Positions 1 through 64,000 of a stretch of 64,000 nucleotides of DNA are shown here, piece by piece. The position numbers were made by a program, and so were the translations under genes. The stretch lies in the NCBI RefSeq assembly GCF_030503735.1, contig NZ_CP073096.1, positions 186,001 through 250,000 of the forward strand. Direction: 5' to 3'. The stretch comes from Corynebacterium tuberculostearicum (lineage in GTDB: Bacteria; Actinomycetota; Actinomycetes; Mycobacteriales; Mycobacteriaceae). The notes beneath the pieces are model-generated. The model ran no database searches. It saw nothing but the letters and a program-made list of their open reading frames with translations, and was not told the origin of the DNA. The stretch's first letter is position 1. Every line of letters starts with the position of its first letter.

Positions 1-1
1 G

Positions 2-62
2 CCATCGCAGGGTACTTCCTTTCGAGGATAGGTAAGAGTTGATTCGAAAGGTACCCGCGATG
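2..62. repeat. Imperfect inverted repeat at the window edge
   Basis: The left arm (CCATCGCAGGGTAC then CTTTCGA) pairs with the right arm (TTCGAAAG then GTACCCGCGATGG), apart from a few extra bases in the left arm. About 20 positions pair around a loop of roughly 15 bases. There is no T-run, so it is not a standard terminator. It lies upstream of a decayed gene and could be the remnant of a mobile-element end or a regulatory hairpin; I cannot decide. Confidence 0.45.
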
Positions 63-152
63 GTCGCCTTCATGCACACCGGCACAAGACTTACCGCGGG
101 CTACAGATACACCACGTTAGGGGACGCAACCCCGTGGCGATAGACGAAGTAA

Positions 153-576
153 TGGGGTGGCCAGGCATTTTTGTTGGTTCTCGCAGTAGGAGCCGGCGTA
201 CTCACTGGTTTGAATAGGTTTTATACAGCTGCTAATAGGGCCATCTTTACACTCGGACAAAGCAAAATGTTGCCTGAGCAACTTGGGCGTCTGGATTCTA
301 AAAGGCAAACTCCAGAAAACGCAGTCTTAGTAGTTATGGCCCTTTGCCTAATTAGTGCCATGGTTTGGACGATCTGCATTGATCTGGATCGTTGATATGT
401 CCAGCGCTGGAGTTACAGTCGCGTATTTCTACACTTCTTATTTTGTGTGGAAAGTCGGCAAAAATGGGCTGGCCCAGGATACGGTGGACCCTGTTCAACC
501 GAGTGTGGTTTGGAGGTTTTTCGGGACCGCCGGGTGTCCAATTTCGGCGGGATTTTTGTTGCTATTGTTAGTGTGA
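153..576 (+). pseudogene. Broken APC-family amino-acid permease remnant
   Basis: One reading frame (to the stop at 395) encodes a stretch with VLTGLNRFYTAANRAIFTLG and a MLPEQ segment. This resembles the membrane-helix and loop region of APC-superfamily amino-acid permeases, in which a family-typical R/N-F-x-x-A-x-R motif precedes the next helix. The following helix region continues in another frame (about 355-576, with VTVAYFYTSYFVW), and the upstream frame is closed by a stop at 150. About 140 residues survive from a protein that is normally 450-500 residues long. A frameshift plus loss of both ends means it is not functional. The family assignment is by resemblance only. Confidence 0.55.
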
Positions 577-785
577 GGTTCTCTTGGTGTTTTGAAAGCC
601 CTCTCCTTGATGGCATTAATCATTTGGGCAGTGGCCGGACTCGTAGTGAAGAAGAAAATGGCTTCCAAAAGTTTCGATTAAAGTCTCAATGTAAGTAGAT
701 TATTTAATTTCAGGTTTTAGATCCTCCGATACTTGCATTGCGCCAGTTAAACGTGAGGCAGGGCGGATAGTTTATTGTAGAGCTT

Positions 786-1694
786 ATGCAAAATCATCTT
801 TCATCTGTTCGTACCGTCGTCGTCCCTGCCGCCGGCATGGGCACCCGTTTTCTGCCTGCCACGAAGACAGTTCCAAAGGAACTTCTTCCGGTGGTGGATA
901 CGCCTGGTATCGAGATGATCGCGGAAGAAGCGGCAGCGGCAGGCGCTTCGAGACTGGCTATTGTGACGTCGCCGAGCAAAGACGAGGTCATGCGCCATTT
1001 TGATGAGTTCCCTGAACTTGTTGAAATTTTGCGTGATCGGGGCAAGGATGAGCAGGCGGCGAAGGTGCAGCGCGCTGCCGAGATTATTCATCCAGTTGCT
1101 GTGACTCAGGAGAAGCCTTTAGGGCTAGGACATGCTGTAGGTTTGGCCGAGTCTGTTTTGGATGAGGATGAAGACTGCTTTACGATCATGCTCCCTGATG
1201 ACGTTATTGAGCCCACTGCCGCGATGAGTGAGATGATTCGGGTGCGCCAAGAACACGGCGGATCGGTTCTCTTGGCAGTGGAAGTGGATCCTTCGCATGT
1301 ATCAAATTACGGCGTGTTCGATATCGAGCGCACCGAAAATGATCGAGTTAAGAAGGTCGTGGGCATGGTGGAAAAGCCTGCGGCTGAGGATGCGCCTTCG
1401 AATTTGGTGGCCACGGGGCGCTATCTACTTGACCGCGATATTTTTGACGCATTGCGCAGGATTAATCCTGGCAAGGGTGGGGAACTGCAGCTTACCGACG
1501 CCATTGATCTCCTCATTTCCGAGGGGCATCCCGTTCACGTCGTCGTCCATGATGGCATCCGGCATGACCTTGGCAATCCCGCTGGCTTCATTCCAGCTAG
1601 CGTCGAGTTTGGCCTTCGCCACCCCAAGTATGGCCCAGCATTGTTCGGGGATTTGGAAGCATTATTGGAAAAATACCGACCAGAACTAGGATAA
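786..1694 (+). CDS. galU: UTP-glucose-1-phosphate uridylyltransferase
   Basis: The 302-residue product makes UDP-glucose from UTP and glucose-1-phosphate in the cytoplasm, feeding trehalose, cell-wall and capsule glycan synthesis. The N-terminal nucleotide-binding motif GMGTRFLPATKTVPKE is at residues 17-32. Further family blocks are LPDDVIEP near 136, GMVEKP near 196, GRYLL near 210 and GGELQLTDAI near 230. Length is normal for bacterial GalU. The ATG at 786 lies just upstream of the conserved VVVPAAG strand. No strong Shine-Dalgarno is visible, only a purine-poor TTGTAGAGCTT. A second, broken galU fragment lies at 6789-6990. Confidence 0.95.
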   Translation: MQNHLSSVRTVVVPAAGMGTRFLPATKTVPKELLPVVDTPGIEMIAEEAAAAGASRLAIVTSPSKDEVMRHFDEFPELVEILRDRGKDEQAAKVQRAAEIIHPVAVTQEKPLGLGHAVGLAESVLDEDEDCFTIMLPDDVIEPTAAMSEMIRVRQEHGGSVLLAVEVDPSHVSNYGVFDIERTENDRVKKVVGMVEKPAAEDAPSNLVATGRYLLDRDIFDALRRINPGKGGELQLTDAIDLLISEGHPVHVVVHDGIRHDLGNPAGFIPASVEFGLRHPKYGPALFGDLEALLEKYRPELG

Positions 1695-1808
1695 AATTTT
1701 GCTGATGTCAGGTGGATTTCTGTTTAGAATTTCGCGGGTAAAGCAAAGCTGGTCTCGAGATTTAATGTGAGGAAAAGCGCTGAACAGCGCAGAAGGAATG
1801 ACGTACGT

Positions 1809-3077
1809 ATGGCTCGCCGAGCGGTCAAAAACCTGAGCTTTCAAGAGTTCTCGTCGGTAGAAGAGTTTCGGCGACACTGGGATTCTAGTTCCAGTGGTGC
1901 AATAGCGATTGAAGATAAGCTTCCTATTCACCTTCATTGGACGAACAAGCAGGCTGAAAGCACAGTAATTTGTTTTAGCGCTGCGTCCTCGAAGGTTCGA
2001 GAGGTTCCATTCTGGACCGGTCGCGGGCTGACCTCGTCTCTCGACGCAAACGTCCTTCTAGTGTCGGATCCTTCCATGATTCTTGACCGAACGCTTAGTC
2101 TGGGCTGGTATGCGGGAAGTCTGGACCAACCGGACTTGATTGAGGCACTAACGGAGGTTTTCCGAGTCGTATCACAAGGTACTCGCCCTATATTCTTTGG
2201 CGCTTCTGCTGGTGGCTGGGCCGCCCTTAAATATGCTGCGCGTCTCGCGGAGGCAGTTGCTGTGGCGGTTAACCCCCAGGTTGATATAGCACGGTACATG
2301 TACTTTCCTTACTACCTGCGTAAAGCTTGGAATACTGAAGAGGGAAGTGAATGCCTGCCGTTTGAAGGCAACGTCGCGCGTGATTATGCCGAGGGCAACG
2401 ATGCGTCAGTTGTCTATGTTCAGAACGAGGGAGATTCTCATCATCTGAATGAGCATTTTTCAGTCTTTAAGTCTACGTGCGGGACTCCAAACAAGCTTAT
2501 TGAACTGCTCCCGGACTTAGGGCCAGGACATGTTGCCCCAGCTAAAGAATCGTTGGTAGAGATTCTGGAAACCACGATTGCAGCCAGAACGGATAGTGAA
2601 TTGCGGACCAAACTGGCATCTTTGGCCATCAAATCGAGCGGTGTTAACAAGGAAATCAAAGTCAGCCGTTCGTCTACAGTCTCTGCCGAAACAGTCGATG
2701 AGCGGTATCCGATTCTGTTCGAGCAGACGTATCAGCTTTCTTCGTTAACCAGAGTGTGCTCAGTGGAGATCAGCGCTTCGGTTGGGCTACCCGCGAAGGC
2801 GATTGCGTTAGAAGTCCATTTTGCTGGGGCGGATATAGATAAGAAGTTAGCTAAAAAGATGGGCATAAGCTGGTCGGACGGACTCCGGAGTGCCTTCTTT
2901 TATTCACAGCCCTTAACCGAGAATCGTTGGAGCCAGCATCAAGACTTCTTTATCCCAGAGTCGGCAAAAGAAGTCCACATCGTTGTCCGCAAATGGAGGT
3001 TGGACGGAGCAGAGGAGGAGCCTAGGGTGAAGCTGCGATTATGCTCCAAAACTGAAGCTTCTGAGCTGTCCATCTAG
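1809..3077 (+). CDS. Alpha/beta-hydrolase-like protein with beta-rich C-terminal region
   Basis: The product is about 422 residues. FFGASAGGWAALKYA near residues 129-143 has the nucleophile-elbow pattern G-x-S-x-G, with Ser near 133, so the first half is probably an alpha/beta-hydrolase fold. A GPGHVAP segment near residue 245 may hold the catalytic His. The last ~110 residues alternate short strands (SVEISASVGLPA, EVHIVVRKWRL) and may form a separate beta-sandwich. I chose ATG 1809 because AGAAGG lies upstream. GTG 1767 (14 residues longer) is possible but has no ribosome-binding site. There is no signal peptide. The substrate is unknown; the position between galU and an asparagine-synthase-like gene suggests a role in modifying a surface glycan or peptide, but that is inference. 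Confidence 0.7.
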   Translation: MARRAVKNLSFQEFSSVEEFRRHWDSSSSGAIAIEDKLPIHLHWTNKQAESTVICFSAASSKVREVPFWTGRGLTSSLDANVLLVSDPSMILDRTLSLGWYAGSLDQPDLIEALTEVFRVVSQGTRPIFFGASAGGWAALKYAARLAEAVAVAVNPQVDIARYMYFPYYLRKAWNTEEGSECLPFEGNVARDYAEGNDASVVYVQNEGDSHHLNEHFSVFKSTCGTPNKLIELLPDLGPGHVAPAKESLVEILETTIAARTDSELRTKLASLAIKSSGVNKEIKVSRSSTVSAETVDERYPILFEQTYQLSSLTRVCSVEISASVGLPAKAIALEVHFAGADIDKKLAKKMGISWSDGLRSAFFYSQPLTENRWSQHQDFFIPESAKEVHIVVRKWRLDGAEEEPRVKLRLCSKTEASELSI

Positions 3078-3384
3078 TTCGTCTATGCACCATGAGTGAA
3101 TATATTCGTTGCCGGTATGTAGTAGCCCCCTTGTCAGGACCACCTGGATCCTGAAGATAAGGGACTTCGGGTCGGGCAATAGTGGCGTCGCCAAGCAAGC
3201 AGGAGAAGCTGCTCCAATTCGATCGGTTTCAAAAACGGTGAAGGTTTTGTGAGATCGTTTCAGACGGTTGTGCTTAGTGAAGTACATTCGCGCTGAGGAG
3301 TACTTTAGCGAGTTTCTTTTTGGAACTAGCAGATCTGCTGGGGTATTCGGCACAAGGATCGTTTGCCAAGCTAAGCTTACGTGC

Positions 3385-5292
3385 ATGACTCAGAAAAACG
3401 TTCCGTTTGCCGGTGGTTTCGTATTGTCCAGCAGGGACTTTGGTTCTATTGCTCATTTTGGAAAGCGAGCATTGCCAAATGGCCTTTGGTGGTGGAGTGA
3501 TAGCTTCGTAGACGAAGATCAAGCCTCTGCTGAAAATGGAGATTTCTTGATCATCAGGGGGCACTGGGCTTCGGGCTCGGAGGATGGAAAGGATGACCCT
3601 TCGGCATATCGCTTTTTGCGGTTGGCACAAGAGACGATTGAATTGTTCGAAGGCGAGCTCGACTATCTGTGCGGTCGTTATCTTATTGTTTTGCACCTTC
3701 ACGGGAAAACCTGGATCTACAATGACGCAATTGGAAACAGGACGGTGTACTACTCGGCTGACCAACCTATTGCGGCTTCCCACTTGCACCTTTTGAACCA
3801 AGTTTCCCCACACGAATTACTTTCCAATTCTCTCAAGAATGCACGTGTTGCCGAGTACCAGTGGGCTGCGGATTTAACACCGTACAAGGAAGTACGACAC
3901 TTGCTCCCCAATCACAAATTGAACTGGGGCGAGAGGGAAACTGTGCGCTTCTATCCGCGTGAAGCGAATCCCTTTTATCAGTGGGATTCGGAATCCAAGT
4001 ACGCCGAAATTGAGCGCGTTTGGCGTGCGGCACAGTCGCAGTACTTTGACCGCTATCCGCGGATTGCATTTTCAATTAGCGGCGGGGTCGATAGTCGGCT
4101 CGTCCTTGCAATGGCCAAGCCTTACTGGGACCGTATCGTGGGATATACCTACGGTCTAGCAAAACGTGAGGAAGGCCTAGCACAACGAGGCTCTTTCTTT
4201 GGCCGAACGATGGAAAATGACGAGTCGATCGTGCGCCAGATGCTGTCATCCTGCGACTTGAAGGACCATGTTTATTTCGACATGGAGTCACTCGAAATGG
4301 TGGATGACCAACTAGAACAACTCCTAGAAAATAATACGGTGGGCTTCCACGGGAACCGCTTGGTTGCTTCGTATCGCAAAGTTTTTGAAGGGGCATGGCT
4401 GAACATCCGCGGAAATGCCATCGAGCTTTCTCGTACAGGAAATACGAACCTGTCGTTTGGCGCCCTAGTAGAAAAATGCCAGGGTGACTTCCCAGTAGAC
4501 GTTTCTTCGAGGCTAAAGGCTTTGGGCTTTGACTCGAATCTTTATGGATACGGCCGCGGTGCTCTTACCTACTGGGAATTCAGGCATGGCAAATGGCTCG
4601 GAGAGATTCATAATGAACTTGATGCAGCGTTTGATACGTGGGCTCCGGCAGGAATTCGCCGCGTTAGGGACTTAATGGCGGCATTCGACGAACAAGAAGT
4701 TCGGGGAGGTCTGGTCGTTAGGGACTTAATTGAAAGGAATGCCCCAGAGCTCAACCGCTATCCTGTTAATTCCCAGGAAACTCTTTATTCTGAGTGGCGG
4801 GAGTTAAAGAGGGAACAGCTCAACAACGGCTCTGGTCGTGCGCCTTTGTCAGCCGAGGTCGTAAGCCCGCAAGGCGACCATCTTTGCGACGTCGAAATCA
4901 AGAAGTCTTTCAGAATGCCGCCGAACACATTGCAGGCAGGAAACCGGATGCGCGTCTTTTTGCATGCCGTGAAGTTGGGCGGAACCCTTTGTTTCCGAGT
5001 CCACCAGCCGTACACAAATCCGTCCGCGAAGAACTACATGCAGCTAGCAATCGTAGTTAATGGGAAACGGATGTTCGCGATAGACGGCGCGGAATACAGC
5101 GGACCAATCAACATCTCCATCGACAACCTACGTCCAGGTGACAATGTGTACCTTGAGGAGACCTTCCAAAAGAATTTGCCCGGATCGGAATCATGGTCTC
5201 GAGCTACGCGAATGGGCGTATCTGCGGTGAAGTTTTTCAAGCAAAAGCCGACTGGGGAGCGAACCCTGCGTCATGATCTTCCGGCGCAATAA
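3385..5292 (+). CDS. Asparagine-synthase-like amidotransferase
   Basis: The product is about 635 residues. The PP-loop ATP-binding motif SISGGVDSRLVLA sits near residues 230-242, the hallmark of the asparagine synthase C-terminal domain, where an acid is adenylated for amide transfer. Before it, GRYLIVL and YNDAIGNRTVYY resemble the end of the Ntn glutaminase domain, but the start lacks the usual Met-Cys that provides the glutaminase nucleophile, so glutamine hydrolysis is doubtful. The final ~110 residues look like an extra beta-rich domain, much like the tail of the preceding gene. I chose ATG 3385; earlier TTG/GTG codons (3268, 3277) give a less convincing N-terminus. Genes of this type often act in antibiotic, capsule or lipopeptide pathways; the role here is unknown. 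Confidence 0.75.
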   Translation: MTQKNVPFAGGFVLSSRDFGSIAHFGKRALPNGLWWWSDSFVDEDQASAENGDFLIIRGHWASGSEDGKDDPSAYRFLRLAQETIELFEGELDYLCGRYLIVLHLHGKTWIYNDAIGNRTVYYSADQPIAASHLHLLNQVSPHELLSNSLKNARVAEYQWAADLTPYKEVRHLLPNHKLNWGERETVRFYPREANPFYQWDSESKYAEIERVWRAAQSQYFDRYPRIAFSISGGVDSRLVLAMAKPYWDRIVGYTYGLAKREEGLAQRGSFFGRTMENDESIVRQMLSSCDLKDHVYFDMESLEMVDDQLEQLLENNTVGFHGNRLVASYRKVFEGAWLNIRGNAIELSRTGNTNLSFGALVEKCQGDFPVDVSSRLKALGFDSNLYGYGRGALTYWEFRHGKWLGEIHNELDAAFDTWAPAGIRRVRDLMAAFDEQEVRGGLVVRDLIERNAPELNRYPVNSQETLYSEWRELKREQLNNGSGRAPLSAEVVSPQGDHLCDVEIKKSFRMPPNTLQAGNRMRVFLHAVKLGGTLCFRVHQPYTNPSAKNYMQLAIVVNGKRMFAIDGAEYSGPINISIDNLRPGDNVYLEETFQKNLPGSESWSRATRMGVSAVKFFKQKPTGERTLRHDLPAQ

Positions 5293-6041
5293 CTGACTTC
5301 CGGTGATTTGGGCAGGGGGACAAGCGAGTGTGAACTCTGCGGTGGAATGTACTGGTTTCACACTAGGTGCAAAGTTGGGCCTTTTCCCTTGTGACGGAGA
5401 ATAATTGGGGAATCCGCGCTTGTGGTGGCGGGCGCTTGGCAGCTGCGACGTCCCCAAGCGCCCGCTCCTTCTATACCCAGCCTTAATGAGCCCCCGCAGC
5501 TCGGCCAATGCTCCACCGAGGTTATTGAGTTCCGGTTTACCGGCGTTCGTCTTCTCCACGGGCGAGAAACTCTCCGGGCGCAGGTCGGCAGCCTCATGGA
5601 GATGCAGTGCGCCGGTGCGGATGAAGGTGGTGATGCGGAAGGCCTTCGCAACGGGGCCCGATTAGCGACACCCCCTTATCCATCAAACAGCGCACGCCCT
5701 CAAGCGCCATCTCTAGCCCAAAGTACTGGGTAGGTGCTGTGTGCGGGGGTTGAGGTGGTAAGGGGCGTCGGCAAGCAAGGTGGTGGCAAAGGGCTCGCTG
5801 GTGAGCAGAGTGAAGGCGGGGTGTCTGCGTGGCGCGGATGCTGCCGAAGCCGGTCGCGTTAAAGGGAAGGAGCCAGAAGGTCGCAAGGCTACAAGCATCA
5901 TAATGGGCCGGTCTTATTCATTGTCGTTGGTTGGGGTGCGTGTAGGTGTCTATAAGTTGGTTTCGTCTCCTGCCTTACCCCAGCAGACGCTGGTAGCGTT
6001 TGATTACATACCGCAACCAGCAGCCACGGGAGGTCTATTCT
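5293..6041. other. Gene-poor stretch with possible decayed coding DNA
   Basis: No intact gene is convincing here. On the minus strand around 5440-5730, short frames contain peptide-like pieces (for example ALHLHEAADLRPESF, then NLGGALAELRGL, and upstream ALEGVRCLMDKGVSL) that switch frame and run into stops. That pattern fits the decay of a single gene, but I cannot name the family. The plus strand shows only frames mirroring this. It lies between the asparagine-synthase-like gene and a small membrane protein, in a region that also carries an IS and a galU fragment. Confidence 0.4.
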
Positions 6042-6467
6042 ATGGACGGCGATATTATTGGGCTGCTCGTATACGCCGGGTTAGTGCTTATTATGGTGCT
6101 CTACTGGACCTACTACATCCGGTATGTGCGGAGGAACCCCAGATCGGAAAAGTGGTACGACGAACACGCCTGGGAAGGTGCAGTAAGTGATGGTGTGCTC
6201 TTCTATTATCCTTATAGCACGCTAGTTTTGGGTGTTGGCGGTATCGCAGGCTTGGTCGATGGTGCTAACCCTCCCGAATTTGTTGGCACGGTGCTGAAGG
6301 TTGCGCTCATGGCAGCTTTCGTCATCGGAGCCGTTGGATTTACAGGTGGGTTCGGGGTTCCGCTTCCGTGGCCTTTTGTTCCGCATTGGGTCGTAGACAT
6401 CCGCAAAGCAAAACGTGCTCGAAGGCGCGAGCGCAGACAAGCCAGAAAGAGGGAAGAGGAAGAATAG
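6042..6467 (+). CDS. Small hypothetical membrane protein
   Basis: The product is 141 residues with three likely membrane segments: IIGLLVYAGLVLIMVLYWTYYI near residues 4-25, LVLGVGGIAGLV near 65-78, and LKVALMAAFVIGAVGFTGGFG near 90-110. It ends in a very basic tail rich in Arg, Lys and Glu, probably cytoplasmic. ATG 6042 is chosen because GGGAGG lies 8 bases upstream; an in-frame ATG at 6000 has no such site. I do not recognise the family. It stands alone in a variable region. Confidence 0.65.
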   Translation: MDGDIIGLLVYAGLVLIMVLYWTYYIRYVRRNPRSEKWYDEHAWEGAVSDGVLFYYPYSTLVLGVGGIAGLVDGANPPEFVGTVLKVALMAAFVIGAVGFTGGFGVPLPWPFVPHWVVDIRKAKRARRRERRQARKREEEE

Positions 6468-6788
6468 GCCTGGCTATTTTCCTGTGTCGGAGCCCGTTGA
6501 AAATCTTGGTCATCACGCTGGAGTTACTACAGTCCCGTAGCAAAGCAATCGAAGATGGTTTGAGGCGTTTGGGGCCAAACTCTGCTTTGGTGATGTACAT
6601 CAGCACGGAGATGGATCCGTAGATTAGGGCCGCTAGAGCAGTAGTCGTGGTAGACAACGGGTTTGAGTATTCAGATGTTGGCGAGCCCCATTCTCCTTTG
6701 GATGGGGCTTTAATGGCGCACCGTGATGTAAAACGAGGCTTTGCGTGGTATGGGTACGGGGCTAAGGAATAGAAGGGGATGCGGACGA
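6468..6788. other. Non-coding interval before the galU fragment
   Basis: No supported gene. A minus-strand frame at 6340-6657 with one hydrophobic segment overlaps the preceding gene and has no credible start, so I leave it out. The interval contains the hairpin listed at 6684-6712. It forms the left flank of the truncated galU copy. Confidence 0.4.
6684..6712 (+). terminator. Hairpin resembling an intrinsic terminator
   Basis: AGCCCCAT (6684-6691) pairs perfectly with ATGGGGCT (6702-6709) around a 10-base loop, followed by a short TT-AA run. The T-run is weak, so termination is likely but not certain. Confidence 0.5.
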
Positions 6789-6990
6789 AATCTTAGATGC
6801 CGACGGGCACTATTCCACGGTCGTGTTTCCCGATTGGGTCATTGAGCCCACCGCCGCCATGGCTGAGATGATTCGGGTGCGCCAAGAGCATGGTGGTTCG
6901 GTGTTGTTGGCGGTGGAGGTGGAGCCGTCGCAGGTGTCGAATTATGGCGTCTTTGATGTGGAGGCTACCGACGAGGATCGGGTGAAGAGA
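6789..6990 (+). pseudogene. Internal fragment of a second galU, cut by the IS element
   Basis: The frame reads PDWVIEPTAAMAEMIRVRQE and continues HGGSVLLAVEVEPSQVSNYG then VFDVEATDEDRVKR. It aligns residue by residue with GalU residues about 120-185 of the copy at 786-1694 (VIEPTAAMSEMIRVRQEHGG and VEVDPSHVSNYGVFD). The nucleotide match is close but diverged at third positions, so this is an older paralogue or an orthologue from another lineage, not a recent duplication. Homology stops within 2-3 bases of the IS left end at 6991. The 5' part of the gene is missing and the 3' part is not found beyond the IS. Confidence 0.85.
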
Positions 6991-7050
6991 TGAGGTTACC
7001 CTCGTTTAGTGGACACCCTATTTGTGCGGATCTTGTGTCCGTAGGAGAGG

Positions 7051-7368
7051 ATGTTCATTGTGAGTCAACAGCGCAAGAAATACACGCCGGAGTACCGGCG
7101 TGAAGCCGCGAACCTAGTAATCGAGTCGCAGCGACCGATCGCCCATGTAGCTAAGGAAATCGGTGTTTCCGCCGGGCTTTTAGGCCGGTGGGTCAAACTC
7201 GAACGTGAACGCCGAGGAGCATCAGATGGGATGAGTGAGTCTGATCTTCGTGCTGAGAATACTCGCCTGCGCCGAGAGCTGGCTGAGGCCAAGATGGATA
7301 ACGAGTTTTTGTCAAAAGCGACAGCCTTCTTCGCCGCAAAGCAACGCGAGCAGAAAAGTTCGAATTGA
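7051..7368 (+). CDS. IS3-family transposase OrfA (HTH subunit)
   Basis: The 105-residue product has an N-terminal helix-turn-helix of the transposase-8 type (YTPEYRREAANLVIES then HVAKEIGVSAGLLGRWVKL, residues ~11-50) that binds the IS ends. A leucine-zipper-like coiled coil follows (LRAENTRLRRELAEAKMDNEFL, ~67-90) and mediates multimerisation. GTG 7060 is an alternative start, better spaced from AGGAGAGG. Near the end, a run of four A then G (7354-7358) offers a -1 slip into orfB, giving the OrfAB transposase known for the family. Confidence 0.9.
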   Translation: MFIVSQQRKKYTPEYRREAANLVIESQRPIAHVAKEIGVSAGLLGRWVKLERERRGASDGMSESDLRAENTRLRRELAEAKMDNEFLSKATAFFAAKQREQKSSN

Positions 7369-8267
7369 TGCAGCAGGAGAAGGCGAACTACAGCATCAAG
7401 CGCATGGCACGGCTATTAAAAGTGTCTCGGTCTGGATATTACAAATGGGCCTATGCGCAGCAGAAACGGCTATCCGGCGAAGATGATCGTGTTGCATTTT
7501 ACGATGATGTTGACCGTAAGATTCATCAGATTTGGTCGGACTCCGATGAAGTTTATGGTGCTCCGCGGATCACCGCAGCACTTACCGAGCGCTACCACAT
7601 TGTGATTAACCGTAAGACTGCGGCTAAGCGGATGCGCATTTTGGGCATCGAAGGGATTTCACCGCGGGCCTTTGTCCCGGTGACTACAATTCAAGCCAAG
7701 CGTAAGTCCACACTTCCTGACTTGGTCAAGCGCATGTTTGATACTGGTGAGCTCAACCGAGTGTGGATGTCAGATATTACTTACCTGCGCACCGGTGAAG
7801 GCTGGCTGTATTTGTGCGCGGTCCGCGACGGCCATTCCCGCAGAGTGCTGGGCTGGGCTATGGATAGCGTTCAAGACACAAGTTTGGTCGAACGGGCCCT
7901 GCAGATGGCGCATACACTACGCGGTGACGTTCCTGATGGGCTGGTGTTTCACGCTGACCGCGGAACGCAATTTACCAGCGAGAAGCGATGGGAAGTGTGC
8001 CGCAACCTGGGCATTGCCCAGTCTGTGGGGCGTACGGGCGTGTGCTTCGATAACGCGATGGCTGAGTCATTCTGGTCGACGCTAAAGAATGAATTCTACG
8101 ACCGTAAGCGATGGCCTACCCGTGATGCTGCACGCAAAGCCGTTGCCTACTGGATGGAAGTCGTCTACAACCGCCGGCGCCGGCACTCTGCACTCGGAAT
8201 GGTCAGCCCCGTCGACTTCGAAAACCACATTGGTCTAACCACCAGTAAAAAAGAAATAGCTGCCTAA
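7368..8267 (+). CDS. IS3-family transposase OrfB (DDE integrase)
   Basis: The product is about 299 residues. After an N-terminal HTH_21-like part (YSIKRMARLLKVSRSGYYKW) comes the rve integrase core with an intact DDE triad: Asp in WMSDITYLRTGEGWLYL, Asp in VFHADRGTQFTS, and Glu in SFWSTLKNEFYDR. It catalyses strand transfer for the IS. The frame is -1 relative to orfA and overlaps its end, so it is probably made mainly as a frameshift fusion. Length and motifs are complete. Confidence 0.93.
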   Translation: MQQEKANYSIKRMARLLKVSRSGYYKWAYAQQKRLSGEDDRVAFYDDVDRKIHQIWSDSDEVYGAPRITAALTERYHIVINRKTAAKRMRILGIEGISPRAFVPVTTIQAKRKSTLPDLVKRMFDTGELNRVWMSDITYLRTGEGWLYLCAVRDGHSRRVLGWAMDSVQDTSLVERALQMAHTLRGDVPDGLVFHADRGTQFTSEKRWEVCRNLGIAQSVGRTGVCFDNAMAESFWSTLKNEFYDRKRWPTRDAARKAVAYWMEVVYNRRRRHSALGMVSPVDFENHIGLTTSKKEIAA

Positions 8268-8367
8268 CCACTAGGTAGCTCCACTACGTGTCCACGATTT
8301 GCGGGCAACCCCACTTGAATTAAGATTGGCTGTAGTTAGTTTTCCTTTATATTGGGAGTCCTTAGTC

Positions 8368-9216
8368 ATGGCAAAGAAGCTGCAATTTTCCGCTCCTGAC
8401 GAGCAAGCTTTGTATGAAAATGCCCTTAATACGATCAATTTGGCATCGAAAATTCCATTTGTGAAGGTGGACCGCGCCGAATTCTTGAAGAAGCAATTTG
8501 AGGGCTCTCCCTACTTGGAAGAGATTCTTGAGCATGGTCCGCAGGCGGTTTTCTCACAGGCGACACTTCGAAAGCATGCCCAAAAGGTTGTAGCGTCCAA
8601 TACAACCAAGACAGCTGCGGTATCTTTCGCATCCGGTATCCCGACCAATGTCCTCGTAATGATTCCAGCTGGCGCTGCGGACGTCGTGCAATATTTCGGT
8701 TTTGCAATGCGTATGGCGCAACAGATCGCGTATCTGTATGGGGAAGATGAGCTTTTCGAGTCAAACGGGACATCTGACCTTTCAGATGAGGCAAAGATCC
8801 GTGTAATGGCGTATTTGGGTGGAATGTTCGGCGCGGCTGGCGCTGCTGCGCTGATCATCAACACCTCCCAAAAAGTCGGAACCCAGGTAGGGAAAAAGGT
8901 TGCTGGAAAGGCTCTGACCAAAACTGTCTGGTACCCCCTACTCAAGAAAACCGGCACGATGCTAGGTGCGAAGATCACCAGAAAGACCGTCGAGAAGACC
9001 ATCACTAAGGCCGTTCCAGTACTTGGTGGAGCTGTCTCCGGTGGAATTGCGTGGGCCTCGTTCAAGCCAATGGGCAAACGCCTTATTGACGTGTTCGAAC
9101 GTCAGCTAAATGGTGAGTTTGATGATATTGATGAATTATTGCCGGAATTTGCTGACAAGCTTGAAAGTAAATCCGCCAATCCTCCCGTAATTGACGGTGA
9201 GGTAGTCAGCGAATAG
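8368..9216 (+). CDS. EcsC-family-like protein
   Basis: The product is about 282 residues. Two alanine/glycine-rich hydrophobic stretches (VMAYLGGMFGAAGAAALII near 150-168, and VPVLGGAVSGGIAWASFKPMG near 218-238) and the VPVLGG-x-V-x-GG pattern near the end match the layout of EcsC-family proteins, which are poorly characterised and membrane-associated. The remainder is charged and probably helical. ATG 8368 is preceded by GGGAG at good spacing; upstream in-frame sequence would enter the IS end. It begins only 55 bp after the IS, so it may have lost its native promoter or upstream neighbour. The family call is tentative. Confidence 0.6.
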   Translation: MAKKLQFSAPDEQALYENALNTINLASKIPFVKVDRAEFLKKQFEGSPYLEEILEHGPQAVFSQATLRKHAQKVVASNTTKTAAVSFASGIPTNVLVMIPAGAADVVQYFGFAMRMAQQIAYLYGEDELFESNGTSDLSDEAKIRVMAYLGGMFGAAGAAALIINTSQKVGTQVGKKVAGKALTKTVWYPLLKKTGTMLGAKITRKTVEKTITKAVPVLGGAVSGGIAWASFKPMGKRLIDVFERQLNGEFDDIDELLPEFADKLESKSANPPVIDGEVVSE

Positions 9217-9278
9217 GAAACTGCAGAGAACTCTCCGATTTGAGCGTTTTCGGGATACCGTTACCAGGAAAATCCTTT

Positions 9279-9926
9279 TTACCCGATAACCACCGGCAAC
9301 AAGAACGCCATTCCGGTGCTCCACACTAGGTGCAGCGTGGTGGCGGAGATGAGGCTGTCGGCGCGGCGAGCTTCTAGTGCGGCAATGCCGCCGATAAGGA
9401 CGGAGGCAACGAGCAGCAGGGGGATGCCCATTGCGGCGGTAACGGCGATGTAGAGGGCTAGTTGGGCCAGGATAGCGGGGGTGGGGGAGAGGGCGTCGGC
9501 AAGCTGGCGGCGGGCAACGTCGCGGAAGAATAGCTCTTCGCCCACGCCGTTGATTACCAGCGTGGCTAGGGTAATGGGCACGCTGCCGTGGCGCATATTG
9601 TCCAGCAGGTCGCTCACCGGCCCGGCCAGCATTGGGATGTGGCGCACGATGAGCGCGCCGAGGATGAAAAGGGCAATCAGCGCTATGCCAATGGCGGCGC
9701 CGCGGGTGAGCTCGCGCGGTGCGTGGCCGGAAAAGCATTGGCGGTTGCCCCACAACAGCCAGGAGCCTAGCCAGATGGCGGCGGTAAAAAATGTGGCTAG
9801 GTAAAACTGCACAGAGCCGGCGGGGGCTTGGGCGGAGATAAAAAGGCCAGCGGCACCGAGGAGTGCGGGAATAATGATGCGCCACAGCATGCCCCTGCGG
9901 GCACTGTGTGGAGTGGGCTGCGGCAT
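9279..9926 (-). CDS. CPBP-family intramembrane metalloprotease-like protein
   Basis: The product is 215 residues and largely hydrophobic, with about six membrane segments. GVGEELFFRD (about residue 128) carries the EExxxR motif of the CPBP/Abi family, and LHLVWSTGM near residue 200 supplies the second conserved His. Family members act as membrane proteases (CAAX-processing or bacteriocin immunity). ATG 9926 is chosen because GAAAGG precedes it; a start 66 bases upstream would add a Pro/Arg-rich tail with no ribosome-binding site. It is transcribed away from the SDR-TspO fusion gene, sharing about 110 bp of upstream DNA. The substrate is unknown. Confidence 0.8.
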   Translation of the reverse strand: MPQPTPHSARRGMLWRIIIPALLGAAGLFISAQAPAGSVQFYLATFFTAAIWLGSWLLWGNRQCFSGHAPRELTRGAAIGIALIALFILGALIVRHIPMLAGPVSDLLDNMRHGSVPITLATLVINGVGEELFFRDVARRQLADALSPTPAILAQLALYIAVTAAMGIPLLLVASVLIGGIAALEARRADSLISATTLHLVWSTGMAFLLPVVIG

Positions 9927-10037
9927 GCGGGGCCTTTCGCAAGTGAGGGGAGTAGGCCGACGGGGCGGCGGGGTTTCACGTAGTCTCGGCAATAATAACG
10001 ATTATGCGCCACGGTTGGCAGGAAGGAAAGTGCATCG

Positions 10038-11492
10038 ATGACTAATGATGCAAAATCGCCGCGCTTAGCGCTGGTGACTGGGGCTACCGGTTATGTGGGA
10101 AGCAACCTCACCACGGAGTTGCTTAAGCGCGGCTGGCGGGTGCGCACCCTCTCGCGCAGCCGGGATAAGGCGCTGAGTATGCCGTGGGGCGACAAGATAG
10201 TGGCGGAAGGTGAAAGCGCGGGAGCTGGCCAAGTGGAGGTCTTTGAGGGCGATGCCACCAGCAGCGAGGACTTGCATAAAGCACTCGCGCTTGCCGACGC
10301 CACCTTTTACCTCATCCACTCCATGTCCGAAACCGGTGACTTCCGCGCCGAGGAGCGCTCCATGGCTAAGCGCTTTGCCCGCGCGGCCGAGGAGGAGGGC
10401 GTGGGCCGCATCGTGTTTCTCGGCGGCCTGCATCCGTCTGGCGAGGATTTCTCCGAGCACTTGGGCTCCCGCGTCGAGGTAGGCCAGATCTTTTTGGACT
10501 CCGCCGTTCCCACTGCGGCCCTGCAAGCCGGCGTGGTCCTGGGCAAAGGCTCCATTTCCTTCCGGATGCTGCGCCACCTCTCCGAGCGCCTGCCGGGCGC
10601 CATCGGCCCTGGCTGGATCCGCCATAAAATCACCCCGATTTCCGTGCGCGACGTGGTCTTTTACCTAGCCGGCGCGGCCGAGCTTCCGCCCGAGGTCAAT
10701 CGCACCTTCGACATCGGCGGGCCCGATACCCTTGAGTACGCCGCCATGATGCAGGAATACGCTAAAACCGAAGGCCTCCTGCCACGCCTAGTATTTTCTG
10801 CCCCTGTGACCACCCCGGGGCTTGCAGCCAAGTGGATTTCCCTGGTCACCCCCATCAAGGCTAACCTCGCGACCCCGCTTATCGGCAGCCTACTGCACAA
10901 TACCGTGCTCAAAGAGCGCGACCTCGAATCTCATATCGGGACCCCGCCTGGCGGCAACCAGACCTTCGCTGTGGCCGTCGCGGCCGCCAATGAGGGCACC
11001 GATACCCGACGCTGGCAGAAGACCCTCGGTGCAGTAAGCGCCGCCGTTGCCGCCTGCGGTGTCATCGGCTCCGCCCTAGTCAAGACGGATAGCCCTAGCT
11101 ACCGCAGGCTGTCCAAGCCCTCGTGGCAGCCACCGGCCGCCGTATTTCCACTGGTGTGGACCGCACTCTATGCCGATATTGCCGTGGTGATTTCCTTGGT
11201 CATCGCCGATCACCTCGAGGCTGATGATGCCCCAGCCGCCCGCTCCCACGCCGGCGCCCTAGGTCTCAACCTCGCGCTGAATGCCGGATGGTGTGGGGTA
11301 TTCTTCCGCTCGCGCCGCCGCGGGCTCGCAGCCGCTTGGGCCGGTGCTTTGGCCGGCAGCTCCGCCGACCTCGTGCGCCGCGCCTGGAAATCCGCGCCAG
11401 AACGCGGCGCGGTTCTGGCGCCCTATGCCGCGTGGACCGGCTTCGCCACGGTTCTCAGTGCAGAGATCGCGCGGCGGAATCGGCGTCGCTGA
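10038..11492 (+). CDS. NAD(P)-binding SDR/NmrA-like protein fused to a TspO domain
   Basis: The product is 484 residues. Residues ~10-240 form an atypical SDR/NmrA-like Rossmann domain: LVTGATGYVGSNLTTELLKRG is the dinucleotide-binding loop, with FYLIHSM and GRIVFLGGL further on. Residues ~350-480 are a TspO/MBR membrane domain: SKPSWQPPAAVFPLVWTALY and NLALNAGWCGVFFRSRR match the tryptophan-rich tetrapyrrole- and lipid-binding protein TspO. The fusion suggests a membrane-anchored reductase or sensor, but the substrate is unknown. GGAAGGAAAG precedes the ATG. There is no frameshift between domains, so the fusion is real in this sequence. Confidence 0.85.
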   Translation: MTNDAKSPRLALVTGATGYVGSNLTTELLKRGWRVRTLSRSRDKALSMPWGDKIVAEGESAGAGQVEVFEGDATSSEDLHKALALADATFYLIHSMSETGDFRAEERSMAKRFARAAEEEGVGRIVFLGGLHPSGEDFSEHLGSRVEVGQIFLDSAVPTAALQAGVVLGKGSISFRMLRHLSERLPGAIGPGWIRHKITPISVRDVVFYLAGAAELPPEVNRTFDIGGPDTLEYAAMMQEYAKTEGLLPRLVFSAPVTTPGLAAKWISLVTPIKANLATPLIGSLLHNTVLKERDLESHIGTPPGGNQTFAVAVAAANEGTDTRRWQKTLGAVSAAVAACGVIGSALVKTDSPSYRRLSKPSWQPPAAVFPLVWTALYADIAVVISLVIADHLEADDAPAARSHAGALGLNLALNAGWCGVFFRSRRRGLAAAWAGALAGSSADLVRRAWKSAPERGAVLAPYAAWTGFATVLSAEIARRNRRR

Positions 11493-11609
11493 GGCTCCCG
11501 CAGGAAACCCTAATTGTTAAAAACCGCCGATTTTAAAAAATAGGGTTTTGGTCTTGTTGCCGTGCCGAGTGGTCTTCTGGGCGCCGACAAAAGAGGTTGC
11601 GCAAAGCAT

Positions 11610-11650
11610 AAAAGTACCCACGCTGCGCGCCTGATGACGCGGCGTGGGCT
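11610..11650 (-). terminator. Intrinsic terminator for the ohr genes
   Basis: CCCACGC (11617-11623) pairs with GCGTGGG (11642-11648), extended by partly paired GC bases inside. Read on the minus strand it is followed by TACTTTT. It lies 19 bases past the stop of the downstream ohr gene. Confidence 0.65.
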
Positions 11651-11668
11651 GGGGGAGAGGACTAGAAA

Positions 11669-12088
11669 TTAGTCCTGTGCAACACCAACGTTGACTTCAA
11701 TGTTGCCGCGGGTGGCCTTGGAGTAAGGGCACATCTGGTGGGCGGCGTCGGCAAGCTCCTGTGCCTTGGCGTCCTCAACGCCTGGGATAGTGACCTCAAG
11801 GTCAACGCCGAGGTAGAAGCCCTCGTCGTTCTTGCCCAAGTTAACGCGGGCGCCGACGGAGGAATTCTCCACGTCAACACCCTTGTCCTTGGCCACTGCC
11901 TTCAGCGCGGAGTGGTAGCAAGCGGCGTAACCGGCAGCGAAAAGCTGCTCCGGGTTAGCGCCCTCACCGCTGCCGCCCATCTCCTTCGGGGCGGTCATGG
12001 TGAAGTCCAGATCGGAATCCTTGACTACAGAGCGGCCGTCGCGGCCTGCTCCGGTGGAGAGTGCTTCGGTGGTGTAAACGGCGTCCAT
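11669..12088 (-). CDS. Organic hydroperoxide resistance protein (Ohr/OsmC family), copy 1
   Basis: The product is 139 residues, normal Ohr length. It reduces organic hydroperoxides in the cytoplasm with a reactive cysteine pair: one Cys in GYAACYHSAL (about residue 57) and one in HQMCPYSKATRGNI (about 121). The GxGANPEQLFAAGYAAC block is the Ohr signature. It lies 54 bp downstream of a second ohr on the same strand and is very similar to it. The spacing and the downstream terminator suggest cotranscription, although the spacer also holds AT-richer DNA that could carry its own promoter. Confidence 0.93.
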   Translation of the reverse strand: MDAVYTTEALSTGAGRDGRSVVKDSDLDFTMTAPKEMGGSGEGANPEQLFAAGYAACYHSALKAVAKDKGVDVENSSVGARVNLGKNDEGFYLGVDLEVTIPGVEDAKAQELADAAHQMCPYSKATRGNIEVNVGVAQD

Positions 12089-12142
12089 GATGACTCCTTC
12101 TCTATCGGGTCTTTGTACGTCCGCCGATTGTACGCAAGAACG

Positions 12143-12562
12143 CTAATCTTCGATGACGGTCACGGTGACCTCAATATTGCCCCGGGTGGCATTGGAGTAG
12201 GGGCAGACCTGGTGGGCGGCTTCGGCAAGCTGCTGGGCTGTGGCCTTGTCTTGAGCTGGGATGGAAACCTCCAGGTCCACTGCAAGCTGGAAGCCTTCGC
12301 CCTGCTTTCCGATGCCCACTCGTGCCCCCACCGCAGAGTCACCCAACTCGACCTTTTGGTTGCGGGCCACGGCCTGCAGCGCGGAGTGGAAGCAGGCGGC
12401 GTAGCCGGCGGCAAAAAGCTGCTCCGGGTTGGCGCCTCCGCCGCTGCCGCCCATTTCCTTAGGGATGGCGAGGGTGAAGTCGAGGTCAGAGTCCTTGACA
12501 GTGGCGTGGCCGTTGCGGCCTGCTCCGGTGGCTAGCGCCTCGGTGGTGTACATGGCGTCCAT
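12143..12562 (-). CDS. Organic hydroperoxide resistance protein (Ohr/OsmC family), copy 2
   Basis: The product is 139 residues with the same signature as its neighbour: GANPEQLFAAGYAACFHSAL holds the peroxidatic Cys and HQVCPYSNATRGNI the second Cys. ATG 12562 is chosen because AAAGGAGC precedes it at ideal spacing; an upstream in-frame start would add seven residues and overlap that site. It is transcribed divergently from ohrR with 100 bp between them, the usual arrangement for OhrR control. Two adjacent ohr copies are unusual; divergence at many positions argues against a very recent duplication. Confidence 0.93.
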   Translation of the reverse strand: MDAMYTTEALATGAGRNGHATVKDSDLDFTLAIPKEMGGSGGGANPEQLFAAGYAACFHSALQAVARNQKVELGDSAVGARVGIGKQGEGFQLAVDLEVSIPAQDKATAQQLAEAAHQVCPYSNATRGNIEVTVTVIED

Positions 12563-12662
12563 GATTGCTCCTTTCGATTTCACAATCCGGTTTCAATATC
12601 CACTTTTGATTGTACACCATTCAATTGTGGGCAATGTTTTCTTGGCGTCTATACTTTTGACT
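12563..12662. promoter_or_regulatory. Divergent ohr/ohrR promoter region, probable OhrR operator
   Basis: This 100-bp AT-rich spacer separates the two start codons. The segment TTGATTGTACACCATTCAAT followed by TGTGGGCAA (about 12606-12634) contains ATTGT twice and the palindrome CAATTG, similar in character to OhrR boxes of other bacteria. A related TTGTACG direct repeat occurs in the spacer between the two ohr genes (about 12112-12136). The operator assignment is inference. Confidence 0.45.
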
Positions 12663-13145
12663 ATGAATGACGCGCCCACTGATTACCTTTCTCTCGATAG
12701 TCAGCTGTGCTTCTCGATTTACCGTGCGAGTAGGGCGGTAGTGCGTTCCTATCGGCCACTCCTCGATGAGCTGGGGCTGACCTACCCCCAGTACTTGGTC
12801 ATGTTGGTGCTGTGGGAGGCCGACGAACCGGTGCCACTTAAATTTATTGATTCCCGCCTCGGTCTGGATAGCGGCACGCTCACTCCGCTGCTTAAGCGCC
12901 TAGAAAAGCAGGGGCTTGTGGAGCGGCGCCGTGATCCCGCCGACGAGCGCCGCAGCCTCGCTAGCCTCACCGCCGACGGCGACGCCCTGCGCTCCCGCGC
13001 CGAGTGCATCCCCGAAGCAATGGCCGAGGCCTATGAGAAGTTGGGGCTCGACCTCGTGGAATTTAAAGAGTCTCTCGATATCCTTGCCGCTACTCCCATC
13101 GATGTGGAGCTACCGTGGCCGTCTGAGGATGACTTTGTGACGTAG
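12663..13145 (+). CDS. ohrR: MarR-family organic-peroxide sensor OhrR
   Basis: The product is 160 residues. The N-terminal DSQLCFSIYRASR carries the redox-sensing Cys (Cys16) typical of OhrR, followed by the Tyr-containing dimer helix and the winged helix: FIDSRLGLDSGTLTPLLKRL is the recognition helix and RRRDPADERRS the wing. In the reduced form OhrR represses ohr; peroxide oxidation of the Cys releases it. Its divergence from two ohr genes supports this role. The start is ATG 12663. The tail is acidic. Confidence 0.92.
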   Translation: MNDAPTDYLSLDSQLCFSIYRASRAVVRSYRPLLDELGLTYPQYLVMLVLWEADEPVPLKFIDSRLGLDSGTLTPLLKRLEKQGLVERRRDPADERRSLASLTADGDALRSRAECIPEAMAEAYEKLGLDLVEFKESLDILAATPIDVELPWPSEDDFVT

Positions 13146-13148
13146 GGC

Positions 13149-13760
13149 TTAGTTCGTGGTGGCAACGCGCTTAGTCCACACGCTTCTATCTGCGGTTTCG
13201 AATGAGGCGCGAACCGTATTATCGCCGGGCTTTTCGCACGTTAAGTTTCTCTGATCGCTGCCCATGTGGCAGTCCAAGTTATAAGACTGCTTGGTCACCG
13301 GACTGCTGGCGGTGATATCCGCGTGATACACGGCGGTGACCGTGGGGCTTTTTGACCGCAAGGCGTAGTTCGCTTGCATGGCGGCGTCAAATACCGCGGC
13401 GGCGAATTCGCAGGAGGTGGCATCGCCGGCGTTGATGGAATCGCCAGACGATGATGTGCCGCAGTAGCCGCCAATCTGGCCTACATGGATGTTGTGGTTT
13501 CCACCAGTCGGTGGGTCAGGCTGCTCGGGCTCTGCTACTTCGGTGACAGTCTCGGTACGGCGGGACTCCGTCTTCTCTTTGGCGCTGGTCTTCTTTTCGG
13601 CTTCATTATCCGCGGAGTTGTAGTCCTGTGCGGTAGAGAAGGCTGGCTCTTCTGCTGGGGCGGAACCAGAGCTGGAGTCTGAACCGGAGCCGCAGGCACC
13701 TAGCGCAAGACCGGTAGCGAGGAGGACGGACGCGAGAGGGAATAGGGAAGGGCGCTGCAT
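13149..13760 (-). CDS. Secreted lipoprotein, paralogue of the one at 32077-32682
   Basis: The product is 203 residues. A signal peptide ends in the lipobox LALGAC (about residues 18-23), so it is lipid-anchored outside the membrane. A low-complexity Ser/Glu/Lys/Thr linker follows to about residue 90. The C-terminal domain has HNIHVGQIGGYCG, TSCEFAAAVFDAA, SSPVTKQSYNLDC and a final Cys, giving four Cys that probably form two disulfides. The same blocks occur in the lipoprotein at 32077-32682. Domain function is unknown. It is convergent with ohrR, with 3 bp between stops. Confidence 0.8.
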   Translation of the reverse strand: MQRPSLFPLASVLLATGLALGACGSGSDSSSGSAPAEEPAFSTAQDYNSADNEAEKKTSAKEKTESRRTETVTEVAEPEQPDPPTGGNHNIHVGQIGGYCGTSSSGDSINAGDATSCEFAAAVFDAAMQANYALRSKSPTVTAVYHADITASSPVTKQSYNLDCHMGSDQRNLTCEKPGDNTVRASFETADRSVWTKRVATTN

Positions 13761-13797
13761 AGGGATACTGTAGCGCCCTTCGGGGCGTGGCGCGCGG

Positions 13798-15375
13798 TTA
13801 GTGGTCTATGCGGGCGGGTGGAACTGGCGCACCTTCGGGTGGCAGAACCTTCGGGTACTTCTTGGCTGTGCCGGAGGAAATAGCCGCGCCGGTTGCACCG
13901 CTGGTTGCGGCGGCATCGGCGTTGCTGGTGGGGGAAGGACGGTAGGGGGTGGGGTCCCAGTGGGCGTCGACAAGCTTGCGCTGGCACACCCAACCCAAAG
14001 CCAAAATGGCCAGCGCGATGAGGGCAATGAAGATAAGCCCGAGTGCACCGCCGGCATTGGTGGACCAACCCAGAAGCAGGCCGAGCCAGCCGAAGTCGGC
14101 ATCGCCGAAGGTGGTATTTGCAGAGCCGAAGGAGCCGAGAACACCGAGGAGGAACGCCGGCAGGAAGGTAATGATGAGGCCATTGACAAAGGCACCAAGT
14201 GCCGCGCCGCGGCGTCCACCGGTGGCGTTGCCATAGACGCCGGCCGCGCCACCAGTAAAAAAGTGCGGCACCAACCCCGGCAGAATCAATGCGATGCCAA
14301 AGGCGGGATTCAACCACGCCGAAAGGATGGCAAGGCCGATAAGCCCACCGATGAAGGAAGAAATGAAGCCGATCAACACAGCATTTTGGGCATAAGGGAA
14401 GACGATGGGCGCATCCAGTGCAGGGATCGCGCCGGGTACAACCTTGGCGGCGATGCCTTGGAAAGCAGGAACAAGCTCACCCAAGATGGTGCGCACGCCA
14501 AAAAGAATGACGGCCACGGCCACGCCGAACTGGAGGCCTTGGGTAACCGACTGCATCAAGAAATTGCCCACATCGGTGGCACCATCCGGGAAAGCCGTAA
14601 AGGCTTCTTCAGTGCCGGCGCGGGCAATGAAGAGCACGCCAAGGACCACGTACATCAGTGCCATGGAGAGCGCGGTTGCCACCATAGAATCGCGCAGGAA
14701 TCGGAGGCCTTCCGGGAGCTTTAGGTCCTCGGTGGACGGGGACATCTTCTTGCCCTTGCCGCCAACCAGCTTGCCTACGCCGCCCGCAGCCAAATACCCC
14801 GCAGTGCCGAAGTGCCCAATGGCTACGGAATCATTTCCAGTAATGCGGCGGGTAAAGGGGTGCGCAATGGCTGGAAGGGAGACCATAAGGATGCCGAGTA
14901 GAGCCGCACCAAACGCGATGACGATCCAGGACGAGTATCCGGCAGGGGCGAGCACCATCGTGAGAAGTGTGGCCATAAAAAGGACGTGGTGACCGGTGAG
15001 GAATACATAGCTCATGGGCGTAAAGCGGGCGAGGAGCAGGGAAACCACAAAGCCTAAGATCATGATCCACGCGACTTGGCTGCCGAACTCATCCTGGGCA
15101 ATGCCCACGATGGCCTCATTGGTCGGAACCACGCCTTGAGCGCCGGTAGCGCCTGTAATCATGGCACCGAGCGGTTCCAAAGAATCGGTGACTAGGCCTG
15201 CGCCGGCGCCGATGAGCAAGAAGCCAAGTGTGGCCTTGATGGCGCCGCCAATGGTTTTACCGGCCCCGCGTCCCATAGCGGCCAGGCCGACCGCGGTGAT
15301 GATGCCGATGAGGAATGCCGGCACGGAGAGAATCTCATTAACTAGGAAATTTGCTATAGCAAGAAGAAAATCCAT
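13798..15375 (-). CDS. PTS ascorbate-type transporter, IIC component (UlaA family)
   Basis: The product is 525 residues with about eleven membrane segments. NEILSVPAFLIGIITAVGLAA at the start, TGHHVLFMATLL near residue 125, and FPYAQNAVLIGFISSFIGG near 335 fit the UlaA/SgaT permease family, which moves L-ascorbate or a related sugar acid while the cognate IIB phosphorylates it. A ~60-residue Ala/Ser/Thr/Pro-rich cytoplasmic tail is additional. It follows the IIAB gene by 11 bp, so the two are surely cotranscribed. No ascorbate-6-phosphate catabolic genes are adjacent, so the substrate is open. Confidence 0.9.
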   Translation of the reverse strand: MDFLLAIANFLVNEILSVPAFLIGIITAVGLAAMGRGAGKTIGGAIKATLGFLLIGAGAGLVTDSLEPLGAMITGATGAQGVVPTNEAIVGIAQDEFGSQVAWIMILGFVVSLLLARFTPMSYVFLTGHHVLFMATLLTMVLAPAGYSSWIVIAFGAALLGILMVSLPAIAHPFTRRITGNDSVAIGHFGTAGYLAAGGVGKLVGGKGKKMSPSTEDLKLPEGLRFLRDSMVATALSMALMYVVLGVLFIARAGTEEAFTAFPDGATDVGNFLMQSVTQGLQFGVAVAVILFGVRTILGELVPAFQGIAAKVVPGAIPALDAPIVFPYAQNAVLIGFISSFIGGLIGLAILSAWLNPAFGIALILPGLVPHFFTGGAAGVYGNATGGRRGAALGAFVNGLIITFLPAFLLGVLGSFGSANTTFGDADFGWLGLLLGWSTNAGGALGLIFIALIALAILALGWVCQRKLVDAHWDPTPYRPSPTSNADAAATSGATGAAISSGTAKKYPKVLPPEGAPVPPARIDH

Positions 15376-15386
15376 GAGGATGCTCC

Positions 15387-16202
15387 TTAAATGTCATAGA
15401 GCTCGCGCAGAGCCCCATCGATTTCAGACATAGAGGTGAAGTCTTGGATGACGTACACGGGGACCCCGACATCACCCAACGTTGCGGCAATCTCGCCCGA
15501 GGTCAGCAGAAAATCCGCCTCGCTCGCCCGGCCCTTGGCTGAGATAGTGTCGGTAGCCTCTACCGTGAGGTAAGGCCCCCAGCCCCATGCATCCAGGACT
15601 TGCTCCAGGGTATTTTTAAGGAACAAAGATGTGCCCAGGCCGTTGCCGCATACCGTGAGGATCTTGCCTTTGGAGGCGATAGAATCCGCGGATTTTTGTT
15701 TCGCAGGGCGGGCTGCCGGTTCGGTCGGTGCTGCGGAAGACGCGCGCTTCTTATTCGAAGCCGCTGCTTTGAGAACCGCACGGAGCTCCTCTTCAGAGTC
15801 CACGCGATTGAGCTCATCTCGCTTTGTAGCTAGCAACTTTGCTAGCTGCTTCATGGCCTGTAAATGCTCGGAGTCATTGCGCGCGGCAAAAGCTACGACT
15901 AGGTCTACGGGATCATTGGAATCGTGGCCGAATTCCACTGGCTCATCTAGGCGTACCCAGGACAGGGAGGTTTCCTTCACTGCCTCCGAAGGCCGCGCGT
16001 GCGCAAAGGCAAAGCCTGGGGCCACCACGATATAAGGTCCCGTTTCTTCCACAGAGCGCACCATTGCTTCTGTGTATTCTGCGGTGATCGTGCCTGCATC
16101 TTCGAGTAACGATCCTGCAAGCCGGATAGTTTCTCGCCAGTCCTTGGCGGCGCCGTGCAACTCCACCGCGCCGGGCACCAGGAGGGAATCTAGTGTCGCC
16201 AT
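15387..16202 (-). CDS. PTS ascorbate-type IIA-IIB fusion protein
   Basis: The product is 271 residues. Residues ~1-145 are a IIA domain of the mannitol/fructose-like fold, with the phospho-accepting His in APGFAFAHARPSEAV (His68). An Ala/Lys-rich linker leads to a IIB domain (~175-271) with the phospho-Cys in ILTVCGNGLGTSLFLKNTL. Phosphate passes from HPr to His68, then to the Cys, then to the incoming substrate at the IIC partner. IIA and IIB are often separate (UlaC, UlaB) and are fused here. An 8-bp palindrome lies about 25-45 bases upstream of the start, so transcription is probably controlled by a sugar-responsive repressor. Confidence 0.9.
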   Translation of the reverse strand: MATLDSLLVPGAVELHGAAKDWRETIRLAGSLLEDAGTITAEYTEAMVRSVEETGPYIVVAPGFAFAHARPSEAVKETSLSWVRLDEPVEFGHDSNDPVDLVVAFAARNDSEHLQAMKQLAKLLATKRDELNRVDSEEELRAVLKAAASNKKRASSAAPTEPAARPAKQKSADSIASKGKILTVCGNGLGTSLFLKNTLEQVLDAWGWGPYLTVEATDTISAKGRASEADFLLTSGEIAATLGDVGVPVYVIQDFTSMSEIDGALRELYDI

Positions 16203-16224
16203 ATGTATCTCCCATCACAGAAAT

Positions 16225-16248
16225 AGTGACATCGGGGTTAATGTCACT
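16225..16248 (-). promoter_or_regulatory. Palindromic operator candidate for the PTS operon
   Basis: AGTGACAT and ATGTCACT form a perfect 8-bp inverted repeat with an 8-base centre, placed 23-46 bases upstream of the IIAB start codon. The size suits a dimeric GntR- or DeoR-type regulator. No regulator gene lies next to the operon in this window. Confidence 0.6.
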
Positions 16249-16388
16249 CATGATTCTATCCCGCGGAGAAACCGGAGGTAAAAGCAGGGGTAACGTTTGC
16301 ACTGGCCGGTGAGCGGAAGGCTGTCCTGGGTTTTTCGTGTTCCAGGGGGTGGGCTTCGTTAAAAGCGGACTTTGATAGGGAGTGAAAG

Positions 16389-16477
16389 TTAAAAGCCCCG
16401 CTAACGCGGGGAAGGATGCAGCTCAAGTGCTGCTTTGAGCACTGCAACAGGCTCATCCCGTTAGATACGGGAAGGTG
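16389..16477 (-). CRISPR. Degenerate mini-CRISPR unit (two pseudo-repeats, one spacer) upstream of cas3
   Basis: Read on the minus strand, the first pseudo-repeat (16477 to 16450) ends in GGGATGAGCC, identical to the end of the main-array repeat, and keeps a stem TCCCGT/ACGGGA. The second (16416 to 16389) contains CCCCGCGTTAGCGGGG, one base off the repeat core, then CTTTT. The stems lie 61 bp apart, the period of the main array, leaving a 33-base spacer (16449 to 16417). That spacer can itself fold (AGTGCT with AGCACT). The unit is antisense to cas3 and lies 163 bp before it. This is the layout of crRNA-like regulator or antitoxin RNAs (CreR/CreA) known from other type I loci. The match is by eye; expression is unproven. 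Confidence 0.75.
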
Positions 16478-16514
16478 GTGTTAATACCTGCAAGAGAGTG
16501 TACTCTACTGCGAT

Positions 16515-16535
16515 TTCGCTTTATTGTAGAAAAAT
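16515..16535 (-). promoter_or_regulatory. Possible promoter for the mini-CRISPR RNA
   Basis: On the minus strand a TACAAT hexamer (plus-strand 16528-16523) fits an actinobacterial -10 element. Transcription would start near 16516, about 40 bases before the first pseudo-repeat. No good -35 is visible, which is common in Corynebacterium. Prediction only. Confidence 0.4.
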
Positions 16536-16536
16536 A

Positions 16537-16587
16537 ATGAACGTTGCAGTGCTATACGTGCTACTGTCTTGGGTAGTGGAAGGTTAA
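16537..16587 (+). CDS. Possible 16-residue hydrophobic peptide overlapping the pseudo-spacer target
   Basis: ATG 16537 opens MNVAVLYVLLSWVVEG and closes at TAA 16585-16587. Twelve of 16 residues are hydrophobic, as in small membrane-active toxins. No Shine-Dalgarno is visible; the upstream bases are A-rich. Codons 3-5 and most of codon 6 are exactly the 11 bases matched by the mini-CRISPR spacer. If real, it could be the toxin of a CreTA-like pair; a chance ORF of this length is quite possible. Confidence 0.2.
   Translation: MNVAVLYVLLSWVVEG
16540..16553 (+). promoter_or_regulatory. Predicted Cascade target of the mini-CRISPR spacer
   Basis: GTTGCAGTGCT (16543-16553) equals bases 2-12 of the pseudo-spacer in crRNA sense (11 of 11); after that the match is random. 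The three bases before it are AAC, in the PAM position (AAG is the preferred type I-E PAM in E. coli). The site lies 87-97 bp before the cas3 ATG, in the likely promoter region. Seed-only pairing is expected to allow binding without degradation. Confidence 0.6.
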
Positions 16588-16639
16588 GTCCACTGGGGTC
16601 GAAGCTTCAGTGGTGTGAGAGTCTTGCGGAGGAATAGAA

Positions 16640-19420
16640 ATGGAATTGCCGGTAGCCACGGTTGAATTCTGTAAGCGCGCCGAGGGTTGGGCGCAGCAAA
16701 GGAGCCCGCAGGCGTGCAGCTTGTGGGCGAAATCGGGAGATGGCGTCGATTTCCTAAATGTTCCGCAACACTTGGTGGATACGGCGTGCGCTGCATCATT
16801 GATCTTTAATTCCTGGGTCTCGCAGCCGGTTAAAGATTTCCTGGGTAGTGAATTGCAACTCAAAGAAAGTGAGCTGGAAGCGCTGTACTTGTGGCTGGCT
16901 GGCACGCATGATGTGGGAAAAGTCTTAAAAAGTTTCCAGCGGCTACTTTTGGGTCGAAGAGCGTTGGAGCACCTTGTTAATGCGGTCAGTGATGCTGGGT
17001 TGGCTACGGAACTTAGCGTTGACGAGGCCAACTTTAGCAAGCTCCCCCACAGTATAGCCTCCGGAGAGATTCTGTCCTTGTGGCTAGAAGGGCAGGGGGT
17101 TCGACGGCCAAAAGCTAATGCGGTAGCCGGAGTGGTGAATGCACATCATGGCATTGTGACTGGTCCTAATTCTTCAGTTCGCAATCTCATGGAAGATTAC
17201 CCGGCTGAGTGGAAAGCCGTTCACCGAGAGCTGGTGGAGGCAATGGAGGAGTTATGTGGGGCGGAAGGGGGCGTCGGCAAACTGGTGGCATCCATGCCTA
17301 AAATGTCTGGACCTGCGGCGCAAACGCTGACTGGTCTGGTGGTGATGGCTGATTGGATTGCCTCTAATGAAAAAGCTTTTACTCTCCGCGTACAGGGTAG
17401 CCAATTGGAGCGAACTGCTGCTGGAGCCGAATTCATAGACCTCACTTCGCCGTGGGCCCCTAGAGGTGCTCGGAGGGCGGATATTGATGAGTTTTTCCGT
17501 AAGTCATTCAATTGGCCTGCGGAATTTCAGGCGCGTCGGGTTCAGCGGGCGATGGTGGAAGCAGTTCAAGACTTGGATGAGCCTGCTTTGGTGGTCCTCG
17601 AAGCGGAGACAGGTGTGGGCAAGACTGAGGCGGCGCTCGCTGCCGCGGAGATTATGGCAGCCCGCAACGGCGCGCAAGGAGTATTCTTTGCGGCCCCGAC
17701 GATGGCTACCGCTAATGGCTTGCTAGAACGGACAATCGAGTGGGCTGGAAATGTGGCAGGGAACTCGGTGCGGTCCATGTACCTCGCGCACTCGAAGAAT
17801 GCTTTGTCCAAGCCGTTTGCGGAGTTGAAATTCAACGGTATTAATGACCTCGAAGAATCCGGTGATGAGGTAGTGGCCTCGCAATGGATGTCTGGGAGCC
17901 GATTGGGCATTCTCTCGAATTTCGTCGTGGGAACTGTGGACCAGGTGCTGATGATGGCGTTGCAGCAGAGGTATTCCATGCTGCGTCACGTGGGGCTAGC
18001 GGGCAAAGTGGTCATATTCGATGAAATTCATTCGTTCGATGTCTTTACCTCTGACTACCTGCGCAGCACCATTGCCTGGTTGGGGCATTATGGGGCCAGC
18101 GTCATCCTGATGTCCGCAACCCTACCGCCGCACAAGCGCAGGGAGCTGGTGGAGGCTTATTCATGGGGAGAAATGCCGGAAGGTGAGCAGGGCTATCCGC
18201 TCATTACCGTAGCCACGGCAGATGAGGTCCATGTTACCTCCGTGGAACCATCGCCTACCAACCTGGTGGGAGATATTCAGATACTCAATGAGGAAGAGCG
18301 TCCGCTTTCTGCATTGCTCGACCAGCTACTTGATGAGGGCGGCTGTGTCCTTGTTATTAGCAATACTATTGACCGCGCTCAAGCTGCATATTCGCGCCTG
18401 GCGGATATTTATGGCGAGTGTGTCGAGTTGCACCACGCGGGCTTTGTTGCCTGGGAAAGAGTGGAAAAGGAAGACTCTCTAAGACAAGAGCTTGGCCCTG
18501 ATTCTCACCGTGGAGCTGGTCGTCCGTGGCGCAAAATTGTGGTAGCCACCCAGGTGGCCGAGCAGAGTCTCGATATTGATGCCGATGTTCTCATTACGGA
18601 TATCGCGCCGATAGACTTGCTCATCCAACGCATCGGTAGGTTGCACCGTCATGTGCGCCCCGAAACTGATAGACCTCGGGGCCTCCAGGAGCCGAAGATT
18701 TTCATTCGCGGTGTGCTGCAAAAAGACCCAGTTCCGGAGTTCGAATCTGGTGCGGAAGCAATCTACGGTCGAGCGATCTTGATGTCCACTTTGGCTGCGT
18801 TGCCTGAGGAGTTTCGACGACCAGATGATACTGCCAAGCTCGTCGCAGAGGCTTATAACCCAGATTTTAAACCCCCAGCACCGTGGCTGGAAGCGTGGAC
18901 CGAAGCAGAAGATGAGAGGCGACATGGGGAAGCTACGGCTCACTTGAAGTCCACAGATTACCGATTGCCTGATCCTCGGCATGGTCTGCAATTTAAAGCG
19001 CTCTTTGAGCGATTGGTCGATGATTCTGAGCGCAGTGCCGGGGAAGGGGGAGTGGCACAAGTACGTGATATTGAGCCGAGCGTGGAGGTCATCCCCATTA
19101 TCGCTACCGATTATGGATATTGGCCTTGGGGTTGGAACAGTGAGGTTCTTGATGGCGGCGAAATTTCATACAAACTGGCCTTTCATTTGGCATCGAGCAC
19201 AGTGCGCTTGCCTGGGCGGATGACCCGCTATGGAACAGACTTCGACGTGGTAGTAAGCCAGCTTGAGGAATCTACACCAGGTGAATGGGCAGACAACTAT
19301 CTGCTGCGAGGGCAACTAGCTCTGTTTCTGAATGAAAGCAATGAAGCTACGGTTGGGCGCTTTGAAATTCGCTATTCCTCAGAGCTTGGAATCGAAATAA
19401 TGAGCGACGGTAGGGGTTAG
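16640..19420 (+). CDS. cas3: CRISPR-associated helicase/nuclease Cas3 (type I-E)
   Basis: The product is 926 residues. The N-terminal HD nuclease domain has LAGTHDVGK (~87-94). The superfamily 2 helicase follows, with Walker A ETGVGKTEAAL near 322, VVIFDEIHSFD (motif II) near 458, MSATLPP (motif III) near 491, and VAEQSLDIDADVLI then QRIGRLHRH (motif VI) near 662. Cas3 is recruited by target-bound Cascade and unwinds and degrades invading DNA. GGAGGAA lies 6 bases before the ATG. It heads the cas genes; the 437-bp upstream region holds the PTS operator and the mini-CRISPR unit, and the 5' leader contains a CCACTG/CAGTGG dyad at 16590-16613. Confidence 0.97.
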   Translation: MELPVATVEFCKRAEGWAQQRSPQACSLWAKSGDGVDFLNVPQHLVDTACAASLIFNSWVSQPVKDFLGSELQLKESELEALYLWLAGTHDVGKVLKSFQRLLLGRRALEHLVNAVSDAGLATELSVDEANFSKLPHSIASGEILSLWLEGQGVRRPKANAVAGVVNAHHGIVTGPNSSVRNLMEDYPAEWKAVHRELVEAMEELCGAEGGVGKLVASMPKMSGPAAQTLTGLVVMADWIASNEKAFTLRVQGSQLERTAAGAEFIDLTSPWAPRGARRADIDEFFRKSFNWPAEFQARRVQRAMVEAVQDLDEPALVVLEAETGVGKTEAALAAAEIMAARNGAQGVFFAAPTMATANGLLERTIEWAGNVAGNSVRSMYLAHSKNALSKPFAELKFNGINDLEESGDEVVASQWMSGSRLGILSNFVVGTVDQVLMMALQQRYSMLRHVGLAGKVVIFDEIHSFDVFTSDYLRSTIAWLGHYGASVILMSATLPPHKRRELVEAYSWGEMPEGEQGYPLITVATADEVHVTSVEPSPTNLVGDIQILNEEERPLSALLDQLLDEGGCVLVISNTIDRAQAAYSRLADIYGECVELHHAGFVAWERVEKEDSLRQELGPDSHRGAGRPWRKIVVATQVAEQSLDIDADVLITDIAPIDLLIQRIGRLHRHVRPETDRPRGLQEPKIFIRGVLQKDPVPEFESGAEAIYGRAILMSTLAALPEEFRRPDDTAKLVAEAYNPDFKPPAPWLEAWTEAEDERRHGEATAHLKSTDYRLPDPRHGLQFKALFERLVDDSERSAGEGGVAQVRDIEPSVEVIPIIATDYGYWPWGWNSEVLDGGEISYKLAFHLASSTVRLPGRMTRYGTDFDVVVSQLEESTPGEWADNYLLRGQLALFLNESNEATVGRFEIRYSSELGIEIMSDGRG

Positions 19421-19421
19421 C

Positions 19422-19517
19422 ATGTCCAAGGCCAAAGCTACTCTGAGGGCACCTCCGACCCAGGAGTATTCACTACGCACCACTATTCCATCTCTACAGA
19501 AAGGAGGCGAAAAATAA
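19422..19517 (+). CDS. Possible 31-codon leader ORF before cse1
   Basis: ATG 19422 begins one base after the cas3 stop and the frame closes in TAA that overlaps the cse1 start as TAATG. GGGG lies upstream, and the cse1 ribosome-binding site AAAGGAGG lies within its end. Such an arrangement would couple translation of cas3, this peptide and cse1. The peptide (MSKAKATLRAPPTQEYSLRT at its start) has no recognisable features and may be meaningless. Confidence 0.25.
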   Translation: MSKAKATLRAPPTQEYSLRTTIPSLQKGGEK

Positions 19518-21262
19518 TGACTGAAAAACCAACGTTTAACTTGCTCGATGAGCCGTGGATTTTGTGCATTGACAGTGCAGACACCCCGGCCGCATTAAGT
19601 ATCCGGGACATATTTTCCGGCCGCGGCGACGCTCAAAAAGTCTTAGGCGATTCACCCACCCAGGACTATGCGGTAATCCGGGTACTGCTTGCGATCTTCT
19701 GGCGGGCCCATGCTCTGGATATTGCTCGTGCCTATTCGCACAATTCTCGGCGGGTCCATTTTGATTGGGGAGAATGGTTCGCTGATCAGCGAGAAACCCT
19801 GCTCAGTGGGCAACGCGATGAGGTTGTTCTGGATTATCTCGACGCCTTTGCTGATCGCTTTGATCTTCTCTCTGAAACTCAACCCTTTATGCAGGTAGCT
19901 ACCCTGCATTCGAAGAAGGGGGACACTCGCCCCATCTCCTATATCGTTCCCGAGGCCGCGGAAGATTTCTTCACCATGCGCACCGGGGATGGCCGCCAAA
20001 GCTTGTCTTTAGCTGAGGCTGCTCGGTGGCTTATCCACCTGCAAGCCTATGACTATTCCGGTATCAAGACCGGCGCAGAGGGTGATCCACGCGTCAAAGG
20101 TGGTAAGGGCTATCCCATCGGTACCGGATGGACCGGCCGAACGGGCGGAACACTCGTTCTTGGGACGGGTGGATTATTAGAGACGTTGCTGCTTAACACT
20201 TCCCAGTATGTTGTCACCACAAAGCAGGATTCAAACCCCATCGAAAGCGATAAGCCGGTGTGGGAGCGTGAACCCGATACGGCAGCGCAGCGCCCTGGAT
20301 CCGACGATAAGCTCGGTGCAATTCCCCGCGGTGCTGCTGACTTGGCAACCTGGCAAGCGCGGCGAGTGCGTCTCGTGGTCGAGGACGGAAAGGCTACTCG
20401 AGTAGTAGTTTCCAACGGGGACCGCATTCCGGATGCAGGAAAGAACGTGCTGGCCGATCCAATGACGCCGTATCGTTATAGTCCGAATCAGTCAAAGAAG
20501 GGCGTGACAGCGTACTACGCTCGCCCCTACGACTCGACGCAAACCATGTGGCGTGGTCTTGATTCCCTAATTGCGCTTGAGGATGACCCCGGCTTTGATC
20601 AAAAGAAGGATAAGGCTCCGCTACGCCCCGAAAACCTGAGTAACCTCGCGGCTCTAGATGCCGATAGATACTTGGAAAAGCATGTCTTCGATGTCGCTCT
20701 AGTCTCCATGGAGTACGGGCCACAAGAGTCTTCAGTGGCCAGCACGTTTAGCTCCACTATCGGTCTGCCTGTTGTGGTGCTTCGTGACGATGAAGCAGGC
20801 CGCAAGGTGAGAAATGCTGTACGCACCTCCGCTAAGCAGACCTATGAGGCAGCGATCAGCATGGGCTGGTTCGCTGGCCAATTGCGGGTAGCCGCGGGCG
20901 ATGACTATGAGTTTGGAGTAGCAGTCAAAGATCGCTTCTATGCTCAGCTAGAACCGCAGTTTATCGAGTGGATGTCTACCGTTGCGGTGGATACTACCGA
21001 TGAATCTCAAAAAGTATGGCAAAAGCGTGCCAGGGGCGTAGCTTTGGCGCACGCTCGAGAATCGCTCCGTGGAGCTGGTCAAAAGGCGGTCATTGGTAGG
21101 GAAATTGATACCGGAGAAGAAGGAAAGGGCCGAATCATTTCTGCGGGCTCTTTGTATCGGCAACTTCTTCGCCGCCTCGATAAAGACTTGCCTCTTACCG
21201 CACCACCGGCTGATAGCCGGAATAACGATTCATCTCTGAAGGAGGGCAAGGCCCATGCATGA
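19517..21262 (+). CDS. casA: Cascade large subunit Cse1 (CasA, Cas8e)
   Basis: The product is 581 residues. The start FNLLDEPWILCIDS is the typical Cse1 opening, followed by RDIFSG and the TQDYAVIRVLLAIF helix. The middle has the GKGYPIGTGWTGRTGG loop and the C-terminal four-helix bundle is Arg-rich. Cse1 reads the PAM on target DNA and docks Cas3. AAAGGAGG precedes the ATG at good spacing. It overlaps cse2 by 8 bases, so translation is probably coupled. If the mini-CRISPR RNA is functional, this subunit would also recognise the AAC motif at its target. Confidence 0.95.
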   Translation: MTEKPTFNLLDEPWILCIDSADTPAALSIRDIFSGRGDAQKVLGDSPTQDYAVIRVLLAIFWRAHALDIARAYSHNSRRVHFDWGEWFADQRETLLSGQRDEVVLDYLDAFADRFDLLSETQPFMQVATLHSKKGDTRPISYIVPEAAEDFFTMRTGDGRQSLSLAEAARWLIHLQAYDYSGIKTGAEGDPRVKGGKGYPIGTGWTGRTGGTLVLGTGGLLETLLLNTSQYVVTTKQDSNPIESDKPVWEREPDTAAQRPGSDDKLGAIPRGAADLATWQARRVRLVVEDGKATRVVVSNGDRIPDAGKNVLADPMTPYRYSPNQSKKGVTAYYARPYDSTQTMWRGLDSLIALEDDPGFDQKKDKAPLRPENLSNLAALDADRYLEKHVFDVALVSMEYGPQESSVASTFSSTIGLPVVVLRDDEAGRKVRNAVRTSAKQTYEAAISMGWFAGQLRVAAGDDYEFGVAVKDRFYAQLEPQFIEWMSTVAVDTTDESQKVWQKRARGVALAHARESLRGAGQKAVIGREIDTGEEGKGRIISAGSLYRQLLRRLDKDLPLTAPPADSRNNDSSLKEGKAHA

Positions 21263-21926
21263 GAATCAAGACACCTCTAATACAGGCTCGCAACGTAGCG
21301 GCGGCCCTAGGCTTCGTGACTCGGTGACTCGGACTGCAGATACGCTACAACGAGATCTTCTTCATTCGCCGAACCACGCTAAACAGGCGCACGCCCGAGC
21401 TGTGCTAGCGACATTGCGTAAGTACTCAGCAGTAAAACTGGAGCACCACCCCCTTGCCTTGGAGGAAGTTCTGTTTCTACTGGAACCACCCTTGCGCGCG
21501 TGGGAGTTGGAAGAGGGAGGAGATCCATCCGCCGCAGAATTAGCAGCATTTCATGCCCTCACGATGTTTGGCGTGCATATGCAAAGCGCAACCACTGATG
21601 CCCACATCGCTGGGCAAAGTTTTGCTAAAGCGTGCGGGCGTTTGTATGCCCAAAGCCAATCCCAGTCCACCAAGCCCCGTTTCGACGCGATGATGGTGGC
21701 ACAAGATGAGGCCTCCCGGATAATTCACATTCGCTCTCTGGTCATGCTGCTGCGACGCGCCAAGCTGGGGTTTGACTATGGACAATTTGCCAATGACCTT
21801 CGCGTCTTAGGCGACCAGACAGTAACCCAGAAAGAACAGGCTCGCCGCCAAGGCGTCCTCCTGCGGTGGGGTCGCGATTTCGCCACTGGCGTTTACGTCT
21901 CCTCCCACAACGAGTCAGAATCCTAA
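21255..21926 (+). CDS. casB: Cascade small subunit Cse2 (CasB)
   Basis: The product is 223 residues and mostly helical. The block AHARAVLATLRKYSAV (~46-61), the central AFHALTMFGVHMQS helix and the C-terminal MLLRRAKLGFDYGQFANDLR fit Cse2, whose dimer lines the backbone of Cascade and stabilises the crRNA-DNA hybrid. The first 25 residues are polar and probably disordered. It starts inside the end of casA. A 31-bp gap with GAAAGGA leads to cas7. Confidence 0.93.
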   Translation: MHENQDTSNTGSQRSGGPRLRDSVTRTADTLQRDLLHSPNHAKQAHARAVLATLRKYSAVKLEHHPLALEEVLFLLEPPLRAWELEEGGDPSAAELAAFHALTMFGVHMQSATTDAHIAGQSFAKACGRLYAQSQSQSTKPRFDAMMVAQDEASRIIHIRSLVMLLRRAKLGFDYGQFANDLRVLGDQTVTQKEQARRQGVLLRWGRDFATGVYVSSHNESES

Positions 21927-21957
21927 TCCCTCCCTCTTTGAAAGGAACTTAAAAACC

Positions 21958-23100
21958 ATGTCTCTTATCATTGATATCCACGCTCTGCACACCCTTCCGC
22001 CATCGCTAATCAACCGTGACGATACCGGTGCACCAAAGTCCGCCGTCTATGGCGGGGTACCACGCCAGCGTGTCTCTTCCCAGTCGTGGAAGCGCGCAAT
22101 CCGTAAGTACTTCGAGACCCACGTTGATGCGGAATCCGTGGGAGATCGTTCGAAGCGCATCCCGGAAAAAATTGCCCTTAAGGTAGAAGACCACGAGGGG
22201 TGGGATGCTGAGCGCGCCCAGGCTGCAGTGGCCGGCCTTTTCAAGTCCGCCGGCATAACGACGGAAGTAGATTCCAAGAAGCTTAAGGCTCTCAAGGAGT
22301 CGGAAGAGACTACGCAGGAAGAGCTAAAGGCAGCACAGTACCCACAGACTAAGTACCTGCTTTTCTTGAGCCCCCACCAGATCGACCGCGCGGCAGCAGC
22401 CATCGTCGAGGCAGACGGCGAGAAAATCAGTAAGAAGGATGCGCAAAAAATCCTCGATACCGAGCACTCGGTGGATATGGCGCTCTTTGGCCGTATGGTT
22501 GCGGATGATGCTGCTTTCAATATTGATGCCTCCGTGCAGGTAGCACACGCCCTTGGCATTCATGCCAGTGCACCCGAGTTTGATTACTTCACCGCAGTAG
22601 ACGATTTGGCAGAAGAAGGGCAGGAGACAGGTGCCGGAATGATCGGCACCGTGCAGATGATGTCTTCGACGCTCTACCGCTATGCCACAGTAAACTTGAG
22701 CGGTTTGAGCAAGAACCTGGATTCTGAGGAAAATGCAAAGCAAGCTGCTGTTGATTTTGTGGATGCGTTCATCAAGTCCATGCCTACCGGAAAGATCAAT
22801 ACTTTTGCCAACCAGACCCTGCCAGAACTGGTTTATATTGCGGTACGCGATACCCGTCCAGTAAACCTTGTCACCGCCTTTGAAGAGCCGGTAGAGGCGA
22901 CGGGTGGAAAGAGCCTTCGCGTAGCCGGTGCAGAAACCTTGGCTAAGGAAGAGGCGGAGTTTGAGGAAAACTATGGTCTCAAGCCACAGGCCTCGTTCGT
23001 TGTAGGTGTTACTGAAGCTCGTAAGGCCTTTGCGGATCTTGCGGAAGAAGTAACGCTTCCTGAGCTCGCGGATCGATTGGCTGCCGCCCTGGAGAAGTAG
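21958..23100 (+). CDS. cas7: Cascade backbone subunit Cas7 (CasC, Cse4)
   Basis: The product is 380 residues. It opens with IIDIHALHTLPPSLINRDDTG and YGGVPRQRVSSQSWKRAIRKY, the signature of type I-E Cas7, which coats the crRNA in six copies. MFGRM-like, GTVQMMSSTLYRYATVNL and GKINTFANQTLPELVY blocks follow. GAAAGGA precedes the ATG. The length is a little above the E. coli protein, owing to a charged insertion at about 105-165. Confidence 0.95.
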   Translation: MSLIIDIHALHTLPPSLINRDDTGAPKSAVYGGVPRQRVSSQSWKRAIRKYFETHVDAESVGDRSKRIPEKIALKVEDHEGWDAERAQAAVAGLFKSAGITTEVDSKKLKALKESEETTQEELKAAQYPQTKYLLFLSPHQIDRAAAAIVEADGEKISKKDAQKILDTEHSVDMALFGRMVADDAAFNIDASVQVAHALGIHASAPEFDYFTAVDDLAEEGQETGAGMIGTVQMMSSTLYRYATVNLSGLSKNLDSEENAKQAAVDFVDAFIKSMPTGKINTFANQTLPELVYIAVRDTRPVNLVTAFEEPVEATGGKSLRVAGAETLAKEEAEFEENYGLKPQASFVVGVTEARKAFADLAEEVTLPELADRLAAALEK

Positions 23101-23114
23101 GAAGGAAGCCGACA

Positions 23115-23831
23115 ATGACATATTCGTTGTTATTGCTCCTTAAAGGTCCGATGCAGTCATGGGGGACCGAGTCTCGCTACGCCACGCGAGCCACATCTAC
23201 CCTTCCTTCGAAGTCGGGTGTGCTGGGGATGCTTGCTGCAGCTGAAGGCAGGCGCCGCACCGATGGAGTAGAAGATCTGGCAGGACTGAGATTCGCGGTG
23301 CGCGTGGATCAATCTGGTAGTCTGCTTCGCGATTATCAGACGGCCCAAAATTGGCAGAATAACCCGAAGAGCCAAGCCAAGCTGATTACTCGATACTTCT
23401 TAACCGATGCTGCCTTTGTTGCTGCTATCGAAAGCGAAGATCAAGCTCTCTTAGAAGGCTTTGCCGAGAGCCTGGAACGGCCGGTCTATCCTATTTTCCT
23501 CGGCCGTAGATCATGCCCAGCTCCGCCGAATATCGTGCTTGGCGTGGTTAATAAGCCTGCGGTGGAAGCACTGCAGGATCACTCGTTGTGGCATGCAACG
23601 AAAGACTATATGCGCACGTGTGGGCAGGAAGTAGAGTTGCCTATCTATCGCGACTCACTCGCCGGCGAAGCCGGTACGGCCTGCCAGGACGTGCCAGTTT
23701 CTTTCGCCCCTGAGCATCGTAAGTATTCTTGGCGCACCGTTGTTCAAAAGGAATTCGCCACCGTGAAAAACCCGATCGAACCGGAAAACCGCCGTCCTGA
23801 TCCCTTCTTGGAAGCGGTGATGAATGTATGA
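23115..23831 (+). CDS. cas5: Cascade subunit Cas5 (CasD)
   Basis: The product is 238 residues. YSLLLLLKGPMQSWGTESRYATR at the N-terminus and PSKSGVLGMLAAAEGRRR (~32-49) are the RAMP-like signature of Cas5e, which holds the 5' handle of the crRNA. PIFLGRRSCPAPPN near 130 is the family's second conserved block. It overlaps cas6e by 4 bases (ATGA). Confidence 0.95.
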   Translation: MTYSLLLLLKGPMQSWGTESRYATRATSTLPSKSGVLGMLAAAEGRRRTDGVEDLAGLRFAVRVDQSGSLLRDYQTAQNWQNNPKSQAKLITRYFLTDAAFVAAIESEDQALLEGFAESLERPVYPIFLGRRSCPAPPNIVLGVVNKPAVEALQDHSLWHATKDYMRTCGQEVELPIYRDSLAGEAGTACQDVPVSFAPEHRKYSWRTVVQKEFATVKNPIEPENRRPDPFLEAVMNV

Positions 23832-24526
23832 GTACGTTGACAAAGATTTTGATTAACCCGCGGCGTCGCCAAGGGCGCAAACTGTTGACCAACCCGCAGG
23901 CTATGCATGCGGCTGTGGCGGCTTCCTTCCCGCCCGACTTAGACCAGTCTTCTGGGCGTATATTGTGGCGCCTTGACAAAAGCGGTGACTACCGGGCGCT
24001 GTATATCGTGGGGCCTGAAAAGCCGACTGCCAGCGTGATTGCTGAGCAGGCAGGGTGGGATACAAGGCCTGCGCAATCAGTCGAGTATGACCGCCTCTTG
24101 GGCTCTCTGACTAAAGGGCAGAGGTGGCATTTTGAGCTCTTGGCCAATCCCACATACTCGCAGTCTAATGGTGGAAAGCGAGGCAAAGTTAAGGCGCACG
24201 TTTCAGTAGAGCACCAATTGGGCTGGCTGTACCAACGCTCTGAACGATCCGGATTCAAGCTCTCCCCGCGCGCTCAAGATGAGGCTAGTGATGCCGAACG
24301 TGACCGCTGGTCCGTACATGAGCAGACCACCATCGTGGAGCGAAAATCCTTGGATTTCCGTAAAGGCGATAGCCGCCGTCGCGTGCACATCGCTACTGCA
24401 CGCTACCGCGGAACCTTGGAGATCAGTGATCCAGACGCACTGCGCGGGACTTTAGTCAATGGCATTGGTAGGGCTCGTGGTTATGGCTGTGGTCTATTGA
24501 CCTTGGCCCGGCCGGCAGGTGCATAA
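23828..24526 (+). CDS. cas6e: CRISPR RNA endonuclease Cas6e (CasE)
   Basis: The product is 232 residues. It cuts the repeat hairpin in the precursor crRNA and stays on the 3' end. The N-terminal NPQAMHAAVAASFP carries the likely catalytic His27, and GIGRARGYGCGLLTLARP at the C-terminus is the Gly-rich loop of the RAMP fold. It should recognise the 6-bp stem of the repeat; both pseudo-repeats upstream of cas3 keep a stem of that size. It overlaps its neighbours on both sides by 1-4 bases. Confidence 0.95.
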   Translation: MSTLTKILINPRRRQGRKLLTNPQAMHAAVAASFPPDLDQSSGRILWRLDKSGDYRALYIVGPEKPTASVIAEQAGWDTRPAQSVEYDRLLGSLTKGQRWHFELLANPTYSQSNGGKRGKVKAHVSVEHQLGWLYQRSERSGFKLSPRAQDEASDAERDRWSVHEQTTIVERKSLDFRKGDSRRRVHIATARYRGTLEISDPDALRGTLVNGIGRARGYGCGLLTLARPAGA

Positions 24527-25464
24527 TGTCCACACCAAGTGAAGTCCCCATTACGCGCCAAGCTTTAGCGCGGATATCGGACCGGATAAGCTTCCTTTAC
24601 GCTGAGCGGTGCGTGGTCAATAGGGATGGGAATTCCCTTACCATCACCGATCAACGTGGGGTAGCTTATGCGCCTGCTACCCAGGTGGCTGCTTTATTGC
24701 TCGGTCCTGGCACGAAGATCACCTACGCTGCTATGGCCCTGCTTGGCGACGCCGGCGTGACCACCCTTTGGGTAGGTGAGCGCGGGGTTCGCTATTACGC
24801 CCATGGCCGCCCGCCGGCCAAGTCTTCCCGTATGACTGAAATCCATGCGCAGGTTATCAGTAACCAACGCAAGCGGTTGGACTGTGCTCGCCGCATGTAT
24901 GCACTGCGGTTTCCAGGCGAAGATGTCTCTCGGTTGACGATGTCGCAGTTGCGCGGCCGCGAAGGGGCGCGTATGAAGCGGATTTATGCCGCCGAAGCGG
25001 AGCGCACAGGTGTGTATTGGAATCGTCGATCTTATGACCCCAATGATTTCGATTCCTCGGACCCCATCAACCAGGCACTCACAGCAGGAAGCGCTGCTTT
25101 GTATGGCATCGCACATGCAGTAATTGCGGCTTTGGGTTTCATTCCGGCGTTGGGCGTTGTGCACAGTGGCACTGATCGTTCCTTTGTCTACGATGTGGCA
25201 GACCTGTACAAAGCGGAGATTTCGATTCCTGCAGCATTTGATGCCGTGGCAGCACAGCAGGGAAATCCTTCCGTTGAGGTGCGCCGTCGGATTCGCGATA
25301 AGGTGGTATCTCATCGCTTGATGCCCCGGATGGTGCGCGACCTTAAGGCTCTTTTCGACATCCCTGATGAACTTCTAGTTAGCGATGCCGAACTCATGTT
25401 GTGGAGTGAGCTTGAAGTTATTGCCTCCGGGGTGAATTGGGCAGAAGAGGAGTCGTTGTCATGA
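24526..25464 (+). CDS. cas1: CRISPR integrase Cas1 (type I-E)
   Basis: The product is 312 residues. The N-terminal beta domain includes GVAYAPATQVAALLLGPGT, and the alpha-helical integrase domain follows. Metal ligands appear to be Glu in the AAEAERTGVYW region, His213 in LGVVHSGTDRSF, and the Asp pair in VYDVADLYK (about 223-226). With Cas2 it inserts new spacers at the leader end. It begins in the last base of cas6e and overlaps cas2 by 4 bases, so adaptation genes are coupled to Cascade genes. Confidence 0.96.
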   Translation: MSTPSEVPITRQALARISDRISFLYAERCVVNRDGNSLTITDQRGVAYAPATQVAALLLGPGTKITYAAMALLGDAGVTTLWVGERGVRYYAHGRPPAKSSRMTEIHAQVISNQRKRLDCARRMYALRFPGEDVSRLTMSQLRGREGARMKRIYAAEAERTGVYWNRRSYDPNDFDSSDPINQALTAGSAALYGIAHAVIAALGFIPALGVVHSGTDRSFVYDVADLYKAEISIPAAFDAVAAQQGNPSVEVRRRIRDKVVSHRLMPRMVRDLKALFDIPDELLVSDAELMLWSELEVIASGVNWAEEESLS

Positions 25465-25817
25465 TGGTGCTGGTCGTTACAGCCTGCCCAGGAGGCCTGC
25501 GAGGCGATCTCAGTAAATGGCTCATTGAGCTGACCCCTGGAACGTTTGTGGGACGCCCTACCGCGCGCGTCCGAGAATTGCTCTGGGAGAGAACAGTGGA
25601 TCTTTGTAAAGACGGTCGTGCCTTATTGGTGTATTCCGTCGCTAATGAGCAAGGCATGGAGTTCCGAACTCACCGGCATCACTGGGAACCCACCGATTTC
25701 GATGGTGTCACGTTAATGATGCGCCCACATAAACTAAAGCAGATGAAGCGTCGGACGGGTTGGTCGAAAGCCCGCCAAGCCCGCAAGATGTACATCCGAC
25801 AGAAAGGGGGAGGTTAG
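25461..25817 (+). CDS. cas2: CRISPR adaptation protein Cas2 (type I-E)
   Basis: The product is 118 residues. VLVVTACPGGLRGDLSKWLI and GTFVGRPTARVRELLWERTV are the conserved start of the I-E (CasF-like) Cas2, which bridges two Cas1 dimers. The basic C-terminal tail (KRRTGWSKARQARKMYIRQK) is longer than the E. coli protein. ATG 25461 overlaps the cas1 stop as ATGA; a frame opening 24 bases earlier would lie deeper inside cas1. Confidence 0.95.
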   Translation: MMVLVVTACPGGLRGDLSKWLIELTPGTFVGRPTARVRELLWERTVDLCKDGRALLVYSVANEQGMEFRTHRHHWEPTDFDGVTLMMRPHKLKQMKRRTGWSKARQARKMYIRQKGGG

Positions 25818-25900
25818 CGTATTCGAGCAAATAGGCTTTTAACCCCCCGCTCGAAGCTGTATGTAAAATGGCCCTTAGGCTCATATTATTCCTGCTCAGC
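25818..25900 (+). promoter_or_regulatory. CRISPR leader
   Basis: An 83-bp AT-richer segment separates cas2 from the first repeat. TGTAAAAT (TAAAAT at 25864-25869) is a good -10 candidate and would start transcription about 25 bases before repeat 1. AGGCTCAT at 25877-25884 is the exact complement of the crRNA handle ATGAGCC(T). The side of the array and the conserved repeats fit a leader read in the plus direction. Confidence 0.65.
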
Positions 25901-27393
25901 GTGCTCCCCGCGTAAGCGGGGATGAGCCCGGCGTTACCTATGAACGCCGTATTGTTCCGCTGTGCTCCCCGCGTAAGCGGGGATGAGCCTCGTCGGCATT
26001 CCGGTATCTTGCGATTGTGTTAGTGCTCCCCGCGTAAGCGGGGATGAGCCGAAATGCAGGAAAGAAATTAGGGGGTGAGACCTGTGCTCCCCGCGTAAGC
26101 GGGGATGAGCCGAGAACCAGAACAATTTCAACAAGGCTGTGCAGGTGCTCCCCGCGTAAGCGGGGATGAGCCCAGCTCGTCCGGCCCCTTGCCGTCCATC
26201 ACTGGGTGCTCCCCGCGTAAGCGGGGATGAGCCCACAGGAGATCAATGGCTGCACGCCAACCGGGAGTGCTCCCCGCGTAAGCGGGGATGAGCCCTCGGT
26301 GGTGGACGTAATAAAATCGTCACTGCTGTGCTCCCCGCGTAAGCGGGGATGAGCCCCCGTGGAAGCTGTGGACACCTGCACTACGCTAGTGCTCCCCGCG
26401 TAAGCGGGGATGAGCCCCCCCCAACCCGCCCGAGGTCAAGACCCGCAACAGTGCTCCCCGCGTAAGCGGGGATGAGCCCGCCCGTGTTGTGGACTACAAG
26501 TTAAAGACCGAGTGCTCCCCGCGTAAGCGGGGATGAGCCCGCCCGGCTCGCCGCTAAGGGCCTGGACGGCCTGTGCTCCCCGCGTAAGCGGGGATGAGCC
26601 GACAAACTAGACCATATGGTCACAGTGACAAAAGTGCTCCCCGCGTAAGCGGGGATGAGCCCACTACTGAGGAACTACCCGACGAGGATATGCCGTGCTC
26701 CCCGCGTAAGCGGGGATGAGCCTCTACTGGCGGTGGGGTAGCGGTAGCCACCCCCGTGCTCCCCGCGTAAGCGGGGATGAGCCGTATTTCACTGATTTTA
26801 TGAAGGGTTTTATCGGGTGCTCCCCGCGTAACCGGGGATGAGCCCGTCTCCGCTGCCTGGGCTGCGCCGTTTGCAGCGTGCTCCCCGCGTAAGCGGGGAT
26901 GAGCCCGCGGGAATCGGGACCAGTGCAACGGCGGTTAGGTGCTCCCCGCGTAAGCGGGGATGAGCCATCAAAGGCGGTCATGGTATCGGGTTCCTTTCTG
27001 TGCTCCCCGCGTAAGCGGGGATGAGCCCTGCTACCGGAGCTTCCACCGCCCGAATGGAGCGTGCTCCCCGCGTAAGCGGGGATGAGCCCTGCTACCGGAG
27101 CTTCCACCGCCCGAATGGAGCGTGCTCCCCGCGTAAGCGGGGATGAGCCCCATCGGAGGAAGAAATGAACAAGCTATATCGGGTGCTCCCCGCGTAAGCG
27201 GGGATGAGCCGGTACAGGGCGTTTTTGCTTCGGCTGGTTCGTGGTGCTCCCCGCGTAAGCGGGGATGAGCCCCCGCCGGTAGGCCCATGAGCCATTCGAT
27301 GAACGTGCTCCCCGCGTAAGCGGGGATGAGCCGATACTTTGCTTGGCAACCTGATTGCTCCGCATGTGCTCCCCGCGTAAGCGGGGATGAGCG
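25901..27393 (+). CRISPR. Type I-E CRISPR array, 25 repeats and 24 spacers
   Basis: The repeat is 28 bp, starting GTGCTCCCCGCGTAAG and ending CGGGGATGAGCC; the core CCCCGC/GCGGGG forms a hairpin. The period is 61 bp throughout, except one 34-base spacer at 26417-26450. Repeats are identical except one with AACCGG instead of AAGCGG (repeat at 26817) and the last (27366), whose final C is G. Spacers 19 and 20 (27028-27060 and 27089-27121) are identical. The crRNA sense is plus, matching the cas genes. Near-perfect repeats suggest an active or recently active array. Confidence 0.99.
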
Positions 27394-27538
27394 CGAGACA
27401 CATCACGTGACGGTATCCCCCGGTGGGTGGTCCCGCGTCAGTGAGAAGCAGGTCCGGTTCATGCGTGGCATTGCAATGCAGCTGGCTTCGCTTTGCACTT
27501 AGATAGAGCCGGAGCTTTGCTGACACTTTGGTGGACGG

Positions 27539-28444
27539 TTATTCGAGCTCGAAAGTCTGGCGGCCGATTTCGTCTTGGCTGAAGGACTTAGAGGCGACAA
27601 GGTCCACAGGCGTGGTTAAATCATCGAGCTCGTAGGATATTGTTCCGGCGACAGTTCCTCCCTTTTTAATCTGTTCAAGCTGAGTATCGGAAGTTTCAGG
27701 ATCAAGATAGGAACCGAGATCTAGCTCGTTTACCTTATTCGGATCATTGTCTTGGATGGCGGTGAAGTACACGACGAAGTCGGTGGTGGTTAGGGTCTCA
27801 TCCGTTTTATTCGTTACGTCATAGTTAAAGACGAGAAGTGGCTTTTCACCTAATTCGTTGCCGGGCTCACCAGGTTTAACAACACGGTGGTCGGTAATTT
27901 CGAACTTGGCGGCTGGAACATCCAGGACTCCGTCTTTAAAGGATTGGCTAAAATCTGTGCTCTTTAGCTCTTTTACGGTTGTCGGATCATCCTTCACCTT
28001 TTTCATGTGTGTGGTGAATTCCTTATCTTCAATCGCGACCTGGAAAGTTAAGGTGTCGTCTTCGATAGAGAAATCTTTCTTATCGGACAAAGCGGCCATC
28101 CACTCCGAGGCGGTGGCAACGGTATCGCGGTTTGAGCTAACGGTCTCACCGGATGCAGCGGCTTGAGCGTCAAAGGTGCCGATCCAGTAGATCATGCGAT
28201 TTTCGCCGTTATCCATGACCCATTCGATGGTGATGACGTCATCGGTGATGCTGGCTTCCATCCAGCCATCTTCAGAAGCGCTGTCCTCTTGCTTCCACGT
28301 TCCAATTGCGGACTTCGCATCGGCCTGTGCACCGGACTCGGAATTATGGGAGTCGCTTGCCTTTGGGCTGTCACTACCGCTATCTGAGCAGGAAGTAAGC
28401 GTGAGTGCAGAGACGACAATAAGAGAAGAGAGTAGTTTGCGCAT
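27539..28444 (-). CDS. Lipoprotein with DUF5067-like C-terminal domain
   Basis: The product is 301 residues. The signal peptide ends in ALTLTSC (lipobox, Cys ~19), followed by a Ser/Asp-rich linker. The middle (~48-150) is a beta-rich domain with GTWKQED and IYWIGTFD. From about 175, AAKFEITDHRVVKPGEPGNE and LLVFNYDVTNKTDETLTTTDF resemble DUF5067, an immunoglobulin-like domain seen in surface lipoproteins. The function is unknown. About 145 bp with no recognised feature separate it from the array end; it is read toward the array. Confidence 0.8.
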   Translation of the reverse strand: MRKLLSSLIVVSALTLTSCSDSGSDSPKASDSHNSESGAQADAKSAIGTWKQEDSASEDGWMEASITDDVITIEWVMDNGENRMIYWIGTFDAQAAASGETVSSNRDTVATASEWMAALSDKKDFSIEDDTLTFQVAIEDKEFTTHMKKVKDDPTTVKELKSTDFSQSFKDGVLDVPAAKFEITDHRVVKPGEPGNELGEKPLLVFNYDVTNKTDETLTTTDFVVYFTAIQDNDPNKVNELDLGSYLDPETSDTQLEQIKKGGTVAGTISYELDDLTTPVDLVASKSFSQDEIGRQTFELE

Positions 28445-28577
28445 AAATAATTTCTACCCTGAGGGGGTAGGAAGCATACAAATACTCAAAAGGGTAGGGG
28501 GACAAATTGGTCTTTGGCCGCTCTTTGACTAATCTTTTGGGGGCAGAGAATCGCCCTAGTGGGCGTGCAATCTGTGT

Positions 28578-28651
28578 GGGGCTATAGCTCAGTCGGTTAG
28601 AGCTACGGACTCATAATCCGTCGGTCGCGGGTTCGAGCCCCGCTGGCCCCA
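28578..28651 (+). tRNA. tRNA with CAT anticodon (tRNA-Met, possibly Ile2)
   Basis: The 74-nt cloverleaf is complete. Acceptor GGGGCTA pairs with TGGCCCC, the D-arm is AGCTCAGTCGGTTAGAGCT, the anticodon stem ACGGA/TCCGT encloses CTCATAA, and the T-arm is GCGGGTTCGAGCCCCGC. CCA is not encoded. The CAT anticodon serves elongator Met, or Ile if C34 becomes lysidine; sequence alone does not separate these. It lacks the initiator C1-A72 mismatch. Confidence 0.92.
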
Positions 28652-28662
28652 CGGTTAAAGGG

Positions 28663-28693
28663 AGGCGTCGGCAAGCAGTGCCGGCGCCTTTTT
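28663..28693 (+). terminator. Intrinsic terminator after the tRNA
   Basis: AGGCGTCGGCA (28663-28673) pairs over 11 bp with TGCCGGCGCCT (28679-28689; one G-T pair), followed by TTTT. Confidence 0.85.
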
Positions 28694-28754
28694 GCTAACT
28701 GCGCATTTGGGTGTGCTAATTGCGCAGGGGCGGGCGGTGAAGTCTAATAACCAT

Positions 28755-29810
28755 ATGGTTGAAGTGGATCCGCTCATTGAATCTCTCTACCGCTGGTCCG
28801 ATATCAGCGGCGTGCTGCTGATGGGAATCATCGGCGGCACCATGGCGCGCAAGCGCGGCTACGATATCATCGGCTTTTTCTTCATTGCGATGTTCTCCTC
28901 CTTAGGCGGCGGCATGGTGCGTGACGTGCTCATCAACCGCGGTACGGTGGCGGCCATGAGCCAGCCGGAGTACCTATATCTGGCTTTTACCGGCGCGTTG
29001 ATTGCCCGCTTTGTCTATTTCAAGGGCAAGACCTGGGATTACCTGCAAGCGCATGGTGACGCCGTCGTTTCCGGCCTCTGGGCAGCCACCGGCGCCGTGA
29101 AGGCCATTACCTACGGCCTGCCGCTTATTCCATGCATCATGATGGGCGTGTTTACCGCCACGGGCGGATCCATGATTCGTGACATTGTAATGGGCCGCGA
29201 GCCGAGCGTATTTGGTGATAACCAGCCGACGGTTATCCCGGCTGTTGCCTGCACTGTCATCGTCTTGGTGGGCCACCACTTCGACATGATGGCGGTGGGC
29301 ATGATCATCGGGCCTTTAGTCTCCATCTTCCTGGCGCTGCTGGGCATCTGGGCCGGCTGGCGCGTGCCTGCCTACCAAGATTGGGCGCCCATTAATGACA
29401 CTGCGGCGCAGGTAAAGGCGCTAGCGAAGAAGGCTGAGAATAAAAGCCGCGCGGTGGGCCGCCGCTTGGAGCCGCACCGCCTGCGCGCGTGGCGCCACCG
29501 CCAGATGGAAGCCGCGCTGCAGCGCCGCATTGAAAAGGAAGTGCGCTCCGGCAAGCGCCGCAAGGAGGCCGCTGCGGAGGCCAGCGAGTTTTTGGAGTCC
29601 TTTCAATTGGACGTCGATCAGCTCAGCGCAGTGGTAGCAGAAGGCGATGACACGGACTTCGGCGTGGACCTCACCGGTGATTCCTACAACGAGGAGGAAC
29701 AGGCCTCCCACGAGGAATCTCAACGCCTCCTTGATACCATTTTGGAAGATGACAAGCTTACTGATGAACTCATTGATCGCCTCATGAAGCGCTATGACGC
29801 CCGCGACTAG
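28755..29810 (+). CDS. Trimeric intracellular cation channel (TRIC/YicG-like) family protein
   Basis: The product is 351 residues. Residues ~10-215 hold seven membrane segments in two related halves; SSLGGGMVRDVLINRG (~47-62) and TATGGSMIRDIVMGREPSVF (~132-151) are the paired GG-x-[MI]-RD motifs of the TRIC/UPF0126 family, small potassium-conducting channels. The last ~135 residues form a charged, helical cytoplasmic tail not found in short family members. ATG 28755 is chosen; the upstream signal is weak (GGGCGG) and the transcript may start very near the ATG. Confidence 0.85.
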   Translation: MVEVDPLIESLYRWSDISGVLLMGIIGGTMARKRGYDIIGFFFIAMFSSLGGGMVRDVLINRGTVAAMSQPEYLYLAFTGALIARFVYFKGKTWDYLQAHGDAVVSGLWAATGAVKAITYGLPLIPCIMMGVFTATGGSMIRDIVMGREPSVFGDNQPTVIPAVACTVIVLVGHHFDMMAVGMIIGPLVSIFLALLGIWAGWRVPAYQDWAPINDTAAQVKALAKKAENKSRAVGRRLEPHRLRAWRHRQMEAALQRRIEKEVRSGKRRKEAAAEASEFLESFQLDVDQLSAVVAEGDDTDFGVDLTGDSYNEEEQASHEESQRLLDTILEDDKLTDELIDRLMKRYDARD

Positions 29811-29819
29811 GAGATAGGC

Positions 29820-30341
29820 TTAGCGCCCAACCGCACCGCAAAGCTGCGGGTCCGTGATATAGCCTTGCTCGCAGCCATATTGGGTCTGGATTTCTCCGGA
29901 GCTCTTATTCCGGTTGCCATTGGCATCGTTGCCATAGCCGCACAGGTAGGCCGGGCACTCTGCACTCGGCCCATTGGGCGCTTGTACTGGCGGTTGAGCG
30001 TTTGATTCCTTGCATAACGCGGCAAACTCCACCCAGGTGCCGTCCGCGCATTGGTACTGCGCGGTGTTTTCCTGCTGCTGGTTTTCGGTAACCGGTTGCA
30101 CGGCTTCCTGATTTTCGGTTTGCGGTTCGGCGTGCTGCGCGGCCTCTGTAGTTGCTGCTTCCGTGGTCGCTTCTTCTGTGGATGTTTCCTCGGTGCTGGA
30201 TTCTGTAGAGCTCGTCTCGGAGGCCGTTTCCGTAACAGTTTCTTTGACCGTGGAAATGGTGGTGGCGGTATCGTCGCTGCCGCCGCAACCGGTGGCAAAA
30301 AGAGCTAGGGCGAAGAAGGGAATAAGGAATGATTTCTTCAT
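29820..30341 (-). CDS. Small Thr/Glu-rich lipoprotein
   Basis: The product is 173 residues. Signal peptide MKKSFLIPFFALALFATGC ends in a lipobox (Cys19). Residues ~25-75 are a Thr/Glu/Ser/Ala repeat-like linker, suited to spanning the cell wall. The C-terminal half has Cys pairs in YQCADGTWVEFAALCKES, CPAYLCGYG and YGCEQGYITDPQLC, so it is probably disulfide-bonded. A start six codons upstream is possible but lacks a better site. The function is unknown. Confidence 0.75.
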   Translation of the reverse strand: MKKSFLIPFFALALFATGCGGSDDTATTISTVKETVTETASETSSTESSTEETSTEEATTEAATTEAAQHAEPQTENQEAVQPVTENQQQENTAQYQCADGTWVEFAALCKESNAQPPVQAPNGPSAECPAYLCGYGNDANGNRNKSSGEIQTQYGCEQGYITDPQLCGAVGR

Positions 30342-30487
30342 GCCCCACACAGTAGACAAACAAGGCAGACGATGCAGGAGTTTGTGCAGGGCATAGGGGA
30401 GTAGTCATTGTGCTAAGGGGAGTGTTTGCTCGGTTGCTGGCAGCAAACTGGCACCCAGTTTTCAGGCGCGCGTCCTATTCTAGAGAC

Positions 30488-32080
30488 ATGAACCTGAAGT
30501 ATTACTTCTACGAGCTGTGGAGTCTTTTTGTTGACCACGGCTTGCCGCTTATTGCGCTGCTGCTGATCGGTATTTTGATACCGCGCGTTGGCAGGCTGGC
30601 AATCCGCATCATAGAGCGCCGCCTCGATGAAGATGAAGAATCCACCAAGGCGCGCCTGGCGCTGACCGGCGCGCTGGTCTACATCGTGCAGGCCATCGCG
30701 TACTTCCTTATCATTTGGGCCGCCCTGACCAATATCGGCGTGCCCGCAGTAGGCGCGGCAGTGCCGGCGACGATAGTTTCGGCCGCCGTGGGCTTTGGTG
30801 CCCAGTCCATCATTGCGGATTTTCTTTCTGGCTTTTTCATCCTTTCGGAAAAGCAATTCGGCGTGGGCGACTACGTCAGTTTTGATGGCGTGACCGACGT
30901 GGAAGGCACTGTGGTGATGCTGACCTTGCGTACCACCAAGGTGCGCACGCCTACCGGCGAGTTGGTTACCGTGCCCAATAGCTCGGCCGGCGCGGTGACA
31001 AACTATTCCCAAGAATGGTCGCGCGCTGTGGTCAACTTCGACGTGCCCGTGCAAGAAGGCGAGACCTTACCGGAGATCACGCGCCGAGTGCGCACCATCT
31101 CCGAGCAGGCCATTCGAGAACCATCCATTGCCGTAGACGTCAACGGCGAGCTGGAGGTGCTGCCGGCCACCCAGTTGGTTGCCCCGCAAGCCGCCGGCCA
31201 GTCCTGGCACGTGACCTACCGCGTGCTGGTTACCGTTAATCCCGCCCGGCAGTGGGCGGTGGAGCGTGCCATTCGCTCGGCGCTGCTCTCGGAGTTCTGG
31301 GACCACTACAACGTGGCCGATTTGGATGAACTTCAGCGCCCGCTTACTCCTCCGGAGGGAAACGTTGCGGCTCAAGAGTCCGTCAAGGATGCTTCCACAG
31401 CGGGCAAGGAATCCCACCCGGAAACCAAGGTGGAGTCTCGCCTGGACGCAAAACCGGAAGAGGAAGCCGGACCGGATAGCGCTGGCCCCGGAAGGCCCGC
31501 CCTGTCTGATGACAACCAAGAACCTGAACCTACCCAGGGAATCTGGCGTTCTTTAGAGACCAATACCAAGTTCCAAAAGATCGCCACCTTTGGCGGCCGA
31601 GTGCGCGGCTCCACCACGGGGCTTATTCTTGCCTTGTTCGTCGTCGGTGCTTTGACCCTGGCTTCGAGCAACCCGGACGATGCCGACGCTGGCTGGCTCT
31701 CGCCCGAGCATTGGCGCAATAGCGGTAAGGAAACCTCCTCCTCGCAGCCTGCCGAAGCCCCCAGCTCCACCGCACCTACCGAAGAAACCACCGAAACCGC
31801 CACACAGAGCGAGCCAAGCGAGGAAGGCGCGGCTCCTTCTGAGGCCACCAACCCGCAGGGCACCGAAGGCGCTGGCGCTACCGATACGCCCGCTGGCGGC
31901 GAGCAGGGAGCAGGCGCTACTGGCAATGCTTCACCAGCCCCGAGCACCGCCGACGGTGCAGGTAACTCTGGAAGCGATTCCGGGAACGGCACTGCTACTG
32001 CTCCTGATGCCGGTGACGGCACCCAAGCTTCTGGAACTGCCGGCAGCACGGGCGCAGAGATTCCGGCGGAGCCTCGCTAG
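30488..32080 (+). CDS. MscS-type mechanosensitive channel, MscCG-like
   Basis: The product is 530 residues. Three N-terminal membrane helices end in the pore helix VPATIVSAAVGFGAQSIIADFL (~95-116), followed by FFILSEKQFGVGDYVSF and the MscS beta domain (GTVVMLTLRTTKVRTPTGEL then VTVPNSSAG). Like corynebacterial MscCG, it has a long C-terminal extension with a fourth membrane segment (TTGLILALFVVGALTLA, ~377-393) and then a Ser/Thr/Pro/Gly-rich tail of ~120 residues, probably outside the cell. MscCG opens on membrane tension and exports glutamate in C. glutamicum. The stop overlaps the convergent lipoprotein stop (CTAG). Confidence 0.9.
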   Translation: MNLKYYFYELWSLFVDHGLPLIALLLIGILIPRVGRLAIRIIERRLDEDEESTKARLALTGALVYIVQAIAYFLIIWAALTNIGVPAVGAAVPATIVSAAVGFGAQSIIADFLSGFFILSEKQFGVGDYVSFDGVTDVEGTVVMLTLRTTKVRTPTGELVTVPNSSAGAVTNYSQEWSRAVVNFDVPVQEGETLPEITRRVRTISEQAIREPSIAVDVNGELEVLPATQLVAPQAAGQSWHVTYRVLVTVNPARQWAVERAIRSALLSEFWDHYNVADLDELQRPLTPPEGNVAAQESVKDASTAGKESHPETKVESRLDAKPEEEAGPDSAGPGRPALSDDNQEPEPTQGIWRSLETNTKFQKIATFGGRVRGSTTGLILALFVVGALTLASSNPDDADAGWLSPEHWRNSGKETSSSQPAEAPSSTAPTEETTETATQSEPSEEGAAPSEATNPQGTEGAGATDTPAGGEQGAGATGNASPAPSTADGAGNSGSDSGNGTATAPDAGDGTQASGTAGSTGAEIPAEPR

Positions 32081-32682
32081 TGGGGCTGGCCTTCTACATC
32101 AAGCCGGTCCGTCCACCGCTCATTGTTGGGTGAGGTGAAGCTAGCATAGACGCTAGTGTCATTTTTCTTCTGACAATGAAATGTGCGCACATCTGAGCCT
32201 ATGGCGCAGAATAGATCGTAAGTCTGCTTGGTCTGCGGGCTCGTCGCAGAAATGCGGGTGTTATAAGAGCCATTGACCATCTTGTTGCGGTGCGTATAGG
32301 TAAATGTATGGGTGATGGCTTCATCAAAAATCGCACCGGTGAACTCGCACGAGGTGTGCTCACCCGCATGGATGCTATCGCCTTGGTTGGTGTAGCCGCA
32401 CTTGCCGCCTATCTGTCCAGCGTTGATGTTGTGATTTACCGTCTCTGGTGCGGGTGCCTGCTCTTGGTGCCCGGCTTCGGGCCTGCTTACCTCATCATCT
32501 TCATTGCCCGCGCTTTCGTCATTGTCTATGGTCTTGGTGACCGTAGTGGGCGCGTCGGATTCTTGCTGCTGGCTAAATACTGGTTCCGCATCAGTAGAAG
32601 CTTGTTCATCACTGGAGCCGCAGGCGCTAAGGCCGGTAATGGACAAGGCGGCGAGAATGAAGGCAGAGGCGCGTTTGAGCAT
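32077..32682 (-). CDS. Secreted lipoprotein, paralogue of the one at 13149-13760
   Basis: The product is 201 residues. The lipobox is ITGLSAC (Cys21), followed by an acidic linker. The C-terminal domain shares with the 13149-13760 protein the order HNINAGQIGGKCG, DSIHAGEHTSCEFTGAIFDEA, ATSPQTKQTYDLFC, IGSDVRTFHC and YASF. The four Cys are conserved in position. Similar length and layout show clear paralogy, although the linkers do not align. It is convergent with the MscCG-like gene. The function is unknown. Confidence 0.82.
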   Translation of the reverse strand: MLKRASAFILAALSITGLSACGSSDEQASTDAEPVFSQQQESDAPTTVTKTIDNDESAGNEDDEVSRPEAGHQEQAPAPETVNHNINAGQIGGKCGYTNQGDSIHAGEHTSCEFTGAIFDEAITHTFTYTHRNKMVNGSYNTRISATSPQTKQTYDLFCAIGSDVRTFHCQKKNDTSVYASFTSPNNERWTDRLDVEGQPH

Positions 32683-32813
32683 GGGGAATATTAAAGGGGG
32701 TTGGCGAAGTGTACGGGGAAGACTTTAACATTTTCGCGGTGCTTCTGACGTGCATAAATGATCTGTATTGGCGGAGATTAAATAGTGCGCTTCGGCCGCG
32801 CGTTGCACTGGGC

Positions 32814-33902
32814 ATGACTTCACTATTCGAACCACTGGAACTTGGCCGATACAAGCTAGATAACCGCGTGACAATGGCGGCGCTGACTCGTCAGCGCGCC
32901 GGTGAAAGCGGTGTGCCTACCGAGCTGCACCAGCAGTACTACTCGCAGCGCGTTACGGCTGGTTTGGTGGTTACGGAGGGAACGTTTCCGGCATGGACTA
33001 ACCGCTCCTTCCCGGGCCAGGCCGGTATTGCTACAGAGGAGCAGGCAGAAGGTTGGCGTGCGGTGGCAGACTGCGTGCACGAAGCTGGCGGCACCTTATT
33101 CATGCAGATCATGCACGGCGGCCGCACCAGCCACCCAGATCTGATCGATGGCGCGAACCCAGAGGCTCCCAGTTCTTTTGACTGGGGCGGGACCGTACGC
33201 GGCTTTTCCGGCAAGATGGACGCGCCACTGCCGCGCGAGCTGAAGAAGGAAGAGCTGCCGCGTATCGTGGACGAATTCCGCCAGGGCGCGCGCCGGGCTA
33301 TCGATGCCGGCGTCGACGGGGTGGAAATCCATAACGCGAATGGCTACCTGCTGCACGAGTTCATGGCGGCTTCGTCTAATAAGCGCGACGATGAGTTTGG
33401 CGGCAGCCCGGAAAATCGCTGGCGCCTGCCGGAGATGGTCATTCGCGCCGTAGTAGAGGAAATCGGCGCCGACCGCGTGGGCGTTCGTTTCTCGCCGGCG
33501 CACAATGTCCAGGGTGTCATCGAGGATGACCAAGAAGACATGCTGGCCACCTACGGCGGCCTGCTCGATGCCTTGGCACCGCTGAACCTGGCCTACGTGT
33601 CGCTACTGCATGGCGAGCCGGAAAGCGAGCTTATCGCGCAGCTGGCCAATAAAGCGCGCGCCAACGGGGTGACCAAGGTGCTAATGAATGATGGTTTCCC
33701 CACGGTGACCTCCAAGGAGGATGCGCAGCGCGAAATCGAGCTGGATTACGTGGATGCCGCAGTGGTGGGCCGCCAGCTCATCGCGAACCCAGACCTCGTG
33801 CGCCGTTGGCGCGAAGGTTTGGAGCTCAATGAGCCGGATCAGGAAACGTTCTACCTGGGCGGCGAGCGCGGCTACATCGACTACGAGTATGCCGCGGACT
33901 AG
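32814..33902 (+). CDS. Old Yellow Enzyme-family NADH:flavin oxidoreductase
   Basis: The product is 362 residues in a TIM barrel. LFEPLELGRYKLDNRVTMAA is the N-terminal FMN-binding strand, QIMHGGRTSHP (~98-108) and DGVEIHNANGYLLHEFMAAS (~173-192) are the core active-site blocks, and DEFGGSPENRWRLPEMV is the OYE signature. VVGRQLIANPDLVRRWREG near the C-terminus binds the FMN phosphate. It reduces activated alkenes with NAD(P)H. ATG 32814 is chosen; no clear Shine-Dalgarno, so it may be leaderless. Confidence 0.93.
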   Translation: MTSLFEPLELGRYKLDNRVTMAALTRQRAGESGVPTELHQQYYSQRVTAGLVVTEGTFPAWTNRSFPGQAGIATEEQAEGWRAVADCVHEAGGTLFMQIMHGGRTSHPDLIDGANPEAPSSFDWGGTVRGFSGKMDAPLPRELKKEELPRIVDEFRQGARRAIDAGVDGVEIHNANGYLLHEFMAASSNKRDDEFGGSPENRWRLPEMVIRAVVEEIGADRVGVRFSPAHNVQGVIEDDQEDMLATYGGLLDALAPLNLAYVSLLHGEPESELIAQLANKARANGVTKVLMNDGFPTVTSKEDAQREIELDYVDAAVVGRQLIANPDLVRRWREGLELNEPDQETFYLGGERGYIDYEYAAD

Positions 33903-34051
33903 GCAAGGATCCGCGGCACCACAGGGGGCCCGAAAGGCGGGCGAGTGATAGGTAGTGAAATTCCCCAGAGAGAGGGTATTTCACTATGACTATCGAAGGT
34001 GTACTACTCGTTCGTTAACACCGAGTACCTGTCATGTGACACAACTTACAA

Positions 34052-35743
34052 CTATTTATCGTAGCCCTTGTCTGGGCGCCAGGTCAGGGTGACTGCTTCG
34101 CGCACCGGTGACTTAGCCGTAAGCAGGTTATCAACGCGCAGCCAGTGCATCTTCGCAGAATCCGGGCGGACGGTTACAAAGCTATAGCCGTGGTGGTCAA
34201 GGTCTACATGGCGGGTGTGCGGGTTTGCGCCTAGCAGGTAGCGCTGGGCCAGCTTGGACAGCTCATTGCCCTCCGGCAGCTTGAGCTGTTCGTTAACATT
34301 TGGCGCAGAGACTGAGGCGCAGACCATCTCGGCGCCGAAGATGCGGCCGTCCTTGCTGATATTATGTGCCCACTCGGAGTGGATATCGCCGGTAACAAAG
34401 AGGGTATGGGAATCGTGCTTAGAGAGGGCATCGATAAGCAAGCGGCGCTCTGCGGAATAGCCATCCCACTGGTCACCATTGACCGGAATGCCGGTGATAT
34501 TGGAAGACAGCGAAGAAGAAACCGGCTTGGTCTTTTCATCTTTTTCCAGGGTAACCAGGTTCATGGGGGAGAACATGACAGAATTGCCCAGCATATTCCA
34601 CTTGGCAGAAGAGGTCTCAATCTTATTGAGCAGCCACTGGTACTGCTCGGAACCGAGCATCGTGCGGCCCTCCGCGGCCATCTTGTGTGGGCCAAAGCGT
34701 ACCTGCTCATCGCGGTAGGTGCGCAGGTCCATCATGGTCAGCTCTACTAGGTCGCCGAAGGTTAGGCTGCGGTAGAGGTGGCCCTGCTCGGAGGGGTTGG
34801 TCGCGCGCACCGGCATCCACTCGAAGTAGGCCTGCATGGCGGCCTTGCGGCGGTCGAGGAAGGCGCCCTCCTTTCCTTCGGTGTGATTCTCGGCGCCCTC
34901 TCGCCAGTTATCGTTGGCTACCTCGTGGTCATCCCACACCACGACCCACGGCAGCGCGGCGTGTGCGGCCTGCAGGTTTTCATCGGTGCGGTAGCGGCCG
35001 AGGCGAATGCGATAATCCTCTAGCGTGATAATCTCGTGCGCCGGGTGGTGCAGGCGCACCGGTCCATAGCCGGCGTACTCGCGCTGCGGGTACTCGTAGA
35101 TATAGTCGCCCAAGAAAATCATATAATCCAACTGATCCGCGCGACCGCGCTGCGCAATATCGCCATAAGCGTTGAAGAATCCGGACTCCCAATTGGCGCA
35201 GCTAGCCACGCCGAAGGTGAGCTCTTCCGGGGAGGCGCTCAGTGCTGGAGCGGTCTTGGTGCGGCCGACGGGCGAGTACTTATCCTGTGCTTTAAAGCGA
35301 AAGAAGTATACAGTCTCCGGCTCCAGGCCGTGCGGGTCCACGTGCACGGTGTGGTCCTGGTTGGCATCGGTGGTCACTTCGCCCTGCTTGACGACGTCCC
35401 CAAAGCCCTCATCCTTAGCAATTTCCCACTCCACCCGGGTGGCCTCGCCCAGGCCGGAGCCCGGCATGGCATCGGCATCCGGGGTTACACGGGTCCACAA
35501 GATGACAGAATCTGGAATCGGATCACCGGAGGCCACCCCGTGGAGGAAGGGGCGCTCGCCCAATTTCGGCTCCACCATGTGCTGCTCTACGCTCGGGGAT
35601 AGGCTGCTTTGTGCGTGGGCGGAGTTGGCGGCGGCGGTGGATAGGGCGATGGCGGCACCGGCAGTACCAGAGGTCTGAAGGAAGCGGCGGCGGTTGACGT
35701 GGCCGCGAGCGGACTTGGTCTGATTCTGAGAATTATTAGGCAT
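34052..35743 (-). CDS. phoD: Secreted alkaline phosphatase D (PhoD)
   Basis: The product is 563 residues. The N-terminus has a twin-arginine signal (VNRRRFLQTSGTAGAAIALS) and an AHA-like cleavage site, so the folded enzyme is exported by Tat. FLHGVASGDPIPDSVILWTR is the PhoD N-terminal domain, and the metallophosphoesterase domain shows FLGDYIYEYP, VVWDDHEVANDNW and LFVTGDIHSEWAHN, which bind Fe/Ca. It releases phosphate from mono- and diesters outside the cell. It is divergent from the serine hydrolase gene. A hairpin-forming GTGAAAT/ATTTCAC pair lies beyond its 3' end (33956-33991). Confidence 0.94.
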   Translation of the reverse strand: MPNNSQNQTKSARGHVNRRRFLQTSGTAGAAIALSTAAANSAHAQSSLSPSVEQHMVEPKLGERPFLHGVASGDPIPDSVILWTRVTPDADAMPGSGLGEATRVEWEIAKDEGFGDVVKQGEVTTDANQDHTVHVDPHGLEPETVYFFRFKAQDKYSPVGRTKTAPALSASPEELTFGVASCANWESGFFNAYGDIAQRGRADQLDYMIFLGDYIYEYPQREYAGYGPVRLHHPAHEIITLEDYRIRLGRYRTDENLQAAHAALPWVVVWDDHEVANDNWREGAENHTEGKEGAFLDRRKAAMQAYFEWMPVRATNPSEQGHLYRSLTFGDLVELTMMDLRTYRDEQVRFGPHKMAAEGRTMLGSEQYQWLLNKIETSSAKWNMLGNSVMFSPMNLVTLEKDEKTKPVSSSLSSNITGIPVNGDQWDGYSAERRLLIDALSKHDSHTLFVTGDIHSEWAHNISKDGRIFGAEMVCASVSAPNVNEQLKLPEGNELSKLAQRYLLGANPHTRHVDLDHHGYSFVTVRPDSAKMHWLRVDNLLTAKSPVREAVTLTWRPDKGYDK

Positions 35744-35893
35744 GCCTTAAAGCTTTGTCATGTTTAATGCGGACGCAACTGTTTCCATCCAATTCCATAA
35801 AGAGTTCTTTTTGTCTTAACTGGCGGTTTACTTCCGTACCCACGCCTTTATACTGCGGCCCAATGACGGGCCTGCCTCAGTAGGCTGGTGGGC

Positions 35894-36688
35894 ATGAGTG
35901 AATTTAGCCAAATTAGCCAGTGGCCCGCGGACACGGTGGCTGGAGCCCTGCTGTACCGCGGCGAGGTCATAGAAACGGTAGGGGATACCGCCCGCGAGTT
36001 TCCGGTGGCGTCAATAACCAAGCTGGTGGCTGCTTATGCGGTGATGATGGCCGTGGAGGAAGGTGCGGTGGAGCTGCAGCAGCCTGCCGGCCCAGAAGGC
36101 TCGACGCTGGAGCACCTCTTAGCACACGCCTCCGGCATCTCCTTCGACTCGCGGGAGCCACAAAAGCCGGTGGGCGAGCGCCGCATTTATTCTTCGGCCG
36201 GCTATGAATGGGCCGCGGAAATCGTTGCTGAGGCAACGGGCATGGACTTTGCCGAGTACCTGCGCGAAGGCATATTGGCTCCGCTGGGCATGGAGTTGAC
36301 CCGGCTCGAAGGCTCGGCCGGCCATGGTTTGGTTTCCACAGTGGAGGATCTCGCGGCCTTTGCCGCGGAAGTCCAGAACCCGCAGTTGCTGCACCCCTCT
36401 ACCGTGGCCGATATGCGCCGCGTGCACTTCGGCGGGTTGCGCGGCATCGTTCCGGGTTATGGCAGCTTTAAGGATTGCACTTGGGGCCTGGGCTTTGAAA
36501 TCCATGGCAACAAAGACCACTGGATGGGCGCCCTGCCTGCGGACGCCGCCGGTCACTTCGGCATGTCCGGCACCTACCTCTGGGTGGCAGGCGACTATGC
36601 CATGGTGGCGCTTACGAACCGCGACTTTGGTGAATGGTGCAAGCCGCTCTGGCACGATGCGAATACCGCCATCTGGAACTCCTTATGA
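35894..36688 (+). CDS. Serine hydrolase of the beta-lactamase/penicillin-binding-like family
   Basis: The product is 264 residues. VASITKLVAAYAV (~39-51) has the S-x-x-K nucleophile motif, YSSAGYEWAAEIVAEATGMDFAEYL (~99-123) replaces the Y-x-N motif with YSS, and HFGMSGTYLWV near 220 is the KTG-equivalent H-x-G block. No signal peptide is seen, so it is cytoplasmic, like many esterase-type members. ATG 35894 is chosen over GTG 35888. The substrate is unknown. Confidence 0.85.
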   Translation: MSEFSQISQWPADTVAGALLYRGEVIETVGDTAREFPVASITKLVAAYAVMMAVEEGAVELQQPAGPEGSTLEHLLAHASGISFDSREPQKPVGERRIYSSAGYEWAAEIVAEATGMDFAEYLREGILAPLGMELTRLEGSAGHGLVSTVEDLAAFAAEVQNPQLLHPSTVADMRRVHFGGLRGIVPGYGSFKDCTWGLGFEIHGNKDHWMGALPADAAGHFGMSGTYLWVAGDYAMVALTNRDFGEWCKPLWHDANTAIWNSL

Positions 36689-36704
36689 TCTGCCGGGTGC
36701 GGCG

Positions 36705-36731
36705 GAGCTAGCGCCTCCCGTGCGCTAGCTC
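36705..36731. repeat. Perfect 10-bp hairpin after the serine hydrolase gene
   Basis: GAGCTAGCGC and GCGCTAGCTC enclose a 7-base loop. No T-run follows, so it may act as an RNA-stabilising 3' hairpin or a weak terminator. Confidence 0.6.
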
Positions 36732-37189
36732 ATGTCTCGAGCCTTCCATTGGGGGAAGTGGCGAGGTGGAAAACTCCCCCGCAGGAGCGAGAAAAATCGG
36801 AGAGTTTTGTGCGGTGGAGCCTTATCGCGTCAAATCGCGGCGTGACTGCAGAAGGCGGCGGTTGCGGTTAAATCTAATAGGATTTTACGCGCATGAGCAG
36901 GACATCTGTTGAATGGGGCAGAGCGGGTCTAAATGGTTTACAGAAAACACCAACTTTCACATTTATAACAATGGTTTCACCTGCAACTTTAGTCCCAGCC
37001 TGTACCTGGGGTTGAGGTTTAGTAAACGGGGGTTGAAGTGAAAGTTGAGGGTTGTAGGGGAAGGTGTGGCACAGGAAAATTGTGTGCAGACGCATCAGGC
37101 AGTTCGTTGGGGAAGACGAAGCTCGTCTTGCATCGCGCCGGGCCGGCATGCTTGGCGCGGTGGTGGTCTATGTCGAGGGAGAATCGGCT
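36732..37189. other. Non-coding stretch with a long-range inverted repeat
   Basis: No credible gene. CAACTTTCAC (36951-36960) recurs inverted as GTGAAAGTTG (37038-37047), 77 bases apart; GTGAAAGTT-like pieces also occur nearby. The segment 36860-37060 is AT-richer than its surroundings and may hold the promoter of the next gene. Confidence 0.4.
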
Positions 37190-37600
37190 ATGAATACGTG
37201 CGTTAACCCTGCGCCGGTTGAACAGCCGGCCTCCACCCCCGCGTGGCCCACCGTCAATGGTGGCGTCACTGTGGTCACCGGTGTGCTCAAAATCTCCGGG
37301 ATGCCGCGCTCGCTGCGCTCGAAGATTGAACACGCCATGGATCGGTGCATTCGCACCGAATCGGAATTTATCATTCCGGGCGATGACCCACTGACCGCTC
37401 AGTGGTGCACCCGCTGGTTCCGGGATGGGCTTTCCGTAGCAGCGCTCGCCCAAGGCGGCAGCGCCTGCGCCCGCTCCGGCAGCGGTATTGGCTGCCACCA
37501 GGTGCTTACCGGAACCCGCGAGGAGCTCGATGCGCTCGATTGCGTCGTGCGCTACCTCGCACAGCGCCACGGCTTTACTGCGGCCGTGCGCTTGCCGTAG
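37190..37600 (+). CDS. Hypothetical protein
   Basis: The product is 136 residues with a Pro-rich start (NPAPVEQPASTPAWP) followed by a compact domain: VTVVTGVLKISGMPRSLRSK, MDRCIRTESEFIIPGDD, WCTRWFRDGLSVAALAQ and LDCVVRYLAQRHGF. There are five Cys and no signal peptide or membrane helix. GAGGGAGA precedes ATG 37190; a longer frame from 37064 lacks this. I do not recognise the family. A strong terminator follows at once. Confidence 0.6.
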   Translation: MNTCVNPAPVEQPASTPAWPTVNGGVTVVTGVLKISGMPRSLRSKIEHAMDRCIRTESEFIIPGDDPLTAQWCTRWFRDGLSVAALAQGGSACARSGSGIGCHQVLTGTREELDALDCVVRYLAQRHGFTAAVRLP

Positions 37601-37607
37601 AAAGCGC

Positions 37608-37651
37608 AAAAAGGGGCTGGCCCGCTCAATGCTGGGCCAGTTCCTTTTTGG
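37608..37651. terminator. Bidirectional terminator
   Basis: CTGGCCC and GGGCCAG form a stem with a 10-base loop, flanked by AAAAAGGGG on the left and TTCCTTTTT on the right. It serves the hypothetical gene (plus) and the HAD gene (minus), which converge here. Confidence 0.8.
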
Positions 37652-37673
37652 TACCGCAAGTCAGTCGCGCGGC

Positions 37674-38459
37674 CTAGTTAACTTCTGCGAACGGATCCAG
37701 GATCTTCTCCGGTAGCTCCGCCACGGATTTCAGCACGGCAGAAGGGCGGTAAGGGTAGCGGGAAATTTCCCGATCATCCGAAATTCCGGAGCGCACCAAA
37801 ACAGTACGCATGCCGGCCTCGAGGCCTGCCTTGACGTCCGTATCCATGCGGTCACCAATCATTAAGGTGTGCTCTGAGTGTGCGCCGATGTGATTAAGCG
37901 CCGAGCGCATCATGACTGGATTGGGCTTGCCCACGTAATAAGGCTCGCGGTTGGTAGCGGCGGTAATCAGCGCGGCCACGGCACCGGTGGCCGGCAGTAC
38001 CCCCTCAGGAGCCGGGCCGGTAACATCCGGGTTGGTCGCGATAAAACGCGCGCCATCGCGGATGAGATTGATGGCGTTGGTGATGGCTTCAAAGGAATAA
38101 GTACGGGTTTCACCAAGCACCACGAAGTCTGGGTCATCGTTAGTGAGGATCCAGCCGGCTTCGTGCATGGCGGTGGTCAGTCCGGATTCGCCCACCACAT
38201 AGGCCTTGCTGGAGCTTACCTGGCTGGAAAGAAAATTCGCGGTAGCAGTGGCGGAGGTCCAGATGCGTTCTGCCGGAATATCCAGGCCAGTGTTGCGCAG
38301 GCGAGCAGAAAGATCCCGCGGGGTAGACATGGAGTTATTAGTCAGTACCATGTACTCGATGTCATTATCCTTGAGCGCTTGGATGAATTTATCCGCGCCA
38401 GGGATCATCTCGCCTTCTTTGATAAGAACGCCGTCCATATCGGATAGATAAGAAATCAT
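37674..38459 (-). CDS. HAD-superfamily IIA phosphatase (NagD-like)
   Basis: The product is 261 residues. SDMDGVLIKEGEMIPGA (~6-22) is motif I with nucleophile Asp7 and acid Asp9, MVLTNNS (~37-43) is motif II, and GKPNPVMM with MIGDRMDTDVKAGLEAGM (~195-225) are motifs III and IV. A NagD cap sits between them. Family members dephosphorylate small phosphorylated metabolites. It overlaps the upstream acyl carrier protein gene by 4 bases (ATGA), so the two are cotranslated. The substrate is unknown. Confidence 0.9.
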   Translation of the reverse strand: MISYLSDMDGVLIKEGEMIPGADKFIQALKDNDIEYMVLTNNSMSTPRDLSARLRNTGLDIPAERIWTSATATANFLSSQVSSSKAYVVGESGLTTAMHEAGWILTNDDPDFVVLGETRTYSFEAITNAINLIRDGARFIATNPDVTGPAPEGVLPATGAVAALITAATNREPYYVGKPNPVMMRSALNHIGAHSEHTLMIGDRMDTDVKAGLEAGMRTVLVRSGISDDREISRYPYRPSAVLKSVAELPEKILDPFAEVN

Positions 38460-38749
38460 TGGTGATCCTCCACATACTCGGCAATATCGCCGATGGTTTC
38501 GCAGTTGAGCATCGTTTCCTCAGAAAATCGCACTTGGAAGGTCTCTTCCGCGCGCACGGTTAGCTCCACCAGATCCAGCGACTCCACGCCGATATCCTTC
38601 AGGCGCGTATCCCGGCTCAGGTCTTCCTCGGTACCGGTGACCTTGCTGATAAGCGCGATGAGCTGGCCGAGCGTATCTCGCTCCGGCTCCTTTTCCGGCG
38701 CGCTCGCGTTGAACTTTGCCTGCAATTGGGCGCTGAGGTCGTTTGCCAT
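38456..38749 (-). CDS. Acyl carrier protein
   Basis: The product is 97 residues. GVESLDLVELTVRAEETF (~58-75) has the D/E-S-L phosphopantetheine attachment site, with Ser near 61 (GVESL replaces the common GADSL), and helix 2 follows. The first ~30 residues are a charged extension. It would carry acyl chains for lipid or mycolate-related synthesis, but no synthase lies nearby, so its partners are unknown. ATG 38749 lies only 27 bp from the divergent hydrolase start. Confidence 0.9.
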   Translation of the reverse strand: MANDLSAQLQAKFNASAPEKEPERDTLGQLIALISKVTGTEEDLSRDTRLKDIGVESLDLVELTVRAEETFQVRFSEETMLNCETIGDIAEYVEDHQ

Positions 38750-38776
38750 AACCACCAGTCTAGTATTGATCCCGTT

Positions 38777-39790
38777 ATGGCATTGAGAAAACGTTCTTCC
38801 ATTGTCGCGCGTAGTTGGCTCAAACGATTGCGCCCCACGCACCGCGCTGAACTAGAAAAACTCTATGGCGGATTGCACGACCCCTCTACGGAGCCTGGCC
38901 TTACCCAGATCAGCGCTTCCGGCACGGTGGACCACGATGGCCTCGATATTGCGTGGTACGAAGTCGGGCGCGAAGACGCCTCGGTGACGGTGGTCTTTAT
39001 CCACGGCTACTGCCTATCCGCGGAATCCTATTATGATCAGGCCAATTACCTGCGCGATCGCAATGCCCGCGCGCTTCTAGTAGACTTTCGCGGCCACGGC
39101 CAGTCCACCACGGTCGGCCCTGAGGAGTGCACCATCGATGCGGCTGCCGACGACGTCCTCGCCGTCATCCGCGAGCGCGCTCCCCGCGGCAGCCTGGTCG
39201 TCGTGGGCCATTCTTTAGGCGGCATGGTTGCCTTAAACCTCATCCGCCGAGCACCTGCCGAGATTTATGAGCGCATAAAGGGAGCGCTGCTGATTTCTAC
39301 TTCTATGCGCCGCTTTGCGGCCAAGGGCGTAGCGCAGATTTTGCAATCCAAGTCCCTGCACTCGCTCTACCGCCTGTGTCTACGCTTGCCCGGGCGTGTT
39401 GATAACGCTCGCTTTGAGGTTGCCCGCTTCATTGCCCCGCTTTTTGCGGCGACCTTGGCGGGCTTTCCCCAGATGGAGAAGTTGCAATTTCACGTTGCCA
39501 TGCTTCTCGATACCCCCTTGGCCTCCTACTCCGGCTTCTTCGACGACCTTTTGGAGCACGCCGAATACGGCGCCGCAGAAAGACTGGCCCAACTTCAGGG
39601 CGAGGTGGTGGTGGGAACCGCCGATATCGTCACCCCGCGTTCGCAATCCGAAGTGTTGTGCCAGCATTGGCCCGCCGCTGATCTGCATACCGTTAAAGGT
39701 TCCGGGCACATGGTGATCCTGGAAGAGCCTGGAGCCATCTCCGAGGCGCTTGGCCGCGTCCTCGACGCCATCTCGGTCGGCCGCCAGTGA
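38777..39790 (+). CDS. Alpha/beta-hydrolase
   Basis: The product is 337 residues. VVFIHGYCLSAESYY (~74-88) gives the oxyanion-hole HG motif, ARALLVDFRGHGQST (~95-109) follows, VVVGHSLGGMVALNLI (~138-153) holds nucleophile Ser in G-H-S-L-G, and VKGSGHMVILEEP near the end has the catalytic His. A basic N-terminal region (~1-30) precedes the fold; no signal peptide. Divergence with an acyl carrier protein hints at a thioesterase or lipid-ester role, but this is inference. Confidence 0.88.
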   Translation: MALRKRSSIVARSWLKRLRPTHRAELEKLYGGLHDPSTEPGLTQISASGTVDHDGLDIAWYEVGREDASVTVVFIHGYCLSAESYYDQANYLRDRNARALLVDFRGHGQSTTVGPEECTIDAAADDVLAVIRERAPRGSLVVVGHSLGGMVALNLIRRAPAEIYERIKGALLISTSMRRFAAKGVAQILQSKSLHSLYRLCLRLPGRVDNARFEVARFIAPLFAATLAGFPQMEKLQFHVAMLLDTPLASYSGFFDDLLEHAEYGAAERLAQLQGEVVVGTADIVTPRSQSEVLCQHWPAADLHTVKGSGHMVILEEPGAISEALGRVLDAISVGRQ

Positions 39791-39838
39791 AGCAGCCCGG
39801 GCTCGTAGCCCTTTCGCAGGCGATGTCGTAGGTCACGC

Positions 39839-39875
39839 AAAAGGCGCCGCGGCGGTACGGCCAGCGGCGCCTTTT
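39839..39875. terminator. Bidirectional intrinsic terminator
   Basis: AAAAGGCGCCGC (39839-39850) and GCGGCGCCTTTT (39864-39875) form a perfect 12-bp stem with a 13-base loop. It ends both the hydrolase (plus) and aceE (minus) transcripts. Confidence 0.9.
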
Positions 39876-39917
39876 CAGTAGCGCGGGGCGCGGGTCTAGC
39901 CCGCGCGAAGGAGGAAG

Positions 39918-42665
39918 CTACTCCTCAATGTGCGTGGTTGCAGTCGGATCATCCAGCTTAAGGTCCTTGGCAGCCTTCTCAACGACGGAGCGCTCAATCT
40001 TGCCCTCACGAGCAAGCCCATCGAGTACAGCGACGACGATGGACTCGGCATCGATGTTGAAGTAGCGACGTGCACCCTCGCGAGTATCGGAGAAGCCGAA
40101 GCCATCCGCACCCAAGGTGATATAGGTTCCCGGGACGTAAGGGCGAATCTGCTCCTGCAGCTCGGTGGTGAAGTCAGAGACACCAACGAACGGACCCTCG
40201 TAGCCCTTGAGCTGAGAGGTAGCAAATGCCTCGGTCGGCTCCTCGCCCTTGCGCAGGGCCTCCTTATTGCGGCGGGCACCGTCGCGGGCCAGCTCGTTCC
40301 AGGAGGTGACGGAGAAGATGGAGGCCTTGACATCGAAGTTCTCGGCAAGCAGCTGCTGCGCGCGCAGCGCCTCGTGCACGCCCACGCCGGAAGCCAAGAT
40401 ATTGGCAGCAATGGAGCCACCCTCTGCGGTGTTGTAGTGGTAGATGCCCTTGTGCAGGCCCTCCACGTCCAGGTCCTCCGGCTCGGCCGGCTGGTGCACC
40501 GGCTCGTTGTAGACGGTGAGGTAGTACATGATGGCCTCGTTGTCCTTGCCGTACATGCGCTCAATGCCGCGGGTGACCAAGTGAGCAACCTCGTAGCCAA
40601 AGGCTGGGTCATAGGAAACTACAGCCGGGTTGGTAGCGGCCAAGACAGGGGAGTGGCCGTCCATGTGCTGCAGGCCCTCTCCGGTCAAGGTGGTGCGGCC
40701 GGCGGTAGCGCCGATGATGAAGCCGCGGCCCATTTGGTCGCCAGCTGCCCAGAAAGCATCGCCGGTGCGTTGGAAGCCGAACATCGAGTAGAAGATGTAC
40801 AGCGGAATCATGGCCTCGCCCTGGGTGGCGTAGGAGGTGGCTGCGGCGGTAAAGGAAGCAGCGGCGCCGGCCTCAGAAATGCCCTCGTGCATGATCTGGC
40901 CGTCGGTTGCCTCGCGGTAAGAAAGCATCAGATCATGGTCAACCGGCACGTAGTTCTGGCCGCGCGGGTTCCAAATCTTCATGGTGGGGAACCAGGAGTC
41001 CATGCCGAAGGTGCGGGCCTCGTCCGGAATGATCGGCACGACGCGCTTGCCCAGCTCCTTATTGCGCATGAGCTCCTTGAAGGTGCGCACCAGAGCCATG
41101 GTGGTGGCTACCTCCTGCTTGCCGGAACCCTTGCGCACCGAGCGCAGCTTATCCAGCTCAGGTGCCTCAAGCGGAGTGAACTCCTCGCGGCGCTCCGGCA
41201 GGAAGCCGCCGAGCTCTTTGCGACGCTCTAGCATGTACTTGATCTCCGGAGAGTCCTTACCTGGGTGGTAATACGGCGGCAGGTACGGATCCTTTTCCAG
41301 CTCTTCATCGGAGAAGGGGATCTCCTGCTTATCGCGGAAGCGCTTCAGGTCATCCAGGGTCAGCTTCTTCATCTGGTGGGTAGCGTTGCGGCCCTCGAAG
41401 TTGTGGCCCAAGCCGTAGCCCTTAATGGTGTGCGCCAAGATGACGGTTGGCTTGCCGGTGCCCTTGTGCTCCAGCGCGCGGGCGTAGGCGGCATATACCT
41501 TGCGGTAATCGTGGCCGCCGCGGCGCAGCGCCCAAATCTCATCATCGGACATGTCTTCTACCAGCTTGAGCGTGCGCTCATCGCGGCCGAAGAAGTGCTC
41601 GCGCACATAGGCGCCGTCGTTCGCCTTGAAGGTCTGGTAGTCGCCGTCGGAAGTAGTGTTCATGACGTTGACGAGGGCACCTTCGGTGTCCTTTTCCAAC
41701 AGCTGATCCCAGCCGCGGCCCCAAATAACCTTGATGACCTCCCAGCCGGCGCCGCGGAAGAAGGACTCCAGCTCCTGGATGATCTGGGTATTGCCGCGAA
41801 CCGGTCCGTCCAGGCGCTGCAGGTTGCAGTTGACCACGAAGGTGAGGTTATCCAGCTCGTAGAGGGAAGCGATCTGCAGCAAGCCGCGGGATTCCGGCTC
41901 GTCCATCTCGCCATCGCCCAAGAAGGCCCAAACGTGCTGCTTGGAGGTGTCCTTAATGCCGCGGGTTTCCAGGTACTTATTAAAACGTGCCTGGTAAATA
42001 GCGTTAATCGGGCCCAAGCCCATGGACACGGTGGGGAATTCCCAGAACCATGGCATCAGGCGCGGGTGCGGGTAGGACGGCAGGCCTTCGCCCTCGCCAC
42101 GGGAGACTTCTTGGCGGAAGCTATCCAGATCCTTTTCGCTCAGGCGGCCTTCCATGTATGCGCGGGCGTACATGCCCGGGGAAGCATGGCCCTGGAAGAA
42201 GACTTGGTCGCCGCCCGAGGGATCGTCCTTGCCCTTGAAGAAGTGGTTTAGACCCACCTCATAGAGCGGGGCAGCGCCCGCGTAGGTGGAGATGTGGCCG
42301 CCGACGCCGATTCCTGGGCGCTGTGCGCGGTGGACCATAATCGCCGCGTTCCAGCGAATCCAGCGGCGGTAGCGCTTTTCAAGCTCCTCGTCACCAGGAA
42401 ACTCCGGCTCCATGGTGGTGGGAATGGTGTTGACGAAGTCCGTGGACGTCAACGAAGGCAGCTCAACGCGCTTCGCAGTAGCGCGCTCAAGCAGGCGCAG
42501 CATCAGGTAGCGTGCGCGCTCCGGATCGGAGTGATCCAGCAGGCCATCGAGGGAGTCCATCCACTCGCGGGTCTCTTCTGGATCATTATCGTGAAGATAC
42601 GATGCAACGCCGTCGCGGATGAGCGGGAAGTTGGAGTCGCCCTTGGTGGCGTCCTTCTCGGCCAT
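39918..42665 (-). CDS. aceE: Pyruvate dehydrogenase E1 component (homodimeric)
   Basis: The product is 915 residues, close to the ~920 of corynebacterial AceE. It decarboxylates pyruvate with thiamine diphosphate and acetylates the lipoyl E2, linking glycolysis to acetyl-CoA. The TPP motif is [12 protein letters not shown] followed by VVNCN (~245-280). [20 protein letters not shown] (~100-120) and [14 protein letters not shown] (~595-608) are conserved E1 blocks. A ribosome-binding AGGAGG lies just before the ATG. The gene stands alone, as in other actinobacteria, where E2 and E3 are encoded elsewhere. Confidence 0.97.
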
Positions 42666-43002
42666 TTAAACCTCCTGTATAAGGGTCTGCACAGTTTGCC
42701 TACTAGGATACGCGCTCACAGATCCACAGTGGTTGTGAAGTCCGACTAAAAGGGACGTGCGGTACGTTACCTTTCTATAACCAGCATCTTTGCCGGGGTT
42801 GAAGGGGTGAAATAGGGTAACTTGCTAACTCTGTGGAGCCGGGCATCGCCGCGGTAGGGCCTGCAAAATGGGGGAATTGCGCGCCTTAGGCAGGTAAAAG
42901 GTGCCGGTGGGCGTTAAAATATTTCTATTAAGCCGCGTTTTACCCGCCTGGTGCGGGTGATTCGTGGATCCGACATTCACTGAACTAGGAAGGAAATGCA
43001 TA
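42666..43002. promoter_or_regulatory. Divergent aceE / DUF3052 promoter region
   Basis: This 337-bp spacer has no gene. TTAAAAT at 42914-42920 is a good -10 for the rightward gene, followed by an AT-rich stretch. AGGAAGGAAA just before 43003 is the ribosome-binding site. On the aceE side, no named operator (RamB, GlxR) is clear by eye. Confidence 0.5.
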
Positions 43003-43401
43003 GTGGCTGACGCTGCAGTCAAGCTCGGAATCAAGGAAGGGCAAATCGCCCTGGAGCTTGGTTGGGACGAGGATTGCGATACCGCAATCTCTGAATCGAT
43101 CGAGGCCGTGCTCGGCGATGATTTCTTGGAAGAGGAAAACGACGAGCTGTGCGATGTAGTCCTTCTTTGGTGGCGCGAAGAAGACGGTGACCTAGTGGAT
43201 GGATTGGTGGACGCAAGCCGCCCACTGGCCGATAACGGCGCAGTCTGGCTGCTTACCCCAGGTGCCGGCAAGCCGGGAACCGTAGAACCCGGGCTCATCT
43301 CTGAGTCCGCTCAGCTAGCCGGTCTGGTGCAGACCAAGGCGGAGCGACTAGGCGAGTGGCAAGGCTCTTGCTTGGTGCAGCGCGGCTACACCAAGAAGTA
43401 G
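43003..43401 (+). CDS. DUF3052-family protein
   Basis: The product is 132 residues. KLGIKEGQIALELGWDEDCD at the start, DELCDVVLLWWREEDGDLVD in the middle and LLTPGAGKPGTVEPG are characteristic of the actinobacterial DUF3052 family, a small acidic cytoplasmic protein of unknown role. The GTG start at 43003 is set by AGGAAGGAAA. Proximity to aceE is conserved in mycobacteria as well, which suggests a link to central metabolism, but nothing firmer can be said. Confidence 0.88.
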   Translation: MADAAVKLGIKEGQIALELGWDEDCDTAISESIEAVLGDDFLEEENDELCDVVLLWWREEDGDLVDGLVDASRPLADNGAVWLLTPGAGKPGTVEPGLISESAQLAGLVQTKAERLGEWQGSCLVQRGYTKK

Positions 43402-43469
43402 GGCATTACCTGCCGATTTGTGTTGCTTTAGTAACCTGCGCTACTGTTTCTAACAGCGCAAGAGCGCAT

Positions 43470-43542
43470 GCGGCTTTAGCTCAGCTGGAAGAGCAATTGG
43501 TTTACACCCAATAGGTCGGGGGTTCGATCCCCTCAGGCCGCA
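43470..43542 (+). tRNA. tRNA-Val (TAC)
   Basis: The 73-nt cloverleaf has acceptor GCGGCTT/AGGCCGC, D-arm AGCTCAGCTGGAAGAGCA, anticodon stem ATTGG/CCAAT around TTTACAC (anticodon TAC), and T-arm GGGGGTTCGATCCCCT. CCA is not encoded. Confidence 0.95.
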
Positions 43543-43550
43543 CAAGGCGA

Positions 43551-43589
43551 ACCGCCTCTCGGATGGATTTCTGGAAGGCGGTCCTTTTC
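43551..43589 (+). terminator. Intrinsic terminator after tRNA-Val
   Basis: ACCGCCT (43551-43557) pairs with AGGCGGT (43576-43582), followed by CCTTTT. Confidence 0.75.
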
Positions 43590-43789
43590 GCATGCGGGGG
43601 TAGGAGCTAGCCCGCGTGGGGCTCAAGGGGGTTAAGGCTTAGGGCGCTTGTGGGCCAATTTTCGGCCAAGTTTGTGCATGGAAGTTGGGGAAGAAGCCTC
43701 ATAAGCGTGGCTGCTTCTTAGGCTTCGACCAAGTACCTAGGCCCTTCGCCCAAGCAGTCAGCCGCAGGCCAAGGCTGCGCGATGCCGGC

Positions 43790-44794
43790 TTAGTAGCGCT
43801 CGCGGCGGCGCTTGTTTAGCTTGGCGTAGTGATTCGGCTTCGAGTCGCCGTAGCGGGAGCGATTGCGTCGGCTGGCGGCGTGCGAGGAGGATGCGGCGGG
43901 AACGGACGAGGAATCGTCGTGCGCGGCTGCATGCTCGCTGGGGGCGGAGTCGGTGCCGGCCGTTGGCTCTGCGGAGGTGTGGTCCGCAGCAGGGGTCTCA
44001 GCAGTGGCGGGATCGGATGGGGCAGAGGCATCGGCGTCGAGGGCAGCGAGTGCCTCTTCCTCCTCGCGCAGGCGGCGGCGCTCCCGGATTTCGGACCACA
44101 CGAAGTAACCCAAGCCCAGCGGGGCCATGATGCCAAAGGCAATCCACTGGTAGCCGTAGGAGAGGTGGTTGCCGCGATCGAGCTGCGGGATGGGCATGGG
44201 GTTGAGCACGCCGGGCTGATCGGCGGAGAGTTGGATGTAGTCGTGGGCCAAGGGGGCGTCGATAAGCGAGGAAATCTGTTCCGTATGGATGGAGTAGACC
44301 TGCTGGTAGCCCTCCTGCTTAATGGGGGCGGTCTGGTGCTGGGCTTCATCGGCGCGGATCATGCCGGTCAAGGTGGTCTCGCCAGAAGGCGCGTCAGGAA
44401 TATCCGGCACGGCGTTGCCCTCACCGGCCTTCACCCAGCCGCGGTTGACCAAGATGGTTAAGCCGGAATCGGTACGGAAAGGCACCAAGGATTGGTAGGA
44501 CGGTCCAGACTCGGCCGGGCGCAGGCGCAGCAGCACCTCATCCTGCGGCAGGTAGTGGCCGTGCAGGGTGGCGCGGGACCACTCATCGTTCTTGATAGCG
44601 CCATTGTCATCCACGAGGTCTTCTACTGGCTGGGGGTCAGCCTCATAGGCGTGGGTGATGAGCTCGTTGCGTTCCACAATGTCATCGTCCTTGCCCAGCT
44701 GCCACGGGGCGAGGACGGTAAAAGCAAGGTAGGAAAATGCCACGACGAATAGCAGCAGTAGAACCCAACCCGGCTTAAGGAACGTCTTTAGCAT
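43790..44794 (-). CDS. SURF1-family cytochrome oxidase assembly protein
   Basis: The product is 334 residues. There is one membrane helix at ~8-28 (PGWVLLLLFVVAFSYLAFTV) and one at ~220-240 (YQWIAFGIMAPLGLGYFVW), with an extracytoplasmic domain between them containing WSRATLHGHYLP and ILVNRGWVKAGE, typical SURF1 blocks. A ~90-residue Ala/Ser/Pro-rich tail ending in basic residues follows. SURF1 helps insert heme a into the aa3 oxidase. It is 10 bp downstream of the phosphatase gene on the same strand. ATG 44794 matches the start of the first helix. Confidence 0.9.
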   Translation of the reverse strand: MLKTFLKPGWVLLLLFVVAFSYLAFTVLAPWQLGKDDDIVERNELITHAYEADPQPVEDLVDDNGAIKNDEWSRATLHGHYLPQDEVLLRLRPAESGPSYQSLVPFRTDSGLTILVNRGWVKAGEGNAVPDIPDAPSGETTLTGMIRADEAQHQTAPIKQEGYQQVYSIHTEQISSLIDAPLAHDYIQLSADQPGVLNPMPIPQLDRGNHLSYGYQWIAFGIMAPLGLGYFVWSEIRERRRLREEEEALAALDADASAPSDPATAETPAADHTSAEPTAGTDSAPSEHAAAHDDSSSVPAASSSHAASRRNRSRYGDSKPNHYAKLNKRRRERY

Positions 44795-44804
44795 GGGGCC
44801 TAGT

Positions 44805-45296
44805 TTAGTCGCGGTTAGCGCGAATCCAATCCAGCAGGCCAGGCACGGCGGCCTCGATATTCTTACGCGTGGTCTCAAAATTCGCTGCGGAACCGTAATA
44901 CGGGTCTGCCACGTCCGCGTCTTCCGGGGAATTGGGGTCAAAGCTGCGCATCAGGCGGATTTTGTTCGGATCGACGCCGTGCTCAAGGAGGGCCTCGCGG
45001 TGGCCTTTGTCCATAGCGATGAAGAGATCGGCCTCCATGTGTTCGGCGCTCAGCTTGGCCGCGCGGTGGGAACCACCATCGTGGCCGCCGCGGCGCAGTT
45101 CGGCAACTGCGCGTTCGTCCGCGCCCTGGCCTACATGCCAGCCGCCGAGGCCGCAGGAATCTACGGTGGCGACGAGGTCTAGCATGTCCTTTTCCATTTC
45201 ATCGCGCACGATGATTTCTGCCATGGGGGAGCGGCAGATATTTCCGGTGCAAACAAAAACGAGGTAAAGGCCGGAGCGGGTATCGGTCTCGGTCAT
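44805..45296 (-). CDS. Low-molecular-weight protein-tyrosine phosphatase
   Basis: The product is 163 residues. LVFVCTGNICRSPMAEII (~12-29) is the P-loop CX5RS, with nucleophile Cys16 and Arg22; VADPYYGS near 130 supplies the general acid Asp in the DP[YW] motif. Length is typical. It dephosphorylates phosphotyrosine or small phosphates in the cytoplasm. It precedes SURF1 in a likely operon and is divergent from the Nif3-like gene. Confidence 0.94.
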   Translation of the reverse strand: MTETDTRSGLYLVFVCTGNICRSPMAEIIVRDEMEKDMLDLVATVDSCGLGGWHVGQGADERAVAELRRGGHDGGSHRAAKLSAEHMEADLFIAMDKGHREALLEHGVDPNKIRLMRSFDPNSPEDADVADPYYGSAANFETTRKNIEAAVPGLLDWIRANRD

Positions 45297-45391
45297 GCGG
45301 AAAACCCCTTCGCGCGAATAGTACTGTGGTGCGGAAGATAGGATATAGCAGTAGTAACTATTCCATGAAACGAGCATAAAGGAGCACCTCC

Positions 45392-46531
45392 ATGTCCGCT
45401 GTGAGCGTGGGCGATGTCCGCCGCGTACTCGATGAGGCCTACCCGCCGCACCTGGCGGAAAAGTGGGATGCCGTGGGGCTTATCTGCGGGGATCCGGCCG
45501 CGGAGGTAAAGCGGGTGGCTTTCGCTTTGGACTGCACCCAAGCGGTGGCCGAGCGCGCGGTGGAGCTCGGCGCGGACATGCTCGTGGTTCACCACCCGTT
45601 GCTGCTGCGCGGGGTGGAGTCCGTGGCGGCCGATACGCCCAAGGGCAAGGTAGTGCACACGTTGGTCAGCAATGGCGTTGCGCTTTTTGCGGCCCACACC
45701 AACGCGGATAAGGCGCGGCCGGGCGTCAACGACAAGCTCGCGGAGCTGGTAGGCATCAACCCCGGCCGGCCCATTGTGCCGGAGCCCCAGGGCGTGGATA
45801 AGTGGGGCGTGCACGTGCCGGTCGCCGCGGCCGAGGAGGTAAAGCAGGCGCTTTTCGACGCCGGCGCAGGCCACATCGGCTCCTACTCCCACTGCTCCTT
45901 CGATATCGCGGGCACGGGCCAATTCCAGCCTGAGGAGGGCGCTGACCCCACCGAGGGCAGGATTGGCGCGCTGCACCGTGGCGAGGAACTCCGCGTCGAG
46001 TTCGTCGCACCGTCTGCTCTTCGCTCCTCCTTGTTGAAGGCCGTGTACACCGCCCACCCTTATGAGGTGCCGGCCTATGACATCACGGAAACCGCCGGCC
46101 ACCAGGACCTGGACAAGACGCTCGGCCTGGGGCGTGTGGGAGAGCTGCCGCAGGAGATGACCCTGCGCGAGTTCACCCAGCAGGTGGCCAATGCCCTGCC
46201 GGAGACCGCCTGGGGCATCCGCGCAGCAGGGGATTCGGATCAGAAGGTGCGCACGGTGGCCGTCTCTTCCGGCGCGGGTGATTCTTTTCTCTCCGCGGCC
46301 GCGAAGCTGGGCGTGGACGTGTATGTTACCTCGGATCTGCGCCACCATCCGGTGGATGAGCACCTGCGCGCCGGCGGCCCCGCCGTCATCGATACCGCCC
46401 ACTGGGCCAGCGAATTTCCGTGGACGGCCCAAGCGCGCGATATCGTAGAGGATGCTTTAGAACTGGATACGGAAATTATTAGCCTGCGCACCGACCCGTG
46501 GACTATCTCTGCGCACCCAAAGGAGTCATAA
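45392..46531 (+). CDS. Nif3-like dinuclear metal-centre protein
   Basis: The product is 379 residues. AEKWDAVGLICGD (~23-35) and ADMLVVHHPLLLRG (~64-77), AAHTNADKA, and DTAHWASEF near 345 give the conserved Asp, His and Glu ligands for two metals of the NIF3/DUF34 family. An inserted CutA-like domain lies in the middle (~135-235), as in the longer bacterial members. It may hydrolyse cyclic nucleotide or folate-related compounds; the role is unsettled. It is followed without a gap by the zinc-ribbon gene. Confidence 0.93.
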   Translation: MSAVSVGDVRRVLDEAYPPHLAEKWDAVGLICGDPAAEVKRVAFALDCTQAVAERAVELGADMLVVHHPLLLRGVESVAADTPKGKVVHTLVSNGVALFAAHTNADKARPGVNDKLAELVGINPGRPIVPEPQGVDKWGVHVPVAAAEEVKQALFDAGAGHIGSYSHCSFDIAGTGQFQPEEGADPTEGRIGALHRGEELRVEFVAPSALRSSLLKAVYTAHPYEVPAYDITETAGHQDLDKTLGLGRVGELPQEMTLREFTQQVANALPETAWGIRAAGDSDQKVRTVAVSSGAGDSFLSAAAKLGVDVYVTSDLRHHPVDEHLRAGGPAVIDTAHWASEFPWTAQARDIVEDALELDTEIISLRTDPWTISAHPKES

Positions 46532-47248
46532 GTGAAACTATCGCAAGAACTACAGCCGGTACTGCTAGAGCTGGCCAACTTAGAGCGCTCGCAGGACCTC
46601 GGCGCCGAGAAGGAAATCCCGGAGCAAGCGGAGTATGAGAAGGCTAAGCAGGAGCACAAGCGTCTGCTGGATGCCTCCGGTTCTGCGCAGATGGCCGTCG
46701 ATGACATGGAGACTGAAATCCTGCGCATCCAGGCCGATGAGCGCAAGCTGCGCCAACGCGAACGCGATGACAAGCGCCAGCTCGGCGCCGCGCTAGACCC
46801 AGAAACTCGCAAGGATCTCGAGCACGACCTTTACGCCGCCAAGTCCCGCATCGCAGATCTCATGAGCGAGCTGCAGGAGGCGCATAACGAGGTGCACGCG
46901 CTGCGTTCCAATCTGGATGTCCACGGCGCGCGCGTTTCCGATTCCGAGCGCAAGCTGGAAAAGCTGCGCCGTGCGGCCGAGGCGGCTAAGGAAGCGGCCG
47001 CCAATCAAGAAGATCCGGCCGTGCGCATCGGCGAGCTGCGCGATCAACTGCCGGCCGGAGTGCTCAGCGAGTACGATACCCAGCGCGAGGAAAATGGCGT
47101 AGGCGCCGCCCAGTTCAAGGCAAACCGTGCTTGCGGCGGCTGCTTTATTGTCCTGCCACCGGCCGAGCAAAACGCCGTGCGCAACGCCCCGGCCGATGAG
47201 CTGCCGCAGTGCAGCGACTGCGGCTCCTACCTGGTACGTCTGGTCTAA
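46532..47248 (+). CDS. C4-type zinc-ribbon protein with long coiled coil
   Basis: The product is 238 residues. Residues ~1-165 are a charged coiled coil (for example RLLDASGSAQMAVDDMETEI, DLEHDLYAAKSRIADLMSEL). The C-terminus has CGGCF and CSDCG, four Cys that bind zinc. It is the counterpart of M. tuberculosis Rv2229c, next to RNase HI in both genomes. It probably binds nucleic acid or a protein; the role is uncertain. GTG start at 46532, following AAAGGAG; the stop overlaps the next start as TAATG. Confidence 0.9.
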   Translation: MKLSQELQPVLLELANLERSQDLGAEKEIPEQAEYEKAKQEHKRLLDASGSAQMAVDDMETEILRIQADERKLRQRERDDKRQLGAALDPETRKDLEHDLYAAKSRIADLMSELQEAHNEVHALRSNLDVHGARVSDSERKLEKLRRAAEAAKEAAANQEDPAVRIGELRDQLPAGVLSEYDTQREENGVGAAQFKANRACGGCFIVLPPAEQNAVRNAPADELPQCSDCGSYLVRLV

Positions 47249-48378
47249 TGAAGGTCATCATCTATGCCGATGGCGGCTCTCGCGGCAACCCCGGAGTAGC
47301 CGGTTCCGGCACCGTTATTTATGACGGCAGTGAGCAGCACATCCTGCGCGAAATTGTCTATGTGGTAGGTACCAAGTCCACCAATAACGTCGCTGAGTAC
47401 AACGGCCTGCTGCGCGGCCTTGAAGCCGCCACCGAGATGGGCGCTACCGAGGTGGAGTTCCACATGGATTCCAAGCTGGTTGTGGAACAGATTAACGGCC
47501 GCTGGAAGATCAAGCACCCTGATATGCAGAAGCTGGCCCTGCGCGCCCGCGAATACATCAACGGCTTTTCAACCTTTAGCCTGGACTGGGTGCCGCGCGC
47601 TAAAAACAAGGTGGCAGACGCCCTGTCCAATGACGCCATGGATGCCGCGGCCGCCGGCCATCCAGAAGGCATCGTTGCCGGTGAAGAAGGCGCCGAGCCA
47701 GCACCGGCCGGGGAGCAGGACACCACCGCGCCGCACCCCACCGACTGGCTCGGGGACCGCGGGCCGACCACCCGCTTAATCCTGCTTCGCCACGGACAGA
47801 CGGAGATGTCGGCCGCCAAGCAGTACTCCGGGCGCGCCAATCCGGGCCTTACGGCGCTCGGGCAAAAGCAAGCGCTCGCCGCTGCGCAAGCGCTGGCCGG
47901 CACCGACTTTGATGCCATCGTCTGCTCGCCCCTGCGTCGCTGCCGGGAAACTGCAGCGGCCGTGGCCAATGGCCGCGATATCGAAGTAGAAACCGTCGAA
48001 GGTCTCATGGAGGTGGACTTCGGTGCCTGGGAAGGCAAAACAGCGGCCGAGGCCCACCAGCGCGATCCGGAACTCCACGAGGAATGGCTGCATGATGCGA
48101 GCGTCGCTTGTCCGGGCGGCGAATCGCTGCAGGCAGTCAACCGCCGTGTGCGTACGACCCGCAAGGAACTCCAAGAGCGCTTTGCGGGCAAAACCGTGCT
48201 GGTGGTCAGCCACGTTAACCCGATTAAGTCCTTCATCCGCCAGGCACTCGATGCGGGCCCGGCCACCTTTGGGCACCTCTTCCTAGATTTGGCCGCCATT
48301 TCGCAGGTGGAATTCTGGGATGGCGGCTCTATGGTGCACGGATTTAACGATGTGGGTCACCTGGCGGGGCTGCGCTAG
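47248..48378 (+). CDS. Bifunctional RNase HI / phosphoglycerate-mutase-family phosphatase
   Basis: The product is 376 residues. Residues ~1-135 are RNase HI: IYADGGSRGNPG with Asp6, NNVAEYNGLLRGL with Glu, MDSKLVVEQI with Asp, and VPRAKNKVADALSNDA. After an Ala/Glu-rich linker, residues ~180-376 form a histidine-phosphatase domain with LILLRHGQTE (catalytic His), SPLRRCRETA, and VVSHVNPIKSF (second His). It matches the actinobacterial RNase HI-CobC fusion (Rv2228c type), able to degrade RNA-DNA hybrids and dephosphorylate a cobamide precursor. It is coupled by TAATG overlap to the zinc-ribbon gene. Confidence 0.95.
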   Translation: MKVIIYADGGSRGNPGVAGSGTVIYDGSEQHILREIVYVVGTKSTNNVAEYNGLLRGLEAATEMGATEVEFHMDSKLVVEQINGRWKIKHPDMQKLALRAREYINGFSTFSLDWVPRAKNKVADALSNDAMDAAAAGHPEGIVAGEEGAEPAPAGEQDTTAPHPTDWLGDRGPTTRLILLRHGQTEMSAAKQYSGRANPGLTALGQKQALAAAQALAGTDFDAIVCSPLRRCRETAAAVANGRDIEVETVEGLMEVDFGAWEGKTAAEAHQRDPELHEEWLHDASVACPGGESLQAVNRRVRTTRKELQERFAGKTVLVVSHVNPIKSFIRQALDAGPATFGHLFLDLAAISQVEFWDGGSMVHGFNDVGHLAGLR

Positions 48379-48393
48379 AATAAGGAACGCGAA

Positions 48394-48839
48394 TGAGCCG
48401 GCCGGGTGATCGCGTCGCTTCATACGGGTAGCCAAGTGCTGCCGCGTGGGCGCCGAGGAAAGTCCGGACTCCACAGAGCACGGTGGTTGCTAACGGCAAC
48501 CCGGGGTAACCCGCGGGCAAGTGCAACAGAAAGTAGACCGCCTTGTGCCTCCACTTGCGCTTCGGCCAAGTTGGGGACATAAGGTAAGGGTGAAACGGTG
48601 CGTTAAGAGCGCACCAGCACCGTCAGTGATGGCGGTGGCTGGGTAAACCCCACCGGGAGCAAGGCATCACGGCCCCGCCACGTTGCGGGGCCCGATCAGG
48701 CGTTTTAAGGCTGCTCGCTCGAGCCTGAAGGTAGCTGCTGGAACCAACTGGCAACGGTTGGTCTAGATGGATGTTCACCGCGCGGTGCTCCTTTGTGAGG
48801 GCCGCGGTTAGACAGAATCCGGCTTATAGGCCGGCTCAT
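48394..48839 (+). ncRNA. rnpB: RNase P RNA (class A)
   Basis: This ~446-nt RNA begins and ends with complementary GAGCCGGCC/GGCCGGCTC (helix P1). The core GAGGAAAGTCCGGACTCCAC (CR-I), ACAGAAAGTAGACCG, GGTAAGGGTGAAACGGTGC, and the 3' AGACAGAATCCGGCTTA (CR-V) are the universally conserved segments. It is the catalytic part of RNase P, which matures tRNA 5' ends. It lies between RNase HI and an RNB-domain nuclease. Confidence 0.97.
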
Positions 48840-48867
48840 TCGCCCTAATACGTTTATGGTGGTGGGC

Positions 48868-50262
48868 ATGAAGCTCTACGCCGCCCCGCTTGATTTCCGC
48901 GCGATTGCCACAGAATTTTCGGTAGCCACCGATTTCCCAGCCGAGGTCACCGCCCAGGCCGCCCGCGCGCAGGACCGGTATGCCGCATCGCGCCGCGACG
49001 CCCGCGATATCCCCTTCGTCACCCTGGACCCTGCCGGTTCCATGGACTTGGATCAGGCGGTCTACATCGAGGAGCGCGAGGCCGGCTACCGCGTCTTTTA
49101 CGCCATCGCGGACGTTGCTGCTTTCATTGAGCCCGGCAGCGAGCTAGAGCGCGAATCCTTCCGCCGCGGCCAGACCATTTATCTTCCCGATGAGCCCGCG
49201 CGCCTTCATCCGCCAGAGCTTTCCGAGGGCCGAGCCTCGCTACTGCCTGGCACCGACAAGCCGGCCGTGTTGTGGACCTTTGACCTAGACGGCAACGGAG
49301 AGGTGGAGTCCTTCCACGTCGAGCGCGCGCTCATTTACTCCCAGGTCCGCCTGGATTACGAAGGCGCCCACGCGGACCTGGCGGCCGGCAGGCTCCATCC
49401 GTCCATTGCGTCGTTGCCGGAAGTCGGCCGGCTGCGCCAAGAATCCTCCATGCGCCGCGAGGCCATATCCTTGCGCCTTCCCTCCCAGCGCGTGGTGGAA
49501 AATGACGATGGCACCTTTGAGCTCATTATCGAGCCGCGCTATGAGGTCATGGACTATAATTCGGAGATTTCGCTGCTCGCCGGTATGTGCGCCGGACGCC
49601 TCATGCAGGAAGCCGGCGTGGGCTTCTTGCGCACCCTGCCTGCTGCCGAGCCAGAGCACGAGTGCCAATTCCGCGCCGAGGCGCAAGCGCTAGGCTTCGC
49701 GCTTGGAGACGCCCCCATTCCCCAATTCCTCCTTACCGTCGACGCCGCTTCCCCGCGCGGCATGGCCGTCATGCGCGAGGCCCAGAGCCTGCTGAGGGGC
49801 GCCGACTATGCCTGGTTAGGCGAGCAGGAGGCGCAGGTCCACGCCGGCATCGGCGGATACTATGCGCATGTGACCGCGCCGCTGCGGCGCCTTTGCGATA
49901 GGTTCGCCACCGAGGTCTGCCTAGCCCTGTGCGGCGGCTACGAGGTTCCCGAGTGGGTGCGCGCGAGCGCCACGGAGGTCATCGGTGCGATGCGTTCGAC
50001 CTCGCAGCTCGCCTCCCAGGTGGATAAGGCCTGCTTGAACCTGACTGAGGCCACCGTGTTGCGCCCTTGGCTCGGGACTAATTTTCCGGCCACCGTGGTC
50101 CGCGGGGACCCGAAGCGGGACAAAGCGCGGATTTTTGTTCCGGAGCCACCCGTCTTCGCCCACAGCGTGGGCTCTCCAGAAACCGGCAGCGAAACCACCG
50201 TTTCGCTGGTGACGGCGGATACCGATACGCGCGAGGTGCTTTTTGCCTGGCCGGCCGACTAG
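48868..50262 (+). CDS. RNB-domain (RNase II/R-like) ribonuclease
   Basis: The product is 464 residues. PFVTLDPAGSMDLDQAVYIE (~47-66) is the RNB catalytic core with the Asp cluster, YRVFYAIADVAAFI follows, QTIYLPDEPARLHPPELSEG (~102-121) and EISLLAGMCAGRLM are later blocks. RLCDRFATEVCLAL ends the domain. There is no full set of cold-shock or S1 domains, so it is a short actinobacterial form. It degrades RNA 3' to 5'. ATG 48868 fits the start of the conserved region. Confidence 0.92.
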   Translation: MKLYAAPLDFRAIATEFSVATDFPAEVTAQAARAQDRYAASRRDARDIPFVTLDPAGSMDLDQAVYIEEREAGYRVFYAIADVAAFIEPGSELERESFRRGQTIYLPDEPARLHPPELSEGRASLLPGTDKPAVLWTFDLDGNGEVESFHVERALIYSQVRLDYEGAHADLAAGRLHPSIASLPEVGRLRQESSMRREAISLRLPSQRVVENDDGTFELIIEPRYEVMDYNSEISLLAGMCAGRLMQEAGVGFLRTLPAAEPEHECQFRAEAQALGFALGDAPIPQFLLTVDAASPRGMAVMREAQSLLRGADYAWLGEQEAQVHAGIGGYYAHVTAPLRRLCDRFATEVCLALCGGYEVPEWVRASATEVIGAMRSTSQLASQVDKACLNLTEATVLRPWLGTNFPATVVRGDPKRDKARIFVPEPPVFAHSVGSPETGSETTVSLVTADTDTREVLFAWPAD

Positions 50263-50274
50263 CCGGTGTGGTTG

Positions 50275-51603
50275 CTAACTTTCGCCGCGTGCGGCCTCGC
50301 CAGGCTGCAGCTCAACTACGAGGAGGCCGTCTTCAGCCAAGTCGGCCGCGAAATTATGCGCGCTCTTCGCCGGAACATAGGCGATGACCGCGTTCGAGGT
50401 GCCCGCATGCGCCGAGCGCCCAGCGACGGCACCGCGCACGGTGACCAGCTCGGCGAGCTTCTCCGCCGAATCTAGGCCATAAATATTGGCCAAGGAGGAT
50501 TGTGACTGCAACAAGATAGGGAAGAGCTCCGCGCCGCGGTGCGAGCGCAGGCAGCGCGCAAACCTTTCTACCCGCTGGGTTTCTTCCACATAAAAGGCCA
50601 TCCACTCGGTGGCGGCGCTGATACTCGGGCGGCCTTCTTCGCCATAGACCTTGTGGACGGCTTCGAGCCAATCGAGGACGCGCTGTTGGGCATCGGGAAG
50701 CAAGCGCAGCGAATCGGTGCCAAAGGAATGGCAGGCATCATCAATAAAGCGCTGACGCTGGCGAATATCGGCAATGGCCGCTTCCTCCTGTGCGGAGAAA
50801 TCCTCCGGCACCGCCACCGCGAAGGCGGCGATCTCGCGGCCCACCACGTGCGGGGCGTGGGTGACAGAGCCATCGGCGTAGTCAATGATGCATACGCCTT
50901 CACCCGTGCTGCGCAGCGCAGCGCTGTGGCGCGCGCGCAAGGCTGGCCGCGCGGCAAAAGTGTTGACGGCCTGGGTGCACACATCCGCTACGCGGGCCCT
51001 AAGCGGTGCGTCCAAGTCCGCATCTGCTCCCATGAGTGCAAGGGCTACCGCAACGTCCGCAGCGGCATCCGCGCCCAAGCCCGCGCCCTTTGGAATATCG
51101 GAGGCGATGGTGATATCCGCACCGGCCGTCTCGCGCGAGAGCAATTGGCGGTTAATCATCGTATGGACAATGCCGCCTACGCGGGCAGCCAACCCGCCCT
51201 CCGGCGCCGGCGGAATAACCGGCTGACCTTCGGCATCCGTGGAGGGCTGTTGTGCCGCTGCCAGATCCGCCAGCGCCTGCAGGCTGATCGAATCATGAGC
51301 GGGCTCACCCTGCGCCGGATGGAAATGCACAGCCACCACGCCATCTGTTCGCGGGCTGACCGCGGCTGCTGCGCGCAGTTTTCCTACACACATCGCGACA
51401 ATGCCACCGAAGTGATCAATGTGTTCACCAATAAGTGACCACGTGGCCGGCGCGCTTGCGGTATGTGTGGGCGTACTCCCCGTTACCTCGGTGTGCGCCT
51501 GGGCTGCGCGCTTGGCGGTAGGCTCTGCTGGGGTTGACCACAGTGGCATGGGTGCTAAAGCTCCTTTTCCAGGTTCTAGGACCAGTTGTTTCCGTTGCTT
51601 CAT
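50275..51603 (-). CDS. Galactokinase-like GHMP kinase
   Basis: The product is 442 residues. WSLIGEHIDHFGGIVAM (~56-72) is the galactose-binding block (GEHTDYN in classic enzymes, altered here), KGAGLGADAAADVAVALAL (~170-188) is the ATP-binding GHMP motif (normally GLSSSA; here GLGADAA), and VTVRGAVAGRSAHAGTSNAVIAYV near the end corresponds to the third motif. Both substitutions lie in key positions, so the enzyme may phosphorylate another sugar or be inactive. GGGAG precedes ATG 51603. No other galactose genes are adjacent. Confidence 0.85.
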   Translation of the reverse strand: MKQRKQLVLEPGKGALAPMPLWSTPAEPTAKRAAQAHTEVTGSTPTHTASAPATWSLIGEHIDHFGGIVAMCVGKLRAAAAVSPRTDGVVAVHFHPAQGEPAHDSISLQALADLAAAQQPSTDAEGQPVIPPAPEGGLAARVGGIVHTMINRQLLSRETAGADITIASDIPKGAGLGADAAADVAVALALMGADADLDAPLRARVADVCTQAVNTFAARPALRARHSAALRSTGEGVCIIDYADGSVTHAPHVVGREIAAFAVAVPEDFSAQEEAAIADIRQRQRFIDDACHSFGTDSLRLLPDAQQRVLDWLEAVHKVYGEEGRPSISAATEWMAFYVEETQRVERFARCLRSHRGAELFPILLQSQSSLANIYGLDSAEKLAELVTVRGAVAGRSAHAGTSNAVIAYVPAKSAHNFAADLAEDGLLVVELQPGEAARGES

Positions 51604-51810
51604 GCGCACTCCCGGTGCGCATAAAGCAACGAATACCCGCCACCATTGAGCGCAGCGGCGGGGAATACGACTTGGATTCGTATAAAAGAAATGTGCTGAC
51701 CCACATTCTAGCGGGCATTGCTAAGACAGCGTGGGTAGTGTGGGCACAAACCATACCAGCGGCAGCGTATGACCGGTGCCGCTGGAACAATAACTGAGAG
51801 GATAGTTTTT

Positions 51811-51999
51811 ATGAGCGATGCAGACCAGAAATGGTTCTTTGATCCAGCCACCAAGGAAGTCAGCCAAGGCAAGACCTCTGGCTGGGAAAATCGAATGGGC
51901 CCGTATGACACTCGCGAAGAAGCAGAAAACGCCATCGAAATCGCACAGGCCCGCAACGATGCTGCAGATGCCGCAGATGAGGAAGATGACTGGAAGTAG
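51811..51999 (+). CDS. Small SPOR-domain-like acidic protein
   Basis: The product is 62 residues. KWFFDPATKEVSQGKTSGWE and GPYDTREEAENAI match the short conserved actinobacterial protein often annotated as SPOR-domain-containing, with aromatic and Gly positions in place. The C-terminal part is very acidic (DAADEEDDWK). GAGAGGA lies 8-9 bases before ATG 51811. Cytoplasmic; role unknown. Confidence 0.85.
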   Translation: MSDADQKWFFDPATKEVSQGKTSGWENRMGPYDTREEAENAIEIAQARNDAADAADEEDDWK

Positions 52000-52059
52000 T
52001 TAACTCCCAGCCATCAACTTGCTTAGCCGTGCTGCCCGAGCCTTTTCTGGGGAGTGCTG

Positions 52060-53832
52060 CTACTTTAGTTTCTTGCGCAGCGGCTTAAATGCAGCCTTGA
52101 TGTCCTTAAAGGACTCGTTATACGCATCCAAAGCCTTTAGGCCGATGGTGCGCTCGCGCTGGTAGAGCAGGCCGTAGCCAAAGGTATTCTCACCGCGACG
52201 GCGGGCAGAATCTGCCAGCCCGAGCAGCTTATCTCGCGAGGTCACGGAATCCTGGAAATCACCGAGCACCGACTGCATCTGCTTGCAGGCCTTATATAGG
52301 CGCTTGGTCTTGAGATTGGTGGCAGAGCCTGCAGCTTCTGCCGCATAGCGCAACTTCTTAGCTGCCTTGCGCATATCGTGGAAATAGTCCTCGCGCTCGT
52401 GCAGGGACAGTTCTTGATTATCCCAGTTCTGCACGGCTTTCTTATGGCGCTTGACCAGCTTGTTGTAGGCCTTTTCTAGATGCTGGGCCATCACCGTGTC
52501 CATTTCCGCGGACTTTTCCTTGGCCTTCTTTTTCTCTGCCTTCTTTTCTGCTTTATCCGCGGCAGACTCGCTATGCTCAGCAGTTTCGGAAGAATGGACA
52601 GCATCAGCGTCCGCAGAGGTCGATTCTTCTGGCTGCGCAGCAGATTCGGAAGCGGAGCTTATAGCTTGCTCCTCCGCATCGCTGTCTACTGGGGTGGATT
52701 CCTGCTGCTTATCGGCTGTCGGCGGATCTGCGAGCAGACGGTCAAGGGACTCCAGTAGTTCGAGATAGCGCTCTGAATCCAGCGCCGCGATGACGCGGCG
52801 GTGCGCGCGGCGGTAGGCAGTACCCATGTCTTGGGCGATGTGTTCACGTGTGGATTCATCGAGGGTGTCAGAATCCTCGGAATCCAGCAGCTTTTGCCAG
52901 CGCTCTTCAACTACTTCTGCATCGCGCGCTACGCCTAGAATGCCGGCAAGTTCTTTGAGATCGGCTTCAATCTTTTCAATTTCTGGGCCAACAACAATGC
53001 CGTGGAAGGTCTGCAGATGGCTGCGCAACTCGCGGGTGGCCACCCGCATCTGGTGAACCGAGTCCCACTCATCACGGCGAACGCGTGGGTCATAGTCGAT
53101 GAGCTTGTCGCGGTTGGCTTGGAGCGCAGTGATTACCGCGGCGGCAGGGGAATCTGGGTCGACGTCTGGAGTTACCAAGGCTGGCGGCAGTGGGGCATTG
53201 GCATAGGAATCACCCAAGGCGGATTTCAACTTGGATGGGGAAGAGGAAACGCGCGCGCCGGCACCGATCAGGAGGGAGGTAGCGCGGCGAATAAACTGCG
53301 TTCCTTGTTCGGTGCCGGGAAGATCGCCGGCCAGCTCTACTTCCCACTCGCGCCACGACTGCTGCTGGCCGCCGGGGAGGAAGGAAAAGGCAGTGACGTG
53401 ATCATCGCAGAACTCAGCAACCGGCTTATTATCGGCATCCGCCAAGACCATCTCGGTGCGCTTATTATCCACCTGTGCAATGGGGCTGAGTTCGTTGTGG
53501 CGGATAATTGAGCGAACTTGGTGGAGAAGCTCTTCCGGTACCTCGTAGCGGCCATTGACGGGTTCGCCCAGCTCGGCGTGGATTTCGGTGCGGCCTGCCT
53601 CACTAGGAATTTTGATGTGCCAGCCATCATCGTTGCCGCCGGTGCGGCGGCGCAGAGTGACCTTGGCGTGGGTAAGGCGGAGATCCTCAGTGTCGTAATA
53701 GATGGCAGAAAGCGCGTGGTGGCGCGTGTCCGCAACGTGGTCAACTCCCTCGAGGCGAGTCAGTTCAGGGAGCTGAGTGGACTCGGCTACGGAGAATTTC
53801 GCTTCAACTTCGAGAAAAGACTGTGTAGACAT
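52060..53832 (-). CDS. CYTH and CHAD domain protein
   Basis: The product is 590 residues. The CYTH domain (~1-200) opens with EVEAKF (ExExK, Glu8, Glu10, Lys12), a metal-triphosphate binding motif. The CHAD domain (~225-590) has HQMRVATRELRSHLQTF and HDMRKAAKKLRYAAEAAG, His/Arg/Lys-rich helices that bind polyphosphate. A ~90-residue acidic and Lys-rich insertion (~370-450) splits it. The protein may hydrolyse or bind inorganic polyphosphate. It stands alone on the minus strand. Confidence 0.93.
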   Translation of the reverse strand: MSTQSFLEVEAKFSVAESTQLPELTRLEGVDHVADTRHHALSAIYYDTEDLRLTHAKVTLRRRTGGNDDGWHIKIPSEAGRTEIHAELGEPVNGRYEVPEELLHQVRSIIRHNELSPIAQVDNKRTEMVLADADNKPVAEFCDDHVTAFSFLPGGQQQSWREWEVELAGDLPGTEQGTQFIRRATSLLIGAGARVSSSPSKLKSALGDSYANAPLPPALVTPDVDPDSPAAAVITALQANRDKLIDYDPRVRRDEWDSVHQMRVATRELRSHLQTFHGIVVGPEIEKIEADLKELAGILGVARDAEVVEERWQKLLDSEDSDTLDESTREHIAQDMGTAYRRAHRRVIAALDSERYLELLESLDRLLADPPTADKQQESTPVDSDAEEQAISSASESAAQPEESTSADADAVHSSETAEHSESAADKAEKKAEKKKAKEKSAEMDTVMAQHLEKAYNKLVKRHKKAVQNWDNQELSLHEREDYFHDMRKAAKKLRYAAEAAGSATNLKTKRLYKACKQMQSVLGDFQDSVTSRDKLLGLADSARRRGENTFGYGLLYQRERTIGLKALDAYNESFKDIKAAFKPLRKKLK

Positions 53833-53968
53833 TCACGTACCTTTTACTTTCTAGACCTAGTAAATCTCACCGGCGATCCTACCTGTTATAGCCTCGTCGC
53901 GGCGCCACTTTTGGTTTCCGTTGGCTGATAGGGAACGGGAGGCGAGGATGGTCTTGAGCAGGGAAAAA

Positions 53969-55027
53969 CTACTGCGTAATTTCTGGAATTGGTCCGATTC
54001 CTGAGGCGTCACCGCCAAAGTGAGACCTATCGGCCGCCGCAATGCCATCGTTGATGCCATGGAGGCTGTTCATAGATAGCGACATCTCCGTCAGATTTGG
54101 GAAGAGACGGTTGCGAGTCTCGATGGCATGATCGGTGCGTGCCTGCAGTGCAGGAAGGGTCCGGGTAATTACAGCATCTGCATGGTGTGCGCAGTACTGA
54201 GACTCACGCAGGTTATCTTTGAATCCGTCCTCATTGGCTTGGGCTAGTAGTTCCCCAATGCGTGCGGCGTAGGAAAGGCGGAAGCTGCGCCGGTAGGCTG
54301 CGGTGGTATTGGTGGCGCGGGCAATTTCGGCACCGTCGCCGTTGCGCATGAACCAATCGCATTGGCGGTTGAGGGAGGCGAAAAGGTCAGCGCAATGTGC
54401 GGCGTCAGCAGGAGCACCAATCACGCAGGCCAAGCCCTTGCCATGGATGAGGAGGGTCGTGCACCCATTGGCATCGGAAATTGTGCTGAGCAGCGAAGCT
54501 TGGTGCTTGATATAGGGCGAGTGGATGTGCACGCGATGAGAAATCAGGTCTGGGAGATTGGAGGTGAGCAGGTCCTCAATACGATATTTTTGCTGCAAGG
54601 ACTGGGCCTTGGAGATCAGCACTTCAGCCTCATCTTCAAAACTGGTGGATTCTGCTTTGCGCAAGAGGCCTAAGACCTTTTCACGGATTTTGCGCTGCTT
54701 ATCGCTAAGCCCGTCTTCCCGCAGGGATTCACCAGACGCTAATAGCTCGGTATCGCGCAGCCTAGGTAGGTGGATAAGTTCTTTAACGATGGCGCGCAGC
54801 TTATCGCGCGGGATGAAATTCTCCTTTGGTGGAGCCATTTGCAGCCAGGCTTTGCGCAGCGCAGGTGAGGTAATCCGTGCCGGAACATGCGGGCTTGCAC
54901 GATAGATGATGGGATAGGCATGCGAGCCTAAGACGTGTTCTAAATCCGCCGGTGCCCAGCCATGTTGCGCGGCGGTGATGAGGCGTTCGATTACGTGAGC
55001 AGATAGATCGTCGCAGTGAGTGGTCAT
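53969..55027 (-). CDS. DUF2786-domain protein
   Basis: The product is 352 residues. The segment SDKQRKIREKVLGLLRKAES then TSFEDEAEVLISKAQSLQQKY (~110-150) is the DUF2786 core, found in proteins of unknown function from phage and actinobacteria. The C-terminal ~170 residues are helical with AYRRSFRLSYAARIGELL. ATG 55027 is chosen because AAAGGACGAAGG precedes it; a longer frame to 55234 runs across the region that serves as glnA2 promoter. Confidence 0.75.
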   Translation of the reverse strand: MTTHCDDLSAHVIERLITAAQHGWAPADLEHVLGSHAYPIIYRASPHVPARITSPALRKAWLQMAPPKENFIPRDKLRAIVKELIHLPRLRDTELLASGESLREDGLSDKQRKIREKVLGLLRKAESTSFEDEAEVLISKAQSLQQKYRIEDLLTSNLPDLISHRVHIHSPYIKHQASLLSTISDANGCTTLLIHGKGLACVIGAPADAAHCADLFASLNRQCDWFMRNGDGAEIARATNTTAAYRRSFRLSYAARIGELLAQANEDGFKDNLRESQYCAHHADAVITRTLPALQARTDHAIETRNRLFPNLTEMSLSMNSLHGINDGIAAADRSHFGGDASGIGPIPEITQ

Positions 55028-55219
55028 AAACCTTCGTCCTTTAAGAGGTGTACGTGTGTTCGCTTGCCCACTTAGCAAAGCATGCTCACCAATCGGTTCC
55101 TGAGGTAAAAGCCCCCGCCAGCTACCCCCTCGATGCTCTTGCGACCTGTGCATTTCGCCCAAGAAAAACTGTCGTATGAACTGCACATCCCTCGGGGGAG
55201 AGCCGGTAAGGTTTAGGGC

Positions 55220-56557
55220 ATGAATAGCCAACACGAATTTGTCTTGCGCACCGTTGAAGAACGCGATATCCGCTTTATCCGCTTGTGGTTTACGGATATT
55301 TTGGGCGCCCTCAAATCCGTGGTTATGAGCCCGTCCGAGCTGGAATCGGCCTTTGAAGAAGGTGTTGGCTTTGATGGTTCTTCCGTAGAAGGTTTCTCCC
55401 GCATCTCCGAGTCAGACACCATTGCGCTGCCGGATCCTTCTACCTTCCAGATCCTGCCCTTTGACTTGGATGAGCCGGACCTGCAATCGGCCCGCATGTT
55501 TTGCGATATTGCGCAGCCAGATGGCCAGCCATCCATGGTGGATCCACGTCATATCCTCCGCCGCCAGGTCACCGAGGCCGCCAATGATGGTTTTACGTGT
55601 ATGGCTTCGCCAGAAATCGAGTTCTACCTATTTGAGCGCGGCCGCGAGCTTACGGACTTGGTGCCGACCGATAACGGTGGCTACTTCGACCAATCAACGC
55701 ACGATACTGCACCTCTCTTTCGCCGAAAAGCGATGCTAGCGCTGGAATCGCTAGGAATCGCCACGGAGTTTAGCCACCACGAAACCGCGCCGGGACAGCA
55801 AGAAATTGACCTGCGCCATGCGGACGTGCTGACCATGGCCGATAACATTATGACCTTCCGGCATGTCATCAAACAGGTGGCCACCAATTCCAATGTGCGC
55901 GCAACCTTTATGCCGAAGCCTTTTGAGCATCTGCCTGGTTCTGGCATGCATACGCACTTGAGCCTCTTTGAAGGCCAATCAAATGCCTTCCATGATCCGG
56001 ATGATGAATTTTCCTTGTCCCAGACCGGCCGGCAATTTATCGCCGGCATTCTGGAACACTCCACGGAGATGTCCGCCATAGTTAACCAATGGACCAACTC
56101 TTATAAGCGCCTCATGTTCGGCAACGAGGCCCCAGGGGCTGCTACGTGGGGCGTGTCTAATCGCTCTGCGCTGGTGCGTGTTCCTACGTACCGGCTTAGC
56201 AAGGAGGAATCACGCCGAGTGGAAATCCGCTCTATCGATGCTTCCATGAACCCCTACTTGGGCTATGCGGTTCTTCTGGCAGCTGGCTTGCGCGGAATCC
56301 GGGAAGGTTACGAGCTCGATGAACCGGCCGAAGATGATGTCCACCAGCTCACTCGCCACGAGCGCCGAGCGATGGGATATAAGGATCTTCCCACTAGCCT
56401 GGATCAGGCCTTGCGCGAATTCGAAAAGTCCGAGTTCATGGCGGAGGTTCTAGGTGAGCACGTCTTTGAGTTCTTCCTGCGCTCCAAGTGGGACGAGTGG
56501 CATCACTATCAGAGCCAAATTACCACCTTTGAGCTGCGCAATAACCTGAACTTCTAG
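55220..56557 (+). CDS. glnA2: Glutamine synthetase, GlnA2 type
   Basis: The product is 445 residues. VGFDGSSVEGF (~50-60) is the beta-grasp block, ASPEIEFYLFE (~129-139), MPKPFEHLPGSGMHTHLSLF (~231-250) and NRSALVRVPTYR (~313-324) form the active site that joins ammonia to glutamate with ATP. The loop where GlnA1 enzymes carry the adenylylated Tyr in NLY reads EPAEDDVHQLTRHERR here and has no Tyr, so GlnE is not expected to modify this protein. It is followed after 7 bases by glnE, as in other corynebacteria. Confidence 0.93.
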   Translation: MNSQHEFVLRTVEERDIRFIRLWFTDILGALKSVVMSPSELESAFEEGVGFDGSSVEGFSRISESDTIALPDPSTFQILPFDLDEPDLQSARMFCDIAQPDGQPSMVDPRHILRRQVTEAANDGFTCMASPEIEFYLFERGRELTDLVPTDNGGYFDQSTHDTAPLFRRKAMLALESLGIATEFSHHETAPGQQEIDLRHADVLTMADNIMTFRHVIKQVATNSNVRATFMPKPFEHLPGSGMHTHLSLFEGQSNAFHDPDDEFSLSQTGRQFIAGILEHSTEMSAIVNQWTNSYKRLMFGNEAPGAATWGVSNRSALVRVPTYRLSKEESRRVEIRSIDASMNPYLGYAVLLAAGLRGIREGYELDEPAEDDVHQLTRHERRAMGYKDLPTSLDQALREFEKSEFMAEVLGEHVFEFFLRSKWDEWHHYQSQITTFELRNNLNF

Positions 56558-56564
56558 GAGAATA

Positions 56565-59500
56565 ATGCGTCCTGCTGTTGTGCCTTCGCCGGCCATGCTT
56601 GGCCTTACCCGCTCGCATGCTGCCCAGGATATTGAGCAGCTGGGGTGGAAGAATCCGGAATCGGTGGATCTACTGTGGACCCTCGCTGCCGTGGGTGACC
56701 CAGATTTAGCCCTTAACAACCTGATCCGCATTTATGAACAAGCCCCTGAGCTAGACGATGCCGTGCGCTCCAATGAAACTTTGCGTGTGCGTCTCTTTTC
56801 CTTGCTGGGCGCGTCGACTGCCTTTGGAGATCACCTCGCGGCGAACCCTGAGTTGTGGCGGGAGTTAGAAAAGCCTCTTCCGCAGTCCGAAGAGATGCTG
56901 CAGAGCATGCTCAGCGCCGTGGACGCCCAGCCTGCGGACTTTGCTACTGACCTTGACCGACCCGATCCAGCGCGCGAGGATTTATCTGCGCCGGGCACCT
57001 ATCGCGCCGGAGACGGTGAACATAAGCAGGCGTTGCGCACGACGTACCGCACATTAATGATGCGCATTGCCGCTTGCGATGTGGCGGGCACCTTCCACGC
57101 GCGAAAAGGCCAGAGCAGGCCGCAGCCGGAGGTAGGGTTCCGCCAGGTGACTGCATTGACCACCGCGCTTGCCGACGCCGCCTTAACCGCCTCCCTTGCC
57201 TGTGCCGTGCGCACCGTCTACGGCGATGAACCCCTAGATGCCCAGCTGGCAGTTATGGCGATGGGCAAGTGTGGCGCCGGAGAGCTGAACTATATCTCCG
57301 ACGTGGACGTCATTTTCGTCGGCAGCGAGGCAACCCCACGAGCTACGCGGCTTGCAGCGGAGTTCAACCGGATTGGATCCGCCACTTACTTTGAGGTGGA
57401 CCCGAACCTGCGTCCCGAAGGGAAATCGGGCGCTTTAGTACGCACCTTGGAATCACACGTAACTTACTACAAGCGGTGGGCAGAAACCTGGGAATTCCAA
57501 GCGCTGCTTAAAGCCCGCGCGATGACAGGATACCTGCCGTTGGGCCAAGACTATTTAGAACAAATTCGGCCGATGGTGTGGACGGCCTCGCAGCGCAAAT
57601 CCTTCGTTGAGGATGTCCAAGCTATGCGCCGCCGAGTGCTCGCAAACGTGCCTGATGAACTCAAGCATCGCGAGCTTAAGCTGGGGGTGGGCGGCCTGCG
57701 CGATATCGAGTTTGCAGTTCAACTTCTGCAATTGGTCCATGGTCGTTCCGATGAAACGTTGCGCGCGCTGTCCACAGCGGAGTCCTTGGAGGCACTGATT
57801 TCGGCTGGGTATGTGGGTCGGGAAGATGGCACGCAGCTCATCGAGGCCTATGAATTCCTGCGGCTGCTCGAGCACCGTCTGCAGCTAGAACGCTTCCGGC
57901 GCACCCATACGCTTCCGGAGAAGGAAGATGAAGACGGGATGAAGTGGCTGGCGCGCATCGCCGGCTTTTATCCACAAGGCACCAAATCGGCGGCCGAGCG
58001 CATGCTTTCACACCTGCGCCGTATTCGCCTGCGCATCTCCGAGCTGCACTCGCGACTGTTTTACCGGCCGCTGCTCAATTCTGTGGTCACCATGTCCTCC
58101 GATGAGCTTAAGCTCTCGCCGGAGGCCGCTAAGCTGCAGCTGGCTGCGCTGGGGTATAACTATCCGGATCGCGCATTTGAGCACCTGACCTCGCTGGCGG
58201 CGGGGACCTCACGCAAGGCGCGTATTCAAGCGATTTTGCTGCCTACCTTGATGGAATGGCTAGCCGATACCGCAGACCCGGACATGGGCCTGTTGAACTA
58301 TCGCAAGCTTTCGGAAGCCGCGAATGACAGGTCGTGGTTCTTGCGCATGCTGCGCGATGAAGGGATTGTGGGCCAGCGGCTCATGCATATCCTGGGTACC
58401 TCCCCGTTTACCGCGGACTTGATTATTAGCGCGCCGGATTCGGTCAAGCAGCTTTCCGACGGCGCCACCGGCCCCAAACTATTAGAAACCAAGCCCGAAC
58501 AGGTCTCCAAGGCGTTGGTAAATTCCAGTAAGCGCCATGCCGATCCGGATAAAGCGGTGGCGGTGGCCCGGTCACTGCGCCGGGTGGAACTAGCCCGCAT
58601 TGCCAGCGCGGATTTGCTGGGATTTATGCCAGTCAAACAGGTCTGCCACGAGCTTTCTACCATTTGGGACGCCGTGCTTGAGGCTGCACTTCGCGCCGAG
58701 GTACGCGCTTGGCGCCTAGTAAACGAAGACGCGGAGCCACCGGCGCGCATCGCCGTCATCGGCATGGGCCGACTCGGGGGCATGGAGCTGGGCTTCGGCT
58801 CAGACGCGGATGTGCTCATAGTAGCCGAATCCACTGAAGAAGCCGATTCTAGCGCGGAAGGTGAAGCGGTGAAGTGGGCCATCGGGATCGTCGATAAGCT
58901 CCGGCGCCGGCTGTCCAAACCCTCCGGCGATCCACCACTGGATGTCGATCTAGGCTTGCGGCCGGAAGGACGCTCCGGTGTGGTGGCGCGCACCATTGCC
59001 TCCTATGAGCGCTACTACCGTGAGTGGGGCGAGTCTTGGGAGATTCAGGCCTTATTGCGCGCAGCCTTCGTAGCCGGAGATAAGGAAGTAGGAGATCGCT
59101 TCATGGCAATGATCGATGGTTTCCGGTATCCAGAAAGTGGTGCCAGTGCGTCTACCATCCGCGATATTCGTCGCATGAAGGCCCGCGTGGACAATGAGCG
59201 CCTGCCGCGCGGCGCGGACCGCAATACCCACACCAAGCTTGGCCGCGGTGCGCTGACGGATATTGAATGGACGGTGCAGCTGCTAACGATGATGCATGCC
59301 CACGAGCATGCGGAACTGCACGACCCTTCTACGCTGCACGTACTCGATGCCTTAGAAGAAACCGCCATTCTTTCCGCCGAGCAAGTCTCCGATCTGCGCG
59401 AAGCCTGGCTCACGGCCACCGATGCCCGTAATGCGCTGGTGCTGGTGCGCGGCAAGCGCGTGGACCAGCTGCCCGGTCCTGGACCGCAGCTAGCGCAAGT

Positions 59501-59633
59501 AGCCGGAGCTGCTGGCTGGCCGCCGGAGGATAACCAGGAGTTTCTAGAGAACTATTTGAAACTCACCCGGCACGCCCGCAAAGTAGTAGATGAGGTCTTT
59601 TGGGGCGAGGAGGAATCCTTCGAGCATTCTTAG
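56565..59633 (+). CDS. glnE: Glutamine synthetase adenylyltransferase / deadenylase
   Basis: The product is 1022 residues with two nucleotidyltransferase domains. The N-terminal one has MGKCGAGELNYISDVDVIFV (~229-248) and removes AMP; the C-terminal one has MGRLGGMELGFGSDADVLIV (~736-755) and adds it, normally to GlnA1 under PII control. GGLRDIEFAVQLLQL and RGALTDIEWTVQLLT are the paired helices after each. GlnE lies 7 bases past glnA2. Its substrate, GlnA1, is not in the window. Confidence 0.95.
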   Translation: MRPAVVPSPAMLGLTRSHAAQDIEQLGWKNPESVDLLWTLAAVGDPDLALNNLIRIYEQAPELDDAVRSNETLRVRLFSLLGASTAFGDHLAANPELWRELEKPLPQSEEMLQSMLSAVDAQPADFATDLDRPDPAREDLSAPGTYRAGDGEHKQALRTTYRTLMMRIAACDVAGTFHARKGQSRPQPEVGFRQVTALTTALADAALTASLACAVRTVYGDEPLDAQLAVMAMGKCGAGELNYISDVDVIFVGSEATPRATRLAAEFNRIGSATYFEVDPNLRPEGKSGALVRTLESHVTYYKRWAETWEFQALLKARAMTGYLPLGQDYLEQIRPMVWTASQRKSFVEDVQAMRRRVLANVPDELKHRELKLGVGGLRDIEFAVQLLQLVHGRSDETLRALSTAESLEALISAGYVGREDGTQLIEAYEFLRLLEHRLQLERFRRTHTLPEKEDEDGMKWLARIAGFYPQGTKSAAERMLSHLRRIRLRISELHSRLFYRPLLNSVVTMSSDELKLSPEAAKLQLAALGYNYPDRAFEHLTSLAAGTSRKARIQAILLPTLMEWLADTADPDMGLLNYRKLSEAANDRSWFLRMLRDEGIVGQRLMHILGTSPFTADLIISAPDSVKQLSDGATGPKLLETKPEQVSKALVNSSKRHADPDKAVAVARSLRRVELARIASADLLGFMPVKQVCHELSTIWDAVLEAALRAEVRAWRLVNEDAEPPARIAVIGMGRLGGMELGFGSDADVLIVAESTEEADSSAEGEAVKWAIGIVDKLRRRLSKPSGDPPLDVDLGLRPEGRSGVVARTIASYERYYREWGESWEIQALLRAAFVAGDKEVGDRFMAMIDGFRYPESGASASTIRDIRRMKARVDNERLPRGADRNTHTKLGRGALTDIEWTVQLLTMMHAHEHAELHDPSTLHVLDALEETAILSAEQVSDLREAWLTATDARNALVLVRGKRVDQLPGPGPQLAQVAGAAGWPPEDNQEFLENYLKLTRHARKVVDEVFWGEEESFEHS

Positions 59634-59730
59634 AGTTGCCCTAGAGATTCGCTGTGTTCACCATCGTGGCCTTACGTTTTGCACTGCCGGACTCTAGAGT
59701 GGGATGGAAAAGAGAAAGGACTGGCTAGGT

Positions 59731-60075
59731 ATGTCTTTTAAGCTGCAACTCGATGTGGATAATGCGACCGTGGGAGAGCTATCCGCGCTGCTTTCTGCTG
59801 CGCGCGCCGCAGGGGTGCGGGAAGGCGACTCGCTTGATCTAGATGACACCACGCTGACTATTGAGGTATCCATGCCAAGGGAAGAAAAGCCAGCGCCACC
59901 GCGTCCAGAATCCTCGCCCCATGATTCCCGTCAGGCACCTCGCTCGTGGGGCCGTGCTGACCGCATCGGGGAGGCTACCATTCGTTCCATCATCGATGCG
60001 CTAAATGATCGCGGCGAGCACCCACGCGGCAATGACTACGGTTCCTTTGGCGATGGCGCTGGGTACCATGACTAA
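59731..60075 (+). CDS. Hypothetical protein
   Basis: The product is 114 residues. The first half (LQLDVDNATVGELSALLSAA, DSLDLDDTTLTIEVS) alternates strand and helix; the second is Pro/Arg-rich and probably disordered. No signal or membrane segment. ATG 59731 follows AAAGGA; a start at 59704 is possible. It overlaps the next gene by 8 bases, so the two are cotranslated. I do not recognise the family. Confidence 0.65.
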   Translation: MSFKLQLDVDNATVGELSALLSAARAAGVREGDSLDLDDTTLTIEVSMPREEKPAPPRPESSPHDSRQAPRSWGRADRIGEATIRSIIDALNDRGEHPRGNDYGSFGDGAGYHD

Positions 60076-60535
60076 GCTCAGCAGCGCTAACCGGAATAAG
60101 CTGGTTTACCTGTGGACCTTCGTGGCCGTAGCCATCATTTTGGCCATTGCAGTAGGAGCGTGGGCCACTAACCGTCATAAGCCACCGAAAGGTGCGTTGA
60201 CCGTGGGCGAGGCCGTGGCCGGCGGTGTGGTGCAAGAAGACATGCCCGCGCAGGTCAACGGCGCCATCAGAGAGGATGATTCCACCGACGCTAACCGCGT
60301 AACCTCCCTAGCCAAGGCATTGGGGATCCCGCTTAACTCCGTGCCGCGCGATATTACCCAGACCGAAAACGGCAAGTCTGATGTCCGCGCCTATCTAGAG
60401 CGCGAGCTCAACAGCGCCGTTGAAGCCGGAGATATTAGCGAATCCGATGAAAAGTCGATCCTTGTAGCTTTCGAGCGGGGACTTGTCATGCCGGCTAGCG
60501 ACGGCATAGTAGCTAGAAGTTACCCGGCTAATTAA
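60068..60535 (+). CDS. Membrane-anchored hypothetical protein
   Basis: The product is 155 residues with one N-terminal membrane helix (LVYLWTFVAVAIILAIAVGAWA, ~12-33). The rest is a soluble, probably extracytoplasmic domain of helical, acidic character (SLAKALGIPLNSVPRDI, VRAYLERELNSAVEAGDISE). No Cys. It starts inside the end of the preceding gene. Function unknown. Confidence 0.7.
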   Translation: MTKLSSANRNKLVYLWTFVAVAIILAIAVGAWATNRHKPPKGALTVGEAVAGGVVQEDMPAQVNGAIREDDSTDANRVTSLAKALGIPLNSVPRDITQTENGKSDVRAYLERELNSAVEAGDISESDEKSILVAFERGLVMPASDGIVARSYPAN

Positions 60536-60680
60536 CCTGTCGGCACTTCGCGGATTCGGGGCGAAGATTCAGGCAACAAGCAGCATGGCGGCATGGCCTT
60601 GGCAGCAATTCTTCCTAAGGTGAGACATCACAAATTGGTAACGAGCGCGATGCTCGATATCGAAGCCTCTGGAGGAAACT

Positions 60681-60899
60681 ATGACTTTCAAGACCACGTT
60701 GTCGACCGCGGTGGGAGTAATCGCCGCCATCGCTATCCCCATTACCGGCGGAGTGGGAGTGGCCTATGCCGTCAATACCGTTCCGGCCGATGCCATCGCT
60801 CCATCGCTACCTTCCGGTAATCTAGAGAATCACCTGAAGACCCTCGTCGCGGCCGCCTCGCATGCAGATGCGCTACACGTGCTTGATGAGGTGAATTAA
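60681..60899 (+). CDS. Small secreted protein
   Basis: The product is 72 residues. A signal peptide runs to AYA near residue 29 (TTLSTAVGVIAAIAIPITGG, then VGVAYA), leaving about 43 residues rich in Ala, His and Leu. TGGAGGAAA precedes the ATG at ideal spacing, which supports translation. It is 10 bp before the ATPase gene. Function unknown. Confidence 0.7.
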   Translation: MTFKTTLSTAVGVIAAIAIPITGGVGVAYAVNTVPADAIAPSLPSGNLENHLKTLVAAASHADALHVLDEVN

Positions 60900-60909
60900 T
60901 CTAGGGCCC

Positions 60910-61620
60910 ATGCTGGTTGATGCCCTGAGTCTGAAATTTAAGCCCGATGACTATCGTGCTGAATTGCCCGTCTTTGACTACCTGGATGATGTGGGCAGCT
61001 TTTCATTGCGCAGTCCGGTGACCGTGTTTGTAGGCGAGAACGGCATTGGAAAATCTAGCCTGCTAGCCGGCCTTGCTAGCGATTTAGGCTGCTCGCCAGA
61101 AGGCGGAAGGATGGATGATCCGGATGAGATCGTTCCTCGCAGTCCCATACGCTGCAACACGGAGGAAGTTATCCAACGCGCATACTTTCTGCGTGCCGAA
61201 AAGCATGAGTACCTCGTCGAACGCGGGGATTCCGCGGCCGAGCGAGGAGGGCGCTCCACATTGCCACAGAACATGGATTTAGCGCGCCGTTCGCACGGTC
61301 AATCCGTCTTTGACTTGCTCTATGAGCACATCAACGGGGAAGGAGTGTATATCCTCGACGAGCCAGAATCCGGCCTTTCTGTAATCCGGCAGCTAGCCCT
61401 CGTAGGGGAGATCGCTCAGGCGGTAGATCGTGGGGCACAGGTCATCATCGCCACGCATTCGCCCATTCTCCTAGCCTGTCCTGGCGCGGACATCGTGGAG
61501 TTAAACGATACGGGCTTTGAACGCATCTCTTTTGATGAGGCCGAAGCTGTCGCGGCCACCCGAGAGCTTCTGGCGGATCCAGAAGGAACGATTCGCTTCA
61601 TTCTCAATCCGGAGGAATAG
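60910..61620 (+). CDS. AAA/ABC-type ATPase of the RecF-like group
   Basis: The product is 236 residues. VTVFVGENGIGKSSLLAGLA (~37-56) is Walker A, RRSHGQSVFDLLYEHI (~119-134) the signature, GVYILDEPESGLS (~138-150) Walker B, and VIIATHSPILLACPGADIVEL (~177-197) the H-loop. There are no membrane helices. Stand-alone ATPases of this type often act in phage defence, DNA repair or as transporter parts; no partner is adjacent except small membrane and secreted proteins, so the role is open. Confidence 0.85.
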   Translation: MLVDALSLKFKPDDYRAELPVFDYLDDVGSFSLRSPVTVFVGENGIGKSSLLAGLASDLGCSPEGGRMDDPDEIVPRSPIRCNTEEVIQRAYFLRAEKHEYLVERGDSAAERGGRSTLPQNMDLARRSHGQSVFDLLYEHINGEGVYILDEPESGLSVIRQLALVGEIAQAVDRGAQVIIATHSPILLACPGADIVELNDTGFERISFDEAEAVAATRELLADPEGTIRFILNPEE

Positions 61621-61628
61621 AGCAGGGT

Positions 61629-62936
61629 TTAGGAAACCTCCACGATGGTTACGGAAGGGCCATCTTCACCGGCGCGGCGGCGCAGGAACTGCGTGATAAC
61701 CACACCAACCATGCCTACTACCCACACGGCTAGAACCGCAGTTGAGGCTGCAGTGAAATCCGGCATGGAGTAATTGGGGGCGTCGGAAGAATGGTCCAGC
61801 ACCATGCCGAACAGCTGCGCGCCCAGCATGCCGGAGGTAAAACCGCCCATATTGCCCAGACCTGTAGCCGTGGCTACCACAGAGCGGTCCATGCGTTCGC
61901 GCACAATATCGAAGCCGTAATTGGCCGTTGGCGTACACAGCGCGGTAATAAAGGACACCACCAAGATTGCCGGCAGCCCGATGTCGGTTCCAAAGGCAAA
62001 GAAAACGAGCCAGGTCAGCACGTGAACAACCACAAATCCGAGGCTCAGCCATGGTCGAACATGCTGCGCGCGAGATGAAATCTTGCCGTGCAGTGGGCCG
62101 ACGAAAACCAAGAATACGGCCAGCAGAGTAAGTACTAGGCTGGATTTAGCCTTGGAGAGCTCCATGCCTTGGGTCATCATCGGCATGCCCCAGAGCATGA
62201 CAAAGATGATGAGCGGAAGCATGCCGATGTAGTGGATGAAGTAGGCCTGCCAGGCCACTGGGGAGCGGAATACCTTCTTCAAGCGGGCCGGGATGCTGGT
62301 TGCCTGCGAATTGGGCGGTTCTTTTTCTGTAGCGATAATGCCCAATTTTTCTGGCGAATCTGCCACCGCCACAATCGCGGCGATGGCCACCAGAATTCCC
62401 ACCGCACCTAGGGTGACGAAGGCGGCGGTCCATCCAGCCGCGCCCAATAGCCACAAGAAAGGAACGGCAGAGATGAACTGGCCCATTTGTCCCAGCGATG
62501 AGGTCACCTGGGTAAACATCGGCGTGCGGTGCAGTGGGAACCAGTAGGGCAGGATGCGCATAACAGAGAGGAACGCTGTTGCGTCACCAGCGCCGATGAG
62601 AACGCGGGCGGCGATGGCCACGCCATAGCTGGTGGTAAATCCCAGCACCACCTGGCCCACGCCCATAATGACGGCGCCGACTACTAGAAGTAAGCGCGGG
62701 CCGAACTTATCGATCAAGATGCCGGTGGGGATTTGGGCTAGGGCATATACACCTAGCTGCACGGAGGTAAAAACCGCGATGCGGCCGGCATCGACATCGA
62801 AGCGTTCAATTGCATCTAGAGCGGCGACGCCGAAGGAAGTGCGCCCTGTAATCGCTACGAGGTAGACCGCCATGGCGGCCACCCAAATGCTTAAAGCCTG
62901 AGTGGTAATGACTTCTCTAGGATTCGGCTGCGACAT
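61629..62936 (-). CDS. Major facilitator superfamily transporter
   Basis: The product is 435 residues with about twelve membrane helices in two halves. ILIDKFGPRLLLVVGAVIMG (~74-93) carries the DxxGxR-like MFS loop motif after helix 2, and RVLIGAGDATAFLSVMRILP (~111-130) is helix 4. ATGLGNMGGFTSGMLGAQLF marks the second half. Substrate unknown. It converges with the ATPase gene and is divergent from thrC, 39 bp apart. Confidence 0.9.
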   Translation of the reverse strand: MSQPNPREVITTQALSIWVAAMAVYLVAITGRTSFGVAALDAIERFDVDAGRIAVFTSVQLGVYALAQIPTGILIDKFGPRLLLVVGAVIMGVGQVVLGFTTSYGVAIAARVLIGAGDATAFLSVMRILPYWFPLHRTPMFTQVTSSLGQMGQFISAVPFLWLLGAAGWTAAFVTLGAVGILVAIAAIVAVADSPEKLGIIATEKEPPNSQATSIPARLKKVFRSPVAWQAYFIHYIGMLPLIIFVMLWGMPMMTQGMELSKAKSSLVLTLLAVFLVFVGPLHGKISSRAQHVRPWLSLGFVVVHVLTWLVFFAFGTDIGLPAILVVSFITALCTPTANYGFDIVRERMDRSVVATATGLGNMGGFTSGMLGAQLFGMVLDHSSDAPNYSMPDFTAASTAVLAVWVVGMVGVVITQFLRRRAGEDGPSVTIVEVS

Positions 62937-62975
62937 GGCTGATACCTTACGCCTTAACTACTAAGATTCTTTTGT

Positions 62976-64000
62976 GTGAAGTATTTTTCGACCCGCGATA
63001 CCGCCCGTCAGCCCGCATCTTTTACGGATATTCTCCTTGGCGGGCTGGCCCCCGACGGCGGTTTGTATCTGCCAGAGAGCTACCCACAACTGGATCCCGC
63101 CACTTTAAATTCATGGCGCACGTTGCTTGCGGAGAAGGGCTACGCGGCACTCGCGGCCGAGATACTTAAGCTTTTCATTGACGATATTCCGGCGCAAGAC
63201 ATCGAGGATGTCGCCGCGCGCGCCTATACAAGCCCCAAGTTCGCCGATCCTGAGATTGTGCCCGTAACGGAGCTAGGGGAGGGCCTTTTCATTGGACATC
63301 TTTCTGAAGGGCCCACCGCCGCATTTAAAGATATGGCCATGCAGCTTTTGGGTGAGCTATTTGAATATGAACTTGCTCGCCGCGGCGAGACCCTCAATAT
63401 TTTGGGCGCTACCTCCGGCGATACCGGTTCCTCAGCAGAGTACGCGATGCGTGGGCGCCACGGTATCCGTGTTTTCATGCTCACCCCGGTCGGCCGCATG
63501 ACGGCCTTCCAGCAAGCTCAGATGTTTGGTCTAGATGACCCGAATATCTTCAATATCGCCCTAGACGGCGTCTTTGATGATTGCCAGGACGTGGTCAAGG
63601 CGGTATCTGGCGATGCCGACTTCAAGTCCACCTACCGCATTGGGGCGGTCAATTCCATCAACTGGGCACGCCTGATGGCCCAGGTGGTCTACTACATCTC
63701 TTGCTGGCTCAAAGTCACCGAGAATGCCGAGCAGAAAGTATCCTTTAGCGTTCCAACCGGTAATTTTGGTGATATCTGCGCCGGTCACATCGCCCGCCAA
63801 ATGGGCCTTCCTATCGATCGTCTCATTGTGGCTACCAATGAGAATGACGTGCTCGATGAGTTCTTCCGCACCGGAAACTATCGCCCGCGCCCTGCCGCAG
63901 AGACGATGGCTACGTCCTCGCCGTCGATGGATATCTCGCGCGCCTCGAATTTCGAGCGCTTTGCGTTCGACTTGCTCGGCCGAGATGCAGCCGAAACCGC
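62976..64000 (+). CDS. thrC: Threonine synthase (partial, runs off the window)
   Basis: The 5' 341 codons are present. YFSTRDTARQPASFTDILLG then GLAPDGGLYLPESYPQL is the N-terminal block; LSEGPTAAFKDMAMQLLGEL holds the PLP-binding Lys; NILGATSGDTGSSAEYAMRG binds the phosphate. The sequence is very close to corynebacterial ThrC, which makes threonine from O-phosphohomoserine. GTG 62976 is the only start that keeps the N-terminus; the upstream gap to the MFS gene is 39 bp, so the promoter is compact and the message may be leaderless. Confidence 0.96.
   Translation, partial: MKYFSTRDTARQPASFTDILLGGLAPDGGLYLPESYPQLDPATLNSWRTLLAEKGYAALAAEILKLFIDDIPAQDIEDVAARAYTSPKFADPEIVPVTELGEGLFIGHLSEGPTAAFKDMAMQLLGELFEYELARRGETLNILGATSGDTGSSAEYAMRGRHGIRVFMLTPVGRMTAFQQAQMFGLDDPNIFNIALDGVFDDCQDVVKAVSGDADFKSTYRIGAVNSINWARLMAQVVYYISCWLKVTENAEQKVSFSVPTGNFGDICAGHIARQMGLPIDRLIVATNENDVLDEFFRTGNYRPRPAAETMATSSPSMDISRASNFERFAFDLLGRDAAET

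Follow-up and report, generated by a model that had tools for sequence, protein, structure and literature searches.

A predicted CreR-type RNA gene upstream of cas3 in a type I-E CRISPR locus of Corynebacterium tuberculostearicum, with similar elements across the genus

The type I-E CRISPR system of Corynebacterium tuberculostearicum very probably turns itself down, since the guide carried by a small minus-strand element in front of cas3 matches the CRISPR genes' own switch region. The element lies at 16389-16477 of the window, i.e., the whole 64,000-nucleotide stretch of DNA that was analysed, and is predicted to encode a CreR-type RNA by which Cascade would be directed to repress cas3 and cas expression, a reading to which we assign a probability of about 0.93. 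The window holds the complete type I-E set in the order cas3-cse1-cse2-cas7-cas5-cas6e-cas1-cas2 followed by an array on the plus strand, with cas6e and all of the Cascade genes present at the locus, and the features that matter here are the following:

15387-16202, minus strand: PTS gene, divergent from cas3; the element sits between this gene and cas3
16389-16477, minus strand: creR-like gene (proposed name), made up of pseudo-repeat 1, guide and pseudo-repeat 2; elements of its kind were recognized by geometry at 70/96 cas3 loci
16396-16411, minus strand: hairpin core of pseudo-repeat 2, CCCCGCGTTAGCGGGG, then CTTTTAACTTT, which is terminator-like
16417-16448, minus strand: guide, 32 nt, with the seed GTTGCAGTGCT at 16448-16438 and the variable base T at 16449
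16450-16477, minus strand: pseudo-repeat 1, with the stem CCCGT-ATCTA-ACGGG and then a crRNA-type 5′ handle, ATGAGCC
16540-16553, plus strand: target, consisting of the PAM AAC and an 11-nt seed match; the protospacer would extend to 16574
16559-16567, plus strand: candidate cas3 extended -10, TGC TACTGT (TGCTACTGT), within the protospacer; found by eye in aligned targets of the window's clade
16640-19420, plus strand: cas3, the presumed regulated gene
19517-25817, plus strand: cse1 (cas8e), cse2 (cas11), cas7, cas5, cas6e, cas1 and cas2, every one above its NCBIfam cut-off
25901-27393, plus strand: main CRISPR array, on the strand opposite to the element

The repeat of the main array is GTGCTCCCCGCGTAAGCGGGGATGAGCC and its period is mostly 61 bp, with a single 62-bp period at 26389-26451, a variant repeat at 26817, a last repeat (27366) that is also variant, and a repeat-spacer duplication between 27000 and 27121 that has left an identical spacer in tandem (27028-27060 and 27089-27121). 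The Cas3 protein of the window shares 99% identity with its counterpart in Corynebacterium sp. p3-SID1241 and 91% with the one in C. tuberculostearicum SK141. Elsewhere in the window, an overlapping pair of plus-strand ORFs at 7051-8267 has, by eye, the look of an IS3-type transposase, and small minus-strand genes at 11669-12583, OsmC-like by eye, are duplicated in tandem (300-nt direct repeat, 74% alike).

A previous sequence-only reading had proposed that two degenerate minus-strand repeats lie opposite the main array, and these are present at 16389-16477. As that reading also held, the first copy retains the last 10 bases of the repeat with the handle (GGGATGAGCC at 16459-16450), and the second retains the hairpin core with 15 of its 16 bases (16411-16396). 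The distance from handle to hairpin in the element equals that in the array (37 nt past the variable base, delta 0), and the spacer is therefore 33 nt; the proposed 61-bp spacing of the stems, identical to the period of the main array and enclosing one such spacer, is thus correct for the window element, but it did not survive as a general rule, the guide being about 12 nt shorter in 41 of 64 elements (see below). Compared ungapped with the full repeat, pseudo-repeat 1 scored 17/28, below the 27-28/28 at which the array repeats match, and the near-identical repeats of an ordinary immune array are accordingly not found in the element. This likeness of the whole repeat proves little, because unrelated 28-mers in the window reach 18 matches, and it was dropped as evidence, 17/28 being no better than the window background. 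The element is nevertheless a non-chance feature, the significance of which lies in the combination of handle, stem and exact spacing, in the target at 16540-16553 and in conservation in relatives. A scan of 16000-17000 with the Rfam covariance models gave 0 matches at E values up to 1.

The target had no place in the earlier reading. The first 11 nt of the guide, GTTGCAGTGCT, recur at 16543-16553 on the plus strand directly after GAAC, and guide and target are the only two places in the window where this 11-mer occurs. PAM and seed together (AANGTTGCNGTGCT) matched once in the 2.5-Mb genome, namely at the target; a backward control pattern also matched once, and a single match is expected from the length, so this count shows only the absence of a second site. 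The end of the 32-nt protospacer is 65 bp from cas3. The target probably overlies the cas3 promoter: besides the candidate -10, a TAnnnT hexamer was seen by eye at guide positions 20-25 in several targets of the window's clade, while a consensus promoter scan listed no promoter at the target site, for which reason we infer the cas3 promoter there. On the other strand, TACAAT at 16528-16523 is, by eye, a weak candidate -10 for minus-strand transcription. The cas3 leader contains a possible hairpin, CCACTGGGGTCGAAGCTTCAGTGG, at about 16590-16613, between the target and the start codon.

Conservation was followed in the genus using a Cas3 search, which matched 96 of 242 genomes; the sample consisted of the window and 95 fetched regions, all oriented, with the repeat taken from each genome's own array where one was found and a default repeat used for scoring the loci that lacked a readable array. 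(A DNA search of 61 genomes with the intergenic region gave, besides its own genome, one match, which covered only the first 106 bases, at the start of the PTS gene.) When the best seed match was sought without any PAM condition, at least 9 matches were obtained at 52 of 95 loci (L097, which has no upstream sequence, was omitted), and 51 of these 52 sites were preceded by AA (AAC 42, AAT 5, AAG 3, AAA 1). With AA required, at least 9 matches were found at 51/95 loci, compared with 15 of 7225 exchanged pairs in which guide and region came from different loci without a common 14-mer; this scoring cannot itself demonstrate the AA, and it is the unconditioned count that serves for the PAM. A PAM of AAN has been given for the type I-E system of S. 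avermitilis (PMC12231136, excerpt). The bases found 3′ of the repeat in the arrays (C 2306, G 1246, T 395, A 92) lend loose support only to a PAM ending in C, and the main-array spacers, compared with phages for the same purpose, gave weak, chance-like matches that were not used.

In a stricter test the element was defined by geometry alone (its own handle at 6/7 or better and a second hairpin core at 11/16 or better), and the AA target was asked for afterwards. Such elements were found at 70 of the 96 Corynebacterium cas3 loci, and 64 of the 70 had an AA target beside cas3 or cse1 with matches at no fewer than 11 of the 14 positions scored, compared with 20 of 4252 exchanged pairs. Six elements fell under this threshold, i.e., L040 and L070 (10/14 each), L081, L075, L086 and L100; the near target of L081, with 9 contiguous seed matches in the AA-required scoring, was excluded by the distance rule, and the elements of L075, L086 and L100 may be false. 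The 26 loci without an element by geometry include L097 and also L123-L125, which have another handle and so stand outside the definition. The stem of pseudo-repeat 1 formed six pairs in 33/67 cases, as opposed to 587/4098 when the arms were exchanged. The earlier reading had named the loss of the pseudo-repeats and of their spacing in relatives with the same cas genes as grounds for giving it up; the comparison was run, and the geometry was kept at 70/96 loci and the target in 64/70 elements. As judged from these comparisons, creR-like elements are widespread in the genus Corynebacterium.

The seeds vary between species and the targets vary along with them, except at positions 6 and 12. Among 47 distinct seeds (L120 was omitted from this profile and from the comparison of handle-to-hairpin distances), positions 1-5 and 7-8 matched in 47/47, in part by selection, as the best-match choice of targets inflates match counts; positions 9, 10, 11 and 13 matched in 45, 43, 40 and 40 of 47, positions 14-16 in 33, 24 and 20, and the matches were chance-like from position 17. 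Positions 6 and 12 matched in only 16 and 13 of the 47. In 22 disjoint pairs of loci with alike guides, guide changes were matched in the target in 59/63 cases at positions 1-5 and 7-11, in 12/20 at positions 13-16 and in 1/11 at positions 6 and 12; for all 127 such pairs the counts were 408/437, 69/194 and 3/100. The pairs were picked by guide similarity, some of them between distant loci rather than sister species, and the targets by best match, which inflates the count at positions 1-5 and 7-11 but leaves the contrast to positions 6 and 12 unaffected. Close pairs show single matched changes, e.g., L049 and L054 at position 5. The window and L034 are identical in the handle (10/10), the seed (11/11) and the PAM plus target (14/14), whereas the rest of the protospacer agrees at 17/21 and the remainder of the spacer at 19/21. 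In the type I-E R-loop every sixth base is flipped out, and the apparent tolerance of mismatches at positions 6 and 12 is as expected for such an R-loop.

The 64 supported elements fall into two length classes, the handle-to-hairpin offset being 23-26 in 41 and 36-37 in 23, with none between, so that the guides are either of canonical length, as in the window (offset 37), or about 12 nt shorter. When the stems were required as well, a scan for the geometry gave offsets of 24-26 in 26 cases and of 36-37 in 15, while a further ten cases (15, 27, 35, 42, 43, 47 three times, 50 and 59) are put down by us to pieces of arrays, reverse readings or chance; in the strict geometry test L086, which is without a target, had an offset of 34. 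Parsimony on a quick Cas3 tree (91 rows, several long branches flagged) placed at least seven changes between short and full guides. The tree left out L056, L094, L097, L103 and L109, with short or missing Cas3 frames, and L040, L070 and L081 were labelled CreR in it; these three are below 11/14, yet have 9-10 seed matches in the AA-required scoring.

In the Cascade of E. coli a 61-nt crRNA carries six Cas7 and a Cas11 dimer (PMC12235044, excerpt), and one Cas7 site corresponds to 6 bp in type I-F1 (PMC7296934, excerpt); the 12 nt would therefore amount to two Cas7, with presumably one Cas11 per two Cas7. It is possible, at odds slightly short of even, that many of these species build a naturally small Cascade, with two Cas7 and one Cas11 fewer, for self-regulation, so that the repressor would be physically distinct from the immune complex and the stoichiometry of Cas11 would set the sizes, in steps of 12 rather than 6 nt. 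In type I-B, engineered guides that had been shortened gave repression without interference (PMC10989794). The idea that a shorter guide is by itself enough to hold Cas3 back was given up, since truncation by 6 or 12 in type I-E leaves Cas3 degradation in place, if at a slower rate (PMC7296934, excerpt). A literature search outside the two main CreR papers found no natural two-length system.

The placement of element and target also varied. In 51 of the 64 the element is on the minus and the target on the plus strand, in 8 the reverse, and in 5 both are on the plus strand; most elements of a divergent I-E branch are on the plus strand. At L104, L105, L106 and L107 the element is upstream of cas3 and the target lies behind cas3, at +2863 to +2939, and therefore probably before cse1, and a different promoter may be regulated there; at L110 two targets compete. 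Eight loci (L046, L050, L051, L055, L058, L059, L063 and L065) have an array in reverse orientation upstream of cas3, and the element, on the same strand, occupies the stretch from the end of that array to cas3, which hints at an origin of such elements from the ends of arrays. Beyond the genus, a sample of 345 genomes from the class contained 62 with cse1 (own included), and 40 loci were fetched, 36 of them with a usable repeat. Here an AA target of at least 11 matches within 400 nt accompanied 11 of 294 loosely defined elements, compared with 26/5856 for shuffled guides (about 1.3 expected in 294). Two of the 11 matches were discarded by eye (L154 at 3525 and L169 at 14217), and nine loci (L141, L144, L151, L154, L155, L158, L160, L162 and L169) looked like CreR by eye, with the target either ahead of cas3 or in the interval from cas3 to cse1 and an offset of 25-26 (four) or 37-38 (five); these other actinomycete I-E loci probably carry the same kind of element.

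Several other explanations were considered. The element could be an inert remnant of an array, i.e., two decayed repeats around an old functionless spacer, and the degenerate repeats and the arrays that adjoin the element upstream of cas3 in several relatives (e.g., L050 and L059) do suggest such an origin; 64 loci have, however, kept the handle, the paired stem, the spacing and an AAC site that matches, and the comparison with L034, in which handle, seed and PAM plus target are unchanged while the adjoining bases change, makes inertness very unlikely. Guide and target are also two like sequences 95 bp apart by a promoter, as would be expected of two copies of a protein-binding operator with incidental repeats. 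The motif, however, varies between species while its copies agree, the agreement breaks at positions 6 and 12, and the target copy follows AA in 51/52 without this having been requested (that the element copy always follows a handle is due to the search design), so that this explanation is extremely unlikely.

The architecture would equally suit a CreA-type antitoxin RNA that holds a toxin gene off, as in CreTA or CrePA, and an 11-bp seed is found in CreA too (PMC10989794, excerpt). Only 65 bp separate the protospacer end from cas3, and at L087, L088, L094 and L095 the target begins 12-31 nt ahead of the assigned cas3 start; as judged from these distances, a CreA is improbable. The sequence-only reading had left the choice between a CreR and a CreA open; the PAM-flanked seed target, the agreement of guide and target and the pattern at positions 6 and 12 favor its CreR half, and the CreA half is disfavored in that 56 of the 64 targets lie 12-127 nt ahead of cas3 as its start is assigned, some of them over the start region itself. 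Pseudo-repeat 2 with CTTTTAACTTT resembles a terminator, and the element might be mainly that, or another structured transcript, the CRISPR likeness being secondary. Handle, guide and target would then be left unexplained, and a T-rich tail follows the element in only 27 of 67 relatives' elements; we regard this possibility as negligible, and the terminator likeness is compatible with a CreR that ends at its own terminator.

The CreR-type reading would have the following course. The element would be transcribed leftward from the region upstream of cas3, and Cas6e would cut both pseudo-repeat stems to yield a crRNA-like RNA whose 5′ handle is normal. Loaded with this RNA, Cascade would bind at 16540-16553, where the 11-nt seed match adjoins AAC. 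Since the probable -10 region of cas3 lies within the protospacer, bound Cascade would block RNA polymerase there, and cas3, and probably the whole cas operon, would be repressed. With about 11 matched nucleotides a full R-loop would presumably not form and Cas3 would not be triggered. In E. coli five seed pairs and an AAG PAM are enough for Cascade binding, interference needs extensive pairing, and no effect on transcription was seen at off-target sites that had arisen by chance, mostly within genes (PMC5904413, excerpt); by analogy, short pairing at a promoter fits a non-cutting brake. Since Cascade would be shared with ordinary crRNAs, the brake would loosen when crRNAs or anti-CRISPRs draw Cascade off, and relief of CreR repression through such competitors is described in reviews (PMC12737573, excerpt).

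CreR, the cas-regulating RNA of mini-CRISPRs, was reportedly first described by Liu et al. in 2023, and Shmakov et al. are said to have predicted, in the same year, crRNA-like elements at type I loci, which are repeat-like mini-arrays that stand alone and match cas promoters in part; the window element shares these traits. Reviews state CreR for types I-B, I-E and V-A (PMC13131331) and describe it further (PMC12737573, PMC12948488), and the Corynebacterium element therefore adds to a known kind of RNA. Like CreR, which in these reviews is a crRNA-like RNA gene adjoining the cas genes with limited complementarity to a cas promoter, the window has a mini-CRISPR of repeat-like sequences around one spacer beside cas genes and an 11-nt seed match after AAC at the presumed promoter, and guide and target agree across relatives (64/70 elements, 96 loci); unlike CreR, many Corynebacterium elements, the window's not among them, have a guide about 12 nt shorter. 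The CreA of CreTA and CrePA is likewise a Cascade guide with a seed of about 11 bp (PMC10989794, PMC12737573, excerpts), whereas the window target lies beside cas3 itself. The Racr phage RNA anti-CRISPRs are Cas6-processed repeat mimics, as the window RNA would be if processed as proposed, but they are phage-borne inhibitors without a guide role, in contrast to a host locus with guide and target (PMC10651486, excerpt). The consulted portions of the three reviews (PMC13131331, PMC12737573, PMC12948488) yielded no Corynebacterium CreR case, and those of an actinomycete CRISPR review (PMC12231136) contain no mention of CreR, mini-CRISPR or autorepress.

The type I-E systems of Corynebacterium, and those at some loci in other actinomycetes, are thus predicted to repress their own immunity through an RNA guide. 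Taken together, the 64 naturally occurring pairs of guide and target serve as a comparative experiment on the requirements of Cascade as a repressor, and suggest an AAC PAM, mostly paired positions 1-5, 7-11 and 13-14, free positions 6 and 12, and nothing beyond about position 16. The two guide lengths raise a testable question on natural size variants of Cascade.
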